The notes below the pieces were generated by a model. It saw nothing but the letters and a program-made list of their open reading frames with translations, was not told the DNA's origin and did no database searches. Both the position numbers and the translations under genes were made by a program. From Solitalea longa (GTDB lineage Bacteria > Bacteroidota > Bacteroidia > Sphingobacteriales > Sphingobacteriaceae), in the NCBI RefSeq assembly GCF_002920915.1, contig NZ_PQVF01000002.1, positions 248,375 to 312,374 on the forward strand: a stretch of DNA of 64,000 nt, in the 5' to 3' direction. Below, piece after piece: positions 1-64,000 of the stretch. Positions within the stretch are counted from its first letter, which is position 1. Each line of letters opens with the position of its first letter.

Positions 1-713
1 ATCAATTTATTGGCAATCTTTACGAAACCTCCAACGACATAAAAAGTTATGTATTGCTGGGTCGTGTAAACGATAGTTTAGTAGCTGAAAACGCCAAACT
101 TCGGAATATGCTTCCTAATGTGTTTTACATTGATTCTATCAAGAAGAAAACAGTGATCGACACATTGAAACAGGATTCAATGAAAATCCAGCAGTATTCG
201 TATATCGAGGCCAAAGTGGTGAACAACACAATAAACTTTAGAAAAAACTACCTAACCATTAATCGGGGAAGCGACCATGGCCTTAAACCTGGAATGGGTG
301 TAATTTGCGGCCAGGGTGTGGTAGGTATTGTTAAAGATGTGTCGGAACACTTCAGCACTGTGATGTCATTATTGCATAAAGACATGAGCATCAGCTCTAA
401 GCTTTCATTAAGCAATGCGATTGGCTCGGTTATTTGGGAAGGGACCAACCCTCACTACGGAACCTTAAAAGAAATCCCGAACCATGTTCCGGTTAAAAGG
501 AATGAACTGGTGGTAACCACAGGGTACTCTCTGTTTCCAGAAGGAGTTGCTTTAGGTAAAGTAATTAATTCGCCAAAACAAACCGGTGAGAGCTTGTTGA
601 ACATAGAAATCCAATTTGCCACAGATTTTCAACGTTTACAGTACGTTTACGTTGTACAAGATAAATTCATTCAAGAAAAGCAGAAACTCGAAGCCAACCT
701 GAGCCATGATTAG
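1..713 (+). CDS. mreC: Rod shape-determining protein MreC, 5' partial
   Basis: This is the C-terminal part of MreC, the periplasmic scaffold of the cell-elongation complex that links MreB and MreD to the wall synthases PBP2 and RodA. The gene runs in from outside the window; the first whole codon is at base 3 and 236 residues are visible. A TTG at 54 is an internal leucine codon, not a start, because the reading frame is open back to the window edge and stays MreC-like. Visible features are the end of the coiled coil (DSLVAENAKLRNML), then the beta-barrel core with NYLTINRGSDHGLKPGMGV and the glycine-rich G-x-V-G-x-V segment. It overlaps mreD by 8 bases, as expected for one operon. Confidence 0.95.
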   Translation, partial: QFIGNLYETSNDIKSYVLLGRVNDSLVAENAKLRNMLPNVFYIDSIKKKTVIDTLKQDSMKIQQYSYIEAKVVNNTINFRKNYLTINRGSDHGLKPGMGVICGQGVVGIVKDVSEHFSTVMSLLHKDMSISSKLSLSNAIGSVIWEGTNPHYGTLKEIPNHVPVKRNELVVTTGYSLFPEGVALGKVINSPKQTGESLLNIEIQFATDFQRLQYVYVVQDKFIQEKQKLEANLSHD

Positions 714-1215
714 ATTAATTACTGCTAACGTATTCCGATTTATTTTCCTGGTATTATTTCAGGTATTCTTTCTCCCCAATTTATCGTTATATAACATTGC
801 TGTACCTTACATATATGTAATGTTCATCATCTTATTGCCAGTTAATCTTGATAATTTCTGGATATTTCTATTATCTTTTCTGATTGGACTTTCAATTGAT
901 GCTTTTTCCAACACTATTGGCCTGCATACCGCAGCGTGTGTATTAATGGCTTTCTGCCGTATAGGTATTTTGGCAATCATGATTCCTAAAGGAGGGGAGT
1001 TTTTCCCTGAACCCACGATCCGCAACTACGGATTTCGTTGGTTTTTTACTTATAGTGCAATTTTAGTGGTAATACACCATGTTTTTCTGCTCAATATTGA
1101 ATATTTTCGAATAAGCGAATTTCTAATGGCTACCTATAAGGCTATTATAAGTTCCGCTTATACTTTAACGTTAATTATTATCAGTCAATATTTATTCGGT
1201 AGCAGAAAGCGCTAA
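706..1215 (+). CDS. mreD: Rod shape-determining protein MreD
   Basis: A 169-residue, strongly hydrophobic protein with about five membrane segments, the usual size and shape of MreD in Bacteroidota. MreD is an integral inner-membrane member of the elongasome and helps anchor MreC and PBP2. The assignment rests on the membrane pattern and on position: its ATG overlaps the end of mreC by 8 bases and its stop overlaps the ATG of the PBP2 gene (TAATG). The sequence itself is poorly conserved in this family, so context carries most of the weight. Translation is probably coupled along mreC-mreD-mrdA. Confidence 0.92.
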   Translation: MIRLITANVFRFIFLVLFQVFFLPNLSLYNIAVPYIYVMFIILLPVNLDNFWIFLLSFLIGLSIDAFSNTIGLHTAACVLMAFCRIGILAIMIPKGGEFFPEPTIRNYGFRWFFTYSAILVVIHHVFLLNIEYFRISEFLMATYKAIISSAYTLTLIIISQYLFGSRKR

Positions 1216-3188
1216 TGAACAGTTTTTTTCAGCGGAAGTTTATCATCCAGGCCATTTTTATTTCAGCTATTTTTTTACTTGTAGCAAGGCTTTTTTATAT
1301 ACAGATTATTGACGACCGATATCTCGATTTTGCCAATAACAATGTTTTAAGAAGATTAGTGGTCTATCCTCCTCGAGGAGTGATATATGATCGTAAGAAT
1401 GTACTATTGGTACAAAATGAGCCTGTTTATGACCTTATGGCGGTTCCCAAAAGTATAAAACCTTTCGACACCGCTTTATTTTGTCAACTAATTGAAGTAG
1501 AAGAAGATAAGTTTGTTGAAAAACTTCAAAAAGTAAGAGAATATTCTCGTGTTAAAGCCTCTTTAATTGAAAAGCAATTATCAGCAGAAACGTATGCCCG
1601 TTTACAGGAACACCTTTTCCAGTTTCCTGGCTTTTTCGTACAAAACCGTACCCTCAGAAAATATCCCTCTCCAATAGCAGCTCACGTATTAGGCTACATT
1701 GGTGAGGTGAACGATAAACTTATCGAGCTATCAAAAGGGGATTATCGTCAGGGTGATTATATTGGCATCAGCGGGATTGAGCGCTCATATGAGAAGCTAC
1801 TGCGTGGCCAAAGAGGTATTAAGCGTGTAATGGTTGACGTTTTTAACCGTGAACAAGGTAGTTTTGATGAAGGAAAATTTGATACAGCCGCTGTTCCTGG
1901 TGATAAAATGATCACGTCCCTTGATGCCAAGTTGCAACAATATGGCGAAGCTTTAATGCAAAACAAGGTTGGCAGTATTGTAGCGATTGAACCTTCCACC
2001 GGCGAAATATTAGCTTTTGTAAGTGCACCCAACTATGACCCAAACCTACTGGTAGGTCGTATTAGAGGCAACAATTACATGAAGCTTTTGAAAGATCCAT
2101 TAAAGCCATTGTTTATTCGTCCAATTCAGGCGCAGTATCCTCCAGGTTCAGTATTTAAGCCAATCCAGGCTTTAATAGGCCAACAAATGGGATTGATCAC
2201 TCCTGATCAGCGCTTTCCTTGTGGAGGTGGTTACCGAATTGGGTCGAGACTGGTAAAGTGCGAACACAATCACTCACCGCAAAACATGGTCGAGTCAATT
2301 CAAAACTCTTGTAACGCTTATTATTGCTGGGCATTTAAAACAATGATTGATAATCATCCGGGAATGACAGTAGACCAAGCATATACAGCATGGAGAGATG
2401 CAATTGAAAAGTTTGGAATTGGCGTTAAACTCGATATTGACTTACCAAATGAATTAAAAGGTTTATTACCAACCCATAAATACTACGATAAAATATACGG
2501 TGCCAATCATTGGAAATCATCAACAGTAATTTCACTGTCCATCGGCCAGGGTGAGTTAGGTATTACCCCTTTGCAGATGGCCAATGTAATGGCTGGTATC
2601 GCTAATCGCGGTTATTTTTATCGTCCGCATTTGGTTAAGGCCATTGGAAGCAATAAGCTTATTCGTCCGGAGTATGCTAAAAAAAATTCATTAGGCATCG
2701 ATTCCAAATATTTCCCACCGGTTATTGATGGTATGGAACGTGTAATACTAGCCGGTACAGCCACCTATGCCCGTATCCCCGATATTCCAATTTGCGGAAA
2801 GACGGGTACTGCACAGAATCCTCATGGCAAAAACCACTCTGTTTTCATGGGTTTTGCACCTAAGGATAATCCTAAAATCGCCATTGCTGTTTTTGTTGAG
2901 AACGCCGGTTATGGTGCTACCTGGGCAGCTCCTATAGCCAGCTTAATGATCGAAAAATACATCCGGGATTCTATAACTCGCCCTAAAGCATATGAAGATC
3001 GTATTTTAAATGCCAGCCTTTTACCAGGTGACCAATTTAACGCGAGTGGAAATATTAAAAAGAAGGACGAAAAGAAAGCGGAGACCAGCGATAAAAAAGA
3101 AGAGAAAAAACCGGTAAAACAGGTAAAGCCTACATCGGTAACTCAAAAACCCAGAGAAGAAAAAAAGGAAACTACGCAAAAAAGATAG
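1215..3188 (+). CDS. mrdA: Penicillin-binding protein 2 (peptidoglycan transpeptidase)
   Basis: A class B penicillin-binding protein of 657 residues that cross-links peptidoglycan during side-wall elongation, anchored in the inner membrane by one N-terminal helix (about residues 11-29). The dimerisation/pedestal region follows (RRLVVYPPRGVIYDRKNVLLVQN). The transpeptidase domain has all three active-site motifs: S312-V-F-K315 with the catalytic serine, S365-C-N367, and K529-T-G531. After about residue 600 comes a Lys/Glu-rich low-complexity tail of some 55 residues, which is probably disordered; such tails vary in this phylum. It starts within TAATG at the end of mreD and is followed 15 bases later by rodA, its glycosyltransferase partner. 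Confidence 0.96.
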   Translation: MNSFFQRKFIIQAIFISAIFLLVARLFYIQIIDDRYLDFANNNVLRRLVVYPPRGVIYDRKNVLLVQNEPVYDLMAVPKSIKPFDTALFCQLIEVEEDKFVEKLQKVREYSRVKASLIEKQLSAETYARLQEHLFQFPGFFVQNRTLRKYPSPIAAHVLGYIGEVNDKLIELSKGDYRQGDYIGISGIERSYEKLLRGQRGIKRVMVDVFNREQGSFDEGKFDTAAVPGDKMITSLDAKLQQYGEALMQNKVGSIVAIEPSTGEILAFVSAPNYDPNLLVGRIRGNNYMKLLKDPLKPLFIRPIQAQYPPGSVFKPIQALIGQQMGLITPDQRFPCGGGYRIGSRLVKCEHNHSPQNMVESIQNSCNAYYCWAFKTMIDNHPGMTVDQAYTAWRDAIEKFGIGVKLDIDLPNELKGLLPTHKYYDKIYGANHWKSSTVISLSIGQGELGITPLQMANVMAGIANRGYFYRPHLVKAIGSNKLIRPEYAKKNSLGIDSKYFPPVIDGMERVILAGTATYARIPDIPICGKTGTAQNPHGKNHSVFMGFAPKDNPKIAIAVFVENAGYGATWAAPIASLMIEKYIRDSITRPKAYEDRILNASLLPGDQFNASGNIKKKDEKKAETSDKKEEKKPVKQVKPTSVTQKPREEKKETTQKR

Positions 3189-3203
3189 AACAGAAAACGA
3201 GCA

Positions 3204-4472
3204 ATGAACCAAAGCCAGCAAACAAGCCCCTTTTACAATGTTGATTGGATGACGATCATCATTTATTTCTGTCTAGTTTTAATCGGATGGGCAAATATCT
3301 ACGCTGCTGTTTACGATGCGGATCATTCGAGTATTTTCGATATGAGCAGAAATTATGGCAAACAACTGCTCTGGATCTCGAGCTCCGTTCTTATGATTAT
3401 CATCATTCTACTGATAGACTCGAAATTCTTCAACTTTTCGGCATATGTCTTCTACGGTATTACCATTATTTTGCTGGTAGCTGTTTTATTTGTGGGCAAA
3501 TTGGTAGGCGGTAATCGAGCCTGGTTCGAAATTGGGGCTTTCAGGCTTCAACCAGCCGAATTTGCTAAGGTGGCCACTTGTTTAACGTTAGCCCGTTATA
3601 TGGGCTCCACAAACCTTAAGCTCGCAGATCTGGGTGATCAGCTAAAATGCTTTACGCTCATTTTTGCTCCGGTCGCACTTATCCTTTTGCAACCCGATGC
3701 TGGTTCAGCAATGGTGTTTATGTCGTTTTTTATTGTATTGTACCGCGAGGGATTACCACCATTCTACCTTGTTTTCGGCCTTGTATCTGTTATACTTTTT
3801 GTACTGTCCTTACTCATTCCACAATCCTACATAATTATAGGTCTTATTTTATTAACCGGCTTTTTATTATGGAGAGACAGAAGAGTTCGTCGTCATTATT
3901 TTCTGATCATTGGAAGTGCTATTTTATCAATAGCCCTGGTTACAGGTGTTAATTACGCATTTAATAATATTCTTAAGCCACACCAACGTGACCGTATCGA
4001 CTTGCTTTTGGGTAAAAAAGTGGATCCGAAGGGAGTGGGCTATAATGTTAACCAATCAAAAATAGCAATAGGCTCAGGCCAATTTTTAGGCAAGGGATAT
4101 TTAAAAGGAACACAAACTAAATACGATTTCGTTCCGGAGCAAAGTACTGACTTTATTTTTTGCACCATTGGAGAAGAATGGGGTTTTGTTGGCAGCGTTT
4201 TGGTGCTGGGTCTTTATACTTTCCTACTGATGCGCATCGTTGTAATTGCAGAACGACAGCGATCGACCTTCTCCCGGATCTATGGCTATGGCGTTGCCAC
4301 GATTATTTTCTTCCACGTGTTCATCAATGTTGGAATGACCATTGGAATTATGCCGGTTATTGGCATTCCATTACCGTTTATTAGCTATGGAGGTTCATCT
4401 CTATGGAGCTTTACCATCTTACTATTTATATTGATAAAGCTCGATACTAATCGAAATGGAATTATTCGTTAA
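3204..4472 (+). CDS. rodA: RodA, SEDS peptidoglycan glycosyltransferase
   Basis: A 422-residue polytopic membrane protein of the FtsW/RodA/SpoVE family, which polymerises lipid II into glycan strands together with PBP2. Recognisable signatures are the GGNRAWFEIGAFRLQPAEFAK segment (about residues 104-124), VPEQSTDFIFCTIGEEWGF and the C-terminal GIPLPFISYGGSS motif. The position directly after mrdA favours RodA over FtsW. The segment between the conserved blocks is somewhat longer than in proteobacterial RodA, with extra membrane helices around residues 190-250, common in this phylum. Its last 11 bases overlap the 3' end of the convergent gene at 4462. Confidence 0.95.
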   Translation: MNQSQQTSPFYNVDWMTIIIYFCLVLIGWANIYAAVYDADHSSIFDMSRNYGKQLLWISSSVLMIIIILLIDSKFFNFSAYVFYGITIILLVAVLFVGKLVGGNRAWFEIGAFRLQPAEFAKVATCLTLARYMGSTNLKLADLGDQLKCFTLIFAPVALILLQPDAGSAMVFMSFFIVLYREGLPPFYLVFGLVSVILFVLSLLIPQSYIIIGLILLTGFLLWRDRRVRRHYFLIIGSAILSIALVTGVNYAFNNILKPHQRDRIDLLLGKKVDPKGVGYNVNQSKIAIGSGQFLGKGYLKGTQTKYDFVPEQSTDFIFCTIGEEWGFVGSVLVLGLYTFLLMRIVVIAERQRSTFSRIYGYGVATIIFFHVFINVGMTIGIMPVIGIPLPFISYGGSSLWSFTILLFILIKLDTNRNGIIR

Positions 4473-5295
4473 ACCGTTGCTTAACAATTGCAGTAAACTG
4501 TTCTTTTAACTCCGGTTTAATACCCCATTCATATTTTGAAGCCAACTGTTGTTCGATATAATGGTTGGCTTCGTTGTAATTGGTGCAGGCATTCAAATCT
4601 TTTAAGGCCGATTCGAACGATTCTACACTATTATTAAATAGGCCCTTAATAAAAGCGAACTTATCATTGAAACCAATTGCTTTTTTAAGGTCGGTTACAG
4701 GCGGTTTAAAAGTGGTGTTTAATTCTACCTTATCTTTGTTTGCCGAAGAAATTGAATCATTTAATGTAGGCACCTTGGTTTGAAACTGTCGATTGATCTC
4801 GGCCCAGGCTTCTTCTTCTTTTTTAATCTTTTCGTCTGCCGATAATACCGGCTCTTGCTCAACTTCCACCGTTCTCAAAGGAGCAACTTCAGGTTCCGCA
4901 ATGGATATTGGCTCCGCTTCGGTTTCTATTTTCTTAAGATCTTCTGCAACCTTTGGCTTTTCCTCTAGTTTGAGTTCTGCTTTTACAGCTTCATCAACAA
5001 CAGGCTGCTCTTCGTGAAAAGAGTGTTCAACTTTACTTTTATCTTCCTTAATCAATAACTCATCAATAGAGACACTTGGGGTGTGTATCTCTTTAGAAAG
5101 ACTGGGAACAACTACATTTTCTTTGTCAACGATTTTTTTCAGAATCAGCACATGCTCTTTCAAAAAATTAGCATTTGCTTCAAAAAGTTCGAGATCTACA
5201 GGCTGAATACTGGATTGAATATATAAGCTTCGGCATTCGGTTTTTAGCTCATCTAAAATGGAACCTATACGGCTTAAAATGTCTTCACGTGTCAT
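4462..5295 (-). CDS. Conserved hypothetical protein with acidic linker and helical C-terminus
   Basis: A 277-residue protein without signal peptide or membrane segment. Three parts are visible: an N-terminal helical part (residues 1-60), a long Glu/Lys/Val-rich low-complexity linker (about 65-165), and a conserved-looking helical end (about 190-277) starting LKKAIGFNDKFAFIKGLFNNSVESFESAL. I recall the C-terminal block as typical of uncharacterised Bacteroidota proteins, but this was not checked. The layout suggests a cytosolic adaptor or assembly factor, which is inference only. The gene is convergent with rodA and overlaps it by 11 bases. Confidence 0.75.
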   Translation of the reverse strand: MTREDILSRIGSILDELKTECRSLYIQSSIQPVDLELFEANANFLKEHVLILKKIVDKENVVVPSLSKEIHTPSVSIDELLIKEDKSKVEHSFHEEQPVVDEAVKAELKLEEKPKVAEDLKKIETEAEPISIAEPEVAPLRTVEVEQEPVLSADEKIKKEEEAWAEINRQFQTKVPTLNDSISSANKDKVELNTTFKPPVTDLKKAIGFNDKFAFIKGLFNNSVESFESALKDLNACTNYNEANHYIEQQLASKYEWGIKPELKEQFTAIVKQRFNE

Positions 5296-5481
5296 AGTAA
5301 TCTATTTAAAACAAGAACGAAGGAATCTGTCTATTTGTATCAAAAATAATAATTAGGTTCAGAAAACACACCAGCCATTTTGCTGATCATATGATTAGTA
5401 AGTATTTAGCGATTTATCAACAGAAATCATTTTTATTATTATAATACGCATATTCGTGATTTGAAAAACATTAATTGACGG

Positions 5482-6057
5482 ATGACAAACGAGGGAATTG
5501 AGCGATCTAGACTATTTCAGCAAGGGAGTATTGAAGTAATTTGCGGGCCTATGTTTTCGGGCAAAACGGAAGAATTATTACGCCGGTTACGCAGGGCACA
5601 AATAGCCAAGTTAAAAGTTGAAATTTTCAAACCATCTACCGATACCCGTTACGATCCCACTGCAGTAGTGTCTCATGATTTAAACTCCATACAATCAACT
5701 CCTGTTGAAACTTCTTCGTCCATCCTTTTATTAGGTGGTCATACGCAGGTTGTAGGTATTGACGAGGCGCAATTCTTTGATGATGAACTCCCCAATGTTT
5801 GTGAAGCATTAGCCAATAAAGGGGTACGTGTAATTGTGGCAGGATTGGATATGGATTTTTCGGGTAAGCCCTTTGGGCCAATTCCTAAATTAATGGCCAT
5901 TGCTGAATTTATTACCAAAATAACGGCCGTTTGTATGGCTTGCGGAGCTCCAGCTAGCCGCTCCTATCGGTTGATTAAAAGCTCAGAAACGGTGTTACTT
6001 GGAGAGAAAGAAAGCTATGAACCACGTTGTAGGATATGCTTTAATTTAGACAAATAA
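5482..6057 (+). CDS. tdk: Thymidine kinase
   Basis: A type II thymidine kinase (191 residues), which phosphorylates thymidine to dTMP in the pyrimidine salvage pathway, in the cytosol. The P-loop G22-P-M-F-S-G-K-T29 binds ATP. The IDEAQFF segment (about residue 95) holds the catalytic Asp/Glu region. The C-terminal lid has two zinc-ligand Cys pairs, VCMACG and CRICF. Length is normal for the family. It is a single gene with its own upstream region; the 186 bases separating it from the divergent gene at 4462 leave room for two promoters. Confidence 0.96.
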
Positions 6058-6155
6058 TAATTTTACTTATTATAGATAATTCTTAACAAGAAATTAGGTA
6101 TTGATAATTAATTTTCTCTATTTTTAGGCAAACCAAAACACCAATACCAAATTTT

Positions 6156-6365
6156 ATGTTGCTACTTTCAGACCTCAGTTCTAAAGTTGGCGCTCTTCTC
6201 ATTAAGATAGGATTTTCTGAAGAAACCTTATCGGCCCTTCAAAAAATTGATTCGCACTTTGCATTCAAGTGGCTATCAATCATCGTAATCCCAACCTTAT
6301 TTCTAATTGTTTTTTGGCAGAAAAGAAAACTTTATGATTACCAGCGTAGGTATGGCCGAAGGTAA
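6156..6365 (+). CDS. Small single-pass membrane protein, unknown function
   Basis: A 69-residue protein with an amphipathic N-terminal half and one clear transmembrane helix (about residues 38-54, WLSIIVIPTLFLIVFW) followed by a strongly basic tail (KRKLYDYQRRYGRR), which by the positive-inside rule would be cytoplasmic. I do not recognise the family. Support for it being real: a hydrophobic-then-basic pattern unlikely in random sequence, a suitable upstream A/T-rich region, and a hairpin terminator starting about 45 bases after its stop. It could also be a chance open frame in a gap. Confidence 0.5.
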   Translation: MLLLSDLSSKVGALLIKIGFSEETLSALQKIDSHFAFKWLSIIVIPTLFLIVFWQKRKLYDYQRRYGRR

Positions 6366-6409
6366 TTGATAAAACGCGCGGCAAGCAAACACTAAAAGAC
6401 ATTAAATGA

Positions 6410-6435
6410 AAAAAGCCCCAAATTGGGGCTTTTTC
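6410..6435. terminator. Bidirectional hairpin terminator
   Basis: Arms AAAAAGCCCC and GGGGCTTTTT around a short AAATT-type loop. The A-run on one side and T-run on the other allow it to work in both directions: it ends the small membrane protein gene on the plus strand and the tRNA-Phe transcript on the minus strand. Confidence 0.85.
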
Positions 6436-6437
6436 TG

Positions 6438-6510
6438 TGGTGATGGCCGGGATCGAACCAGCGACACAAGGATTTTCAGTCCTTTGCTCTACCGACTGAG
6501 CTACATCACC
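6438..6510 (-). tRNA. tRNA-Phe (GAA), copy 1 (promoter-distal)
   Basis: A 73-nt cloverleaf read on the minus strand. The acceptor pairs GGTGATG with CATCACC, discriminator A. The anticodon arm is AAGGA-CTGAAAA-TCCTT, giving anticodon GAA for phenylalanine. The T arm is GCTGG-TTCGATC-CCGGC. The 3' CCA is not encoded. It lies 22 bases downstream of an identical copy and directly before a terminator, so both are probably cut from one precursor. Confidence 0.97.
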
Positions 6511-6532
6511 TCGCGGTGTAAATAATAATAAG

Positions 6533-6605
6533 TGGTGATGGCCGGGATCGAACCAGCGACACAAGGATTTTCAGTCCTTTGCTCTACCGACTGAGCTACA
6601 TCACC
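6533..6605 (-). tRNA. tRNA-Phe (GAA), copy 2 (promoter-proximal)
   Basis: Identical over 73 nt to the copy at 6438-6510, with the same acceptor stem, GAA anticodon and T arm, and no encoded CCA. The two form a tandem repeat with a 95-base period. A good promoter lies upstream at 6676-6707. Confidence 0.97.
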
Positions 6606-6675
6606 TCATTTTATCAGCAAAACCCATTCGATTTTGCTCCTTTTACAAAACCATAATTGGTTTCGTTTTGGGACT

Positions 6676-6707
6676 GCAAATGTAGTATCTTTTTATACAA
6701 ATCAAAA
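6676..6707 (-). promoter_or_regulatory. Promoter of the tRNA-Phe pair
   Basis: On the minus strand a TTTTG element (6703-6707) is followed after 18 bases by TACATTTGC (6676-6684), a perfect match to the Bacteroidota TAnnTTTG box. The same nine bases form the -7 box of the rpsF operon at 15869-15877. Confidence 0.7.
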
Positions 6708-6889
6708 GGGTTTTTCTGTTTTTTTGAGACCATTCATTATAAGTACCAGATTATCTGCACAAATAGATTTCGCACATAAATAATTAGCCGTAACAAAAAC
6801 CTAACTTAGTAATCACGTTAATGAGTTTGCACCAAAAGCAAATCTTCAATTTATAACAATTCTAAGTAGAAAATAGACCGTTTTAAAAA

Positions 6890-6919
6890 TTGGTTTATTT
6901 TTTTGAATTATTATTTTAG
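6890..6919 (+). promoter_or_regulatory. Promoter of the Fe-S gene pair
   Basis: TTG at 6890-6892, a 19-base spacer, then TATTTTAG at 6912-6919 (one mismatch to TAnnTTTG). The box ends 24 bases before the ATG at 6944. Confidence 0.55.
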
Positions 6920-6943
6920 CGCTACACTCTGATCAAAAACCTT

Positions 6944-8239
6944 ATGCTAGGACAACTATTATTTGTAATCATTTCGGCAATGGCCATTTGGCTGTTCTCG
7001 CGGAATGTAAAGAAAATCCGCAGAAACATTTTGCTGGGGAAAGACATTGACCGAATGGATAACCCCTCAGAACGGTGGAAAAACATGGCACTGGTCGCCC
7101 TAGGCCAATCGAAAATGATGAAAAGACCCATTGCTGGTTTTTTTCACATTCTAATTTATGTAGGTTTCGTAATCATCAATATTGAAGTACTCGAGATTAT
7201 CATTGATGGTATTTTCGGCACACACCGTGTACTTTCAATTGCAGGCGGCTTATATGACTTTCTGATTGGTTCATTTGAATTTTTAGCACTGGGAGTTTTA
7301 ACCGCCTGTATCATTTTCCTGATCCGAAGAAATATTATTCATATAAAACGTTTTTCGGGCACTGAAATGAAAGGCTGGCCGGTTAGCGACGCCAACTATA
7401 TTTTAATAGCTGAAATTTTGTTAATGACGGCATTTTTAACAATGAATGCTGCAGATTATAAATTACAGACTTTAGGTGCTGAGCATTATATCAAAGCCGG
7501 AGCCTTTCCAATAAGTTCTTCATTAGCTTCCATAATGCCTGCCAACGTTATTTCTTTGGAAATGATTGAACGCGCCTGCTGGTGGTTTCATATTGTTGGC
7601 ATTTTTGCATTCCTCAATTACATTCCTTATTCAAAACATTTCCATATTCTTTTGGCATTCCCAAATACCTGGTATGCAAACCTTAAACAGAAGGGAAAAT
7701 TCACAAATATGAGTTCGGTTACTAATGAGGTAAAAGCCATGCTTGACCCTAGTTTCAGTCCGCCAGCCGATGCCGCACCGGGACGTTTTGGAGCTAAAGA
7801 CGTAACGGACCTTACCTGGGTTAATTTGATGAATGCCTATTCTTGCACCGAATGCGGAAGGTGTACTGCCAATTGTCCGGCAAATATTACCGGTAAGCTT
7901 TTATCGCCCCGTAAAATTATGATGGACACACGCGACCGCTTGGAAGAAGTTGGAAATAATATCGATAAACATGGGAAAGATTACCAGGACGGAAAGGCCT
8001 TATTAGGCGATTATATCACTTCTGAAGAGTTATGGGCCTGTACTACTTGTAATGCCTGTACGGAGGCTTGTCCGGTTAACATTGACCCATTATCAATTAT
8101 TGTTGAATTACGCAGATACTTGGTTATGGAAGAATCAAATGCACCGGCAAGTATCAATAACATGTTCGGTAACATTGAGAACAACCAGGCACCATGGAAA
8201 TACTCACCAGCCGACCGCATTAACTGGATTAACAACTAA
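6944..8239 (+). CDS. Membrane-bound [4Fe-4S] electron-transfer protein (HdrC-like, membrane-fused)
   Basis: A 431-residue protein combining an N-terminal membrane part with a cytosolic ferredoxin-like part. About six hydrophobic segments (residues 1-20, 60-85, 105-130, 150-170, 185-210, 210-235) resemble the cytochrome b/HdrE-type quinone-reacting subunit. Two complete [4Fe-4S] motifs follow: C301, C304, C307, C311 and C366, C369, C372, C376, with the second ended by Pro. The architecture matches the heterodisulfide reductase / glycolate oxidase iron-sulfur families, which pass electrons between a dehydrogenase and the quinone pool. The next gene (8308) encodes the matching CCG-domain subunit. 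The physiological donor is unknown; no flavin or ETF gene is adjacent. Confidence 0.85.
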   Translation: MLGQLLFVIISAMAIWLFSRNVKKIRRNILLGKDIDRMDNPSERWKNMALVALGQSKMMKRPIAGFFHILIYVGFVIINIEVLEIIIDGIFGTHRVLSIAGGLYDFLIGSFEFLALGVLTACIIFLIRRNIIHIKRFSGTEMKGWPVSDANYILIAEILLMTAFLTMNAADYKLQTLGAEHYIKAGAFPISSSLASIMPANVISLEMIERACWWFHIVGIFAFLNYIPYSKHFHILLAFPNTWYANLKQKGKFTNMSSVTNEVKAMLDPSFSPPADAAPGRFGAKDVTDLTWVNLMNAYSCTECGRCTANCPANITGKLLSPRKIMMDTRDRLEEVGNNIDKHGKDYQDGKALLGDYITSEELWACTTCNACTEACPVNIDPLSIIVELRRYLVMEESNAPASINNMFGNIENNQAPWKYSPADRINWINN

Positions 8240-8307
8240 TTTTTGAAGGATAAAAGAATAGGAGAATGAAAGGAACGATTTTCATTCTTTACTCAAAAAG
8301 CTAGATC

Positions 8308-9102
8308 ATGAACGAATTACAGATAAAAACAATGGCTGAATTTATGGCTGCCGGAGAAGAGCCTGAATTATTATTTTGGGTAGGCTGCGCCGGTAGCTTT
8401 GACGAACGTGCTCAAAAAATAACCAAAGCTGTTGCCACCATATTAAATAATGTTGGGATCAAATTTGCCATTTTAGGAACGGAAGAAAGCTGCACCGGAG
8501 ATCCTGCCAAACGTGCCGGAAATGAGTTTTTGTTTCAAATGATGGCAATGACCAATATTGAGGTGTTAAACGCTTATAACATAAAGAAAATAGTTACCGC
8601 CTGCCCGCATTGCTTTAATACATTGAAAAATGAATACCCGGAACTGGGAGGAAATTACGAGGTTTTACACCATTCGCAACTTTTACAGCAGTTAATTGAT
8701 GAGGGTAAACTAAAAATTGAAAACGGCGAAACATTTAAAGGCAAAAAGATCACCTATCATGACCCTTGTTATTTAGGGCGTGCCAATGGCGTTTACGAGG
8801 CTCCGCGTGCAGTGATCGAGCAATTAGATGCCGAGCTTACTGAAATGAAACGTTGCAAAACAAATGGCCTCTGCTGTGGTGCCGGCGGAGCACAAATGTT
8901 TAAGGAACCTGAAAAAGGCAACAAAGACATCAATATTGAACGAACAGAAGAAGCATTGGCCTTAAAGCCGGATGTAATTGCGGTAGGATGTCCTTTCTGT
9001 ATGACCATGATCAGAGATGGAGTTAAATTGGCTGAAAAAGAAACAGAAGTTCAGGTATTGGATATTGCCGAAATTGCTGCTAAAGCAAACGGCTGGAGTT
9101 AA
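8308..9102 (+). CDS. CCG-domain Fe-S protein (HdrB/LutA-like)
   Basis: A 264-residue cytosolic protein with two cysteine-rich CCG repeats, the signature of HdrB, GlpC and LutA/LldE subunits. The first repeat shows VGCAGSFD and ESCTGDPAKRAGN, then ACPHCFNTLKNEYP. The second shows YHDPCYLGR, LCCGAGGAQMF and CPFCMTM. In characterised relatives these cysteines hold a catalytic or electron-relay Fe-S cluster. It starts 68 bases after the membrane-fused subunit and probably shares its transcript, so the two likely form one quinone-linked oxidoreductase module. The substrate cannot be read from the sequence. Confidence 0.87.
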   Translation: MNELQIKTMAEFMAAGEEPELLFWVGCAGSFDERAQKITKAVATILNNVGIKFAILGTEESCTGDPAKRAGNEFLFQMMAMTNIEVLNAYNIKKIVTACPHCFNTLKNEYPELGGNYEVLHHSQLLQQLIDEGKLKIENGETFKGKKITYHDPCYLGRANGVYEAPRAVIEQLDAELTEMKRCKTNGLCCGAGGAQMFKEPEKGNKDINIERTEEALALKPDVIAVGCPFCMTMIRDGVKLAEKETEVQVLDIAEIAAKANGWS

Positions 9103-9125
9103 TTATATTTCAGTTTATACTATTG

Positions 9126-9160
9126 AAAAAGCTGCACAGGTTTAACCTTGGCAGCTTTTT
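9126..9160 (+). terminator. Terminator of the Fe-S gene pair
   Basis: Arms AAAAAGCTGC and GCAGCTTTTT separated by a 15-base loop, 24 bases after the stop codon of the CCG-domain gene, ending in a T-run. Confidence 0.8.
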
Positions 9161-9180
9161 CACCTTTTGGTATACACACA

Positions 9181-9207
9181 AAAAAGGGCCGTTAAAACTA
9201 ACAGCCC
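9181..9207 (-). terminator. Terminator of the RNA methyltransferase gene
   Basis: Arms GGGCCGTTA and TAACAGCCC (one mismatch) around a 4-base loop. Read on the minus strand it ends in a T-run, downstream of the gene at 9373. A separate 7-base inverted repeat (GTACTCA/TGAGTAC, 9225-9242) lies between them. Confidence 0.65.
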
Positions 9208-9372
9208 GTAATGTTTTAGAATAGGTACTCAAACCTGAGTACTGCTGCAATCAGTGTCCGTAGATTTGGTGAGGTCGTGATAGGCAGCTAATGTACAATG
9301 GCTTTTAGTTGTTTACAATACCTACAATCAGGTATTTTATCTGTTCAAACATTGGTTTGGCTGTGTCCTGTA

Positions 9373-10752
9373 TTATTGCAGTTTGTCCATCGACAACCGG
9401 ATTCTCCACTCCTTAGGATAATAATTATTAAAACGATGTCCTATTTTCTTTACCCATCCTAAACCAAGTCCTTCAAATTCGATCAGATTCCAGCCTTCTT
9501 TTCCATCTTTAAACACACAGTCATCCTTTCTCAAAAATTTAAGAGCTTCATTCTTATCAACCTTAATGATCGAGAAAAAAGTTTTATTTAACTCAACGGA
9601 TAAGGCCAGCGGATGATCAGGCCTGAATTCTTTTTTGTTGAATGTCCCTATCGTTATGCCTGAACTGAACACATAAAGGTTCTCATAAATAAATTCAAAC
9701 TCTCTGGCTTTAGCAATCGGAAAGGCAAGAATCTCCTCAGCTTTGGAATAGAATTTCCATTCTTCAGCGTTAACCAGAACCCCTTTAAATGCTTGCGTAT
9801 GTTTATCCTCTATAGATAGCAAATCACTTTTCCCTCTTTTTTTAGGAAACTTAAACTCAATGTCATCCTTTGCCGCTTTCCTTACTACCGCCAGAAAGAA
9901 GCCCTCTCCTTCAGCATTGTGTGGATAAAAACGATAACCGGTAAACCCTGCATAGGCACTTTCTTTAACATTCCAGTTATCAGAAACATCCAGTTTTACA
10001 TTTTCTGCTTCATATTGCTCACAAAGCCAGGCCAAGTTTGCTTCATTTTCCTCTCTACTAAAAGTGCAGGTACTATAAATCAATACACCTCCATCCTTTA
10101 ATGAGGGCCAAATATCGGCCAATATCCGCCGCTGTCGAAGGGCACAATGTTGCACATTATCTTCTGACCATTCGTCAACCGCATTTACATTTTTACGAAA
10201 CATCCCTTCTCCAGAACATGGAGCATCAACAACTATGCAATCGAAAAATGATTTTACTCCTTTAAACTCTTTGGGATCATTGTTGGTAACCACCACATTT
10301 CCATTACCCCATTTTTGAACATTTTCAGCCAGAATAGGCACTCGACTTTTAATCACCTCATTGCTTACCACCAGGCAATTATTGGAGAACATAGAAATAA
10401 GGTGAGTTGACTTCCCTCCTGGTGCGGCGCATAGGTCTAAAACATTTAATCCTTCACGATCAGGCAATGCCTGCATGACTGCTTGCTCCAGAAACATAGA
10501 ACTTGCTTCCTGAACATAATATGCACCTGCATGTAATAATGGATCGGCTGTAAACAATGGTCGGCTTGGTAAATAATAGCCGGTTTGGGTCCATGGAATT
10601 GATTTATAAGCTATATCAAATGGATATTTTTGCTTATTGATTCTAATACTTACCGGTGATTCCGAACTTAAAGCATCAATGAATTTATCAAGTTCAGGTC
10701 CCAGAAATTCGGCCATTCTCAGTTTAAATGGTGGAGGTAGTTTCATATTCAA
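9373..10752 (-). CDS. RsmF-like RNA (cytosine-5-)-methyltransferase
   Basis: A 459-residue SAM-dependent methyltransferase of the NOL1/NOP2/Sun (RsmB/RsmF) family, which makes m5C in rRNA or tRNA. Motifs seen in order: LDLCAAPGGKSTHL (SAM binding), VVTNNDPKEF, DAPCSGEGMFRK with the motif IV Cys, and YSTCTFSREENE with the catalytic motif VI Cys. After about residue 300 a PUA-like RNA-binding end follows (GLGLGWVKKIGHRFNNYYPKEWRIR). The order and length fit the RsmF/YebU type. The exact target nucleotide is not determinable here. A single gene between two intergenic regions. Confidence 0.9.
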   Translation of the reverse strand: MNMKLPPPFKLRMAEFLGPELDKFIDALSSESPVSIRINKQKYPFDIAYKSIPWTQTGYYLPSRPLFTADPLLHAGAYYVQEASSMFLEQAVMQALPDREGLNVLDLCAAPGGKSTHLISMFSNNCLVVSNEVIKSRVPILAENVQKWGNGNVVVTNNDPKEFKGVKSFFDCIVVDAPCSGEGMFRKNVNAVDEWSEDNVQHCALRQRRILADIWPSLKDGGVLIYSTCTFSREENEANLAWLCEQYEAENVKLDVSDNWNVKESAYAGFTGYRFYPHNAEGEGFFLAVVRKAAKDDIEFKFPKKRGKSDLLSIEDKHTQAFKGVLVNAEEWKFYSKAEEILAFPIAKAREFEFIYENLYVFSSGITIGTFNKKEFRPDHPLALSVELNKTFFSIIKVDKNEALKFLRKDDCVFKDGKEGWNLIEFEGLGLGWVKKIGHRFNNYYPKEWRIRLSMDKLQ

Positions 10753-10896
10753 AGATAAGCCAATATTTAGAGGTCTACCCCTTTTAGTTAAGTAAATGTT
10801 AATTAAAACAGCTAAACAAAGAACCTCTCTACCTTCACCTTTCCCGTTTTACATTTAAAATCTTCTGACCAAAAGATAAGGAACTATTAAGATGAT

Positions 10897-10904
10897 TATC
10901 TTTG
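10897..10904 (+). promoter_or_regulatory. -7 box 4 bases from a start codon
   Basis: TATCTTTG is a perfect TAnnTTTG match and is followed by a C. It ends 4 bases before the ATG at 10909, which predicts a transcript with almost no leader. No clear TTG element is seen 18-20 bases upstream. Confidence 0.45.
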
Positions 10905-10908
10905 CCTT

Positions 10909-11391
10909 ATGAATAACTTCAATGATACTTCAAGGGTTTGGATCTATCAATCGAACCGCGAATTAAATACTCATGAAATAAGCCGTTTAGAAACCATTTT
11001 GGATCAGTTTACCACTGAATGGACCGCGCATGACAATTTATTAAAAGCTAAGTCTGAAATCCGTTATAACAGGTTTATCATTTTGATGGTGGATGAATCG
11101 CAATATGGAGCCAGCGGGTGTTCAATAGACAAATCGGTTCGATTAATGAAAGAAATTGAGCAGACGTTCGACATCAACTTATTCGATCGATTTAACATTG
11201 CATACAAAACCGGCGAGGAAGTTAAATCTGTTTCAAGAGACAATTTTGAAGAATTGCTTAAAGCCAAAAAATTGAATAACGAAACAATTGTTTTTAATAA
11301 TCTGGTGGCTTCAAAAAAAGATTTTGAAACTAAATGGGAAGTTCAATTAAAAGACAGCTGGCATAACCAGGTCTTTTCATCAGTTTTATAA
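10909..11391 (+). CDS. Conserved Bacteroidota protein (database name 'ABC transporter ATPase')
   Basis: A 160-residue cytosolic protein, probably two alpha/beta halves: VWIYQSNRELNTHEISRLE at the start, RFIILMVDESQYGASGCSIDKSVRLMKEIEQ in the middle, and a C-terminal SWHNQVF. From memory, relatives in this phylum carry the name 'ABC transporter ATPase', but there is no Walker A, Walker B or signature motif here, so the name is not supported by the sequence. I infer only a conserved protein of unknown function. Its stop lies 3 bases from the convergent 31-residue frame at 11395. Confidence 0.8.
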   Translation: MNNFNDTSRVWIYQSNRELNTHEISRLETILDQFTTEWTAHDNLLKAKSEIRYNRFIILMVDESQYGASGCSIDKSVRLMKEIEQTFDINLFDRFNIAYKTGEEVKSVSRDNFEELLKAKKLNNETIVFNNLVASKKDFETKWEVQLKDSWHNQVFSSVL

Positions 11392-11394
11392 GTA

Positions 11395-11490
11395 TTAATT
11401 TAAATAATACAGAATAAAGATCACCTGAATGGCAATAAACAGGATACTTACTAGAATATAATCCCTTTTGGTAAATTTTAAAGAATCCAT
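11395..11490 (-). CDS. Possible 31-residue single-pass membrane protein
   Basis: A short frame encoding 31 residues: a polar, basic start (MDSLKFTKRDY) followed by one hydrophobic helix (ILVSILFIAIQVIFILYYL). A plausible promoter precedes it (TTTTG at 11537-11541, 18-base spacer, TATACTTG at 11511-11518), 20 bases before the ATG. It could be a small membrane regulator or a chance frame. Its size defeats most gene callers. No family is recognised. Confidence 0.4.
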   Translation of the reverse strand: MDSLKFTKRDYILVSILFIAIQVIFILYYLN

Positions 11491-11510
11491 GATGGCATGT
11501 TTATGTTTCT

Positions 11511-11541
11511 CAAGTATAAAGCAAAATAAAGCGGTTCAAAA
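11511..11541 (-). promoter_or_regulatory. Possible promoter of the 31-residue membrane protein
   Basis: Minus strand: TTTTG (11537-11541), 18 bases, TATACTTG (11511-11518; one mismatch to TAnnTTTG). Confidence 0.35.
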
Positions 11542-11562
11542 TACCTAGTAGTTGGTATTTTG
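11537..11562 (+). terminator. Hairpin downstream of the 160-residue protein gene
   Basis: Perfect 9-base arms CAAAATACC and GGTATTTTG with an 8-base loop, followed by a T-rich tail on the plus strand. It overlaps the proposed minus-strand promoter element, so it may be a terminator or part of that control region. Confidence 0.5.
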
Positions 11563-11573
11563 TTTCTTTTATC

Positions 11574-11613
11574 AAAAAAAATGGCTCAAAGTTTATCACC
11601 TTGAGCCATTTTT
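11574..11613. terminator. Bidirectional terminator next to mtgA
   Basis: Arms ATGGCTCAA (11581-11589) and TTGAGCCAT (11601-11609), preceded by an A-run and followed by a T-run, so it can stop transcription from both sides. It lies 16 bases from the mtgA stop. Confidence 0.85.
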
Positions 11614-11628
11614 TGACTATTTCCTTAA

Positions 11629-12315
11629 TTATTCAAAATCAACCGGCCCTAAAATGCGCATAAAGCGCATTATTCGTTTAATTTTCTTTTTTACCTGAGG
11701 AGATGGCTTAGTAGGAGACCATTTCAAGGGGCTTGGCAAAATAGCTGCAATGGAAGCAGCTTCACGTTTACTCAAATCTAAAGCCGGTTTTTTATAATAT
11801 GCATTTGCTGCGGCTTCGGCACCGTAAATACCGTCGCCCATTTCAATAACATTTAAATAAACCTCCATTATTCTCTTTTTCGACCAAAATACTTCAATTA
11901 AAAAAGTGAAATAAGCTTCAAAACCTTTGCGAATATAGGAGCGTCCTGACCAAAGGAAAACATTTTTTGCCACTTGCTGGGAGATCGTGCTTCCTCCTTT
12001 TATCTTCTTGCCTTTCTTTTTATCGTTATAAACCCAGGCTTTGCGCATGGCATCCCAATCAAACCCCATATGCTCCATAAATAATTGATCTTCTGAAGCA
12101 ATTACAGCGCGTTTTAAATTAGGTGATATCTTGTCAAATGAAACCCAATCTTTTTCAAGTTTCATTTCCTTTCCATCAGCCCGTTGTTCAAAGCAACGCT
12201 GGGTCTGCAAAAAAGTAATGGGAATAGGAACGAAACGGTACACAATTACCCAAAGAATAGTAATAGCAAAAAACCAAAGTGTGGCTTTGCCAATAAATCG
12301 AAAAACTTTTAACAT
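11629..12315 (-). CDS. mtgA: Monofunctional peptidoglycan glycosyltransferase
   Basis: A 228-residue GT51 enzyme that polymerises lipid II into glycan strands but lacks a transpeptidase domain. One N-terminal membrane helix (about residues 8-28) anchors it. The catalytic motifs are visible: VIASEDQLFMEHMGFDWDAM with the catalytic Glu, GGSTISQQVAKNVFLW, and KKRIMEVYLNVIEMGDGIYGAEAAANAYY. Length matches the MtgA family rather than class A penicillin-binding proteins. It adds to the wall-synthesis set at the window's left end. A -7 box ends 7 bases before the ATG. Confidence 0.95.
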   Translation of the reverse strand: MLKVFRFIGKATLWFFAITILWVIVYRFVPIPITFLQTQRCFEQRADGKEMKLEKDWVSFDKISPNLKRAVIASEDQLFMEHMGFDWDAMRKAWVYNDKKKGKKIKGGSTISQQVAKNVFLWSGRSYIRKGFEAYFTFLIEVFWSKKRIMEVYLNVIEMGDGIYGAEAAANAYYKKPALDLSKREAASIAAILPSPLKWSPTKPSPQVKKKIKRIMRFMRILGPVDFE

Positions 12316-12322
12316 CGCAGGG

Positions 12323-12330
12323 CAAAAATA
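12323..12330 (-). promoter_or_regulatory. -7 box 7 bases from the mtgA start
   Basis: On the minus strand TATTTTTG, followed by CC, matches TAnnTTTG perfectly and ends 7 bases before the mtgA ATG. The predicted leader is only a few bases. Confidence 0.4.
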
Positions 12331-12375
12331 ATAATTGGTACGTGGCTGTAAATAGTGAAGTTAAAATTGATAGAA

Positions 12376-14613
12376 TTAGTTTTGCTCAATAGCCTGTAAC
12401 TCTATATTTCCCGAAATATTACACATGGCCGCAATCTCATTAGTTATTTTATCAAGCTGTGAACGTATTAGATCCAAATCCATCAATTGCCGTTCTAACT
12501 CTTTTTGTATAATCTGATCATTGCCTGGATTATTTCCCCTGGTCTTATGCACTTTATTTTCGAGCTCTATAAAAAACCGTGTAAATGAATGGCGCACACA
12601 AATTAACTGATCATTTTCTATAGCTTCAGCCAAATCATCTAAAAGGGCAGTACACTCATCTATTAAATTATACGTAATCGAATAGTTAAACTCCTTGCTA
12701 ATACCAGGCAAGATAGCGCCAAAGGAAGTGATCTCTCTCGTTAATTTTGCATTATAAAATGCCAAATCTTCGGCAAGCTTTAACCGATCTTTATTGGCTC
12801 CAGGTTCATATTTTATTCGCTTAAATGCATCCGCCATGTTTAGGTTCGAAACTTCGGCTTTACGACGCAAGCCTATTAACCGGCTATGAAAACCAGTTTT
12901 TTCTTTCAGCTCGAAACCCACCTGGGCAAGATAATTTTTATTGGATTTAATAGCCAGAGCAAGATATTTGCTCAATTTAACATGCTCCCATTTTGGCCAT
13001 AATAAATAAGTAGCTCCAACAGCAATGATCCCTCCTATAATCGTATTCACCATTCGGTATAAACCAATGTGCCACTCGTACGGAAGATTCAGATCGATCA
13101 TTGCCACCAATTCAATAGTTAAAAAGAAAACCGCGATAGCATAATTGCGAGACTGGAAATAAAAAAACAAAAACAAACAAACTGCAATTACAATAAATAT
13201 TACATAGTGAAATTGAACAAAATGCATTAAAATGCTGGCAGCAAACACACCGCCCAAAGTTCCCAATACCCTATCCCAAGCCTTTAAACGGGTTGAACTA
13301 AAATCGGGTTGTAATACCACCATTATCGTAAGTGAAATCCAATATCCACGGGGAATTTCAAATGAGTAGAATAAAAATATCCCGAAGGTGGCAATAAGCG
13401 CCAAACGCAAACTATGCCGGAATAATTCCGATTCAGAAGTGAATTCAGAAAGGGTGTTCTTCCATTGCGAGCGAATGGAAACAACTGGTTGAAAATGTGT
13501 AATAAAGGAAAGTTGGCGACGCTTCTCATCAATCCGTTCAGCCCAGGTAAGTGCGGTTTGTAAGTAACCGATTGACGATTCGAACATATTGATCACTTTT
13601 AAAACTTCAACTTTATCATATAACGAAAGATTTGCGGCATCCAACCTTTTTCTTAAGATCACCACCATATTTTCGCACCGTTCAATCCTGATCTTAAGCA
13701 ACTCCTCATCTTCTGTTGATCGCGACATTAAATAATGTCCCACGGTTGATGCGGCCAATTCCAAGGCTTGAAACGTATTTTTTAAAGTTGGAACAATAAA
13801 ACCCAGTCGTTCATGCTTGCTAACTTCTTTCATTTCGTAGAAAAGCGCCATTGCCGTGGAACCAAATCGAGATCCAGCCCGAACCACTTTTAAAAGCTCC
13901 CTTCTAACCGAAACAATCTTCTTATCTCCCTTTCGCAAATAAGGCAAGAGCTCATTTATGGCAACTCGCAAATTGGTTTCCTGCTCATTAAGCTGTTTCT
14001 CTGCCTCATGCTCATCAATACCTGATAATTGAGGAACCATACCCATCATACTGGCAGAAACCGTCCATGGTTTTGAAATGGCTATATCATAAGGCAACTG
14101 TGGTTTTATAACCCATAAAACTATAACCCTTAACACTATTGCCCATGAGCCACCAATTAAAACGGCCATTGCCCTTTTTTCGGCTATTGCCAATGTATTT
14201 GGCCCAAATAAAGAAAGAAGAAAAAGAATAACTGCTAGTGTACCCAGTGTTAAGCCATGATCGCCAAGTCCTCTTGCCATTCCTGATAGGAATGCCACCA
14301 TCAGCAAAAAAGCCATAGCAGCAAACATGTTTCCACCCGCTACAGTTCCTAAAAAAGAAGCGACGGCAACAGCAAGGGTTCCTAACACCATCACCCAAAC
14401 ACGTTGAGCAAACGAACCTGTAACCCGTGCCCATGAAATTAATTCGGCAGCCAATCCTCCATAAACACCAATATCACTATATCCGCTTAATTGGGCAACA
14501 ACAAGAAAACTAACAAGGCTCACCATTGACACCAAAGCCCTGCTGATATCAGGATTTTGCTGTTCACGATGAATAAAAGTACGAGGATTGGTTATGTATG
14601 TTTTTAACAGCAC
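12376..14613 (-). CDS. FUSC-family membrane protein (YccS/YhfK-like)
   Basis: A 745-residue inner-membrane protein with two blocks of about six helices each (roughly residues 25-165 and 395-525), each followed by a helical cytosolic region. This duplicated layout, with GYWISLTIMVVLQPDFSSTRLKAWDRVLGTLGG in the second block, is typical of the FUSC/aromatic-acid exporter group (YccS, AaeB). Such proteins are proposed exporters; the substrate is unknown. The start is GTG at 14613: an in-frame TAG lies upstream with no ATG between. The gap to mtgA is 60 bases, but mtgA has its own promoter-like box. Confidence 0.85.
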   Translation of the reverse strand: MLLKTYITNPRTFIHREQQNPDISRALVSMVSLVSFLVVAQLSGYSDIGVYGGLAAELISWARVTGSFAQRVWVMVLGTLAVAVASFLGTVAGGNMFAAMAFLLMVAFLSGMARGLGDHGLTLGTLAVILFLLSLFGPNTLAIAEKRAMAVLIGGSWAIVLRVIVLWVIKPQLPYDIAISKPWTVSASMMGMVPQLSGIDEHEAEKQLNEQETNLRVAINELLPYLRKGDKKIVSVRRELLKVVRAGSRFGSTAMALFYEMKEVSKHERLGFIVPTLKNTFQALELAASTVGHYLMSRSTEDEELLKIRIERCENMVVILRKRLDAANLSLYDKVEVLKVINMFESSIGYLQTALTWAERIDEKRRQLSFITHFQPVVSIRSQWKNTLSEFTSESELFRHSLRLALIATFGIFLFYSFEIPRGYWISLTIMVVLQPDFSSTRLKAWDRVLGTLGGVFAASILMHFVQFHYVIFIVIAVCLFLFFYFQSRNYAIAVFFLTIELVAMIDLNLPYEWHIGLYRMVNTIIGGIIAVGATYLLWPKWEHVKLSKYLALAIKSNKNYLAQVGFELKEKTGFHSRLIGLRRKAEVSNLNMADAFKRIKYEPGANKDRLKLAEDLAFYNAKLTREITSFGAILPGISKEFNYSITYNLIDECTALLDDLAEAIENDQLICVRHSFTRFFIELENKVHKTRGNNPGNDQIIQKELERQLMDLDLIRSQLDKITNEIAAMCNISGNIELQAIEQN

Positions 14614-14688
14614 AGAAAATTGTTTATTGATCTAAAATATCGCCTTAAATTAGGCAGAAGGGCAGAAAATAAAAAGCTGATAAAAGAA

Positions 14689-14717
14689 AAAGGCGCCTGT
14701 TTGCACAGGCGCCTTTT
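14689..14717 (-). terminator. Terminator of the rpsF-rpsR-rplI operon
   Basis: Perfect 11-base arms AAAGGCGCCTG and CAGGCGCCTTT with a 6-base loop, ending in a T-run when read on the minus strand, 20 bases after the rplI stop. Confidence 0.9.
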
Positions 14718-14736
14718 CAATGATCTATTTTTGAAA

Positions 14737-15180
14737 TTATTCAGCGATAACTTCAAAAGGCACCTGAACTTTAACTTCTTTGTGTAAGTTAACGTTTGCA
14801 ACGTACTCACCAACAAATTTAACGTCAGTTTCGAAAGTGATCTTACGACGATCAACTTCAAAGCCTAATTTTTTAATAGCTTCAGCAACTTGTAATGCAT
14901 TTACAGCGCCAAAGATCTTACCGCTCTCACCAGCTTTAGCACCGATAGAAAGTTTCACATCTTTTAAGCCTTCAGCAATTGCTTCAGCATCTTTTTTCAA
15001 TTTATCTTGCTTAAACGCAATTTGGCGTAAGTTTTCAGCCAAAATCTTGCGGTTGCTATCGTTAGCGATAACAGCAAAACCTTGAGGAATTAAGTAGTTA
15101 CGTGCGTAACCAGGTTTTACCTTTACTACGTCGTCTTTTTCGCCTAGCGCTTTAACGTCTTGTTTTAAAATTACTTCCAT
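14737..15180 (-). CDS. rplI: 50S ribosomal protein L9
   Basis: A 147-residue L9, which binds 23S rRNA near the L1 stalk and helps keep the reading frame. The N-terminal domain shows the family signature MEVILKQDVKALGEKDDVVKVKPGYARNYLIPQGFA. A central helix and a C-terminal alpha/beta domain follow. Length and order are normal. Last gene of the S6-S18-L9 operon, 13 bases after rpsR, followed by a strong terminator. Confidence 0.98.
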   Translation of the reverse strand: MEVILKQDVKALGEKDDVVKVKPGYARNYLIPQGFAVIANDSNRKILAENLRQIAFKQDKLKKDAEAIAEGLKDVKLSIGAKAGESGKIFGAVNALQVAEAIKKLGFEVDRRKITFETDVKFVGEYVANVNLHKEVKVQVPFEVIAE

Positions 15181-15193
15181 TGTAGCGCCCTCC

Positions 15194-15457
15194 TTATTTT
15201 AAACCATCAGTTACATAAGGCAAAATAGCAATATGACGGGCACGTTTAATTGCCTGAGCTACTTTGCGTTGGTATTTTAACGAAGTACCAGTTAAACGAC
15301 GTGGTAATACTTTACCTTGCTCGTTAATAAACTTTAACAAGAAAGTAGCGTCTTTGTAGTCGATGTATCTGATGCCATTTTTCTTGAAACGACAGTACTT
15401 TTTACGGTTATCCTCAACCTTTGGAGGAGTAACGTATGAAATGTTATTGTTAGCCAT
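15194..15457 (-). CDS. rpsR: 30S ribosomal protein S18
   Basis: An 87-residue S18 of the small-subunit platform, where it pairs with S6. The conserved [40 protein letters not shown] block is present with the arginine-rich rRNA-binding core. The initial ATG overlaps the rpsF stop by one base, supporting translational coupling of the S6-S18 pair. Confidence 0.98.
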
Positions 15458-15825
15458 TATGCAACACCCTCCTCAGTTTTTCTAGCAGCTTTAGGAGCTA
15501 ATTCTCCTTTGCGTTTACGCTCAGTATAAGCAGCAGCGTGTTTGTCTAACGCAACAGTTAAGAAACGCATTACGCGCTCATCACGTTTGTACTCCACTTC
15601 TAATTTGTTAATCAACTCGCCTGAAGCCTTAAACTCAGTTACTGTGTAGTAACCTGTAGTTTTTTTCTGGATTGGGTAAGCCAGTTTTTTCAAACCCCAA
15701 TTGTCTTCATGGACAATCTCGGCTCCGTTATCAGTCAGGATTTTCCTGAATTTGGCAACAACTTCTTTCGAAGCTTCTTCTGATAACAACGGGGTTAGAA
15801 CGATTACGGTTTCGTAATTCTTCAT
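15457..15825 (-). CDS. rpsF: 30S ribosomal protein S6
   Basis: A 122-residue S6 with the ferredoxin-like fold seen as [17 protein letters not shown], then [25 protein letters not shown] and [18 protein letters not shown] basic, Ala-rich tail follows. It heads the operon rpsF-rpsR-rplI. In several bacteria S6 with S18 represses this operon by binding its leader RNA; here the predicted leader is about 40 bases, and I could not recognise the known binding fold in it. Confidence 0.98.
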
Positions 15826-15868
15826 CTGTTGTAAATAATTAATTAAAAATTTGCCCTTTTAAGGGGCT

Positions 15869-15899
15869 GCAAATGTAGACATTTTATTTTGATTATCAA
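15869..15899 (-). promoter_or_regulatory. Promoter of rpsF-rpsR-rplI
   Basis: Minus strand: TTG (15897-15899), 19-base spacer, TACATTTGC (15869-15877), a perfect TAnnTTTG match, 43 bases before the rpsF ATG. The box is identical to that of the tRNA-Phe promoter. Confidence 0.75.
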
Positions 15900-16065
15900 T
15901 CAATTCCTTTAAAAAGGCTCCAATTCTGTTAAATCCTGGTTCTTAAACAATTGCGTAAATAGTTTTAAACATTTTCTTAAGCAGATGCAACATTTCTTAA
16001 TCCTGAAAAGTCTTTACAACAAATTGATTAACAGCACAATAACAACAAACCATGGTAATACTGAA

Positions 16066-16129
16066 GTTACAGCACAATAATAGCCATGTTACAAAAAATA
16101 CACTACTAGGTGTAACATAGTAGTGTAAC
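16066..16129 (+). promoter_or_regulatory. Four-box control array upstream of repeat protein 1
   Basis: Two GTTACA boxes (16066-16071, 16088-16093; 22-base period) are followed by two TGTAAC boxes in the opposite orientation (16111-16116, 16124-16129; 13-base period). Positions and spacing are exactly repeated upstream of the second copy, 1065 bases on. Such paired inverted hexamers suggest sites for a dimeric transcription factor; this is inference. Confidence 0.5.
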
Positions 16130-16182
16130 TTAGAGTCATACCTACCAACTAAATGATTTGATAACTAAAAACTTAACACAAT

Positions 16183-16896
16183 ATGAAAACGCTCGCAAAA
16201 ACCATCACTGTTGTTAGCATCGCTACCCTTACTGCAGTTGGTACTACCAAGTTAGACCTAAACACTTATGCAGGCAGCGCTGAAAAAAACAACAAAACTT
16301 CAATAGATATTTATTTTCCACAAGAAGAATTCTTACTTAACAAAACTCAGTACTTAAACGAAGTAACTGTTCATGCATATTCAAGCAACAGAATAAATTC
16401 ACTTATAGAGTTTAAACCCGACTTAACCTTAGACGTTGACGTTACTGCGTTAGTAACTGCTGAAAGCTTAAGCAAACAGATCAAGTTCGCCCCTATGCAA
16501 CCTGTTGTTGAGACTGAACCAGTTGCAGGAGAAGAAGCCTATTTAACAGAATTGATCCGATTTAAACCTACAGAAAATGAAGTTTCGGATTTGGAATTGA
16601 ACGCATTGATACAATTTGTACCAGATGAAATTGATTCAAATCCAGTGACAGAACCTTTGTCAATTGATCAATTAGTGAAATTTACTCCTTCAATTTTAAA
16701 CAATGAGACTATTGTTGAGCCGATGAGTGCACTTGATGAACTGATAAAATTTACTCCAAGCACAGCTTTATATCAAGGTGAAATTGTTGAACCGCAAAGC
16801 ATTTCTGATTTGGTAAAATTCCAACCTTCAAACTGGGAGAATGAATTGGTAGAAGAACCTGTTACTGATTGTAACACCGAACTGGTAAATAAGTAA
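16183..16896 (+). CDS. Secreted F-x-P repeat protein, copy 1 (unknown function)
   Basis: A 237-residue protein I do not recognise. Residues 1-23 look like a signal peptide (MKTLAKTITVVSIATLTAVG), without a lipoprotein Cys. From residue 74 on, seven copies of a short motif [LQ]-[IV]-[EKRQ]-F-x-P occur with Phe at 77, 102, 127, 145, 167, 190 and 213, spaced 18-25 residues, separated by acidic linkers with E-P pairs. A segment YLNEVTVHAYSSNR (57-70) resembles the TonB-box consensus of SusC proteins. A single Cys lies near the end (C230). It is followed in tandem by an 87% identical copy. The repeats suggest a ligand-binding or structural envelope protein, which is speculation. Confidence 0.85.
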   Translation: MKTLAKTITVVSIATLTAVGTTKLDLNTYAGSAEKNNKTSIDIYFPQEEFLLNKTQYLNEVTVHAYSSNRINSLIEFKPDLTLDVDVTALVTAESLSKQIKFAPMQPVVETEPVAGEEAYLTELIRFKPTENEVSDLELNALIQFVPDEIDSNPVTEPLSIDQLVKFTPSILNNETIVEPMSALDELIKFTPSTALYQGEIVEPQSISDLVKFQPSNWENELVEEPVTDCNTELVNK

Positions 16897-16926
16897 CAAA
16901 GGTATTAGCGGCAACTCATATTGTAT

Positions 16927-16959
16927 AAGGAGGCACGAAATTAACGTACCTCCTTTTTT
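16927..16959 (+). terminator. Terminator of repeat protein 1
   Basis: Arms AAGGAGG and CCTCCTT with a 15-base loop, then a T-run, 30 bases after the stop codon. The analogous site after copy 2 uses the same core sequence. Confidence 0.8.
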
Positions 16960-17130
16960 AATGACTAAAGTTCATTCAATTCCTTTTCTTCTGAATTGAC
17001 CTACTCCATTTCCCTCCCAAGCTCAAAATCTATAATTTCTTTAAAGGCCATGCAACATTCAAAGGCTCACCTTGTCATTTTAACAAATTGACAAACAACG
17101 TATTAAACAACAATACACAGTAATATGTAA

Positions 17131-17194
17131 GTTACAGCACAATAATAGCCATGTTACAAAAAATATAGTACTATGTGTAACCCACTAGTGTAAC
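17131..17194 (+). promoter_or_regulatory. Four-box control array upstream of repeat protein 2
   Basis: GTTACA at 17131-17136 and 17153-17158, TGTAAC at 17176-17181 and 17189-17194: the same order, orientation and spacing as before copy 1. Bases between boxes three and four have diverged while the boxes have not, which argues for function. Confidence 0.5.
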
Positions 17195-17247
17195 TTAGCG
17201 TCATAGATATCAACAAAATGATTTGATAACTAAAAACTAAACATAAT

Positions 17248-17961
17248 ATGAAAACGCTCGTAAAAACCATCACTGTTGTTAGCATTGCTACCCTTACTGC
17301 AGTTGGTACTACCAAGTTAAACCTGAACACTTATTCGGGCAGCGAGGAAAAAAACAGTAAAACTTCAATAGATATTTATTATCCACAGGAAGAAAGCTTA
17401 CTTAACAAAACTCAATACTTAAACGAGGTAACCGTTCATGCTTATTCAAGCACCAGAATGAATTCACTTGTAGAGTTTAAACCTGACTTAACCTTAGATG
17501 TTGATGTTACAGCATTAGCAACAGCTGAAAGATTAAGCAAACAGATCAGGTTCGCTCCTATGCAACCTGTAGTTGAGACTGAACCTATTGCAGCTGAAGA
17601 AGCTTATTTAGCAGAACTGATCAGATTTAAACCTACAGAAATTGAAGTTTCAGATTTGGAATTGAATGCATTGATACAATTTGTACCAGATGAAATTGAT
17701 TCAAACCCAATAACAGAACCTGTGTCAATTGATCAATTAGTGAAATTTACTCCTTCTAGTTTAAACAATGAAACTATTGTTGAGCCGATAAGTAAACTTG
17801 ATGAACTGATTAAATTTACTCCTTGTACTGCTTTATACGAAAGTGAAATCATTGAACCACAAAGCATTAATGACATGGTAAAATTCCAACCTTTAAACTG
17901 GGAGAATGAATTGGTAGAAGAACCCGTTACTGATTGTAACAGCGAGCTAGTTATAAAGTAA
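17248..17961 (+). CDS. Secreted F-x-P repeat protein, copy 2 (unknown function)
   Basis: A 237-residue paralogue of the preceding gene, aligned without gaps: I count 31 differences, about 87% identity. The signal peptide, the TonB-box-like YLNEVTVHAYSSTR and all seven F-x-P motifs are kept. Most changes are conservative or fall in linkers. It lies exactly 1065 bases after copy 1 and has its own control array and terminator, so each is probably an independent transcription unit. Both copies look intact, arguing for selection on both. Function unknown. Confidence 0.85.
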   Translation: MKTLVKTITVVSIATLTAVGTTKLNLNTYSGSEEKNSKTSIDIYYPQEESLLNKTQYLNEVTVHAYSSTRMNSLVEFKPDLTLDVDVTALATAERLSKQIRFAPMQPVVETEPIAAEEAYLAELIRFKPTEIEVSDLELNALIQFVPDEIDSNPITEPVSIDQLVKFTPSSLNNETIVEPISKLDELIKFTPCTALYESEIIEPQSINDMVKFQPLNWENELVEEPVTDCNSELVIK

Positions 17962-17991
17962 TATATATAAAATTTGGTAACCCTTATTTTA

Positions 17992-18029
17992 CAAGGAGGT
18001 AGGAAGACAGTTCTACCTCCTTGTTTTTT
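17992..18029 (+). terminator. Terminator of repeat protein 2
   Basis: Perfect 11-base arms CAAGGAGGTAG and CTACCTCCTTG with a 10-base loop and a T-run, 30 bases after the stop codon. Longer than its counterpart after copy 1. Confidence 0.88.
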
Positions 18030-18194
18030 AGGCACTAACGCTAACTTTCCCTTTCCTCACCTATCGTCCGCTTTCAATACAATAAAATATCTTTTACCTG
18101 AAGGTGTTATATTTATAAAATCAGAGTTGCCCTGGCCGCTCCGAAAACTTAATCCTGCTAAAGCAGTATAATTCTTTCACTTTAAAACAGGCCG

Positions 18195-20429
18195 ATGATT
18201 CACTTACCACATTTAATTACCGACCTCACCTTAATACTGGCTTCTGCCGGAGTAACTCTTTTAATCTTTAAAAAATTAAAACAACCTGTGGTATTGGGGT
18301 ATTTAATTACAGGTCTTTTAATAGGCCCAAATTTTACCCTTTTCCCTACCGTTACCGAAATTGACAGCATTAAAATATGGGCGGAGATAGGGGTAATCTT
18401 CCTTCTATTTAGCCTTGGACTTGAATTTAGCTTTAAAAAACTGATCAAAGTTGGCGGCAGTGCATCAATAACTGCAATAACAGAAGTTATTTCAATGCTG
18501 GCCATTGGTTATATTACAGGGCTGGTGATGGGCTGGAACCAGATGGACAGTATTTTTTTAGGGGGCATTTTATCGATCTCGTCCACCACTATTATTATCC
18601 GGGCATTTGAAGAACTGGGAGTAAAGAACAAGAAATTTGCATCATTGGTTTTCGGAGTACTAATTGTGGAGGACCTGGTGGCCATTTTGTTACTGGTATT
18701 GCTTTCCACATTAGCTGTTAGCCAGCAGTTTGCAGGAGACCAAATGCTGATCTCGGTACTAAAGCTCGTTTTCTTTCTTTCTATTTGGTTTTTAGGAGGA
18801 ATTTTTTTGATCCCAACTCTTCTTAAAAAAGCGAAGCGTTTGATGAACGAAGAAATGTTGCTTGTTATTTCGCTGGCCTTATGCTTACTGATGGTATCAC
18901 TGGCAACAGTAGCCGGCTTTTCTCCTGCCCTCGGCGCCTTTGTCATGGGAGCCATACTTGCCGAAACAACTTCCGCCGAAAAAATTGAACATCTCGTAAA
19001 ACCAGTTAAAGATTTATTCGGAGCCATTTTTTTTGTTTCAGTAGGGATGTTGATCGATCCAATAGTTTTGGTTGAATATTGGGCCCCCGTTTTAATCATT
19101 ACTGCAGTAACTATTGTTGGAAAGACATTAAGTTCAGGTTTAGGGGCACTTTTATCCGGCGAAACCTTAAAACATTCATTACAAACAGGAATGAGTCTGG
19201 CACAAATTGGAGAGTTTTCATTTATAATTGCCACCCTGGGATTAAGCTTGAACGTAACAAGCGAATTTCTCTATCCAATTGCAGTTGCTGTTTCGGCCCT
19301 AACAACATTTACCACACCTTATTTCATCAATCTGGCAGAACCTACCTATAATTTCATTTACAAGTTACTTCCTGAAAACGCTCAAAATGCATTATTAAGA
19401 TACAGTTCAGGCTCTCAAAATGTATCTGAAACCAATAACTGGAAAGAATTTCTCAAAATTTACCTTTCTACTATAATTACCAACTCTATAATAATTGCAG
19501 GGATTTTATTTACAGTAAAATACCTGACCCCAAAAATCAAAGAACATTTTATCCTAAATAATTTTGAACAACTGGCCATTATAATTTTGGCGTTTGCGCT
19601 AATGAGTCCGTTTCTTTGGGCTCTTTCTGCAAAAAAGATCCAGGGTACGGCATATAAACAATTATGGTTCGACACCAAATACAACCGTGGACCATTAATT
19701 AGTTTGGAAGTATTGAGAATTTTATTGTCGGTACTATTTATTGGCGCATTGATCGGCCAGTTTTTCTCTGTAACAATTGCAATTATTGCAGCCATTTTGA
19801 TATCACTGATTAGTTTTATAATTTTTTCAAATCGGCTACAATCTTTTTATGGGAAACTAGAATCCCGATTTCTGAACAATTTAAATGCACGAGAAATTAA
19901 AGAAGCGGCTCAAAGAATGGATGAACTAATGCCATGGGATGCTCACCTTGCTTCTTTTACGGTTAATCCTGAATCAGAAGCCGTTGGTAAAACCTTAATT
20001 GAACTATCGTTAAGAGAAAAATTTGGAATTAATGTAGCTGTTATAGAGCGCGGTACTAAGAAGATTAAAATTCCTGGTAAGGAAGAATACATCTATCCCT
20101 ACGACAGAATTGCGGTAGTTGGTACTGATGAGCAGTTAAAAAACTTTGAACAATTCATTACATCAATTCCGGTTGACAATGCAGAAACCAATGGCAGCAA
20201 TAGCGAAATTTCACTTCAAAAAATTACAGTAAATGCAAGTTCGCCATTATTGGGCAAAACCATTAAAGGTTCAAAAATAAGGGAAAAAGCCATGGCCCTT
20301 ATTGTTGGTATTGAACGAAATAATCAAAGAATATTAAATCCTGAAAGTTCGTTTCAGTTTGAAAAAGGAGACATTTTGTGGGTAGCAGGCGAGAAAAAGC
20401 TCATCCATTCAGTTGTAAATGAATTATAA
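18195..20429 (+). CDS. Kef-type monovalent cation:proton antiporter (CPA2) with two RCK-C domains
   Basis: A 744-residue inner-membrane antiporter. Residues 1-385 form the sodium/hydrogen exchanger fold (GYLITGLLIGPN near the start, SISSTTIIIRAFEEL, FSPALGAFVMGAILAET, AQIGEFSFIIATLG). Further helices lie at about 425-530. Two C-terminal TrkA-C/RCK-C-like regulatory domains follow (about 575-655 and 668-744). The NAD-binding TrkA-N domain of Escherichia coli KefB/KefC is missing, so nucleotide control by that route is unlikely. Probable role: potassium or sodium/proton balance. It converges on the gene at 20452, 22 bases apart. Confidence 0.88.
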   Translation: MIHLPHLITDLTLILASAGVTLLIFKKLKQPVVLGYLITGLLIGPNFTLFPTVTEIDSIKIWAEIGVIFLLFSLGLEFSFKKLIKVGGSASITAITEVISMLAIGYITGLVMGWNQMDSIFLGGILSISSTTIIIRAFEELGVKNKKFASLVFGVLIVEDLVAILLLVLLSTLAVSQQFAGDQMLISVLKLVFFLSIWFLGGIFLIPTLLKKAKRLMNEEMLLVISLALCLLMVSLATVAGFSPALGAFVMGAILAETTSAEKIEHLVKPVKDLFGAIFFVSVGMLIDPIVLVEYWAPVLIITAVTIVGKTLSSGLGALLSGETLKHSLQTGMSLAQIGEFSFIIATLGLSLNVTSEFLYPIAVAVSALTTFTTPYFINLAEPTYNFIYKLLPENAQNALLRYSSGSQNVSETNNWKEFLKIYLSTIITNSIIIAGILFTVKYLTPKIKEHFILNNFEQLAIIILAFALMSPFLWALSAKKIQGTAYKQLWFDTKYNRGPLISLEVLRILLSVLFIGALIGQFFSVTIAIIAAILISLISFIIFSNRLQSFYGKLESRFLNNLNAREIKEAAQRMDELMPWDAHLASFTVNPESEAVGKTLIELSLREKFGINVAVIERGTKKIKIPGKEEYIYPYDRIAVVGTDEQLKNFEQFITSIPVDNAETNGSNSEISLQKITVNASSPLLGKTIKGSKIREKAMALIVGIERNNQRILNPESSFQFEKGDILWVAGEKKLIHSVVNEL

Positions 20430-20451
20430 ACGGCGCTTCGATAGATCAAAC

Positions 20452-21645
20452 TCATTCACCTTTATCTCCCATATCACGCTGGGGAACAGAATCAGGCTTT
20501 ATTGTAATCAAAGTAACTTCAGGTTTATAATTCATATCTCTTAAATCGGTTGCTGGTTTTTCGAAATATTTATAAAGCAAATAAGATAAACCAATGGTTA
20601 GTGTCCAATAAATTAAATAGCAGAATAATCCTGTAAATGCCCCCAATTCATTATTTCCTACAAAAGCTTTTATACTATTAGATATTAGTGAATTATGAAT
20701 AAGGTACATTGAATAGGAGATTGTACTTATAAAAGTTACGACCTTTAATAAGATCGCATTTTTAATATCTACGAAACATAAAAGTGGCAAAATCAATAAG
20801 GCTCCTAAGCTATATATCAAGGGATAGATCACGTAGAAAAAGAAGGTATCTGCGTGTTGATTATGTAAATAAAAAAGAAAGCTAAAACTCAAACATCCAA
20901 TCCCAATAGCAAAAGCCCAATAACGAAGTCGTTTCCAAAGATTAGCCTTGAAATAATTGAAATAAGCTCCAACAAAACCAATAAATATCGAATCCAAGCG
21001 GAAGATCATTACCTGACGTATTGAATCATTCCAATCTACTTCCGAAGTATGAAAAAAAACAAAGTAAATTGCCCTTACCGAAATGACCAAAAAGATCAAC
21101 AAGCCGGTGGCTATTAGAAAGATAAGCTTCTTTGAAAAATATTTTAGAAGGGCTGATAAAATCACTAAGGACAATGGCGCACATAAATAGGCGAATTCCT
21201 CAACTGACAGGCTCCATGAATCATAAAAAAAACCGGAATTAACGTGGGCGGAAAAATTCTGTATAAAGAAAAAATAAGTCCACAAATGATCCGGTAATGT
21301 TATTCTGAAAATATATACGGTAAACAGAATATTTAAAATTAAAACCAGGTAATAATTGGGTAATGTCCTGAACCATCTACGACTCCAAAAGTTTTTAACT
21401 TCTGCAAAGCCAAAATCGTCAGTTTTAATAAATACCTTTAGGAGAATACTTCCAATGAGAAAACCACTTAACACAAAAAACAATTCTACACCCATATAAC
21501 CGAATGCCCCATTAAACAATGTTCTTATGGGCTTAGGACAACCATCCAACATCCATCTTCCATGTCCCAATACAACTAATAGAATAGCATTTGTGCGTAG
21601 TAAGTCAAGGCCGACAATTCGGTGACTGGTAGAATTAATAGACAT
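20452..21645 (-). CDS. Acyltransferase family 3 (OafA/NodX-like) membrane protein
   Basis: A 397-residue membrane protein with about ten helices. The family signatures are the N-terminal RIVGLDLLRTNAILLVVLGHGRW with the conserved His, then GVELFFVLSGFLIGSIL and FWSRRWFRTLPNYY. Members transfer acyl groups to sugars of surface polysaccharides at the inner membrane. No glycan biosynthesis genes lie beside it, so the acceptor is unknown. The hydrophilic tail after about residue 370 is short, with no SGNH domain. Its start is 224 bases from the divergent dnaX. Confidence 0.88.
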   Translation of the reverse strand: MSINSTSHRIVGLDLLRTNAILLVVLGHGRWMLDGCPKPIRTLFNGAFGYMGVELFFVLSGFLIGSILLKVFIKTDDFGFAEVKNFWSRRWFRTLPNYYLVLILNILFTVYIFRITLPDHLWTYFFFIQNFSAHVNSGFFYDSWSLSVEEFAYLCAPLSLVILSALLKYFSKKLIFLIATGLLIFLVISVRAIYFVFFHTSEVDWNDSIRQVMIFRLDSIFIGFVGAYFNYFKANLWKRLRYWAFAIGIGCLSFSFLFYLHNQHADTFFFYVIYPLIYSLGALLILPLLCFVDIKNAILLKVVTFISTISYSMYLIHNSLISNSIKAFVGNNELGAFTGLFCYLIYWTLTIGLSYLLYKYFEKPATDLRDMNYKPEVTLITIKPDSVPQRDMGDKGE

Positions 21646-21832
21646 TCAGAGTGTAAATTTTAATCGATTTGAGCAATTTTTCACCTTTAATAACACTTAA
21701 CAGGTCAATTATTTGTTACAAAAGGTTACCTTAAAATAATAAATAAATATTTAATCCAAATAAATTAGGAAAAATAATTGTTTGAACATTAAAAGAGTTC
21801 TGACATTATACTGTAACACCTTTAAACAACGC

Positions 21833-21863
21833 TTGCACTTGGCTTAAACAATTTCTATTTTCG
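21833..21863 (+). promoter_or_regulatory. Promoter of dnaX, very close to the start codon
   Basis: TTG (21833-21835), 20-base spacer, TATTTTCG (21856-21863; one mismatch to TAnnTTTG). The box ends 6 bases before the ATG at 21870, so the transcript would have almost no leader. Confidence 0.45.
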
Positions 21864-21869
21864 TTGCGG

Positions 21870-23663
21870 ATGGAAAATTTCATTGTATCAGCGCGAAAAT
21901 ACAGACCCGACAAATTCAACAGTGTTGTGGGTCAGGCACATATAACCAATACGCTGAAGAACGCGATAAAGACGGGACAGTTAGCTCAGGCATTCTTGTT
22001 CTGCGGTCCGCGTGGCGTTGGTAAAACTACTTGTGCTCGTGTGCTGGCCAAAACCATCAACTGCCAAACTCCAACGGCTGATTTTGAAGCCTGTGGCGAA
22101 TGTGAATCATGTCTTTCGTTTAAAAACGGAAGTTCAATGAATATTCATGAATTGGACGCCGCTTCTAACAATTCCGTTGATGATATCCGGAGTTTGGTAG
22201 AGCAGGTTCGATACGCTCCTCAAGCCGGCAAATACAAGATCTATATCATCGACGAGGTTCACATGCTTTCTGCAAGTGCATTTAATGCATTTCTGAAAAC
22301 GTTGGAAGAGCCACCATCGTACGCCATTTTTATTTTAGCTACCACTGAAAAGCATAAAATCTTACCTACCATTTTATCCCGTTGTCAAATTTTTGACTTT
22401 AACAGGATAAAGGTTGATGATATTGCCCATCACCTGGAGTACATTGCTAAAACCGAAAACATCAGCTTCGAACCTGATGCATTACATATTATTGCTCAAA
22501 AAGCTGATGGCGCTCTACGCGATGCTTGTTCGATGTTCGATCAGATCACCTCATTTTCGCAAGGAAATATTACCTATAGATCTGCAATCGACAATCTGAA
22601 CATTCTTGATTATGACTATTATTTCAGGGTTACCGAGGCTTTATTAAACGAAAACATTTCTGAAAGCCTGCTGATCTTTGATGAGATTTTGGACAAAGGA
22701 TTCGATGGCAATAATTTCATCAATGGATTATGTAGCCATTTCCGTGATCTGCTAGTTTGCAAAGACACCGCTACTGTTAAGTTATTGGAGGTAAGTGAGG
22801 GAATTCGGAAGAAATATCTCGAGCAATCTCAAAAAGCGCCTGTTTCATTTTTACTTTCAGGATTAAGCATTGGTAATCAGGCAGATTTAAATTATAAAGG
22901 CAGTAAAAACCAACGTTTACAGGTGGAATTGGCTTTAATGAAAATGTGCCATATCAGGGCGGCATTAAACGTATCGAATGGTCAACTTCCGCAATCGGAG
23001 GTAAAAAAAAAACCTGATACCGTAACAACAACGCCGTCACAAACTACTCCTCCTGTAACAACAACTTCACCGGTGGTTAAAAACGAACCGGTAGTAGCTA
23101 AGGCTGATCCCGCTCCTCCTGTGGCTCCAAAGGCAGCTACTGCTGCTGTTCCTAAGGCTACCGTATCAGCGGCAATTCCTTCACTCAAAATTCCTTCCAT
23201 TAAAAATCTTGGAAGCAATACAACACAACCTGAAGAGGACGAAAGAAAAGAAAACGCTATTGTTGAAACGGTTGAAATAAAAGTAAATCAACCTTTTACC
23301 GAAGATCAGCTTTTACGTTATTGGAATGAATTTGCGGAAATTGCGGCTGGAGAATCGAAAATTGGTTTGCATACCGTGATGACAGTGAACAGTCCTAAAC
23401 TTCGACCTGATTATACAATCGAAGTAATTGTGATCGATAAATATCAAACCGATATTGTACAGTCGGAGCAAATACAGGTTCTGCGTTTCCTAAAAAATAA
23501 GCTTCAAAATAATACCATAAAAATTGAAGCGGTTATTGGAGAAGGTCCCGAACAAGCAAAGAAAACACTTTATACCTCTACCGATAAGTTTAAATACCTG
23601 GCCGAAAAAAACCCAAACTTACTTGAGCTTAGAAGGAGGCTTGATCTTGAGATTGATTTTTAG
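21870..23663 (+). CDS. dnaX: DNA polymerase III subunits gamma/tau
   Basis: The clamp-loader ATPase of the replicase, 597 residues from the chosen ATG. The start at 21870 (MENFIVSARKYRPDKF) matches the usual beginning of this family; a TTG two codons upstream is less likely. Visible are Walker A GPRGVGKTT, the four-Cys zinc module (C in KTINC, then CGECESC), IDEVHMLSASAFNAFLKTLEEPP with Walker B, and the sensor SRCQIF. A Pro/Ala/Thr-rich linker (about 370-440) precedes a C-terminal domain. The linker contains AAAAAAAACC near 23005, a possible slippage site for making gamma, but this is weak. The stop overlaps the convergent gene by 4 bases. Confidence 0.96.
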   Translation: MENFIVSARKYRPDKFNSVVGQAHITNTLKNAIKTGQLAQAFLFCGPRGVGKTTCARVLAKTINCQTPTADFEACGECESCLSFKNGSSMNIHELDAASNNSVDDIRSLVEQVRYAPQAGKYKIYIIDEVHMLSASAFNAFLKTLEEPPSYAIFILATTEKHKILPTILSRCQIFDFNRIKVDDIAHHLEYIAKTENISFEPDALHIIAQKADGALRDACSMFDQITSFSQGNITYRSAIDNLNILDYDYYFRVTEALLNENISESLLIFDEILDKGFDGNNFINGLCSHFRDLLVCKDTATVKLLEVSEGIRKKYLEQSQKAPVSFLLSGLSIGNQADLNYKGSKNQRLQVELALMKMCHIRAALNVSNGQLPQSEVKKKPDTVTTTPSQTTPPVTTTSPVVKNEPVVAKADPAPPVAPKAATAAVPKATVSAAIPSLKIPSIKNLGSNTTQPEEDERKENAIVETVEIKVNQPFTEDQLLRYWNEFAEIAAGESKIGLHTVMTVNSPKLRPDYTIEVIVIDKYQTDIVQSEQIQVLRFLKNKLQNNTIKIEAVIGEGPEQAKKTLYTSTDKFKYLAEKNPNLLELRRRLDLEIDF

Positions 23664-26600
23664 TGTTTGATTGAATCCTGAACTGCTTCATCGTCTTTAT
23701 CTTCAGTTTCCATCTCTTTCTCATCCTTAGTTTCTTTCCCCATTTTCACCAAAGGATTATCGCGCGTTCCGGTTATGGTCATTGGTATGCCGATAATGCC
23801 AAAAGGCGGCAACCCCAATCTGAATTTCAAATTCAAGCGTCCGTCAAACGTGGTTTGTCCTTCAATTTTTGGACGAAAACCAGCAATCTTAAACCTTGTT
23901 TTTTCAATATTGATCACATTGTTCTTAATCGAGGTTTTAATTTTCACTCCCTTAAGATTTGGATTATTCACCTCCTCTTTACCGGTGCTTTTACTTACTG
24001 CAGTAAGCATTTTCAAGCCTGCTATTTTAACATCTTTAATCGATAACACTCCGGATCCTACCAATGATGGATAAACAGGCATCATATCAGCGTTCAACCG
24101 ACCTTTTAAATCATAGTTTAATGAAACCACACCCTTTGCCTTTGCCGCCGCCGGTGCCAAATCATGGAAAATTTTTATTTCCTTATAAGCCCGTTGCACA
24201 TCAAAGTCCTTAGCGTTGATCTTATAACTAAAATATGCTTTCCGTGGATTTTCACTTTCGTAGGTTGCATCCATCACCACTTTACAGCCAATCAAATTAA
24301 ACCCTGTTTGATTTAAACCAATTTGACCATTGCTTAGAGTCATTTGCCCTTTACAACTATCCAACTGCAGGGCTTCATATTTAACACGCTTGGCAAATGC
24401 ATTAAAGGTCATCTCCAAATTTTTGGGTACCATAATAACTCCGCTTTCACCGGCCGCAACCGCTGTAGTATCTCCTGAATAAGCCATGAACTCATCGACT
24501 ACCAGAAAGTTCGATCGCAGATCAAAAACACCTTTCAAAAGGTCGTTCTTCAATGCATAATTAATAACATTACTGAGGTATCCATCCAATTCAAAATCTG
24601 ATTGCCCATACAAAGCCTTAAACTTATCGAACTGCAGCTTGTCGTTTTTAAAACTAAAAACTCCTGTTTCCAAAACGAGCGGCTTAGGGAACAACTCTGA
24701 AACGAAATTAATATTATAGAGTTTCAAGGTTCCTGAGTTATTTAATCGGCTATAATTGCCCTTCATGGCATCGCTTTGCCGGCCACGCAAAGCAAGGTTG
24801 GCATCAATTTTACCATTAACATTTAAGCCTTTGTAAGAAAACACCTTGTATATGCGACCAATATCAATCTGGCCATTCGCTTTTATATCATAGAGTAGAT
24901 CATCAAAATTTGCCAGGTCGGCATTTAAACTAAAAGGTGTTCCCTCAAATTTGAATGTTAATGGCTGTATCGAAACCTTTAGATCTTTTAAGGTTCCATC
25001 AGTATTAGTTGCCGTTGACCGAACCTCAATATTTTCAATAGGATTTGGATAGTATTTAGTTTTAATACGTCCATTCATTAATGAAATCGTTGCCTGTGTA
25101 TGAGGAAACTGGTGTTGGTCAGGATCATATTTACCTTTTGTAAGCACATCCATATTTAGCATTCCCCGGATATCAACACTGTCGACCGGATACACCTGCT
25201 TTATATCAGCAAGATTAAAATTTGCTTTCAGATCGGCTTCCATTGGAAAGCCCTTGGCTCCATTTATCTTCAAAAAGCCTTTTATATAATTTTTTAGAAT
25301 GTTTGCATTTAGATTCTCAATGGCAATATTGGCATTTTTAATATTATTGTCGGGACAGCTCCCATTTATTGCAAAGCTGATATTGTTGATGGACTGCGGT
25401 AGCGAAGCATATTTAAAATAGCCATTTGTTAACGACGACCTTAATGTGAATTTAGGTATGGAAAGAATAACTGTATCATGTCGTATCGAATTAGGATCGA
25501 GACCTGCAAGGTATTTTCCTTCCGCTAGCAGGTGCAGATTATAACGTCCTCTTACCGCAAAATCACTAATACCATAAGCTTTTTGCCATTTTTCAAGATC
25601 TATATCTGAATTAATATTGACATACAGAACGGGCTGATAAATTCCTTTTATTCTGATGATCGAACTAAAATAATCTTTATCAATATTGAAAAACAGAGAA
25701 TCAATTTTTAAGTAGGTGCTGTCGAAATTCAAAGAAGGCAATTTAATATCCATATTCAGAAACAGATTTTTAACCGGAGACGGAACCTGCTGATTGGCAA
25801 TTAGTCCATTCCTGATTTTCATGTTGACATTAAAATCAGGCATTATATTTTTTTCAGAAATGTATTTTCCAATCAAACTTGCTGTAACATCCGTTGAACC
25901 TTCAACCTTTGTTTTTTCAAGCCATTTTTGGTACTCCGGCGGGAAGGTTGTAAAAAAATCATGAAGGTTGGCATCCTTGGTACTTAACTTAAAGTCCATA
26001 TCATAACCCACATCTAAAAACTCAAAGCGTCCGTTAAATTGCACAGGCAACTTGTTTATCTTCAAATCATTTCGTTGAAACAATAAGGCTAAGGAGTTGG
26101 TATTTATTTGCGTTATTAAATTGGCATTAACCTCTTTGCTCAAAAAATACGGTACACCGTCAAAATAAAAATCCAATGAATCAATTTGCGCCTTGGTATA
26201 CAGGTCGAAAATATCCTTGCTTAAATCGCCTTTCCCATCGTAGTTAAACCCTTTTGCATCCAGCACCATAGGCAGCGAACGATCATTATAATACAGATGG
26301 CTATTGGTAATTAATATCTGTTCAATTTTCAATGACATGCTGCTGCTATCAGCTACCTTATTTTCGTTTTTATCCTCAGCCGGAACATATACATTATAAT
26401 TGGCTTCGCCCTTTTCGTTAAATAAAATATTTATCTGGGCACTGGCAAGAAAGATCTGGTCTACCTTTATGCTTTCCTCAAAAACACTTTGAAGGTTAAT
26501 CCCAAGGGAAATCTCCTTAGCTCCAACAAGGGTTTCTTTGGTATATGGAGAAGAGCCTTTTAAGTTAAAATCATAAAGAGTGAGCGTTAAGGCGGGAAAA

Positions 26601-26797
26601 TGTTTAAAAAAGGAAAGGCCAACATCTGAATAGGTTAATTCGCCTTTGAGGTTCTTAGCCGACCAGGTTTTTATTTTTGCAGACACTCCGTCTTTTAAAA
26701 AGAAGGGTGTAATAAGCAGTATTAACAGAATGCAGGCAAAAGCAATTCCGGCGACTTTGAGTATTTTAATAAGAACAGAGCGAAGTGTAGGATTCAT
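23660..26797 (-). CDS. AsmA-like large envelope protein
   Basis: A 1045-residue protein with an N-terminal membrane helix (about residues 10-32) and a long periplasmic beta-rich body. The start ILKVAGIAFACILLILLITPFFLKDGVSAKIKTWSAKNLKGELTYSDVGLSFFKHFPALTLTLYDF is typical of AsmA proteins, and the end (GVLSIKDVKIAGLKML ... FRLGLPPFGIIGIPMTITGTRDNPLVKMG) fits the AsmA-like C-terminal region. Relatives (AsmA, TamB, YhdP) form bridges carrying phospholipid to the outer membrane. The tail is acidic and low complexity (KETKDEKEMETEDKDDEAVQ). Tail to tail with dnaX, overlapping by 4 bases. Confidence 0.85.
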   Translation of the reverse strand: MNPTLRSVLIKILKVAGIAFACILLILLITPFFLKDGVSAKIKTWSAKNLKGELTYSDVGLSFFKHFPALTLTLYDFNLKGSSPYTKETLVGAKEISLGINLQSVFEESIKVDQIFLASAQINILFNEKGEANYNVYVPAEDKNENKVADSSSMSLKIEQILITNSHLYYNDRSLPMVLDAKGFNYDGKGDLSKDIFDLYTKAQIDSLDFYFDGVPYFLSKEVNANLITQINTNSLALLFQRNDLKINKLPVQFNGRFEFLDVGYDMDFKLSTKDANLHDFFTTFPPEYQKWLEKTKVEGSTDVTASLIGKYISEKNIMPDFNVNMKIRNGLIANQQVPSPVKNLFLNMDIKLPSLNFDSTYLKIDSLFFNIDKDYFSSIIRIKGIYQPVLYVNINSDIDLEKWQKAYGISDFAVRGRYNLHLLAEGKYLAGLDPNSIRHDTVILSIPKFTLRSSLTNGYFKYASLPQSINNISFAINGSCPDNNIKNANIAIENLNANILKNYIKGFLKINGAKGFPMEADLKANFNLADIKQVYPVDSVDIRGMLNMDVLTKGKYDPDQHQFPHTQATISLMNGRIKTKYYPNPIENIEVRSTATNTDGTLKDLKVSIQPLTFKFEGTPFSLNADLANFDDLLYDIKANGQIDIGRIYKVFSYKGLNVNGKIDANLALRGRQSDAMKGNYSRLNNSGTLKLYNINFVSELFPKPLVLETGVFSFKNDKLQFDKFKALYGQSDFELDGYLSNVINYALKNDLLKGVFDLRSNFLVVDEFMAYSGDTTAVAAGESGVIMVPKNLEMTFNAFAKRVKYEALQLDSCKGQMTLSNGQIGLNQTGFNLIGCKVVMDATYESENPRKAYFSYKINAKDFDVQRAYKEIKIFHDLAPAAAKAKGVVSLNYDLKGRLNADMMPVYPSLVGSGVLSIKDVKIAGLKMLTAVSKSTGKEEVNNPNLKGVKIKTSIKNNVINIEKTRFKIAGFRPKIEGQTTFDGRLNLKFRLGLPPFGIIGIPMTITGTRDNPLVKMGKETKDEKEMETEDKDDEAVQDSIKH

Positions 26798-26869
26798 TTA
26801 AAGATGAATGAGCGTAAATAAATAAATGCAACTAGCTAATTACAAGCATTGTACCACTATTAAATTTAC

Positions 26870-26908
26870 AAAAATAAAAGCCATTAAACAGCTGTTTAAT
26901 GGCCTTTG
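26870..26908 (-). terminator. Perfect-palindrome terminator of the MFS gene
   Basis: Twelve-base arms GCCATTAAACAG and CTGTTTAATGGC (26880-26903) abut with no loop base between. Read on the minus strand a T-rich tail follows. It ends the MFS transporter transcript before the AsmA-like gene. Confidence 0.8.
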
Positions 26909-26929
26909 ATATTAATTACAGACAACTAT

Positions 26930-28120
26930 TTATTGTGTTATGGATCTGGCAAGATTTCTTTTTGAAGGATAAGTAAAGGCGTAAATAATTATGGAAATTA
27001 AAGAGAAAATAACACCGATCGAACAAACACCCAGCCATTGGTAATCATCCCAAATCGATAAACCAATTGCCGATCCTAATGCCGTTCCTATAAAGCTTCC
27101 GGTCATAAAAACCGTATTTATCCGGTTTCGAGCTTCCGGAATTAAGGCATAAATGCGAGTTTGATTTGAAACATGAATGCTTTGCATGCTCATATCCAGC
27201 AAAACGATTCCTAGGACCAAGCCGATTATACTTGTTCGGGAACAATATAGAAGGACGAAAGAAAACATAATAAATACTAATCCAAAGCCAATGGTAATCC
27301 TTGGGTTGCGCTTATCAGCAATCTTACCGATCAAAGGCGCCATTAAAGCACCCATACCGGCTGCCAAACCAAATAGTCCAATGGTATTGGCATTAAAATG
27401 AAAAGGCGAAGCCGATAATAGCAATACCATAGTTGTCCAAAACATACCAAACGATGCAAAAGTTAAGGCATTTAGGGCCGTAGCTTCACGTAAAACCGGC
27501 TGTTCTTTAATCAAATAGATCAATGAACGCATGAGCTGAGCATAACTGCCCTGAAAACCTGGCTGGCTTACAGGAAAGACAAAAAACATTATTATAGCAA
27601 GCACAAAACATATTGCCGCTGCAATGTAAAACATGGCCCTCCAGCCCCAAAGATCGCCAACAAAACCACTTAACGTCCTCGACAATAAAATGCCAATAAG
27701 CAAGCCGCTCATAATGGTTCCTATGATACGCCCGCGCTGTTCTGGTAAGGTAAGATTAGCGGCCATCGGGATTATTAATTGCGGAACCATGGAGGTGAAT
27801 CCAATCAACAGGCCGGCAATCTTAAGTATAAATATATTTTGGGTTACCGCAGCTCCAATTAGGGCTACAGCCGAAGCAAGTGTCATAATTATGATCTGCT
27901 TCTTACGTTCAATTTTATCTCCCAAAGGTGTACAAAAAAATAAGCCAAGAGCATAACCCAACTGGGCATAAAAATTAATTTGCCCTGCATTGCTTTCTGA
28001 AACATGAAACTCTTTACTGATTAATACGACTAATGGCTGACTGTAATAAATATTGGCTACAATTAGGCCGGTTGCGAAAGCCATGAAAAGCACCTGTGCT
28101 CGGTTTAAATATTGCGTCAT
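26930..28120 (-). CDS. Major facilitator superfamily transporter
   Basis: A 396-residue transporter with about twelve helices. After the first helix comes the MFS signature region (LGLFFCTPLGDKIERKKQIIIM), repeated weakly in the second half (MAPLIGKIADKRNPRITIG). The closest general type is the drug or sugar-efflux proton antiporter group. Substrate unknown. The minus strand carries TATCTTTG about 18 bases before the ATG as a probable -7 box. Single gene with its own terminator. Confidence 0.88.
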   Translation of the reverse strand: MTQYLNRAQVLFMAFATGLIVANIYYSQPLVVLISKEFHVSESNAGQINFYAQLGYALGLFFCTPLGDKIERKKQIIIMTLASAVALIGAAVTQNIFILKIAGLLIGFTSMVPQLIIPMAANLTLPEQRGRIIGTIMSGLLIGILLSRTLSGFVGDLWGWRAMFYIAAAICFVLAIIMFFVFPVSQPGFQGSYAQLMRSLIYLIKEQPVLREATALNALTFASFGMFWTTMVLLLSASPFHFNANTIGLFGLAAGMGALMAPLIGKIADKRNPRITIGFGLVFIMFSFVLLYCSRTSIIGLVLGIVLLDMSMQSIHVSNQTRIYALIPEARNRINTVFMTGSFIGTALGSAIGLSIWDDYQWLGVCSIGVIFSLISIIIYAFTYPSKRNLARSITQ

Positions 28121-28284
28121 TCAATTAATTTAAGGATACAAAGATAGGTTCATCTAAAGGCAAAGCTGTAAACTAAAACGGATTGTTTACTTTTTAAAGA
28201 AAAAGTAAACGGAGCATGCAACTTTTAATCAATGCCTACGTCATTAATAAAAACCTATCACTCACTAAATAAGAATATTTTATC

Positions 28285-28992
28285 ATGAAATTTTTGACCA
28301 AAACCCTTCTAACCTTAGCACTAGTTTTTGGCATCTGGAGCACTTCGTTTGCACAAAATCCGGGTATTAGCCCTAGTGTACATGATTTCAACGGCATCTC
28401 TGTTGGGGGGCCCATTAATGTAATTGTAACTATGGGTAATGAAGAAGCTCTTAAAATTGAGGCTTCAGAAGAAAATTTAAAAAACTTGATCGCCGAAGTA
28501 AAAAACAACACCCTTGTGCTGAAACTCAAAAACTCTAATTACACCTGGAAAAGAAACGAAGACAATATAACTGCTTATGTAACAGCCAAACAACTTAATA
28601 ACCTTTCAGTTGGCGGGTCGGGAACGTTAAAAATTGAAGGAACCCTAAAAACAAATGATGCAGATATAACGGTTAGTGGATCTGGAAGTATTCAGGTAAC
28701 AATTGAAACATCTTCATTAGAAAGCACAGTAAGCGGCTCAGGCAATATTAAAATTTCAGGTACTGCAGATAAATCGGACATCAAAGTTAGTGGTTCAGGC
28801 GAATTTAAAGGACAAGATTTAAAGACTAACAATACTTCAGCTGTGATAAGTGGCTCGGGACATGCCAATGTGCACACAGATGGAAAATTAGATGCCGTAA
28901 TTAGCGGTTCAGGAAGCGTGAATTACAGCGGAGCTGCAACAAATATCGACACGCGTACCAGCGGTTCTGGCAGAGTAAAAAAAGTAGATTAA
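28285..28992 (+). CDS. Head GIN domain (DUF2807) secreted protein
   Basis: A 235-residue exported protein. The signal peptide (MKFLTKTLLTLALVFGIWSTSFAQ) ends in the Ala-Gln cut site common in this phylum. The rest is a beta-helix-like GIN domain: FNGISVGGPINVIVTMGNEEALKIEASEENLKNLIAEV, then at least seven S-G-S-G turns between strands (VGGSGTL, VSGSGSI, VSGSGNI, VSGSGEF, ISGSGHA, ISGSGSV, TSGSGRV). Function is unknown; members are usually surface or periplasmic. Followed by a strong terminator. Confidence 0.9.
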   Translation: MKFLTKTLLTLALVFGIWSTSFAQNPGISPSVHDFNGISVGGPINVIVTMGNEEALKIEASEENLKNLIAEVKNNTLVLKLKNSNYTWKRNEDNITAYVTAKQLNNLSVGGSGTLKIEGTLKTNDADITVSGSGSIQVTIETSSLESTVSGSGNIKISGTADKSDIKVSGSGEFKGQDLKTNNTSAVISGSGHANVHTDGKLDAVISGSGSVNYSGAATNIDTRTSGSGRVKKVD

Positions 28993-29011
28993 CCTATTTT
29001 ATATCGATAAC

Positions 29012-29040
29012 AAAAACGCCCGTTTTTAACGGGCGTTTTT
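29012..29040. terminator. Bidirectional terminator between DUF2807 and GH20 genes
   Basis: Perfect 11-base arms AAAAACGCCCG and CGGGCGTTTTT with a 7-base loop. The A-run and T-run flanks let it serve both convergent genes. Confidence 0.92.
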
Positions 29041-29061
29041 GTTTAACACAATTCCCGAAAA

Positions 29062-30711
29062 TTATTTATCGCCTGATAAAATATGCTTTGCATAATTGAC
29101 TTTCAATTCATCCAGTCGTAAAGCCTGCTTTTTAAACCTTGCTAAAAAATCATTATAATTCTTCTTGTTTTTTGATGACCATACCACTTCTGCCAGCGCA
29201 ATAGCTCTCGGAAACACCATGTACTCTGCATGTTCAGGAGTGGTAATGTATTCTGTCCAGAGATTTGCCTGAGCCCCTTTAATATAATTTGCCTCTTCTG
29301 GTGTTAAAGAATCAGGAACCGGATCGTAAGAATATACTTTTTCAACCGGTATAAATCCGCCTATTGCTAAAGGTTCATTTTCTGACTTAGACTGATAATG
29401 ATCAAGATAACAAAAGCCTCCCGGAGTCATTATTACATCATGATGTTGTTTAGCCGCTGCTATACCGCCTTCTATCCCTCTCCATGACATTACTGTAGCA
29501 TCAGGAGCTAATCCACCTTCCAATATTTCGTCCCAACCAATTATCCGACGACCTTTCGAATTGATAAACTTCTCCATTCGTTGAATAAAATAGCTTTGCA
29601 ATTCATGCTCATCTTTTAATCCTTTCTCTTTTATCAATGTTTGACAATGGTAGCAGTTTTTCCAACGAAGCTTCGGACATTCATCACCACCAATATGAAT
29701 GTATTTGCTCGGGAACAAGTCCATTACCTCTGTTAACACATTTTCAAGAAATTTAAAGGTAGTATCTCGCGGACAAAACACATCGTTAAATACACCCCAA
29801 CGGGTTGCAACTTCATATGGGCCTTGTGTACATCCCAACTCTGGATATGCCGTTAAAGCAGCCAATGCATGCCCGGGCATTTCAATTTCTGGGATAACAT
29901 TTATAAAACGATCTTGAGCATATTTTACTATTTCTTTAACTTCTTCTTGAGTATAAAAACCTTCGTAAGTATTACAATCGTATTTCCGGTCCATAATTGG
30001 CGTGCCCGTAGTGGTTTTGCCTACTGCAGTTTCTTTTCTCCAGGATCCCATAGAGGTTAATTTCGGATACTTCTTAATCTCAATTCTCCAGCCCTGATCA
30101 TCGGTTAAGTGCCAGTGGAAAGTATTGAATTTAAACAGCGCCAACAGGTCGATGTATTTTTTGATAAACTCAACGGGAAATGTGTGGCGGCAAACATCCA
30201 AATGCACTCCACGATAATCAAAACGCGGCACATCCTGAATAACTGCACATGGAATGCTCCATTTCACAGATGAAACCTGTTGCTTTTCTTCAATTTGTGG
30301 AGGCAATAACTGACGCAGTGTTTGAACAGCCCTGAATATACCAGCAGCGGTTTTAGCTCGAACATCAACTATGCTTTTAGAAATCGATATCCGGTATTCC
30401 TCTTCATTTTTCATCCCCGGATCAAGGGTAAACACCAATGCGTTTTTGGGCACATTTCCACCCAATTCCAATTGATAACCAGTTGAATTTTTCACCAATC
30501 CGACCAAAAAATCAACGGCTTTTTTAAGCTGCTCATCCTTATTATTCAGTACAATTTTGGTAGACGCATTTATTACAAACTCCCCTTTTTTAGCAATCAG
30601 CGTTTGGGGTAAGGGTATTATAGGATAACGGTCGGCATTTGTTTGTGCAACCGCTGAAAAATTAAGCAGTAAATAACCGAAAAGCAGCAATAGCTTAGAA
30701 TTGATATTCAT
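29062..30711 (-). CDS. Beta-N-acetylhexosaminidase, GH20
   Basis: A 549-residue exported glycosidase that removes terminal GlcNAc/GalNAc from glycans. The signal peptide (about residues 1-22) ends AVAQ. The GH20 N-terminal domain follows (YPIIPLPQTLIAKKGEF...), then the TIM barrel from about residue 165: FDYRGVHLDVCRHTFPVEFIKKYIDLLALFKFN, TFHWHLTDDQGWRIEIKKYP, the catalytic Asp-Glu in IHIGGDECPKLRW (about residues 342-343), and IGWDEILEGG. Periplasmic or surface-bound. It may serve recycling of wall or host-type amino sugars; no SusCD pair is beside it. Long aromatic-rich C-terminal end, normal family length. Confidence 0.93.
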   Translation of the reverse strand: MNINSKLLLLFGYLLLNFSAVAQTNADRYPIIPLPQTLIAKKGEFVINASTKIVLNNKDEQLKKAVDFLVGLVKNSTGYQLELGGNVPKNALVFTLDPGMKNEEEYRISISKSIVDVRAKTAAGIFRAVQTLRQLLPPQIEEKQQVSSVKWSIPCAVIQDVPRFDYRGVHLDVCRHTFPVEFIKKYIDLLALFKFNTFHWHLTDDQGWRIEIKKYPKLTSMGSWRKETAVGKTTTGTPIMDRKYDCNTYEGFYTQEEVKEIVKYAQDRFINVIPEIEMPGHALAALTAYPELGCTQGPYEVATRWGVFNDVFCPRDTTFKFLENVLTEVMDLFPSKYIHIGGDECPKLRWKNCYHCQTLIKEKGLKDEHELQSYFIQRMEKFINSKGRRIIGWDEILEGGLAPDATVMSWRGIEGGIAAAKQHHDVIMTPGGFCYLDHYQSKSENEPLAIGGFIPVEKVYSYDPVPDSLTPEEANYIKGAQANLWTEYITTPEHAEYMVFPRAIALAEVVWSSKNKKNYNDFLARFKKQALRLDELKVNYAKHILSGDK

Positions 30712-30750
30712 AATGAAGAAATTGATTTTTAAGATGGAATTCTAAAGATA

Positions 30751-30793
30751 AAAAAGATGGCCGAAAAGTTTTCACATTTCGGCCGTCTTTTTA
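30751..30793 (-). terminator. Terminator of the S41 peptidase gene
   Basis: Arms built on GGCCGAAA and TTTCGGCC, extended by AAAGA/TCTTT, with an A-run before and T-run after. It follows the stop at 30809 on the minus strand. Confidence 0.82.
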
Positions 30794-30808
30794 AATTATA
30801 TTTAAAAG

Positions 30809-32233
30809 CTATCGCATTAATCGCTTAAGCTTTGGATAATCATCATGTAATGACTTAAATGCCATCGGTTTTCTGTCAATTGAGAAAGCAATTTCTTTTA
30901 AATTGAAAGCCGACAACGTTCTAGCCGATTCAGTAGCTTTTGCACTGGTAACAACATTGCCTGTGATTTGAACCAATGCCTTATTAAGCAGCACTTCATT
31001 AATATCACCGAGTGGTTTTAAATCAAGTCGATTATCTAAATCTTCAATATCTGGAACAAAACCAGTACTATAATCTGATTTACCCAACGAGTTGAAGCTT
31101 TTAGTAACAATTGGCTGCATTCCCCATTTAATTTTTCCGGTTTCGTCTGTCACAGTTATTGAACCCACATTTTTACCGTACGTTTTCGCGCCAATTAGCA
31201 CAACTGTCATATATGGTTTAAGTCCGTTTATTAGCAATTCGCTGGCTGAGGCAGTATGATTACCGGTTAACACATAAAGTTTATTAATACTGTTACCGAT
31301 GTTATTGGCTTTTGCGATAAACTTACCCAGTAAAAAATCGGCACCAAGAGATGGATCGTTCAAAATCTCTTTTGTTACCTGCGCATTGTATTGTTTCTTA
31401 TAAAAAACTTTGCTGGCATCAAGATCTTTAACAATTAAGCTGGCTAACAAGGTTGATGAAGTAACCAATCCTCCGGTGTTAAATCGAAGATCTAGTACCA
31501 GATCAGTAACCCCCTTTGATTTAAATCTTCCAAAAACTTCATCCATTTTCTTATCGTACTTTTTGGTGTCATTACCCGGATCGGCCACAAACTGATTATA
31601 AACAAAATAACCTACCTTTTTATTGTTGAATGTATAAACCGAATCGAGAAACACCGGATCTTCTTCAATTTCAAGGGCAACCAGGCTTTTGGTTTCTTTA
31701 TCTACAAATAATCCGTTTGAAAGAGTTGATGTTGTTACGCTAAAAGATTCCAATCCAAAAAGCAGATCGTAATAATTAGAAGTATTAAGTTGTGTTCCGT
31801 TTACCTTTGAAATTATATCTCCCCTCTTCAACCCAGCTTTTGCAGCCGGTGAGCTAGGCAGAACGTACATTATATGACCAATGATATTAGAACCTACACC
31901 GGTGGTATACAATTTCAACTCAAAACCAACAGATTTGGTAACGCCATTTAAAGAATTTTGTAAGTCGCTGGCACTTTCCTGGATCCATGAAAAGCGGTCT
32001 TCGGTTTTATAAAGCAACGACTCGAAATATTTTTCAGGGTCTAAATTCTTATCTGTTTTTGAAGGGATTTTATCGGTCCAGTAATACAAATACCGCATAT
32101 TATCATCAATCCAGTTGTTCACCTCTTGATATTGATTTGGCTTTGGATCGTCTTTTTTACAGGATAATATTAAGGTGGTGGCGAGTACAATCAAAGCCCC
32201 ATAAATGCGAAGCATACTTCTTGTTTTCTTCAT
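30809..32233 (-). CDS. S41-family peptidase lipoprotein with PDZ domain
   Basis: A 474-residue C-terminal-processing-type protease. The signal peptide ends in a lipobox, TLILSC with Cys at about residue 25, so it is an envelope lipoprotein. A helical N-terminal domain follows, then a PDZ domain (GLKRGDIISKVNGTQLN), and the S41 catalytic core with VTDLVLDLRFNTGG, TGNHTASASELLINGLKPYM holding the nucleophile Ser, and IGAKTYGKNVG with the catalytic Lys. The substrate is unknown. Confidence 0.92.
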   Translation of the reverse strand: MKKTRSMLRIYGALIVLATTLILSCKKDDPKPNQYQEVNNWIDDNMRYLYYWTDKIPSKTDKNLDPEKYFESLLYKTEDRFSWIQESASDLQNSLNGVTKSVGFELKLYTTGVGSNIIGHIMYVLPSSPAAKAGLKRGDIISKVNGTQLNTSNYYDLLFGLESFSVTTSTLSNGLFVDKETKSLVALEIEEDPVFLDSVYTFNNKKVGYFVYNQFVADPGNDTKKYDKKMDEVFGRFKSKGVTDLVLDLRFNTGGLVTSSTLLASLIVKDLDASKVFYKKQYNAQVTKEILNDPSLGADFLLGKFIAKANNIGNSINKLYVLTGNHTASASELLINGLKPYMTVVLIGAKTYGKNVGSITVTDETGKIKWGMQPIVTKSFNSLGKSDYSTGFVPDIEDLDNRLDLKPLGDINEVLLNKALVQITGNVVTSAKATESARTLSAFNLKEIAFSIDRKPMAFKSLHDDYPKLKRLMR

Positions 32234-32432
32234 AAGTTTATGCTAATTACAGCTAATAAAATTTTAGTATTGGCCCCAAAATTAGAAAAATAACCGACTG
32301 GCAAAACATGTTTTCAAATTCTTTTCTGCACAAGTTATAATTCTCGAACTCTTTACGTTAGGCGGCATTTGAGTCAGCTCGTACTATTTTCAAATTCTCT
32401 AATTTTAGCCTATTCACATCCATGTATTTTTA

Positions 32433-32440
32433 TAAATTTG
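32433..32440 (+). promoter_or_regulatory. -7 box of icd
   Basis: TAAATTTG fits TAnnTTTG perfectly. No convincing TTG element stands 18-20 bases upstream, so the promoter may depend on an activator or use another -33 sequence. Confidence 0.45.
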
Positions 32441-32474
32441 GGCTCGATTTGAAAAACTTCATAAAATTCACATT

Positions 32475-33707
32475 ATGTCAATAGAAAAAATTAAAGTTGC
32501 CAACCCTGTAGTTGAATTGGACGGCGACGAAATGACCCGTATTATCTGGAAATTTATCAAGGACAAATTGATTCTCCCTTATTTAGATCTTGATATTAAA
32601 TATTATGACTTAGGTATTGAGCATCGTGATGCTACCAATGACCAAGTGACTATTGACGCAGCTGAAGCTATTAAAAAATACAACGTTGGTATCAAATGTG
32701 CCACCATTACTCCTGATGAGCAACGCGTTGAAGAATTCAAACTGAAACAGATGTGGAAATCACCAAACGGCACCATCCGTAATATCTTAGATGGTACTGT
32801 TTTCCGTGAGCCAATTGTTTGTGATAACGTTCCTCGTTTAGTTCCTAACTGGACTGCTCCTATCTGTGTTGGTCGTCACGCATTTGGTGATCAATACCGC
32901 GCTACTGATTTCGTTACTAAAGGAAAAGGTAAATTAACGATCAAGTTTGAAGGTGAAAACGGTGAGGTAATTGAGCATGAAGTTTACAACTACAAAGGTG
33001 ATGGCGTTGCCTTAGCAATGTATAATACTGATGAGTCGATCCGTGGTTTTGCACGTTCATGCTTTAACCAGGCGATCATGAAAAAATGGCCTTTATACCT
33101 TTCTACAAAAAACACCATTTTGAAGAAATATGATGGTCGTTTCAAAGATATTTTCGAAGAAATTTACCAAGGTGAATTCAAAGCTGAAATGGACAAATTA
33201 GGCATCACTTATGAGCACCGCCTGATTGACGACATGGTTGCTTCTGCTTTGAAATGGAACGGTAACTTTGTTTGGGCTTGTAAAAACTATGATGGCGACG
33301 TACAGTCAGATACAGTTGCTCAAGGCTTTGGTTCATTAGGTTTAATGACTTCAACTTTAGTTACTCCTGATGGCAAAACTATGGAAGCTGAAGCTGCTCA
33401 CGGTACTGTAACCCGTCACTACCGCGAACACCAAAAAGGTAAACGTACTTCAACTAACCCAATTGCATCTATTTTCGCCTGGACTCGCGGTTTAGAGTTC
33501 CGTGGTAAATTAGACGGTAACCAAGCCTTGGTTGATTTCTGCCAGGCACTAGAGCAAGTTTGTGTTGAAACGGTTGAGTCGGGTAAAATGACCAAAGACT
33601 TAGCAGTTTGTATCTACGGTAACAATGTTACTCCTGATCAATACTTATATACTGAAGATTTCTTAGCAGCAATTGACGAAAACTTGAAAGCTAAATTAGC
33701 GAAGTAA
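32475..33707 (+). CDS. icd: NADP-dependent isocitrate dehydrogenase
   Basis: A 410-residue enzyme of the TCA cycle that converts isocitrate to 2-oxoglutarate with NADP reduction. It is of the eukaryote-like subfamily [55 protein letters not shown] at the start, [20 protein letters not shown] at the substrate site, [14 protein letters not shown], and [16 protein letters not shown]. Codon usage is strongly biased toward fast codons, as in ribosomal genes here, suggesting high expression. A TAAATTTG box (32433-32440) lies 34 bases before the ATG. Confidence 0.97.
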
Positions 33708-33750
33708 ATTTTCGGAAATTCACCCACAGAAATTGGATTTCAATTTATAA

Positions 33751-33786
33751 AAGAGGTTGCACATTTAGTTGTTCAGCCTCTTTTTC
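33751..33786 (+). terminator. Terminator of icd
   Basis: Arms AAGAGG and CCTCTT with further pairing inside, then a T-run, 43 bases after the icd stop. The next gene starts 17 bases later. Confidence 0.7.
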
Positions 33787-33803
33787 TTAACAGCCAGCCT
33801 CTC

Positions 33804-34427
33804 ATGAAAAACGTTATTGCACTACTATTTTATCTAAGTATACTCTCAACTGCTTCATTCGCACAATTAAAGCCTGTAAAAATCAATGCAACCAAAATAC
33901 CTGCATACATAAAATACAAAGGAAAATTTATTGAAGGAATTGAATGGACCGATAAATCTGGTAAAAACACTTTGTTGCTTACCGAAACCGGTGAACAATG
34001 GAAAACCAACGATGACTATAATTATCGGGAACAATATTTATATGCTTATCACTATCTAACTACTGATAGCTTAAAATTGGATTGGAAAATTCAGGATTAT
34101 GTGAAGGAGTGTGAGGTTGATGTTTTGGCTAACTTTGTTAAAAACTCGACCAGCATCACTGATTTAAACAATGATGGCGTTGCCGAAATTTGGCTTATCT
34201 ATCGGGTTGCCTGCCGTGGCGATGTAAGCCCGAGTACAATGAAAATAATAATGCACGAAGGCTCGAAAAAATACATCGTTAGAGGCGAATCAAAAGTTAA
34301 ATATTCACAAACTGATTACGCAGGAGATAAAATGGTTTTCGATGTATCTTTTAATAATGCTCCCGAAAGTTTCAAAACCTATGCAACACAACTATGGAAT
34401 AAATATGTACTTGAAAAGTTTGAATAG
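33804..34427 (+). CDS. Exported hypothetical protein
   Basis: A 207-residue protein with a clear signal peptide (MKNVIALLFYLSILSTASFAQ). The mature part begins with repeated beta-strand-like segments (YKGKFIEGIEWTDKSGKNTLLLTETG) and has a calcium-loop-like stretch DLNNDGVAEIWLIY followed by two Cys. I recall similar sequences under the name 'M949_RS01915 family surface polysaccharide biosynthesis protein', which I could not check and which is itself weakly founded. Best described as a periplasmic or surface protein of unknown function. Confidence 0.8.
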   Translation: MKNVIALLFYLSILSTASFAQLKPVKINATKIPAYIKYKGKFIEGIEWTDKSGKNTLLLTETGEQWKTNDDYNYREQYLYAYHYLTTDSLKLDWKIQDYVKECEVDVLANFVKNSTSITDLNNDGVAEIWLIYRVACRGDVSPSTMKIIMHEGSKKYIVRGESKVKYSQTDYAGDKMVFDVSFNNAPESFKTYATQLWNKYVLEKFE

Positions 34428-34558
34428 TCTTCATTTTGCTTTAAAATAGAAAAGCTTAAAAGAAGTTAAATCTCCATTGCACTTTAACTTCCTTTCATTA
34501 AATTTGAGAGAATTTAATTGCATCAAAAGCAATTATTAATACTTTGAGACTCAACACC

Positions 34559-34867
34559 ATGCAAAAAGCACTATCCATCATTAAAAACAAATATTATTTA
34601 GCACTGATATTATTTTTTGTATGGATGCTGTTTTTAGACCGCAATGATTTTATTTCTCAATACGAATACCGCCAAAAACTTTCGCAGATCCGAAAAGATC
34701 AGGATTACTATAAAGAGGAGATTATTAAGGTAAAGAAAGATGTTAAAGAACTTTCGACCGACCCTGCCCAACTCGAAAAATTTGCCCGCGAAAAATACCT
34801 GATGAAAAGAGACAATGAAGATATTTTCGTCATTGTTCCTGAAGAGGACGAGAAAAAGGATAAATAG
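34559..34867 (+). CDS. Septum formation initiator (DivIC/FtsB family)
   Basis: A 102-residue single-pass membrane protein of the divisome, which in characterised bacteria bridges FtsL and FtsQ. It has a short cytosolic start, one membrane helix (about residues 14-31), then a periplasmic coiled coil (YRQKLSQIRKDQDYYKEEIIKVKKDVKELSTDPAQLEKFAREKYLMKRDNEDIFVI). The ending AREKYLMKRDNED is typical. The ATG at 34559 is preferred over an in-frame TTG at 34544. DivIC and FtsB cannot be told apart here. Confidence 0.9.
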   Translation: MQKALSIIKNKYYLALILFFVWMLFLDRNDFISQYEYRQKLSQIRKDQDYYKEEIIKVKKDVKELSTDPAQLEKFAREKYLMKRDNEDIFVIVPEEDEKKDK

Positions 34868-35074
34868 TCCTATTTTTTCTGTTTGATATAAATCACCTTA
34901 CTGAAAACAGGTACTCTACCAAATTCAACAGTTTATCTGTAAATTAATGTTGTAAATTTTATATTGTATGAAATAGTTTGGATAACAGCTAACTGTTACC
35001 AGGCACGTGCATGACCATAATCATATTTTACAGCATGGAGTTTATCTATTTTTAATCATATCAAAACCTTAAAA

Positions 35075-35884
35075 ATGAAAACTATTTTAGTTCCTACCGA
35101 TTTTTCTAAATCTGCTAATAACGCTTTAATGTTTGCCAAAAACCTGGCTGTAAATCATAACTATAGAATAAAACTCCTGCATATTGTGCAAACAATGGTT
35201 GACCCGAATATGCCTCCTGAGATTATTGATGAGGTATTAACTACGCAGGAAAAAGAAGCCAAAGAGCATAATGAAGCACTACAGAAAGAGATAGAGAGTG
35301 CGGGCATTGAGGTTGAAAGCGTTACCCGTCGTGGTTTTTTGATTGAAAGCGAAATTCTGGATGAACTCACTCAAGGCAATATCAACTTAATTATCATGGG
35401 AACCAAAGGAGTAGCCGATTTGGTTGATAAGCTTTTGGGAAGCAATGCTTCTTCAATAATAGAACGAGCTAGCTGCCCGGTACTGGTGGTACCATCGCTG
35501 GCCAACCCTGATAAACCTATTAAAAAAATTGTTTACGCAACACAATTTCATGGTGAAGAACTGCCGTATATTGAACGAATTATTGATTTCTCGGATAGTA
35601 TTAATGCCGAAACAACCATATTAAAAATCACCACCAATGATAAGCAAGAAGAATCACTGATCAATAAGCTGAACCTTAGCTCAGCCAGTCACAAGTGCAA
35701 AATTGAAACGTTTTCGGCTCATTCTGTTTCTGAAGGAATTAGTGAATACTCAAAGAAAAACAATACAGACTTGTTAGTTATGGTCACACACAAGCGTACG
35801 CTATTAGAAAAGTTCTTCAACCCAAGTATCACTAAAAAATTAGCCGAACATGTGAATGTGCCTCTACTGGCTTACCACGGATAA
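35075..35884 (+). CDS. Universal stress protein, tandem UspA domains
   Basis: A 269-residue cytosolic protein of two Usp domains (about residues 1-145 and 150-269). The first keeps the ATP-binding motif G-x2-G-x9-G-S (GTKGVADLVDKLLGSNAS). The second lacks it (THKRTLLEKFFNPSITKKL), so probably only the first binds nucleotide. Such proteins respond to starvation or stress. The upstream region of about 200 bases has no clear operator. Confidence 0.93.
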   Translation: MKTILVPTDFSKSANNALMFAKNLAVNHNYRIKLLHIVQTMVDPNMPPEIIDEVLTTQEKEAKEHNEALQKEIESAGIEVESVTRRGFLIESEILDELTQGNINLIIMGTKGVADLVDKLLGSNASSIIERASCPVLVVPSLANPDKPIKKIVYATQFHGEELPYIERIIDFSDSINAETTILKITTNDKQEESLINKLNLSSASHKCKIETFSAHSVSEGISEYSKKNNTDLLVMVTHKRTLLEKFFNPSITKKLAEHVNVPLLAYHG

Positions 35885-35925
35885 TAGTTAAATCAATACA
35901 GGGATTTTCAATTAAACGCTCTCGT

Positions 35926-36912
35926 ATGAAAATCGCTTTCTTTTCTAGCCGTCAATACGACATTGATATTTTCAATGCATTGAATGAGCAGTATCAGCAT
36001 AAACTCGAATTTTTCGAACCCGAACTAGATGACAAATATGCTGTGCTGGCCAAAGGATTTGATGCGGTTTGCATATTTGTAAACGATGGTTTAAACGCAT
36101 CTATCATAGCCCAATTGGCCGATTACGGCATAAAAGCTATCTTTCTACGATGCACCGGTTACAACAATGTAGATCTTGAAGCAGCCAGAAAAAACAACAT
36201 TTTGGTTTACCGGGTAAGCTATTATTCCCCCTATTCAGTTGCGGAATATGCCATGACTTTAATTTTAGCCCTAAACCGAAAAGTGTATAAATCTTATAAT
36301 CGTATTAAGCGGGGCAACTTTGAGCTAGAGGGGCTGATGGGCTTCGATTTACATAAGAAAACGGTGGGCGTTATTGGCACAGGCAAAATAGGCAAAGTGT
36401 TTACCGATATATTACGAGGTTTTGGTTGCAGGATTTTGGCCTATGACCTGTTTCAAAATGAAGACTGCTTACGCTCAGGCGTTACTTATACTGACCTGAA
36501 TCAGCTCTTTGCCGAATCAGATATCATTAGCTTGCACTGTCCTTTAACTCCTGAAAACCGCCATATTATTAATGAGGATGCTATTGCTTTAATGAAACAG
36601 GATGTAATGATCATTAATACCAGCCGTGGGCAATTGATAAATACAAAAGATATAATCGACGGTTTAAAATCTGGCAAAATTGGATCATTGGCAATAGATG
36701 TTTACGAAGAAGAAGCTGAGCTGTTTTTCAAAAATCTATCAGATAAGATCATACAAGATGATATTTTTGCACGTCTCTTAACTTTTCCGAACGTTCTTAT
36801 TTCAGGGCATCAAGCCTTCTTTACCAAAAACGCCCTTGATGACATTGGCCATGCAACACTGCAAAATGCTAATGCGGCGGCAGAAGGAAGAACGAATGAA
36901 AACAGTTTGTAA
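35926..36912 (+). CDS. D-lactate dehydrogenase / D-2-hydroxyacid dehydrogenase
   Basis: A 328-residue NAD-dependent dehydrogenase. The Rossmann motif is GVIGTGKIGKVF (about residue 148). The catalytic Arg is in NTSRGQLINT, the Glu in DVYEEEAELFF, and the His in SGHQAFFT. The ending and length match the LdhA-like group, which reduces pyruvate to D-lactate in fermentation. The substrate is inferred from family similarity only. It starts 41 bases after the Usp gene and may share a stress-related transcript with it and the ArsC-like gene. Confidence 0.92.
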   Translation: MKIAFFSSRQYDIDIFNALNEQYQHKLEFFEPELDDKYAVLAKGFDAVCIFVNDGLNASIIAQLADYGIKAIFLRCTGYNNVDLEAARKNNILVYRVSYYSPYSVAEYAMTLILALNRKVYKSYNRIKRGNFELEGLMGFDLHKKTVGVIGTGKIGKVFTDILRGFGCRILAYDLFQNEDCLRSGVTYTDLNQLFAESDIISLHCPLTPENRHIINEDAIALMKQDVMIINTSRGQLINTKDIIDGLKSGKIGSLAIDVYEEEAELFFKNLSDKIIQDDIFARLLTFPNVLISGHQAFFTKNALDDIGHATLQNANAAAEGRTNENSL

Positions 36913-36945
36913 TTTGTAATTTCGCAGCTTATTCATTTAACTTCC

Positions 36946-37302
36946 ATGAGCAAAATATTTCATTTATCAACCTGCAGTACCTGTAGTAAGATCATAAAAC
37001 AAGCTGAAGAAGCAGGAATTAAGTTTGAAAAGCAGGACATTAAAACAGAGCAAATTTCAGCAGCAGAACTTGAAGCAATGATGAAGCTGGCTGGCTCTTA
37101 CGAGGCCTTATTCAGTCGCCGCTCGCAAAAGTTCAGACCAATGGGTTTACACGAAAAAAATCTGACTGAGAATGATTATAAAGAATTGATCCTTCAGGAA
37201 TATACTTTCCTAAAACGTCCGGTAGTAATTTCGGGAGAAAAGATCTTTGTAGGCAACAGCCCGAAAGTGGTAGAAGAAATGGTTGAAAAATTAAAACAAT
37301 AG
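36946..37302 (+). CDS. ArsC/Spx-family thioredoxin-fold protein
   Basis: A 118-residue protein with the CXXC motif C10-S-T-C13 at the start of a thioredoxin-like fold, followed by FEKQDIKTEQISAAELEAMMKLAG and the typical KRPVVISGEKIFVGNSP. Arsenate reductases of the ArsC type use a Cys at this spot; Spx/MgsR regulators share the fold. The second Cys, and the lack of ars genes nearby, make a redox or stress role at least as likely as arsenate reduction. It lies 33 bases after the dehydrogenase gene. Confidence 0.88.
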   Translation: MSKIFHLSTCSTCSKIIKQAEEAGIKFEKQDIKTEQISAAELEAMMKLAGSYEALFSRRSQKFRPMGLHEKNLTENDYKELILQEYTFLKRPVVISGEKIFVGNSPKVVEEMVEKLKQ

Positions 37303-37344
37303 ACCATAATCCAGTGGACCATGGTCTATTGACTATGGTCTATT
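37298..37344. terminator. Imperfect multi-hairpin between convergent genes
   Basis: Outer arms AATAGACCATA (37298-37308) and TATGGTCTATT (37334-37344) enclose a third copy of the word ATGGTCTA (37321-37328), so two different hairpins are possible. It sits between the stops of the ArsC-like gene and carA. Confidence 0.55.
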
Positions 37345-38437
37345 TCAACATCGACACAAAATCATCGAATAAATAACGTGAATCATGCGGACCTGGAGAA
37401 GACTCTGGGTGATATTGAACAGAAAATGCTTTCTTTCCTTTAACTCTGATTCCTTCAATGGTACCATCGTTTAAGTTTACGTGCGTAATTTCTACTTTAT
37501 CTGATGCTTTCACCTCTTCAGGTTTCACAGCAAAACCATGATTCTGAGAAGTTACCTCACAATGATTTTTGATCACATTTTTAACCGGGTGATTTAAACC
37601 GCGGTGACCGTTTTTCATTTTGTAGGTTGAAATGCCATTTGCTTGCGCCAGCATTTGGTGACCTAAGCAAATACCGAACATTGGTTTTTCGGCAGCAATA
37701 ATTTGCTTAACGGTTTCAACTCCGTAAGGCATTGCTCCCGGATCGCCCGGACCGTTGGAAATGAAATAACCATGAGGATTCCATTGTTCCATTTCGGCAA
37801 ACGTAGTTTTTGCAGGGAATACTTTACAGTAAACACCACGTTCATCGAAATTGCGCAGGATATTTTTCTTTACCCCTAAATCAAGAACAGCTACACGGAA
37901 TGAAGCTTCCGGATCACCATAGAAATAAGGCTCTTTGGTACTTACTTCCGAAGAAAGCTCTAAACCTTCCATAGAAGGAACTTCTTTCAATTTCTTTTTC
38001 AACTCTTCGATATCAAGAGTTTCAGAAGAAATAATTCCGTTCATTGCACCTTTATCACGAATATGACGAACCAACTGGCGGGTATCCACATTGCTGATCG
38101 CCACAACATTTTCATTCAGATAGTATTCCTGAATTGATTCGTCAGCCATTTTACGTGAGTAATTCGACGTAAAATTTTTACAAACCAATCCGGCAATTTT
38201 TACCGAGTCAGATTCAACTTCATTGTCACTGATACCATAGTTACCAATATGTGCATTGGTTGTTACCATGATCTGCCGATAATAAGAAGGATCTGTGAAA
38301 ATTTCTTGATAACCGGTCATTCCGGTGTTAAAACAAATCTCGCCGGTGGTAGTTCCAATCTTACCGGCTGCTTTTCCGTGGAAAACTGTACCATCTTCGA
38401 GCAACAGTACAGCAGGGATTTTCTCGAACGTGCTCAT
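37340..38437 (-). CDS. carA: Carbamoyl-phosphate synthase small (glutaminase) subunit
   Basis: A 365-residue glutamine amidotransferase subunit that supplies ammonia to CarB for carbamoyl phosphate, used in arginine and pyrimidine synthesis. The N-terminal CarA domain shows FNTGMTGYQEIFTDPSY. The class I amidotransferase part has the nucleophile Cys in FGICLGHQMLAQA and the His-Glu pair in QYHPESSPGPHD. Length is normal. carB is not next to it in this window. A -7 box lies only 7 bases before the ATG. Confidence 0.96.
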   Translation of the reverse strand: MSTFEKIPAVLLLEDGTVFHGKAAGKIGTTTGEICFNTGMTGYQEIFTDPSYYRQIMVTTNAHIGNYGISDNEVESDSVKIAGLVCKNFTSNYSRKMADESIQEYYLNENVVAISNVDTRQLVRHIRDKGAMNGIISSETLDIEELKKKLKEVPSMEGLELSSEVSTKEPYFYGDPEASFRVAVLDLGVKKNILRNFDERGVYCKVFPAKTTFAEMEQWNPHGYFISNGPGDPGAMPYGVETVKQIIAAEKPMFGICLGHQMLAQANGISTYKMKNGHRGLNHPVKNVIKNHCEVTSQNHGFAVKPEEVKASDKVEITHVNLNDGTIEGIRVKGKKAFSVQYHPESSPGPHDSRYLFDDFVSMLK

Positions 38438-38441
38438 TAAG

Positions 38442-38472
38442 TTGCAAAGGTAGAAAAAATCAGGTATTTTCG
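38442..38472 (+). promoter_or_regulatory. Promoter of panB, overlapping the carA promoter
   Basis: TTG (38442-38444), 20-base spacer, TATTTTCG (38465-38472; one mismatch). The TTG shares a base with the carA -7 box on the other strand, so the two divergent promoters would compete for polymerase. Confidence 0.45.
38444..38452 (-). promoter_or_regulatory. -7 box of carA, 7 bases from the start
   Basis: On the minus strand TACCTTTGC, a perfect TAnnTTTG match. The G is 7 bases before the ATG at 38437. No TTG is seen 18-20 bases upstream. Confidence 0.5.
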
Positions 38473-38498
38473 CCTGCTTTTATTCAAAATTCCACAAA

Positions 38499-39314
38499 AT
38501 GTCAGTCAATACCGAAATCCGTAGAATTACTACCAACACCGTTCAGGAAATGAAGCTGAATGGAGAGAAGATATCCATGCTAACTGCTTATGACTTTTCT
38601 ACAGCGGTAATACTGGATTCGGCGGGCATAGATGTTCTTTTGGTGGGTGATTCGGCCTCGAATGTAATGGCTGGACATGAAACTACATTGCCAATTACCC
38701 TTGATCAGATGATCTATCATGCCGCCTCAGTTGTTAGGGGAACAAAACGTGCATTGGTAGTTGTGGATCTGCCCTTTGGTTCCTACCAGGGAAATTCGAA
38801 GGAAGCACTGGCATCAGCTATTCGTATAATGAAAGAATCAGGTGCGCATGCTGTTAAACTTGAAGGTGGCTTAGAAGTAAAAGAATCAATAGAACGCATT
38901 ATCTCTGCCGGCATACCTGTTATGGGACACTTGGGCTTAACCCCACAGTCGATCTATAAGTTCGGAACCTATACTGTTAGGGCTAAAGAAGAAGCTGAAG
39001 CCAATAAATTACTCAGCGATATTCAACTTTTGGAAAAAGCAGGATGTTTTGCTGCTGTATTAGAAAAAATCCCGGCGAAACTAGCCAAAGAAGCTACCTC
39101 TTTAGTAAAAATACCAACTATTGGTATTGGTGCCGGACCAGACGTTGACGGACAAGTTTTAGTGGTTAATGATATGCTTGGCATCACCAAAGGTTTTAAA
39201 CCACGTTTCTTACGACAATACCTGAATTTATTTGAGGAAATTGGCGGAGCTGTTAAACAATACATTGCCGACGTAAAAAGTTCTGATTTCCCAAATAAGA
39301 AAGAGCAATATTAA
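38499..39314 (+). CDS. panB: 3-Methyl-2-oxobutanoate hydroxymethyltransferase
   Basis: A 271-residue TIM-barrel enzyme, the first step of pantothenate (coenzyme A) synthesis: it adds a hydroxymethyl group from methylenetetrahydrofolate to alpha-ketoisovalerate. Motifs: [29 protein letters not shown] (metal ligand Asp), [16 protein letters not shown], and [18 protein letters not shown] near the active site. Normal length. Divergent from carA, 61 bases apart. Confidence 0.96.
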
Positions 39315-39330
39315 AAATTACAAGTTTAGA

Positions 39331-39357
39331 AGTACAAAGTAATTTCGGCATTGTACT
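39331..39357 (+). terminator. Weak hairpin after panB
   Basis: Arms AGTACAA and TTGTACT with a 13-base loop, followed by a pyrimidine-rich stretch. It belongs to the low-complexity word repeats of this intergenic region. Confidence 0.45.
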
Positions 39358-39385
39358 TTCTTCTTCTAACTTTTAACTTTAAGTT

Positions 39386-40096
39386 ATGGGAAAGGGATTA
39401 GCAGACACCTACTCTTACAAAGATATTGAGGTACTTTATGAAGACAACCACTTGCTGGCTATAAATAAGCCGGCAGGCATTGCTGTGCAGTCAGACGAGT
39501 CGGGCGACAAGCCATTGATTGACTTTGTAAAAGATTATATAAAACACACTTACAACAAGCCTGGTGCCGCTTTTGCCGGCTTGATCCATCGACTGGACCG
39601 ACCAGTTAGCGGGGTGATCCTATTTGCCAAAACCAGCAAAGCCCTTGAACGTTTCAACAAGCTTTTTAAAGGACGTGATATTCACAAAACCTATTGGGCA
39701 ATTGTAAAAAATCAGCCACCCAAAACCGAAGACACCTTAATTAATTATTTAAAGAAAAACCCTCAAACAAATACCTCAAAAGCGTACGACAAAGAAATAG
39801 AAGGAAGCCTGCGTTGTGAGTTGAGCTATAAGATCATTGGTCGATCGGATTCATATTTCTTACTGGAGGTTAATCCTGTAACAGGCAGACACCATCAAAT
39901 TAGGGTCCAGCTATCGAATATAGGAAGCCCGATCAAAGGAGATCGGAAATATGGTTTCCAACGGTCAAACCCCGACTGGAGCATTAATCTCCATGCCCGA
40001 AAGATTATTTTTGAGCACCCTATTAAAAAAGAACCGATGGAAATTGTAGCTCCATTACCCAAAGATCCGGCCTGGCATAACTTTGGAACTAAATAA
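39386..40096 (+). CDS. RluA-family pseudouridine synthase
   Basis: A 236-residue enzyme that converts uridine to pseudouridine in rRNA or tRNA. The catalytic Asp is in the family motif GLIHRLDRPVSGVILFAKT (about residues 66-84). Preceding it is DNHLLAINKPAGIAVQ; later comes GRHHQIRVQLSNIGSPIKGDRKYG. No S4 domain precedes the core, as in RluA and RluC-short types. The target position in RNA cannot be read. Flanked by inverted copies of a 14-base word (see findings). Confidence 0.93.
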   Translation: MGKGLADTYSYKDIEVLYEDNHLLAINKPAGIAVQSDESGDKPLIDFVKDYIKHTYNKPGAAFAGLIHRLDRPVSGVILFAKTSKALERFNKLFKGRDIHKTYWAIVKNQPPKTEDTLINYLKKNPQTNTSKAYDKEIEGSLRCELSYKIIGRSDSYFLLEVNPVTGRHHQIRVQLSNIGSPIKGDRKYGFQRSNPDWSINLHARKIIFEHPIKKEPMEIVAPLPKDPAWHNFGTK

Positions 40097-40124
40097 AGGT
40101 AGAAGTACTTTTAACTTCCTACCT
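40097..40124 (+). terminator. Hairpin after the pseudouridine synthase gene
   Basis: AGGTAG-AAGT pairs with ACTT-C-CTACCT (one bulge) immediately after the stop codon. No strong T-run follows. Confidence 0.5.
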
Positions 40125-40226
40125 CGCAACACTTCATCAATCTAAAATCTTAAATCGTACTTCGTACTTTGTACTTCTAACTTTATTCGTCTATTTTCAT
40201 TAAATTCAACATACCAGAATCTATGT

Positions 40227-41522
40227 ATGTTTGAAAAACTCTTTCAGCTTTCGGCACATAACACTACTGTTAAAACTGAAATTCTTGCCGGAATTACCAC
40301 CTTTATGACCATGGCCTACATTTTGGCGGTTAATCCCGCCATTTTGGGAACTACAGGCATGGACAAGCAGGCTCTTTTTACGGCTACTGCCCTAGCAACA
40401 ATTGTGGCAACGGTAACCATGGCATTTTTGGCCAATTTACCCATTGCTGCCGCACCAGGCATGGGCCTGAATGCCTTCTTTGCGTTTACCGTGGTACAAA
40501 TTATGGGGTATAAATGGCAAATGGCCATTACTGCTGTTTTTATTGAAGGACTCGTTTTCTTAGTGCTGACCTTTTTTAATGTCCGTGAACTTATCATCAA
40601 TAGCATTCCTAAGACCTTAAAAGATGCCATTCCTGTAGGTATTGGATTGTTTATCACCTTTATTGGTTTACATAATGCCGGGCTGGTGGCCTCAAACCCT
40701 GATACGCTGGTAACACTGGGCGACATGCACAACCCGAATGTTATAGTAGGCTTAATAGGATTACTACTCACCGGAGTGTTGGTGGCCCTCAACGTAAAAT
40801 CAGCTATTTTAATTGGAATTATTATAGCCGCATTAGTCGGTATCCCTTTGGGGGTTACTCATTTACCTCAGGAGCATTGGGTTAGCCTTCCACCGTCACT
40901 GGAACCCATTTTTGCAAAATTTAATTGGAATGAGATTTTAACAACAGACATGCTGGTGGTGGTTTTAACTTTTTTGTTTGTTAATCTCTTTGATACCGTT
41001 GGAACGCTATTGGGAGTGGCTGCTAAAGCTGGGTTAATAGATGCAAACGGAAACTTCCCTAAAGTTAAACAGGCATTATTTGCCGATGCATTTGGAACAA
41101 CAGTAGGAGCTGTATTAGGAACAAGTACCGTTACTGCCTATGTCGAAAGTGCATCCGGGGTAGCCGCCGGTGGGCGTACAGGGCTTACTGCATTGAGCAC
41201 CAGTGGAATGTTTGTAATTGCTTTATTTTTTGCCCCGGTATTTCTTATGGTTCCTTCTTCGGCTACAGCTCCGGCCCTGATCATTGTGGGCTTATTCATG
41301 GTCTCGTCAATTGCAGCCATAAATTTCTCCGATTTTACAGAAGCAATTCCTGCCTTTATGACCATGGTAATGATGCCTTTTACCTACAGCATTGCCGAAG
41401 GTATAGTTTTCGGAATGATCTCATTTGTATTTATTAAGCTTTTCACAGGCAAGGCTTCACAAATAAGTATCACCGTCTACATTATCGCCACCCTGTTTCT
41501 TATAAAGCTTTTTTGGGCATAA
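40227..41522 (+). CDS. NCS2-family purine permease (AzgA type)
   Basis: A 431-residue transporter with about twelve to fourteen helices. The AzgA/adenine-guanine-hypoxanthine group shows TEILAGITTFMTMAYILAVNPAILG at the start, AAAPGMGLNAFFAFTVV, and FLFVNLFDTVGTLLGVA with conserved Asp, plus GTSTVTAYVESASGVAAGGRTGLTAL. It probably takes up purines with protons; the exact base is not determined. Single gene followed by a hairpin. Confidence 0.93.
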   Translation: MFEKLFQLSAHNTTVKTEILAGITTFMTMAYILAVNPAILGTTGMDKQALFTATALATIVATVTMAFLANLPIAAAPGMGLNAFFAFTVVQIMGYKWQMAITAVFIEGLVFLVLTFFNVRELIINSIPKTLKDAIPVGIGLFITFIGLHNAGLVASNPDTLVTLGDMHNPNVIVGLIGLLLTGVLVALNVKSAILIGIIIAALVGIPLGVTHLPQEHWVSLPPSLEPIFAKFNWNEILTTDMLVVVLTFLFVNLFDTVGTLLGVAAKAGLIDANGNFPKVKQALFADAFGTTVGAVLGTSTVTAYVESASGVAAGGRTGLTALSTSGMFVIALFFAPVFLMVPSSATAPALIIVGLFMVSSIAAINFSDFTEAIPAFMTMVMMPFTYSIAEGIVFGMISFVFIKLFTGKASQISITVYIIATLFLIKLFWA

Positions 41523-41526
41523 AAAA

Positions 41527-41550
41527 GCAGCATCAGAATACCAATGCTGC
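41527..41550 (+). terminator. Hairpin after the NCS2 permease gene
   Basis: Arms GCAGCAT and ATGCTGC with a 10-base loop, directly after the stop codon. The following T-content is modest. Confidence 0.6.
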
Positions 41551-41713
41551 TCTCTAAATTTCTTATTTGTCTACTTCCTTTTTAAAGAACCTGTTTTTTT
41601 AATTTTAGTACAATTGTTTTCTTCATAAATGGACTGTTTTCTTTAATAAATAGGGATAGGGTAAAAGTTGACTAAAACTAATGATTAAGCCTGATTAAAA
41701 AATATATAAAACG

Positions 41714-41744
41714 ACAAACGCCGAACCTAAAGCCCGGCGTTGTC
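41714..41744 (-). terminator. Hairpin with minus-strand T-run, no clear client gene
   Basis: Arms GACA-ACGCCG (one bulged A) and CGGCGT-TGTC. Read on the minus strand it is followed by a T-rich tail. The nearest minus-strand gene (GH3) already has its own terminator at 42026-42062. Confidence 0.6.
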
Positions 41745-41798
41745 TATAAATACAACATAGTTATTATTCAATTAATACTGGGTAATTATTGTCGTCTA

Positions 41799-42014
41799 AT
41801 GGACACAACCACAGTTGAGGTCTTTATCAATAATGTTGATGAGTACTGTATTAGCAAAGTTATTATTATTAAGCTAAACCCAAACTTTAGTTCTATCAAT
41901 ATTTTCAAAAGTTATAGAGCCGTTCTATTTAAAATCGATACGAACATAATAGGTAATAGCTATAGATTGATGGAGGGATTTAAGAAGATGAGTAAAGTAA
42001 GGAAGGAAAGTTAG
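41799..42014 (+). CDS. Small hypothetical protein, possibly HMA-like
   Basis: A 71-residue frame. The start (VEVFINNVDEYCISKVIIIKLNPNF) resembles, as I recall, the small Bacteroidota proteins with a heavy-metal-associated-like ferredoxin fold ('VFKTNV' type), but the later Asp-Asp-Cys core of those proteins is missing. It may be a diverged relative or a chance frame. A/T-rich codon use. No clear promoter or terminator. Confidence 0.35.
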   Translation: MDTTTVEVFINNVDEYCISKVIIIKLNPNFSSINIFKSYRAVLFKIDTNIIGNSYRLMEGFKKMSKVRKES

Positions 42015-42025
42015 CGTAAAAACAA

Positions 42026-42062
42026 AAAAGTGGGCTTTGAGTTACTACCCAAAGCGCCACTA
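42026..42062 (-). terminator. Terminator of the susC-susD-GH3 operon
   Basis: On the minus strand AGTGG-GCTTTG pairs with CAAAG-CCCACT, followed by a long T-rich tail, starting 11 bases after the GH3 stop codon. Confidence 0.8.
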
Positions 42063-42072
42063 ACCAATTCAA

Positions 42073-44391
42073 TTAATCACTACTTGTAGTACCTTCTAAA
42101 ACTGAAATGGAGGTTTTTTGATCACCGATCTGAATCATAAATTCACCAGGTTCAGTTACACGTTTCAGATCATTATTGATGAATGATAGTCGTTCTCTGT
42201 CAATTTCAAACGAAACAGTTTTAGTTTCGCCTGGCTGAAGTGCCACTTTTTCAAATCCTCTTAAACGTTTTGCTTCAGGAGTAATTGAGGCCACTAAATC
42301 TTTAGCAAACAATAACACTGATTCTTTTCCGGCAACTTTGCCAGTATTGGTCACTTCAACAGAAACTGTAATTTTTCCGTTTTCGGCAATTTGGTTATTG
42401 CTAACTTTTAAGTTTGCATACTTAAATGTTGTATAGCTTAAACCATAACCAAACTCCCACTGAGGGTTGTATCCTGCCCACTCATCGAAAGGCAATGTTT
42501 CAGTGGTTTTATGGTAATAGTTGTGAAGGCTGTTTGAACTACGAGGATATGTATAAGGCAGTTTTCCGCTTGGATTAATTTTACCTGCCAACACATCGGC
42601 AATTACATTACCACCTTCGTTTCCTAACAAGAATGCATGAACCACAGCAGAGCTTAACGGTTCAATTTCTGCCAGTACACGCGGACGTCCTTCGGTTAAC
42701 ACAAATACAATTGGTTTTCCGGTAGCAGCAAGGGCTTTCGCCAATTCAATTTGTGATTTTGAAATATCAAGGTCACCAATATTACCAGGTGTCTCAGTAT
42801 AGCTATTTTCACCAATACATAATACAATCACATCAGCTTTTGCTGCTTTGGCAACAGCTTCGCTAATGCTTGTGGCATCAGTAAAGGATGCACCTTCGCT
42901 GTAATCAATATTGGCGGCACCGAAAGTTTTTTGAAGACCCTCGAAAATGTTATTCTTATCTGCTTCGGTAACATCGCTGTTTAAACCTTGCCAGTTACGA
43001 CTCCATCCTCCGTTTAAGGCACGCATTGATTTTGCAGCAGGACCAGTAACCAAAATCTTAGCAGTTGAAGCTAATGGAAGAATATTATTGTTGTTCTTTA
43101 ATAAAGCAACACATTCGGCAGCAACATCATAGTTAACTTTTGAATGATCCGCACTGTTAAACGCAAGGTAATCTTTAGCGTTTCCGGTTGGATTATTGAA
43201 TAAATCAACTTCAAATTTCACTCTTAATACACGTCTTACAGCATCGTCGATACGGCTCATTGGCACCTTACCTTCTTTAGCCAATTCAATTAATGCATCA
43301 CAAAAGGTATAATCGGTTGGCACCATGCTCATATCAATACCGGCATTAATGGCCATCATTACCGCCTCTTTATTGTCTTTCGCCACATGATGACGTTGGT
43401 ATAAATACTCAATATCCTGCCAATCGCTTACTGCAAAACCTTTGAAGTTAAGTTCGCCTTTTAAGATATCTGTTAATATATGTTTGTTGGCATGTACAGG
43501 TACACCGTTAATTTCACCGCTATTTACCATCACTGTTTTCGCGCCAGCCTTTACAGCTTCAGCAAACTGTGGTAAAAAATATTCACGTAATTCGCGTTCC
43601 GGAATCCATGCTGGTGTACGATCATGACCACTTAGCGGCATGCTGTAACCCATATAATGTTTTAAACAGGCAGCAACATGAAATTTATCTGTCACCAGGC
43701 TCTCTCCTTGAAAACCCTTTACCATAGCTTTACCCATTTCAGCTACCAGGTAAGGATCTTCACCAAAGGTTTCCCAAATACGTGGCCATACCTGATTGCG
43801 CCCTAAATCTAACACAGGACTGAAAGTCCATGGAGTAAACGAAGCTCTTGTTTCGTAAGCGGTTATCTCCGCAGCTTTCCTCACCATTTGCGGGTTAAAA
43901 GAGGCAGCCTGTGCAATTTGTTGAGGGAACAGCACCGAGTTGGCGGTATAGTTATTACCATGAATGGCATCGATACCATATAAAACCGGAATTTTATTAG
44001 GTGACTCAAGCGCCATTTTCTGTATGGTTTCAATAACGCCCTGCCAATTTGCAACCGTTTGTGCATCGCCACCAACATTAAGGATAGATCCTACTTTATG
44101 GGTGCGAATACATTCACTAAGTTTATCAAGATCAAGCTGATGAGGCTCTACCACTTTACCGCTTTCAGTTTTGAGCAAAATCTCGATACTAATTTGAGTC
44201 ATCTGCCCTACTTTATCTTCCAACGACATTTTAGCCAGCAACTCGTCAATCTTCTTCTCAATATCGGCAGAAGTTAAAGGAGTAGCAGCCGTTTGTGCAG
44301 GAGTGCCTTTTGTTTTTTTAGTTTGGGCATAAGCACCAGAGCAAACTGCAGCTGCTAACAGCAGCGTTAATGATACTTTATTAAATTTCAT
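42073..44391 (-). CDS. bglX: Periplasmic beta-glucosidase, GH3
   Basis: A 772-residue exported glycoside hydrolase, last gene of the SusCD operon. The signal peptide ends GAYAQ (about residue 23). The GH3 N-terminal barrel shows KVGQMTQI, YGIDAIHGNNY, CLKHYMGYSMPLSGHDRTPAWI, and FKGFAVSDWQDIEYL with the likely nucleophile Asp (about residue 323). The GH3 C-terminal domain and a fibronectin type III-like end (KVAGKESVLLFAKDLVASITPEAKRLRGFEKVALQPGETK) follow. Family members release glucose from beta-glucans or cello-oligosaccharides. With SusC/SusD this suggests a beta-glucan uptake locus; the linkage is inference. Confidence 0.94.
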   Translation of the reverse strand: MKFNKVSLTLLLAAAVCSGAYAQTKKTKGTPAQTAATPLTSADIEKKIDELLAKMSLEDKVGQMTQISIEILLKTESGKVVEPHQLDLDKLSECIRTHKVGSILNVGGDAQTVANWQGVIETIQKMALESPNKIPVLYGIDAIHGNNYTANSVLFPQQIAQAASFNPQMVRKAAEITAYETRASFTPWTFSPVLDLGRNQVWPRIWETFGEDPYLVAEMGKAMVKGFQGESLVTDKFHVAACLKHYMGYSMPLSGHDRTPAWIPERELREYFLPQFAEAVKAGAKTVMVNSGEINGVPVHANKHILTDILKGELNFKGFAVSDWQDIEYLYQRHHVAKDNKEAVMMAINAGIDMSMVPTDYTFCDALIELAKEGKVPMSRIDDAVRRVLRVKFEVDLFNNPTGNAKDYLAFNSADHSKVNYDVAAECVALLKNNNNILPLASTAKILVTGPAAKSMRALNGGWSRNWQGLNSDVTEADKNNIFEGLQKTFGAANIDYSEGASFTDATSISEAVAKAAKADVIVLCIGENSYTETPGNIGDLDISKSQIELAKALAATGKPIVFVLTEGRPRVLAEIEPLSSAVVHAFLLGNEGGNVIADVLAGKINPSGKLPYTYPRSSNSLHNYYHKTTETLPFDEWAGYNPQWEFGYGLSYTTFKYANLKVSNNQIAENGKITVSVEVTNTGKVAGKESVLLFAKDLVASITPEAKRLRGFEKVALQPGETKTVSFEIDRERLSFINNDLKRVTEPGEFMIQIGDQKTSISVLEGTTSSD

Positions 44392-44421
44392 ATTGGTTGT
44401 GTGAAGCGAAGAGGATAAATT

Positions 44422-44455
44422 AATCGGTTTACAGCCCGTAAACTGTAAACCGATT
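44422..44455 (-). promoter_or_regulatory. Hairpin between susD and the GH3 gene
   Basis: Perfect 13-base arms AATCGGTTTACAG and CTGTAAACCGATT with an 8-base loop. The T-content after it on the minus strand is weak, so partial termination or RNA end protection is more likely than a full stop. Confidence 0.6.
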
Positions 44456-44470
44456 AGAAAAATTTAGTTA

Positions 44471-45985
44471 TTAGTAGTTATTTTGAGTTAAACCACCAGT
44501 TCTTACATCAGTAATAGGAATTGGCAACACATTATGTTTACCATCAACGTAGCCATATGGAGCAAGCTCTGTTTTAGCCATTCCCCAACGAACAAGGTCA
44601 ATGTAACGGAAACCTTCAAAGGCTAACTCAACCTGACGCTCGTGAACGATAGCTAAGAACAATGCGTTTCCAGTTGGAGTGATCGATCCCAACTCTGAAC
44701 GATTTCTCACATCGTTCAAATATCCTTGAGCTTTACCCTCGTTACCAGCTCTGTAGTAAGCTTCAGCAGCCATTAACAATACATCAGCATAACGAATTAA
44801 ACGCCAATTGGTAGTATAGTTAAGTGGACTATCTCCACCAGGTCCTGTCGCTTTTTCGAAAGTACCATATTTACGCTGCCAATAACCTGTGTAATCCCAG
44901 GTAGCCTGATTTGTAAAGTCTCCTCCGGCTGCTTTCAATTCAGCAAGTGACATAACTGAATATTTTTTACGCTCATCACCAGCTTCGAAAGCATCATACA
45001 TTTTCTTGGTAGGTAAGTTAAAACCCCATCCATTATTTAATGAATCAGTAGGCGCTTTAACATATGAACCCTCTCTTGGACCCATTAACTGAACGTGAAT
45101 ATTACTTTCAGGCTGATTACCCCATGGGAAGTTACCCCAAGTGTATTTTTCAGCATTTGAAAATGAGGTCTCAAAGATAGACTCTTTACCAAACTCTCCA
45201 TATGTTGAGAAAGTAGCGCCAATTGATGATTCAAGACCGTATACTTTCGAAGTAATAACATTTTCAAACTGAGTTGCTGCTGCAGCCCATTTCTCTTGAT
45301 ATAACAATGCTTTACCTAACAACGCTTGAGCAGCACCTTTAGACACCCTATATCTTTCAGCAACAGCATATGCCGATTTTAAAGGAAGATCAGGAATAGC
45401 TTCTGTTAAATCTTTCTCAATTTGAGCATAAACCTCTGCTTTAGGAGCCCTTACCCCTTTCTTATAGTCTTCAGGTTTAACCTCGGTTAAAATCAATGGA
45501 ACATCACCCCAAAGCGATACTAAGTCTAAATAGTTATAGGCTCTTAATGCTTTTGCCTCAGCAACGATACGTTTACGTAAATCAGTCTCAGGTTTAACAT
45601 TATTGATAACAAGATTAGCTCTGTAAATAGTGAAATACATTGTTCTCCATGCAATTTCCATATTTCCATTAGTTGGATCGAGCTGAGCTAATTTATCCAA
45701 AGCCTGGTAGCCAGGTTGATCACCCGGGCCACTACCTCCTGCTGCGCTCTCATCTGAAGGCATTGTTTTTATCAACAAACGACTACCCCAAGCAGTAAAA
45801 TAGTCAGCGCTATTCATATCATATACCGCAGTAATAGCCAACTGGGCATCTGCATCGGTTTTATAGTACTCATCCACAGGTAGCTTTCCAGGAACATCTT
45901 GCTCCAGGAAACTTTTTCCACAACTACTGGCAACGGTTACCAGAGCAGTGCATAATAGTATATTCTTAACAATTGATAGTTTCAT
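44471..45985 (-). CDS. SusD/RagB-family glycan-binding lipoprotein
   Basis: A 504-residue outer-membrane lipoprotein that forms the lid of the SusC transporter. The lipobox is TVASSC with Cys at about residue 22. The TPR-like helical core and the RagB/SusD signature ends are visible: DADAQLAITAVYDMNS, RAYNYLDLVSLWGDVPLILTEV, NWRLIRYADVLLMAAEAYYRAGN, and VHERQVELAFEGFRYIDLVRWGMAK. It lies 60 bases after susC and 79 bases before the GH3 gene, all on the minus strand. Confidence 0.96.
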   Translation of the reverse strand: MKLSIVKNILLCTALVTVASSCGKSFLEQDVPGKLPVDEYYKTDADAQLAITAVYDMNSADYFTAWGSRLLIKTMPSDESAAGGSGPGDQPGYQALDKLAQLDPTNGNMEIAWRTMYFTIYRANLVINNVKPETDLRKRIVAEAKALRAYNYLDLVSLWGDVPLILTEVKPEDYKKGVRAPKAEVYAQIEKDLTEAIPDLPLKSAYAVAERYRVSKGAAQALLGKALLYQEKWAAAATQFENVITSKVYGLESSIGATFSTYGEFGKESIFETSFSNAEKYTWGNFPWGNQPESNIHVQLMGPREGSYVKAPTDSLNNGWGFNLPTKKMYDAFEAGDERKKYSVMSLAELKAAGGDFTNQATWDYTGYWQRKYGTFEKATGPGGDSPLNYTTNWRLIRYADVLLMAAEAYYRAGNEGKAQGYLNDVRNRSELGSITPTGNALFLAIVHERQVELAFEGFRYIDLVRWGMAKTELAPYGYVDGKHNVLPIPITDVRTGGLTQNNY

Positions 45986-46045
45986 CTTTAAAATGATTAA
46001 AAGTTATACGTTGTGTAAATCAACATAATTCAAAAACCTTTTTAA

Positions 46046-49000
46046 TTAAAAGGTAACAGCAAGTCCACCTGTTATCATTCTAGGAGTAGGGTAAACACCT
46101 CTGTCAATACCCACACTGTTTGCTGCATTAGCATTTGAGCCACCTTCTGGATCAAAACCTTTATAATTTGTAAAGGTGAAGTAGTTATCCAGTGAACAGT
46201 AAAGACGTAAGCTCTTCACTTTAACAGTGTTCATCATTTTGCTTGGGAAAGTATAACCCAATTGTAACTGACGAATACGCATGAAATCACCTTTAAATAC
46301 CATTAAATCACTTTGATAAATGAAGTCATTATTAGTATTTGAAGCAAACCAAGTGTTTGTACTTCCATCACCGGTCCAACGATCTTTGAAGAAGAATTCA
46401 GGTTTATTAGCTGAAGGACGGTCAGTACGGTTAAAGCCCATCATTACGTCGTTACCACCTTGTCCCTGTAAGAAACATAAGAAATCAAATCCTTTGTAGC
46501 TCATGTTCAAGGTTAAACCGTAAGTAAAATCAGGATTTGGATCTCCAATCATTGTATGGTCACCTGAACTGATTTGAGTATCGCCATTTGAGTTAACAAT
46601 AATAGGATCGCCTGGTTTAGGAGCATAACCGGTTAATTTATTATCAGCTATGTACTTGTCGATTTGTGCTTGATTTTGGAAGATACCTGCAGTTTTATAT
46701 CCGTTAAAGTACCATAAAGGCTTGTTCAAAGAGAACATTGTTGCAGTATAACCAGTACCTATACCAGCACCGTTAATGGTGTTAAGGAAAGGATTCATGT
46801 AGGTAACTTTATTTTTCATCAAGCTTAAGTTACCACTAACAGAATACTTAAATGCTTTCGTTGTATTGCTTTTGTAAGTTAATCCAAACTCCCAACCATT
46901 ATTCTCAACGTCACCACCATTTACAACTGTAAGTACGTTACCAACATAATCAGGAACCACACCTGGAGTTAATAGATCTTTAGTTGTTTTTTTGTACCAA
47001 TCAACTTCTAAGAATATGCTATTATTTAAGAAACCGAACTCAGCACCAATATCTAACTGCTCACTGGTTTCCCATGTAAGTAGTGGGTTTGGAAGATTAC
47101 TTGGAGCAGCTCCAATTATGTTTGCTGGATTAGCAGGATCGGAGTTAGGAATTTGAATACCGGCAGTAGAAATACCTGCAGCCCAGGTACCAACACCTAT
47201 ATTTGCCAAACTACCATTTTGACCCCAGCTTGCACGAAGCTTGGTGTAATTCATCACTTTCGCTACACTTTCAGGGAAGAAATCTTCACTTGACATTACC
47301 CATCCGCCTGAAACTGCAGGGAAATAACCCCACTGATGACCAGGTGCTAATCTTGATGAACCGTCAGCTCTGATCGAACCGTTCAATAAATACTTGCCTT
47401 TATAATCATATCCAACACGTCCAAAATAAGACGCTAAAGTAGAAGTATTATATTGACCCGCTATTTTATCTTGTGTATCAGGTGAAAAATCAGGATAAGC
47501 ATATTTCTCACCTTGTCTGAAGAATTCGGCATAACTGCTCGCCATATTATTGAAATTCGCCTTGTAAGCCGACATACCAGCCATTGCAGTTAATGAATGA
47601 CTACCGAATGCTTTTTGGTAGGTAGCAAAGTTTTCCCATTGCCAATTAAACCAGTTGTTTTGGGTATCACCACCACTCAGGGTTGAGTTACGGTTAACAT
47701 CTGTGAAATAAAATAGAGGACTCCAGTTGTGAGTTTTAACAAATGCAGCATCAACACCAAAACGGGTGGTAAATTTCAATCCTTTAACAATATCAATATC
47801 TGCATAAACGTTACCTACAATTTTATTCTGAATTGTCGATGTTTCTGTAACATCAATCAATCCCAATGGGTTTCCATACTCCCCTTGTACAAATCTTGAC
47901 ATTCCGTAGTAGTTACCATTTTTATCCTTAACTAATGGAAGACCACTTGCAAGTGCAGTAGTAACGTGAGCAGGAAGTGTGCTACCTGAAGGATAAGTAA
48001 CAGGAGTAATTGGATCCAATGCTAAAGCACTTGATATAACCGAACGAAACTCACTGTTCTCAGCAAGACCGGTGGTTGCAAAGTTTGAATACGACAAACG
48101 CTCACCGATATTTAACCAGTCTTTTACTTTATTATCTGTATTTAAACGAACTGTGTAACGTTTAAAATCAGCTTTATCACCACCTGCAACCCCTTTTTGG
48201 TTGAAATAGCTAAGACCAACCAAATAGCTTGATTTTTCTGAGCCACCACTAAGGGTTAATGCATGACGTTGTTGAGGTGCATTTTGAAATAAGGCATCTT
48301 TCCAGTTGGTACCCTCGCCCGCAGCTTTAACTTCTGCGTCTGTAGGTAAATCACCGTAACCTGACTCTTTTAAGTATTGTGTATACTGTTGAGCATTCAT
48401 TAATGGCATGATGTTGCCAATAGATTGTTGACCGATTTGAAACGAGTAATCAATACTGCTGGTTTCTTTCTTTTTGCTACCCGATTTTGTAGTAATAAGA
48501 ACAACCCCGTTCGCACCTTCAGCACCGTAAATAGCAGCAGAAGCAGCGTCTTTCAATATTTCAGTTGACTCGATCTCTGATGGATCTAAATACTCGATAC
48601 CACCAGCTCTCATACCATCGATAATATACAATGGTTGAGAATTTTGGTTTGAACCAGCACCACGAATACGAATACTTACTGGAGAACCAGGAGAACCCGA
48701 CTGAGGTAACACGGTAACACCAGCGGTACGACCTTGTAAAGCCTGGTCGATACGGCTGATTGAAGTGGTTTTTAAATCTTCAGCTTTAACCTGAGAGATC
48801 GCGCCAGTTACTAACCCTTTTTTCTGGGTACCGTAACCTACAACAACCACTTCTTCTAAGGCTGCCACATCTTCCTGTAATTGAACAGAAATAGAAGTTT
48901 TACCCGCTACGGCTCTTTCAACAGGTTTGTACCCAATAAAATTAAATACGAGTGTTCCGTTACTAGGTACGGAAATTGAATAATTACCATCTACGTCTGT

Positions 49001-49159
49001 AGAGGTACCTTTACTGCTCCCTTTAATAGATACAGTAACGCCGGTTAAAGGAAGACTCTGTGCGTCTATTACTTTACCTTTAACGACTAATTCTTGGGCG
49101 AGGAGGTGTGTTGTACACAACATCAGCAACGCCAAAAAAACAAGTACATGTTTTCTCAT
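46046..49159 (-). CDS. SusC/RagA-family TonB-dependent outer-membrane transporter
   Basis: A 1037-residue transporter. The signal peptide ends LLAQ (about residue 21). A carboxypeptidase-regulatory-like domain follows (VVKGKVIDAQSLPLTGVTVSIKGSSKGTSTDVDGNYSISVP), then the TonB box ALEEVVVVGYGTQKK (about residues 101-115), the plug with SPVSIRIRGAGSNQNSQPLYIIDGM and ILKDAASAAIYGAEGANGVVLITTK, and the 22-strand barrel ending in an aromatic (GGLAVTF). No N-terminal STN secretin-like domain is present, so it is not expected to signal to a FecR/ECF sigma pair. Promoter at 49225-49254. Confidence 0.96.
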   Translation of the reverse strand: MRKHVLVFLALLMLCTTHLLAQELVVKGKVIDAQSLPLTGVTVSIKGSSKGTSTDVDGNYSISVPSNGTLVFNFIGYKPVERAVAGKTSISVQLQEDVAALEEVVVVGYGTQKKGLVTGAISQVKAEDLKTTSISRIDQALQGRTAGVTVLPQSGSPGSPVSIRIRGAGSNQNSQPLYIIDGMRAGGIEYLDPSEIESTEILKDAASAAIYGAEGANGVVLITTKSGSKKKETSSIDYSFQIGQQSIGNIMPLMNAQQYTQYLKESGYGDLPTDAEVKAAGEGTNWKDALFQNAPQQRHALTLSGGSEKSSYLVGLSYFNQKGVAGGDKADFKRYTVRLNTDNKVKDWLNIGERLSYSNFATTGLAENSEFRSVISSALALDPITPVTYPSGSTLPAHVTTALASGLPLVKDKNGNYYGMSRFVQGEYGNPLGLIDVTETSTIQNKIVGNVYADIDIVKGLKFTTRFGVDAAFVKTHNWSPLFYFTDVNRNSTLSGGDTQNNWFNWQWENFATYQKAFGSHSLTAMAGMSAYKANFNNMASSYAEFFRQGEKYAYPDFSPDTQDKIAGQYNTSTLASYFGRVGYDYKGKYLLNGSIRADGSSRLAPGHQWGYFPAVSGGWVMSSEDFFPESVAKVMNYTKLRASWGQNGSLANIGVGTWAAGISTAGIQIPNSDPANPANIIGAAPSNLPNPLLTWETSEQLDIGAEFGFLNNSIFLEVDWYKKTTKDLLTPGVVPDYVGNVLTVVNGGDVENNGWEFGLTYKSNTTKAFKYSVSGNLSLMKNKVTYMNPFLNTINGAGIGTGYTATMFSLNKPLWYFNGYKTAGIFQNQAQIDKYIADNKLTGYAPKPGDPIIVNSNGDTQISSGDHTMIGDPNPDFTYGLTLNMSYKGFDFLCFLQGQGGNDVMMGFNRTDRPSANKPEFFFKDRWTGDGSTNTWFASNTNNDFIYQSDLMVFKGDFMRIRQLQLGYTFPSKMMNTVKVKSLRLYCSLDNYFTFTNYKGFDPEGGSNANAANSVGIDRGVYPTPRMITGGLAVTF

Positions 49160-49224
49160 AATTGGTTGAATTTGTTATCGAACAATAAATTGGTTAATAA
49201 AAAATTAATTTAAATCGGTCGATT

Positions 49225-49254
49225 CAAATATATATCACCAAACAAGAAAAACAA
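49225..49254 (-). promoter_or_regulatory. Promoter of the susC-susD-GH3 operon
   Basis: Minus strand: TTG (49252-49254), exactly 19 bases, TATATTTG (49225-49232), a perfect TAnnTTTG match. The predicted leader to the susC ATG is about 60 bases. Confidence 0.75.
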
Positions 49255-49272
49255 TACAACTTATTAATTAAC

Positions 49273-49289
49273 AGTGTATTATATACACT
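49273..49289. promoter_or_regulatory. Inverted-repeat operator candidate upstream of susC
   Basis: Perfect 7-base arms AGTGTAT and ATACACT with 3 bases between. The centre (49281) lies about 27 bases upstream of the -33 element, close to -61 from the predicted start, a usual place for an activator. Confidence 0.5.
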
Positions 49290-49660
49290 ATGATACGCTT
49301 TGTTACCATGAGGTTTAAGACTGTTATGCATTGATTTTGTGGCTAAAAACAATAAAAAAAACATGTTTTTTTTTTTTCTGATACGCATTTCTACCATAAA
49401 ACATAAAACAGCAAATAACCTATAAATCAATAAGTTAAACTTGATAATATTTTTTAAGAACTAATAGAAAAAATAATCTTTGCTTGATAAAATGTCAATT
49501 TTCTTCTTACAATGCCAACGTTTGCATAAAACTATTAAAAAAGATCTTGGTATAATCAGCTTACAGCAGTACCGAAAAACGCGTTCAAGAGAATATTCAA
49601 TGGATCAAACAGGCTTTTAATTCATTGAGATGGAGAAGAGGCATCCAGTATTAGATAAAA

Positions 49661-49768
49661 CGAAAGAAAAGACAATACCTGCAAAAGAGGTTTACCCTCC
49701 CTTATAACGTTAATAAAGACAGCGTTAAGGCTCAATTGAGCAATAATCCAAGAAGTTTAGCAGGTTAA
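49661..49768 (+). pseudogene. Possible decayed Hsp20 fragment
   Basis: A 35-codon open stretch reads YLQKRFTLPYNVNKDSVKAQLSN at its core, close to the alpha-crystallin/Hsp20 consensus 'xRSFTLPxxVxxxxIxAxxxNGVL'. It then breaks off, and the expected GVLxLxLPK continuation appears shifted by one base just after (GLKLQIELK-like). No start codon is attached. Confidence is low because the match is short. Confidence 0.3.
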
Positions 49769-49795
49769 AGTTGCAGATCGAGTTAAAAGATCCAT

Positions 49796-51655
49796 CTATT
49801 CCACCTCTTCCAATAGCAAGTCACTCCAGCCATGGATTGCTCCATTTTTCTTTCCTTTTTTACTCTGAAGCGCTTTTTTAATTTTCGAGGAATAAGCCCA
49901 ACAAGTACTTTGGCGTATATCCAAAATCTCGGAAAGTTTATGAGATGAAATGCTTCCCTTTGAAGAGTACATAAGGAAGATCATATAAAAGGCTTTATTA
50001 ATTGGAATACGCGTGTTTTGCAGTATTGTGTTGGCGGTAACCGACTCTTCATAACCACATTTAGCGCATCGCTTATTGAGCAAGCCATGCCCATTATAAT
50101 ACCCACCGTGATTACATTTTAAGCAGGTATAGCCATTTTGCCATTTAAGGTCGGCAAGGAACTTTATGCAACTGTCATTATCAGGATACATCTTACTAAA
50201 CTCCTCAAAATCCACATCTTTTGACATGATTCTCGCCTGGGTAACTTTAGCAACATCCTCTTTAAGCTGCACATTATCTTTGGCCAACAAGTCGTTCATA
50301 TGCGCAATTTCATTGGCCTGATGTCGCAATAGCTCATTGGCGTTCAACAGTTCCTGGGTTTTAAGTTTTACCTGTGCCTCAAGTTCTTGATTAAGGGAAT
50401 CCTTCAGCTGGTGATTTAGCTTCAACTGCTTAATGGTTCGTTGTGTTGCGATTTCCTTTTGCTCTTTCAGTAATCTAACCTTATCTCCTATTGCTATTGA
50501 AAGGAACATCATTTCGGCTACAAAACAGAAACTTAAACTATAGTGGGTAATTGGCCCGTAAGGCAAAAAGTTGGGCCAAAAAGTTAATATACTTTTAACC
50601 ACAAGCCCAAAAAAGAGGAAAGAGTAGGCAATAACATAAAACCTGGCCGGTCTATATCCGGATATTCGAAGCCTGGCTCCTACATAAAAAGCGATACTCA
50701 GCGGAATCACCTCAATTCCCCTCATTTCAAAACCTGAATGAAAGTAAAAGAGGCAGTATAAGAAAAAGATGGAACGAAGTACCAAGGTCACCACGATAAG
50801 TTTATCGAGCCTAGGCGCTACCTTCTTTAAATTCAATAGCTTACGACCAAACAAGAGCGCAAAAAACGAAGCCGCAAATAAGGTATAGCCCGTTGTATGC
50901 TGATTCCAATAGGGGTAATTTGGCCATAGGTATTCGTAGGCAATCCCATCAGCACACATTTCATACATTGCGATCGACAATAAATAAGCTATATAGTACA
51001 GGTACTGCACTTCCTTAATGGCGAAATACATGATGAGGTTATAAAAGCAGAAAACTGCGATCATTCCGTAAAAAAAGCCAAAAAAGAAGTATTCATTTAA
51101 TGCATACTCTACAAACCAGTTAACGGAGCGTAGCACCAGAAGGGCATCCGCTTTTTGGTCGGACTTAATTTTGAAATAATACGTATGAACCTGATTGTCT
51201 CCATTATCAATATCCATTACGTAATTTTTATGGATATAATGGCGCTTTCGGAACTTAAACCGGTCTCCAAACTCAACTGCATGATAAGCACCGCTGGGCA
51301 ATGGCTTGTAAAACTGTATATAATCAATCGTTTGATCGAAAAATTCAAACACCCAACGTTTATTAGAATAAAGATCGTTTTTTAGGCGGATCCGGTACCA
51401 ATAGGTGGCATTACGTTTAAAATTATACGGAAAGAGAAACTTGCTGGATGTAAACTTATTCGAATATGCTACTGAAGATATGGTATTGATATCAAGTTTC
51501 CCACTTTCATCTTCAAGAAATTGTATATCGTTATACATGAAAATATGTTGATTAACACTATCGTTAATAGCAACAATATTTTGTGCCGAAACGCGGTTAC
51601 AACAAACTAATATGAACGCAATTACAATAAAAGAAGCACGTAAAACTTTAATCAT
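49796..51655 (-). CDS. 7TM-DISM membrane sensor fused to a transposase-like zinc ribbon and HTH
   Basis: A 619-residue protein of unusual make-up. The ATG at 51655 (signal peptide MIKVLRASFIVIAFILVCCNRVSAQ) is chosen over the in-frame TTG at 51691, because that TTG is inside the probable -7 box. Order: periplasmic 7TMR-DISMED2-like domain (about 30-165; NATYWYRIRLKND), seven membrane helices (about 186-392), coiled coil (393-480), zinc ribbon with C511-x2-C514 and C530-x2-C533, and a helix-turn-helix (about 555-600; SISSHKLSEILDIRQSTCWAYSSKIKKAL). The last two resemble the N-terminal part of IS1595/ISXO2-type transposases. No DDE catalytic domain, kinase or GGDEF domain follows. It lies upstream of the SusCD operon on the same strand, so regulation of that operon is inferred. 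Confidence 0.85.
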   Translation of the reverse strand: MIKVLRASFIVIAFILVCCNRVSAQNIVAINDSVNQHIFMYNDIQFLEDESGKLDINTISSVAYSNKFTSSKFLFPYNFKRNATYWYRIRLKNDLYSNKRWVFEFFDQTIDYIQFYKPLPSGAYHAVEFGDRFKFRKRHYIHKNYVMDIDNGDNQVHTYYFKIKSDQKADALLVLRSVNWFVEYALNEYFFFGFFYGMIAVFCFYNLIMYFAIKEVQYLYYIAYLLSIAMYEMCADGIAYEYLWPNYPYWNQHTTGYTLFAASFFALLFGRKLLNLKKVAPRLDKLIVVTLVLRSIFFLYCLFYFHSGFEMRGIEVIPLSIAFYVGARLRISGYRPARFYVIAYSFLFFGLVVKSILTFWPNFLPYGPITHYSLSFCFVAEMMFLSIAIGDKVRLLKEQKEIATQRTIKQLKLNHQLKDSLNQELEAQVKLKTQELLNANELLRHQANEIAHMNDLLAKDNVQLKEDVAKVTQARIMSKDVDFEEFSKMYPDNDSCIKFLADLKWQNGYTCLKCNHGGYYNGHGLLNKRCAKCGYEESVTANTILQNTRIPINKAFYMIFLMYSSKGSISSHKLSEILDIRQSTCWAYSSKIKKALQSKKGKKNGAIHGWSDLLLEEVE

Positions 51656-51688
51656 ATATGAAACTTTGGTTAGGGAAATTGCCTGCTC

Positions 51689-51719
51689 CAAAGCTATATA
51701 AAAAGTATTTACATCAAAA
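51689..51719 (-). promoter_or_regulatory. Promoter of the 7TM sensor gene
   Basis: Minus strand: TTTG (51715-51718), 18-base spacer, TAGCTTTG (51689-51696), a perfect TAnnTTTG match. It decides the start: transcription would begin downstream of the TTG at 51691 and before the ATG at 51655. Confidence 0.65.
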
Positions 51720-51747
51720 TGTGGCTGTTAATTTTAGCCAAATAAAA

Positions 51748-51778
51748 AAGCGAGTCTGATTATTAGTCAGACCCGCTT
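51748..51778 (-). terminator. Terminator of eno
   Basis: Arms AAGCG-x-GTCTGA and GTCAGAC-x-CGCTT with a 6-base loop. On the minus strand a T-run follows. It separates eno from the sensor gene's promoter. Confidence 0.85.
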
Positions 51779-51799
51779 ACTTATAGTGTATTTTCTTAA

Positions 51800-53101
<1,302 letters not shown>

Positions 53102-53211
53102 TTAATTATTAAATAAACACTAGGGTAATGTGTACAAAATAGATTTTTCAAGGTAATAACCCCCCAAATCACACGCACACTTACCATTTTAATTTTCGAA
53201 GCCGAAAGTAG

Positions 53212-53256
53212 TTAAAATTACTCAGAGAGACAAACTGTTTCTCTGAGTAATTTTAA
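53212..53256. terminator. Long perfect hairpin between the channel gene and eno
   Basis: Perfect 17-base arms (53212-53228 and 53240-53256; core ACTCAGAGA/TCTCTGAGT) with an 11-base loop. The A/T-rich arm bases give a T-run in both directions. It lies 123 bases after the stop of the channel gene. Confidence 0.7.
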
Positions 53257-53378
53257 TGATTTTACAATAAATTGATAAAAAATTAATGAAATGATTATTT
53301 ATTAAATGTTTTATTATGTATATTAAAACAAAAACACCTTAGTGTAAAAAATACACAAAAAGAACATTTCAACCTATT

Positions 53379-53999
53379 TCACTCAGTTTCCTTATAATCA
53401 TAAATCTTAGGCAGATATAGTTTAAACCGAAATGAAACAACCCGAACCACAACTACTGTTAAGGCGGCAATAACCTCGGTCAAATGTGTTTCGATATTTA
53501 GAAATCTTAATAAAAAATACAAACTACCCCCCGCAATACATGCTGTTGCATAAATTTCCTTTCTAAACACTACAGGAATTTCATTGAGCATTATATCCCT
53601 GATAACTCCACCGAAAGCACCAGTCATAGTTCCCAAAGCAATGCACAGCACCGGATGAAGTCCGTAAGCCAACCCTTGAGCAATACCCGTTACAGTAAAG
53701 GCTCCTAATCCAAATGAATCAAAATAAAATAATAGCTTTTTTAAATGATGAATGTGTGAATTAGCAAAAAGGGTAACGACATAGGTAATAAGAATTATCG
53801 AAATGGTGGTAAAATTACGCATCCAAGCCACTGGAGCATAACCAATCATAACATCTCTTAAGGTTCCTCCACCAACAGCTGTCACAAATGCTAAAATAAG
53901 CACCCCGAAAATATCAAGGCGTTTATTCATAGCAGCAAGAGCACCCGAAATGGCAAAAGCAATGGTTCCGAGTATATCAAATAAATCGAGGATTGTCAT
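53379..53999 (-). CDS. TRIC/UPF0126-family membrane channel protein
   Basis: A 206-residue protein with seven hydrophobic helices in a 3+3+1 pattern. Two internal repeats carry the glycine-rich signatures AISGALAAMNKRLDIFGVLILAFVTAVGGGTLRDVMIG and GLGAFTVTGIAQG...ALGTMTGAFGGVIRDIMLNEIPVVFRKEIYATA, diagnostic of this family. Members are trimeric cation channels (bacterial TRIC; E. coli YadS/YicG). The transported ion here is inferred only. Confidence 0.92.
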   Translation of the reverse strand: MTILDLFDILGTIAFAISGALAAMNKRLDIFGVLILAFVTAVGGGTLRDVMIGYAPVAWMRNFTTISIILITYVVTLFANSHIHHLKKLLFYFDSFGLGAFTVTGIAQGLAYGLHPVLCIALGTMTGAFGGVIRDIMLNEIPVVFRKEIYATACIAGGSLYFLLRFLNIETHLTEVIAALTVVVVRVVSFRFKLYLPKIYDYKETE

Positions 54000-54079
54000 T
54001 TAGTTAATTAAGATCGATTAAAAAACACCCAAAGCTTCTTTTAAAAACATTCTATCATTCGATTAATAATTCTTTAATA

Positions 54080-56161
54080 CTAATAATCTCCATTCCTCTT
54101 TCTAATGAACCATTCGATCGTTAGTAAAGCCATGATCAAGCCGAATAACCATTTTAAATTGACCAGCTCATTAAGTGTTTTATCTTCATAAGAGACCGGC
54201 TTTATCGTATCCTTCTTTGCAATTAAATCAACTAATTTGTTCAGGTTACCGGGATAGATCAGTTCCCCACCATTGTTTTTAGCTAAATTATAAAGTAACT
54301 GATGATTAGCAGTAGTCTGAAGTTCTTCAATATTTAATGCATTGATGATGAACATACCAGTAAAAGTTTGCTCTTTATCACCCAATCGAGTTTTAGCGGT
54401 ATAAGTATAATCGCCAACCGGTAACACACCCACATTTAAAAAATAAGCCTTTTCAGATCTGCTAAAGGTGAAATTGTAATTACGGCCTTCCTTGTTTTTA
54501 ACCACCAATGTTACTTCGGGATCATTAACCGGCTCATAGCTATCATTGTAAAGCTCCGCATTAAAAATAATAGGCTCATTCTCTTCGAAGATCTTCTTAG
54601 GCTGAGTTATTCTGAACTTACGTTTATCGTCACGTGCAGTTAAATATTGAACTGTTTTAGTTAGAAACTCATTAAAAGCATCGTGATTGCCGGTGGTCTG
54701 AAAATTAGCCAGTCGCCAGCGCCAAATTCCCTCACCAAATAAATACCCGGTTTTCAATCCATTATTATCAATAAAGCTTAACAATGGTTCGCCCGTTTTC
54801 ACCGACCCAACCTGTTGCGTAAGCAATGTTCCCGTTTGATTTTTTATTTCAAACCTGGCAAAAGGAACATTCAATGGCGGATAGTTTGTAAACTGACGCT
54901 GTGCCGCTTCAGAAAAAGTAAACTGAAAAAAGTCACCTTGAAAAATGGGCTGTGTTTCATTATAACTATTTCTGAAATTATTGATACTGGCCCCCGATTG
55001 AACCTTGTTAAACAAATCGATATAAGTTTGATTACCAATTATAAACCAAACCGGAACTCCGGAAGTAAGCACCTTGCTCAAAATTGAAGCAGACCCCGCA
55101 TTAGAGGTAGGTAACTGATGTAATATAATCAAACTATAATCGCCATATTTTAAACCATTAGCTTTTTCAGCCAGTTCAATTTGCGCCTCATAGTTTTTAT
55201 TGTTCTCAAGTGTTTGTTTTATAGCTCCCAGATCAGGATGTGGAGCATCAGCCAAAATCAATACTTTCTGACGGGCATCCAAAACATCAATAAAAATATG
55301 CTGCGTATTATTCTTTTGGGTAATTTCACCCGGAAGCACCTGCAGGTTAACCGTATATCGCTGCGTTCCTATATTATCCGCTTCAAGGTCAACAGGAAAT
55401 GATTGACGAAAATCTGTATTAAAAATAGGTACATCTTTTACATAAAGAACTTTACCTCCATTTGAAACGCTCAATCTCGTTTTCTGATTCTGAAGACCAA
55501 ATGCAGCAACATTAACATTTATTCGAAAGGTGTTGCCCAAATAGGCGATCTTATTATACTCCACCGAAGAAATTAATAAATCTTTCTTCGGAGTAGTATC
55601 GCCCAAGGCAACGGTATAAACAGATGCATTAAAGTTTAATCGCTGATAAACAGGGTTAGGACCTCGGTTATACAATCCATCGCTGACCAAAATAACAGCC
55701 CCGACATTGCGGTTGGCGAAACGGCTGTTCAGTTCGTCGAACAATTGCCCAAAATCAGTACGTTTAGCCGAAAAATCAATTTTATTCCCCTCCTCTACCT
55801 TATCACCAAATGAGTAATTCTTTACTTCAAACTTCGCCGACAGGTCGCCTGTTAATTGTTGAATTGCTTTTGGCAACGTGGTCTTATAATCGGCAGCTTC
55901 TTTATTTAATAAAATTGAAGATGAGTTATCAGAAGCAATAATGATCAAAGGCTTTTCAACAGTACGCGAAATGGTTTTTATCAACGGGGCCAACAATAGA
56001 AAAGCTATTAAGGTAACGGCCAATGCCCTAATCACGAACAAGCCTTTCCTTAATATTGCATGAAGAGAATTAGCTTTATGGTAAAGTAACCAGGCATAGC
56101 CCAATCCTAAAATTATACACGGAATAATCCACCAGGGAGAAACACTGCTAAAAATGATCAC
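54080..56161 (-). CDS. VWA-like membrane protein
   Basis: A 693-residue protein with two N-terminal helices (about residues 8-25 and 40-62), a long periplasmic or cytosolic body and one C-terminal helix (about 668-686). After the second helix a von Willebrand A-like fold starts with IIIASDNSSSI, giving the metal-site pattern D-x-S-x-S, and goes on with VGAVILVSDGLYNRGPNP. A glutamine-amidotransferase-like middle (KVLILADAPHPDLGAIKQTLEN ... YSLIILHQLPT) follows. This layout is common in Bacteroidota near BatA-type genes; function is unknown. Single gene here, without the usual MoxR/Bat neighbours. Confidence 0.8.
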   Translation of the reverse strand: MIIFSSVSPWWIIPCIILGLGYAWLLYHKANSLHAILRKGLFVIRALAVTLIAFLLLAPLIKTISRTVEKPLIIIASDNSSSILLNKEAADYKTTLPKAIQQLTGDLSAKFEVKNYSFGDKVEEGNKIDFSAKRTDFGQLFDELNSRFANRNVGAVILVSDGLYNRGPNPVYQRLNFNASVYTVALGDTTPKKDLLISSVEYNKIAYLGNTFRINVNVAAFGLQNQKTRLSVSNGGKVLYVKDVPIFNTDFRQSFPVDLEADNIGTQRYTVNLQVLPGEITQKNNTQHIFIDVLDARQKVLILADAPHPDLGAIKQTLENNKNYEAQIELAEKANGLKYGDYSLIILHQLPTSNAGSASILSKVLTSGVPVWFIIGNQTYIDLFNKVQSGASINNFRNSYNETQPIFQGDFFQFTFSEAAQRQFTNYPPLNVPFARFEIKNQTGTLLTQQVGSVKTGEPLLSFIDNNGLKTGYLFGEGIWRWRLANFQTTGNHDAFNEFLTKTVQYLTARDDKRKFRITQPKKIFEENEPIIFNAELYNDSYEPVNDPEVTLVVKNKEGRNYNFTFSRSEKAYFLNVGVLPVGDYTYTAKTRLGDKEQTFTGMFIINALNIEELQTTANHQLLYNLAKNNGGELIYPGNLNKLVDLIAKKDTIKPVSYEDKTLNELVNLKWLFGLIMALLTIEWFIRKRNGDY

Positions 56162-56334
56162 TGAAAATTTGTTATTAATTTAATCTTCAAGAGTAAAACG
56201 TAACCTGTACACAGCACCAGTAGGCACCTTTTAACAGGGAATTAAAATATTAAAAAAATCAAGCAAAGCGCAATTCAAAAAGTAAAAGTTTTAGTGATGT
56301 GATTTTCAGTCACGCTTTAAAACCTATTTATAAA

Positions 56335-56360
56335 AACAAAGGTGCTTTTTTAAGCACCTT
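56335..56360 (-). terminator. Terminator of the TerC-like gene
   Basis: Perfect 9-base arms AAGGTGCTT and AAGCACCTT with a 4-base loop; on the minus strand it is followed by TGTTTTT. Confidence 0.85.
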
Positions 56361-56377
56361 AAATTTTGAATTGTGAA

Positions 56378-57178
56378 TTATTCAGAAATCAACTCTTCTA
56401 AAGGCTCTTCAATTACCGTATTTCTTTTAGGATAATTAAATAAAACCGACGTTAATACAGGAATCACGAATATGGCCACTGTTAAGATGGACACAAACAG
56501 ATCGGCGTGTTCGCTTTCAATAAGTTGTGATATTTCACTAGTCGGAGTAAAATGGGTATAAATAGAAACAGAAAGCTTCAACCCTAACAATCCGATTACT
56601 AAAAAAGCAATGGTTTCCAAAAAGGTGAATTTCTCCATTAATTTCACAAAAGCCTGAGCAACAAAACGCATAGCCAAAATGCCTATAAACACTCCTGTAC
56701 AAATCAGGTAAATGTTATCAGTGAAAGCAACGGCCGCAAACACATTATCTATCGAAAAGGCAAGGTCCATTATTTCAACCAAAGCCACAGTTGCCCAAAA
56801 GTTACCCATTAACCCTACCGTTAGTTTATAAAACCAGTTGCCTTTTTTATCTATCAGATCATCATCGGTTTCAGGAGTGGCTTTCCCTTTAAAATAACCA
56901 TATGCTAAATACAATAGATAAAGTCCACCTAAAGGCTTTAACCACCAGATTTTCACAAGCCAGGTAGCTAAAAGCAAACAAACGCCCCTGAAAAAATAAG
57001 CCCCAAAAATACCATAGCGCAGGGCCCTGTTGCGTTCTTCCTTAGGCAGGTCCATAACCATAGTTGCCAATACGGCGGCATTATCAACCGAAAGCAAACT
57101 TTCAATAACAATTAAGTTCAGAACAATTAAAGATGCAGCTTTTAAGTCACTGCCAAGAAACTGGTGAATTAAATCCAT
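56378..57178 (-). CDS. TerC-family integral membrane protein
   Basis: A 266-residue protein with about seven to eight helices. The family's paired acidic motifs are visible: VIESLLSVDNAAVLATMV near residue 25 and VEIMDLAFSIDNVFAAVAF near 140, each with the N/D pair that probably binds a metal ion. TerC homologues export manganese or help metal loading of exported proteins; the tellurium label is historical. No ter genes lie nearby. Confidence 0.93.
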   Translation of the reverse strand: MDLIHQFLGSDLKAASLIVLNLIVIESLLSVDNAAVLATMVMDLPKEERNRALRYGIFGAYFFRGVCLLLATWLVKIWWLKPLGGLYLLYLAYGYFKGKATPETDDDLIDKKGNWFYKLTVGLMGNFWATVALVEIMDLAFSIDNVFAAVAFTDNIYLICTGVFIGILAMRFVAQAFVKLMEKFTFLETIAFLVIGLLGLKLSVSIYTHFTPTSEISQLIESEHADLFVSILTVAIFVIPVLTSVLFNYPKRNTVIEEPLEELISE

Positions 57179-57327
57179 TTAATGATTAAATTATGGAGCA
57201 TAAGCTCAACGAGTCCGCAAGTATACAGCTTTAGTTGAAATCAACTTTCAATATTTTTTATAAACCAAACCGAAAGAACTCCTAATTACTGAGAATCATT
57301 GAAATATAAACCCAAAAACATACACAC

Positions 57328-57756
57328 ATGACCGAAAGAGAACAACTAATTGAATTAGCAAACAAGCTATTTATTTACACCGATTATCGTCAATGGGAAA
57401 AGTTAAAAAATGAAGTTTTCACCCAAAACGTCCGCATTGACATGTCGAGCCTTGGAGCCGGAGAGCCGAAAGAACTTCCCGCCATTGAACTTTGCCAACT
57501 TTGGGAAAAGGGTTTTGAGGGTATTGATGCCATTCACCATCAATCCGGAAATTTCCTGGTAAGCACCATAAATAATACAGCCGAAATTTATTGTTATGCC
57601 ATTGCATCGCATTTTAAAGAGTCGGCAACAGAAGGTAAAACCCGCGAATTTGTTGGCAGTTATAATTTAGAAGCTGTAAAATCAGATAAAGGATGGCGAC
57701 TGCGTAGTTTTAAGTATAATCTTAAGTACATAAACGGAAACCTTTCTTTAAAGTAG
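57328..57756 (+). CDS. NTF2-like / SnoaL-like protein
   Basis: A 142-residue cytosolic protein of the cone-shaped NTF2 fold: a helical start (TEREQLIELANKLFIYTDYRQWEKLKNEVFTQNVRIDMSSLG), a middle histidine-rich strand (GIDAIHHQSGNFLV), and the ending YNLEAVKSDKGWRLRSFKYNLKYINGN. Such proteins serve as small enzymes or binding proteins; no catalytic role can be named. Divergent from the TerC-like gene. Confidence 0.85.
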   Translation: MTEREQLIELANKLFIYTDYRQWEKLKNEVFTQNVRIDMSSLGAGEPKELPAIELCQLWEKGFEGIDAIHHQSGNFLVSTINNTAEIYCYAIASHFKESATEGKTREFVGSYNLEAVKSDKGWRLRSFKYNLKYINGNLSLK

Positions 57757-57835
57757 CCGTAACAACCGCCTGATTAAGCTTTGCCATTAATTTCCTATTT
57801 TGAAGTAGTTCTGTTTTAATAAATGCGCCTTTTAA

Positions 57836-58993
57836 ATGAGATCCTATTTACGCTTGTTTTGTTTTTGGGCAGCCACTGTTTGTACCTGTTTATCAACATT
57901 TAAAGTATATGCTCAAAAAAAACATTTTTCTTTAAAAGACTCTCTTGATCACTCTTTTGACCTGAGCGACTGGATAATTAACGCGCATGGATTTATTCCC
58001 GTTCCTTACATTATCACAGAACCAGCCTTAGGCAATATTGGAGGTGCTATTGCTCCTGTATTTCTTACCCCCCGAACTCCCTATATCGACTCAATAGGAA
58101 ATCGAAAGCTGGTTACGCCTCTTCCACCGGATATAACTGGCGTAGTATTTTATTACACTGCCAATAAAACATGGGGAACTGGCGCTTTTCGAACAGGCAC
58201 ATGGAAACAATACCGCATAAAGTACAAGGTGGTTGCCAGCTATTCAGATGTAAACATGGATTACTACAGAACATTGCCACCTACCGGAGAGCAAAAATTC
58301 GAATTTAACCTTAAAACAGTTTCATTTACCGGTTTTGCATTAAAACAATTCAGAGACCCTAAATGGGCAGCCGGACTGCAAGCGCTTTTACGACGAACAA
58401 AGGTAACATATGACGGCACCCTGCCCGATTTTGTAACCCAACAGGAATTAACAAGCACCGTTTCAGCAATTGGACCGATGATTGAATTTGACAACAGGGA
58501 CAATATATTTACCCCCAATAAAGGTTTTAAAGCTCATATTGATTCTTATTGGTCAAATAATATTATTGGGAGTGATTATAATTATGGGCTCATCAATTAT
58601 TTCATTTATAGCTACAAACCCCTGCTTAACAATTTAATTTTAGGCTTACGATTGGAGGGTCAGCAAGCAATGGGCGACCCTCCATTTTATTTACTCCCTT
58701 ATATTGATATGCGTGCTATTCCAACGAACCGTTACCAGGGAAATGCAGACATCTTAACGGAAGCAGAGTTTCGCTGGGACATTAAAAAACGCTGGAGTAT
58801 AATGGCTTTTGGTGGCACGGGCAAAGCCTTCGAAAGCTGGGATGACTTTGGTTCATCAACCTTGGCGTATAGCTACGGTACAGGCTTCAGATACCTGCTT
58901 GCCCGGAAATTTGGCTTACGGATGGGCATTGACATTGCCCGTGGACCAGAACAATGGGCTTATTACATTGTTTTTGGCAGTGTCTGGCTTTAA
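57836..58993 (+). CDS. BamA/TamA-type outer-membrane barrel without POTRA domains
   Basis: A 385-residue exported protein. The signal peptide (about residues 1-26) ends VYAQ. The rest is beta-strand rich, ends in an alternating aromatic strand (GPEQWAYYIVFGSVWL), and has the surface-antigen-like GPMIEFDNRDNIFTPNKGFKAHIDS segment seen in the BamA/TamA superfamily. POTRA domains are missing, so it is not the BAM complex core. Probably an outer-membrane pore or phospholipase-type barrel of unknown role. The esterase gene starts 29 bases later. Confidence 0.88.
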   Translation: MRSYLRLFCFWAATVCTCLSTFKVYAQKKHFSLKDSLDHSFDLSDWIINAHGFIPVPYIITEPALGNIGGAIAPVFLTPRTPYIDSIGNRKLVTPLPPDITGVVFYYTANKTWGTGAFRTGTWKQYRIKYKVVASYSDVNMDYYRTLPPTGEQKFEFNLKTVSFTGFALKQFRDPKWAAGLQALLRRTKVTYDGTLPDFVTQQELTSTVSAIGPMIEFDNRDNIFTPNKGFKAHIDSYWSNNIIGSDYNYGLINYFIYSYKPLLNNLILGLRLEGQQAMGDPPFYLLPYIDMRAIPTNRYQGNADILTEAEFRWDIKKRWSIMAFGGTGKAFESWDDFGSSTLAYSYGTGFRYLLARKFGLRMGIDIARGPEQWAYYIVFGSVWL

Positions 58994-59022
58994 TAACTTA
59001 AGAATTCGTTTATTTTTAGCGA

Positions 59023-59817
59023 ATGAAAAGAACCATTTTATTCGCTGTTTTACTCATCAGTGGGTTTTGTTGTTTTGCACAGGATCAACTACTGCTTAAA
59101 TCCGCTAAACTTCCTTCCATAGATACCGTATTGGTATTCAAACCGAAACAATATGATTATGTTCAGAAAGTACCAGTTGTTTTTTTACTGCATGGATGGT
59201 CGGCTAACTACAACCAATGGAACAGAATTATGAACGCACAAAAATATGCTGATGAATATAATGTATTGATCGTTTGTCCAGATGGCCTTTTTGATTCATG
59301 GTATCTTAATTCTCCGATAAAACCTAATTCCCAATACGTCGACTTCTTTTACGAAACACTGTTGCCTAAAATTAAATCGGGGTACCGGATAGATGAAAGC
59401 AATATCTTCATTACCGGATTAAGCATGGGAGGCCATGGAGCCTTGAATATTTTCCTTGAGCATCCTGAAGTTTTCAAAAGTGCCGGCAGTACCAGCGGCG
59501 GTGTTTATTTGCAAGCATCGGGCGATCGTTTTGGAATTAACAAGGTAGTAGGCAGCTATCAGACTTCGCTCGACACCTGGAATGCGTATTCAATTGTTAA
59601 CAAAATTGACAAACTAAAAGGCAGCGATAAACAAATTATTTTCGATTGTGGAACGGAAGACTTCTTTTATGAAGCCAATAATATGCTCCGTGCAAAATGT
59701 GATTCGTTGAAAATTAAAGCTACTTATATTTCGCAACCTGGAGGACATATTCCTGATTATTGGAAAATCTCGATCAAACAGCAGTTCGAATTTTTCAAGC
59801 GATTAATGGAAAACTAA
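59023..59817 (+). CDS. Exported esterase (alpha/beta hydrolase, EstA/esterase D type)
   Basis: A 264-residue exported hydrolase. Signal peptide MKRTILFAVLLISGFCCFAQ. The core shows VPVVFLLHGWSANYNQW with the oxyanion-hole strand, the nucleophile Ser in FITGLSMGGHGALNIF (G-L-S-M-G, about residue 134), Asp in FDCGTEDFF, and His in GGHIPDYW. This is the putative-esterase family that includes tributyrin esterase, S-formylglutathione hydrolase and mycolyltransferase relatives. The natural substrate is unknown. TATTTTTA lies 4 bases before the ATG as a possible -7 box. Confidence 0.92.
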   Translation: MKRTILFAVLLISGFCCFAQDQLLLKSAKLPSIDTVLVFKPKQYDYVQKVPVVFLLHGWSANYNQWNRIMNAQKYADEYNVLIVCPDGLFDSWYLNSPIKPNSQYVDFFYETLLPKIKSGYRIDESNIFITGLSMGGHGALNIFLEHPEVFKSAGSTSGGVYLQASGDRFGINKVVGSYQTSLDTWNAYSIVNKIDKLKGSDKQIIFDCGTEDFFYEANNMLRAKCDSLKIKATYISQPGGHIPDYWKISIKQQFEFFKRLMEN

Positions 59818-59904
59818 CCTGAAGAATTTAAAATTTGCGTAGTTATACTGATGTAGTTTATAAACCATGTACCTACATTTGATCATCAACTACCTATAAA
59901 AGCT

Positions 59905-59943
59905 AACAAGCCGAATTTCTAACGAAATCCGGCTTGTTTTTTA
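59905..59943. terminator. Terminator between the esterase gene and fabG
   Basis: Arms AACAAGCCG and CGGCTTGTT, with inner pairing TTC/GAA, then a T-run. It lies between convergent genes and could serve both. Confidence 0.85.
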
Positions 59944-59967
59944 TATTGTCTTATAAGATAAAATCAA

Positions 59968-60714
59968 TTACGATTCCATACCACCACAAACAGCGATTGA
60001 CTGTCCGGTGATATAAGCGCTCATATCAGAACCTAAGAATACAGTTAAGTTAGCTACATCTTCGGTTTCGCCCATACGTTTTAACGGAATAGACTCAGCC
60101 CATTTTGCTACTTGCTCTGCTGGTAATACTTCAGTCATCTCAGTTTTAATAAAACCAGGACAAACTACGTTAGCACGGATATTACGTGAACCTAACTCTT
60201 TTGCAATTGATTTGGTAAAGCCAATGATACCTGCTTTTGATGCAGCGTAGTTAGCCTGACCAGCATTACCTTGCAAACCAACAATTGAGCTCATGTTTAC
60301 AAAAACACCTGAGCGTTGTTTCATCATTGGTTTAGAAGCAGCTTTAGTTAAGTTAAAGATCGATTTTAGGTTTACACGTAACACCTCATCCCACTGTTCT
60401 TCGGTCATACGCATTAATAAACCATCTTTGGTAATACCGGCATTGTTTACCACAATGTCAATTTTACCAAAATCAGCTACTACATCATTGATCAATTGTT
60501 CTGCAGCAGTATAATCAGAAGCGTCTGAACGGTAACCTTTAACTTTAGTTCCGAATTGTTGTAATTCTTGTTCTAAAGCCTGTCCCTTTTCAACAGACGA
60601 CAAATAAGTGAACGCAACCTGAGCTCCGTTTTTAGCATACAACTCAGCAATCTTACGACCGATTCCTTTTGATGCACCGGTAATTAGCGCTACTTTTCCT
60701 TCTAGAAGTTTCAT
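59968..60714 (-). CDS. fabG: 3-Oxoacyl-[acyl-carrier-protein] reductase
   Basis: A 248-residue short-chain dehydrogenase that reduces beta-ketoacyl-ACP with NADPH in fatty-acid synthesis. The start MKLLEGKVALITGASKGIG at 60714 is preferred to an upstream in-frame codon at 60762, which would add a non-conserved stretch. The NADP site is TGASKGIGRKIAE; the catalytic triad is Ser in NMSSIVG and Tyr-x3-Lys in YAASKAG. The ending FLGSDMSAYITGQSIAVCGGM is typical. Many paralogues share this fold, but the whole pattern fits FabG well. Confidence 0.93.
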   Translation of the reverse strand: MKLLEGKVALITGASKGIGRKIAELYAKNGAQVAFTYLSSVEKGQALEQELQQFGTKVKGYRSDASDYTAAEQLINDVVADFGKIDIVVNNAGITKDGLLMRMTEEQWDEVLRVNLKSIFNLTKAASKPMMKQRSGVFVNMSSIVGLQGNAGQANYAASKAGIIGFTKSIAKELGSRNIRANVVCPGFIKTEMTEVLPAEQVAKWAESIPLKRMGETEDVANLTVFLGSDMSAYITGQSIAVCGGMES

Positions 60715-60737
60715 GTTTGTGTTTAGATTTGAAATAG

Positions 60738-60760
60738 GCGACAAGAACAACCCTTGTCGC
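60738..60760 (-). promoter_or_regulatory. Hairpin in the fabG leader
   Basis: Perfect 8-base arms GCGACAAG and CTTGTCGC with a 7-base loop, 24 bases before the fabG ATG. No T-run follows, so it is not a standard terminator. Confidence 0.5.
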
Positions 60761-60832
60761 AATAATCAGTATAAAATGAAATGAGACATGAAACTTTTCT
60801 CAAATCTCATGTCTCAAATCTCATATCTAATT

Positions 60833-61717
60833 TTAGATCTTTCCGGCTTTCTTCAATTCTTCTGCCATGGCTTCGCCAATTTCAGCAGGAGATTCTACTA
60901 CCCTGATACCACACTCACGCATGATCTTCATTTTAGCGGCAGCAGTGTCATCAGCACCACCAACAATTGCACCAGCGTGGCCCATACGACGACCTGGAGG
61001 CGCTGTTTGGCCTGCGATGAAACCTACAACCGGTTTAGTACCGTTTGCCTGGATCCAACGAGCTGCTTCAGCTTCCATTCCACCGCCAATTTCACCGATC
61101 ATGATGATACCGTCAGTTTCAGGATCGTTCATTAATAATTCAACTGCTTCTTTAGTAGTGGTACCAATAATTGGGTCTCCACCGATACCGATTGCTGTTG
61201 ACTGTCCTAAGTTTTGCTTAGTAATTTGATCTACCGCTTCGTAAGTTAAAGTTCCTGATTTAGAAACAATACCAACACGACCCGGAGTAAAGATAAAACC
61301 AGGCATGATACCTACTTTAGCTTCACCAGCTGTCATAACACCTGGGCAGTTAGGACCAATTAAACGGCTTGATTTATCTTTTAAGTATTCTTTAACCTGA
61401 ATCATATCCTTAGTAGGAATACCTTCAGTGATACAAATAATTACTTTAATACCAGCAGCAGCAGCTTCCATAATAGCATCTGCAGCAAATGCAGGCGGAA
61501 CGAAGATAATCGACACATCAGCGCCAGTTTCTTTTACCGCGTCAGCCACAGTGTTAAATACTGGCAATTCTAAGTGATGTTGTCCTCCTTTTCCTGGAGT
61601 TACACCACCCACTACATTTGTTCCGTATTCGATCATTTGCGAAGCATGGAAAGTACCTTCGCTACCGGTGAATCCTTGAACAATAACTTTTGAGTTTTTA
61701 TTAACAAGTACGCTCAT
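60833..61717 (-). CDS. sucD: Succinyl-CoA synthetase alpha subunit
   Basis: A 294-residue subunit of the TCA-cycle enzyme that makes ATP/GTP from succinyl-CoA. The CoA-binding domain shows [36 protein letters not shown]. The active-site phosphohistidine lies in [12 protein letters not shown] (about residue 246), preceded by [13 protein letters not shown]. Codon use is of the highly expressed type. The beta subunit gene is not adjacent, as in many Bacteroidota. Confidence 0.97.
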
Positions 61718-61927
61718 TTTAAGCTTATTTATGAAAGTGTTTTGTTGATTCTTTTTCGTCCTAAATATTGAAACTGCCGAAGATCAAGAGTTTTCAAAAG
61801 GCAAAAACAATAATGCTACAGGGTTTAAAAGTTGTGGTGCAAAGCTAAGTTTATTTTAATAATTTGAAAATGCATATAAAGATTTTATGGCCTGGTTCTG
61901 TGGCTTAATTAGTTGCTGAATTTCCAT

Positions 61928-61965
61928 AAAAAATCCTGCCCATGGTTTGGGCCATGGGCAGGATT
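61928..61965 (-). terminator. Terminator of the DUF1579 gene
   Basis: Perfect 13-base arms ATCCTGCCCATGG and CCATGGGCAGGAT with a 6-base loop; on the minus strand it is followed by a T-run. Confidence 0.92.
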
Positions 61966-61990
61966 AAAAACTCTCAAATGAGGCTGATTA

Positions 61991-62566
61991 TTATTTCTTC
62001 GTTAGCTTAATCTCCATTGTTTTAAACTCCTTTCCATCGGGAGCAGGCATGTACATTTCCAAAACCTGTGTTTTATCATCAATAAATTTCAACACTTGTT
62101 TCATCATAGTATCCTTTCCTGTCATTGGATCAACGGATTTGCCTGTAAACGTAATGCTCTTGGCTACTGCGTCCCAGATTCCTTCCATGTACAACAAGCC
62201 GGTTCCAAAGTTGTCAATCCATGAAGTAACAAACACCTTTTTGGCGTTATCATACCCGGTTATTCCCAGCCCTTCAAAAGGCATACCCATCATATTTCCG
62301 GTATGAACTGCTTTTTGGTAACGCCCTCCTAAGATCATTGTGTTTACACAAGAGGCTTTGTAAGTTAACGGAGGAGTTCCCGGAGACATCCACATGGTGA
62401 TATCTTCATTCCATTCCCCGGTGTCTTTGGCCATCATTTTATGAACATCCCCAGGAGTCATATAAGCTTGCCAGGCTTTCATGTTGGCATCTTCCGTATT
62501 CTGAGCCTTGAGCTGACAACAAACAATAAATAAAATGGCTGATAATAGTAGTGCTGACTTTTTCAT
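61991..62566 (-). CDS. DUF1579 exported protein
   Basis: A 191-residue exported protein. The signal peptide (about residues 1-21) ends QLKAQ with a Cys-Cys pair inside but no strict lipobox. The body matches DUF1579: GEWNEDITMWMSPGTPPLTYKASCVNTMILGGRYQKAVHTGNMMGMPFEGLGITGYDNAKKVFVTSWIDNFGTGLLYMEG. The domain looks like a lipocalin-type beta barrel; function is unknown. Single gene with its own terminator. Confidence 0.9.
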   Translation of the reverse strand: MKKSALLLSAILFIVCCQLKAQNTEDANMKAWQAYMTPGDVHKMMAKDTGEWNEDITMWMSPGTPPLTYKASCVNTMILGGRYQKAVHTGNMMGMPFEGLGITGYDNAKKVFVTSWIDNFGTGLLYMEGIWDAVAKSITFTGKSVDPMTGKDTMMKQVLKFIDDKTQVLEMYMPAPDGKEFKTMEIKLTKK

Positions 62567-62735
62567 TTTAAATTTTTATAAGGTTGGTTATTCTAAATTT
62601 ACAAAAAGAATGCCATCAACAACTAATAATCAACTAATTAAGCATAACCAAGCGTCTACTTTTGAACATTCACCATTAAATTTTCTTAATTAAACGTTTC
62701 GATAGTACTTTCGTCAAAAAACCAAAACCTTAGCT

Positions 62736-63815
62736 ATGATCCGAAAATTCATCCTGTTCATTTGCCTCTTCTTTATATCATTTGCTTTTTCCTGTTCCAA
62801 ATCCAATCCCGAACCATTTATCAATTCAAACAATTCATATTTTCCACCCATAAACAGTGATAACTGGGAAACAGAAACCCCAAAATCTTTAGGCTGGGAC
62901 GAAATAAAACTGAACAAAGCCATAAACTATGCTCAAAGCGTTAATACCTATGGATTACTGATAATTCATAAAGGGCGGATAGTAACCGAGAACTACTGGA
63001 ACGGATGGAATAAAGACACGAAATATTATATCGCTTCGGCTGGAAAAAGCGTGACAGGTTACCTGACAGGAATTGCGCAGCAAGAGGGTTTATTGAACAT
63101 CAATGATAAAACGTCGAAATATTTAGGAACAGGATGGACCAGTTTGCCCGAAGCAAAGGAAAATCTAATTACAATTAAACATCAACTGAGCATGACCACC
63201 GGACTGGATGATGGAGTTGCCGATGTTGATTGTACCGATCCATCATGTTTGATCTATAAAGCAGATGCAGGAAAACGTTGGGCCTATCATAATGCACCTT
63301 ATCACCTCTTACAAAATGTTATTGCCAATGCGTCAGGCACAACGATGAATAACTTTACCAAAACCCGGTTATCGGATGTTATTGGAATGAAGGGTTCAAC
63401 CTGGGTGAATTATATTTTGTGGTTGAATACACGGGATATGGCCCGTTTTGGATTGCTGATTTTAAATAAAGGCAAATGGGCAGATAAAACCTTAATGACG
63501 GACCAGAACTATTTTAATGCAATGGTAAATACTTCGAATACCTATAATCCCTCGTATGGATATTTGTGGTGGTTAAACGGCAAGAACAGTTTTATGGTAC
63601 CAACGCTGCAAACTGTTTTTCCTGGCTCATTAGTCCCATCAGCTCCGGCCGATATGTTCTCCGCTTTAGGCAAAGGCGACAAAAAAATCTATATCGTGCC
63701 CAGTTTGGATTTAGTTGTGGTAAGACATGGCGATGATACCGGAACAAACCTTTTAGGCACGTCATCTTTTGATGAACAGTTTTGGGCAAAATTGAAATTA
63801 GCAATAAAGTACTAA
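62736..63815 (+). CDS. Beta-lactamase-family serine hydrolase lipoprotein
   Basis: A 359-residue exported hydrolase of the class C beta-lactamase/esterase fold. The lipobox is SFAFSC with Cys at about residue 20. The catalytic motif is SxxK in YIASAGKSVTGY, with the second motif Tyr in WAYHNAPYHLL, followed by WVNYILWLNTRDMARFGLLILNKG and SYGYLWWLNG; a third motif with His is seen near VVVRHGDDTG. Members act on esters, amides or peptides and seldom on antibiotics. No antibiotic resistance is implied. Confidence 0.92.
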   Translation: MIRKFILFICLFFISFAFSCSKSNPEPFINSNNSYFPPINSDNWETETPKSLGWDEIKLNKAINYAQSVNTYGLLIIHKGRIVTENYWNGWNKDTKYYIASAGKSVTGYLTGIAQQEGLLNINDKTSKYLGTGWTSLPEAKENLITIKHQLSMTTGLDDGVADVDCTDPSCLIYKADAGKRWAYHNAPYHLLQNVIANASGTTMNNFTKTRLSDVIGMKGSTWVNYILWLNTRDMARFGLLILNKGKWADKTLMTDQNYFNAMVNTSNTYNPSYGYLWWLNGKNSFMVPTLQTVFPGSLVPSAPADMFSALGKGDKKIYIVPSLDLVVVRHGDDTGTNLLGTSSFDEQFWAKLKLAIKY

Positions 63816-63823
63816 TCAAAATA

Positions 63824-63862
63824 AAAGCGGGAAATCAACAATTATTGTCAATTTCCCGCTTT
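63824..63862. terminator. Bidirectional terminator at the right end
   Basis: Perfect 12-base arms AAAGCGGGAAAT and ATTTCCCGCTTT with further pairing inside (ACAAT/ATTGT). It lies between convergent genes and serves both. Confidence 0.9.
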
Positions 63863-63885
63863 CCAAAATATCTTTAAAATCTAAT

Positions 63886-64000
63886 TTACACTTTAATCCC
63901 TACCGAATTGAATTGCAAATCATACAAGCGTTTGTAAAAACCATTTAGTTTTAGCAATTCCTGGTGATTGCCCATTTCTTTGATCTCTCCCTTATCCAAC
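63886..64000 (-). CDS. ABC exporter ATPase/permease, C-terminal end only
   Basis: The last 37 codons of a minus-strand gene that runs out of the window. The visible end, [30 protein letters not shown], is the characteristic D-x-G-x-I-x-E-x-G-x-H-x-E-L-L-x-x-x-G-x-Y region that follows the H-loop in MsbA-type ABC exporters. Substrate unknown because the membrane part is outside the window. Confidence 0.85.

Follow-up and report, generated by a model that had tools for sequence, protein, structure and literature searches.

The protein encoded at 49796-51655 of the window (the whole stretch of 64,000 nucleotides of Solitalea longa DNA that was analysed) very probably regulates the transcription of a glycan locus as a membrane-bound one-component protein; the glycan is probably beta-1,3/1,6-glucan, and the protein would bind two boxes in front of its target gene and activate it. 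The architecture of the protein, the transposase ancestry of its output module, the loss of catalysis, the synteny of the locus and the conservation of the operator boxes were all established in the analysis.

Architecture and genomic setting

The reading frame runs from an ATG at 51655 to a stop at 49796, and in the window the regulator, susC, susD and a GH3 gene follow each other on one strand:

51748-51778, minus strand: terminator-like hairpin in the gap between enolase and regulator (weak; the scan found 1, with 1.8 expected by chance)
49796-51655, minus strand: regulator gene, a 619-residue 7TM-DISM receptor with an IS1595-type zinc ribbon-HTH end (open reading frame, Pfam, NCBIfam)
51581-51655, minus strand: probable N-terminal signal peptide, residues ~1-25 (read from the sequence as a hydrophobic stretch up to VSAQ)
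51131-51529, minus strand: periplasmic 7TMR-DISMED2 jelly-roll, residues 43-175 (Pfam, E 3.6e-26; Foldseek)
50480-51094, minus strand: 7TMR-DISM_7TM seven-helix membrane domain, residues 188-392 (Pfam, E 5.8e-42; AlphaFold helices)
50222-50473, minus strand: long helices, likely a coiled coil, residues ~395-478 (AlphaFold helices 368-438 and 444-478)
50051-50185, minus strand: IS1595-type zinc ribbon, residues 491-535, with C511/C514/C530/C533 (Pfam, alignment, AlphaFold)
49850-50017, minus strand: HTH region, residues 547-602 (start of the NCBIfam IS1595 transposase model, E 1.4e-07; AlphaFold helices)
46046-49159, minus strand: SusC-type TonB-dependent transporter, predicted target (Pfam)
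44471-45985, minus strand: SusD-type lipoprotein (Pfam)
42073-44391, minus strand: GH3 glycoside hydrolase (Pfam)

An earlier, sequence-only reading had proposed a membrane-bound one-component protein, i.e. a 7TM-DISM receptor with a DISMED2 domain and seven helices that carries its own predicted DNA-binding end, and this is borne out by the Pfam domains and the AlphaFold model. Both receptor domains score far above their Pfam cut-offs (DISMED2 92.2 bits against 22, 7TM 144.4 bits against 29) and the output module (491-602) follows the membrane domain. The Reg_prop/Y_Y_Y periplasmic propeller that marks hybrid two-component glycan regulators is not matched in the window protein by Pfam; its sensor is the DISMED2 domain, likely the ligand-binding part, for which the periplasmic domain of RetS is the top Foldseek match (probability 1.00, TMt 0.76). 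The full-length model places the jelly-roll, seven membrane helices, the long helices and then the module in that order, with low confidence around residues 440-480; as modelled, the long helices are likely a signalling coiled coil.

The C-terminal end requires a more careful reading of the scores. The ribbon profile Zn_ribbon_IS1595 (PF12760) gives 16.2 bits on the window protein, below its cut-off of 25.4, so that the profile match foreseen in the sequence-only reading stays under the curated threshold for this protein taken alone. Its ribbon nevertheless counts as of the IS1595 type, since 32 of the 33 homologous modules match PF12760 (best 5.8e-8) and a model of the module reaches intact transposases at up to E 1e-40. 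The NCBIfam IS1595 model likewise stays under its cut-off on residues 547-602 (31.6 bits against 75), because just the front 57 of its 215 positions are present. The two CxxC pairs lie exactly where they had been read; none of C511, C514, C530 and C533 varies among 30 full-length homologues and 33 C-terminal ones, and 31 positions of the module are invariant in the latter set. Structure prediction of this region (AlphaFold, with the 33 homologues) returned the anticipated ribbon and helical module with confidence (mean pLDDT 84; 90-97 over most of it). A search of solved structures by sequence found nothing, and Foldseek found no match to the C-terminal model under E 1, i.e. no solved relative of the module; VIA-align gave weak HTH-type matches (Z up to 4.3, including AsnC/Lrp-type regulators and the IstA transposase), which are suggestive only.

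More than 70 named genomes carry the fusion (74 loci, mainly in Mucilaginibacter, Chitinophaga, Pedobacter and Solitalea), with full-length relatives in the genus and family and an identical Pfam architecture in deeper relatives. Since the full architecture recurs across genera and in these deeper relatives, the fusion is an old one that has been retained. An assembly error or chance join, which the sequence-only reading had allowed for, is ruled out by the same conservation. In an order-wide sample 203 of 400 genomes match at E 1e-8 (a minority with transposases alone), and 137 of the first 300 match the regulator at E 1e-45; the wider class has it less often (10 of 395 genomes, same threshold of E 1e-45). 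The Solitalea longa genome has a single copy, as well as a DISM histidine kinase, 26% identical, without the module. One Chitinophaga-like regulator locus carries the label Beijerinckiaceae (an alphaproteobacterium; L087) and is probably a mislabelled bin.

SusCD or glycosidases of families GH30/16/5/3/97 lie within 8 kb in 70 of 74 regulator loci, against 2 of 20 loci of DISM-histidine kinase controls from related genomes, although the regulator loci share ancestry and the counts are therefore not independent. The expected link of homologues with SusCD loci was thus found, but the tie is to beta-glucan-type glycosidases (GH30/16/5/3) and not to SusCD alone. The loci of Chitinophaga, Pedobacter and others run regulator, SusC, SusD, GH30, and those of Mucilaginibacter mostly GH5, regulator, GH30, GH16 without SusCD; deep relatives also precede SusC or GH3. 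The substrate is probably beta-1,3/1,6-glucan, because GH30 together with GH3, or with GH16, fits the use of beta-1,6- and beta-1,3-glucan. Counting against this assignment, the window locus itself holds SusC, SusD and GH3 only. Beta-glucans are sugars of fungal walls and laminarin. Multihaem cytochrome-like proteins of ~410 residues recur beside the glycosidases in 11 loci (e.g. L068:3897-5150, L069 and L090:14845-16089).

Ancestry and exchange of the output module

On sequence comparison, the module goes back to the front portion of an IS1595 transposase and has lost the catalytic domain, as the sequence-only reading had supposed. When genomes with weaker matches were searched with a model of the module, whole IS1595 transposases (~300 residues) came up at E 1e-12 to 1e-40. 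The closest transposase here, L148 (302 residues), has both zinc ribbon and DDE domain above cut-off and, used as a query, is 46-47% identical to some regulators, which is better than to many transposases. In a tree, made by a quick method from a short alignment, the regulator modules form one group (SH-aLRT 92), which sits inside a group with one IS1595 transposase lineage (SH-aLRT 97).

The front part of the ancestral transposase presumably bound the element's ends. The transposase relatives are mobile elements, because ten aligned copies of a sister IS element in one genome (G337) have inverted ends TTGACCTAT and 8-bp duplications. IS1595 membership was judged by the PF12760 ribbon, the PF12762 DDE domain, several copies and terminal inverted repeats with an 8-bp target duplication. 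Pfam finds no PF12762 match in the window protein, the DDE domain is absent from the regulators, and the regulator ends shortly beyond the HTH, at the point where L148 runs on into VEVDE. The regulator is therefore not an IS1595 transposase, and its single copy in the genome and fixed place in the synteny both speak against mobility.

Other relatives of this module were seen along the way. A stand-alone zinc ribbon-HTH protein of 138 residues (L151:1447-1863, minus strand) is a long-branch sister to the regulator modules. Another genome (G733) has six diverged, single-copy, full-length IS1595-like proteins (L283, L289, L292, L293, L294 and L295) with altered catalytic motifs (VDE, TDKW), around which recognisable ends were not found; these are possibly a second, independent domestication. 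A search of viral contigs with L148 found nothing.

Sensor and output have, by sequence, been exchanged at least once each, which makes the module an exchangeable output. In one genome (G032) a 1078-residue Reg_prop/Y_Y_Y propeller sensor (L106:15109-18345, minus strand), a few genes from a DISM copy, ends in the same transposase-type module, which falls inside the regulator-module group in the tree. The opposite exchange is a single case: a DISM protein 41% identical to that of the window (L108, genome G004) has a LuxR-type HTH in place of the module (GerE match just under cut-off), nests within the regulator DISM clade (L108/L013), and precedes SusCD, with no boxes in between. That a known DNA-binding end can stand in for the module at the same position in the locus is the strongest indirect argument for its working as a DNA-binding output. 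Two Pedobacter loci (L100:5984-6949 and L101:7641-8465) hold forms of 274-321 residues without DISM, consisting of a short hydrophobic N-terminus, helices and the module; these genes are divergent from SusC and keep the AGCGTATTA box on the strand of that SusC.

Candidate operator, mechanism and alternatives

The interval between the regulator and its predicted target gene contains a conserved direct repeat, AAGCGTATCA followed after 76-94 bp by AAGCGTATYA. It is visible in an alignment of the regulator-susC gap of four related copies as one block, GCGTATCAGAAAAAAAAA, with a second GCGTATYA downstream, the promoter element TATATTTG also being conserved in these four copies. Its counterparts in the window are:

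49379-49386, minus strand: predicted operator box 1, GCGTATCA, then an A tract (conserved sequence)
49291-49298, minus strand: predicted operator box 2, GCGTATCA, 88 bp beyond box 1 from start to start (conserved sequence)
49225-49255, minus strand: predicted susC promoter, attg at 49252-49255, 19 bp, then TATATTTG at 49225-49232 (read from the sequence)

The sequence-only reading had proposed 49160-49300 for a DNA-binding test, an interval that contains the box at 49291-49298 and misses the one at 49379-49386. In Bacteroidetes the promoter consensus has elements at -33 and -7, the latter being TAnnTTTG, and we take attg-N19-TATATTTG to be such a promoter. The end of box 2 falls ~35 bp before the -33 element, with box 1 still farther upstream.

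Among 72 intergenic regions the exact GCGTATCA was found 61 times forward and never in reverse (0.6 expected), always on the same strand between regulator and neighbour gene, in several genera. In total 46 box pairs occur in 43 of 85 regulator loci, nearly all 76-94 bp apart, with 42 of the 46 directly before SusC or GH30 and none in 21 control loci. Two groups of spacings stand out, near 79 and 86-94, which differ by about one turn of the helix, and the wider consensus is tG......AAGCGTATCA for the first box, box 2 going on as AAaat...TatAAt. In a scan of 300 genomes the strict pair was present in 63 of 137 with the regulator versus 12 of 163 without it (odds ~10 times higher with the regulator; Fisher P 5e-15, ignoring kinship), and a reversed-pattern control in 2 genomes. 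A looser pattern occurs twice in the 4.5 Mb of Solitalea longa, once at the window locus. About half of the regulator loci are without the two-box pattern, having one box or none, and recognisable boxes were not found with the deepest relatives.

The conserved operator supports sequence-specific binding of the module to the boxes. In the proposed mechanism, the periplasmic DISMED2 domain would sense an oligosaccharide released by the locus, and the signal would be relayed by the seven membrane helices and then the coiled coil, by which the regulator may dimerise, to the zinc ribbon-HTH, whose cytoplasmic position is expected because seven helices come after a periplasmic domain. The zinc ribbon-HTH would bind the two AAGCGTATCA direct repeats upstream of the susC or GH30 promoter, and the bound regulator would most likely activate transcription.

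Activation is preferred mainly because of the box position, with box 2 some 35 bp before the -33 element and box 1 beyond, as is usual for activators. The sequence itself is compatible with either sign of control, and two boxes 76-94 bp apart could loop DNA, so the regulator might instead be mainly a repressor or membrane tether of the locus from which the ligand releases the DNA. This is unlikely given that position, and the comparable fungal 1,6-beta-glucan locus of Bacteroides, which has a SusR-type regulator, SusCD, GH30_3 and GH3, is substrate-induced (PMC5481569). It is less probable still, though with a slim chance, that the boxes serve a different regulator of glycan loci, unlinked to this one, and that the DISM protein acts by protein contacts or was merely co-transferred. 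The strict pairs in regulator-free genomes and the many regulator loci without one would fit this, but the boxes lie between regulator and neighbour, always on one strand, in several genera, and 52 of the 82 pairs found genome-wide are within 5 kb of a listed regulator; moreover, the LuxR-swapped copy is without boxes, while the sensorless Pedobacter copies keep theirs. That the C-terminal part is the non-functional remnant of a transposase fusion in decay, as homology to transposases alone might suggest, is scarcely credible and on sequence grounds already contradicted by conservation: the module is rich in invariant positions, the frame is open in nearly all listed genomes, the module has a single origin in the tree, sensors have been exchanged and the operator is conserved.

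Beyond the activator reading, it can be entertained tentatively, as possible rather than probable, that an IS1595 end-recognition module became a portable output on different membrane sensors and drives beta-glucan loci, its two-box operator deriving from, or resembling, transposon ends. The terminal repeats of sibling elements compared with the operator are TTGACCTATyC (G337), TAGAGGTC, TTGGGTTACCAA and TTTAGAATAAGGCGTTT (L148); clear identity of these to AAGCGTATCA was not found, the one shared feature being GCGT in L148. This GCGT, common to the closest element end AATAAGGCGTTT and the box AAGCGTAT, is a weak likeness and may be chance.

Comparison with known systems

If the activator reading is true, bacterial one-component signalling would gain a new DNA-binding output, one whose descent from a transposase can be located in a tree and whose sister transposases still have the look of mobile elements. 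Dozens of beta-glucan loci of soil Bacteroidota (Mucilaginibacter, Pedobacter, Chitinophaga and Solitalea) would then have a likely regulator, operator and substrate class, and the natural exchanges of sensor and output would be ready-made chimeras for the study of 7TM-DISM signalling. A search of the open-licence literature found no described regulator that combines 7TMR-DISM with a transposase-type output, or that is domesticated from IS1595.

By its presumed role the regulator is comparable to SusR and ChiS. SusR consists of a periplasmic sensor, a membrane part and an HTH. The window regulator adjoins SusCD and glycosidase genes as SusR-type regulators do, but differs in having a 7TM-DISM sensor and an IS1595 zinc ribbon-HTH output. 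BT3309 of the 1,6-beta-glucan locus, likewise beside SusCD, GH30 and GH3 and predicted to control them directly, is merely termed SusR-type (PMC5481569). With the 7TMR-DISM receptors (RetS, histidine kinase and GGDEF types) the regulator shares DISMED2 and 7TM, including the RetS-like periplasmic fold, whereas it has no kinase, cyclase or receiver and ends in a transposase-derived DNA-binding module. Its zinc ribbon and HTH follow the order and spacing of those in IS1595/ISXO2 transposases (L148 being closest), yet the DDE domain is missing and the gene, present once, is joined to a receptor. ChiS of Vibrio cholerae is likewise a sensor with its own C-terminal DNA-binding domain that regulates glycan use, but it has a kinase and a receiver, and its HTH variant is unrelated (PMC8092284). 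The ChiS-type DNA-binding domain has also been described on 7TMR-DISM (PMC8092284). The sequence-only reading was not aware of a described system of this kind. DISM receptors with a DNA-binding end do have ChiS-type and LuxR-type precedents, so that what is new here, within a kind already known, is the transposase origin of the output.
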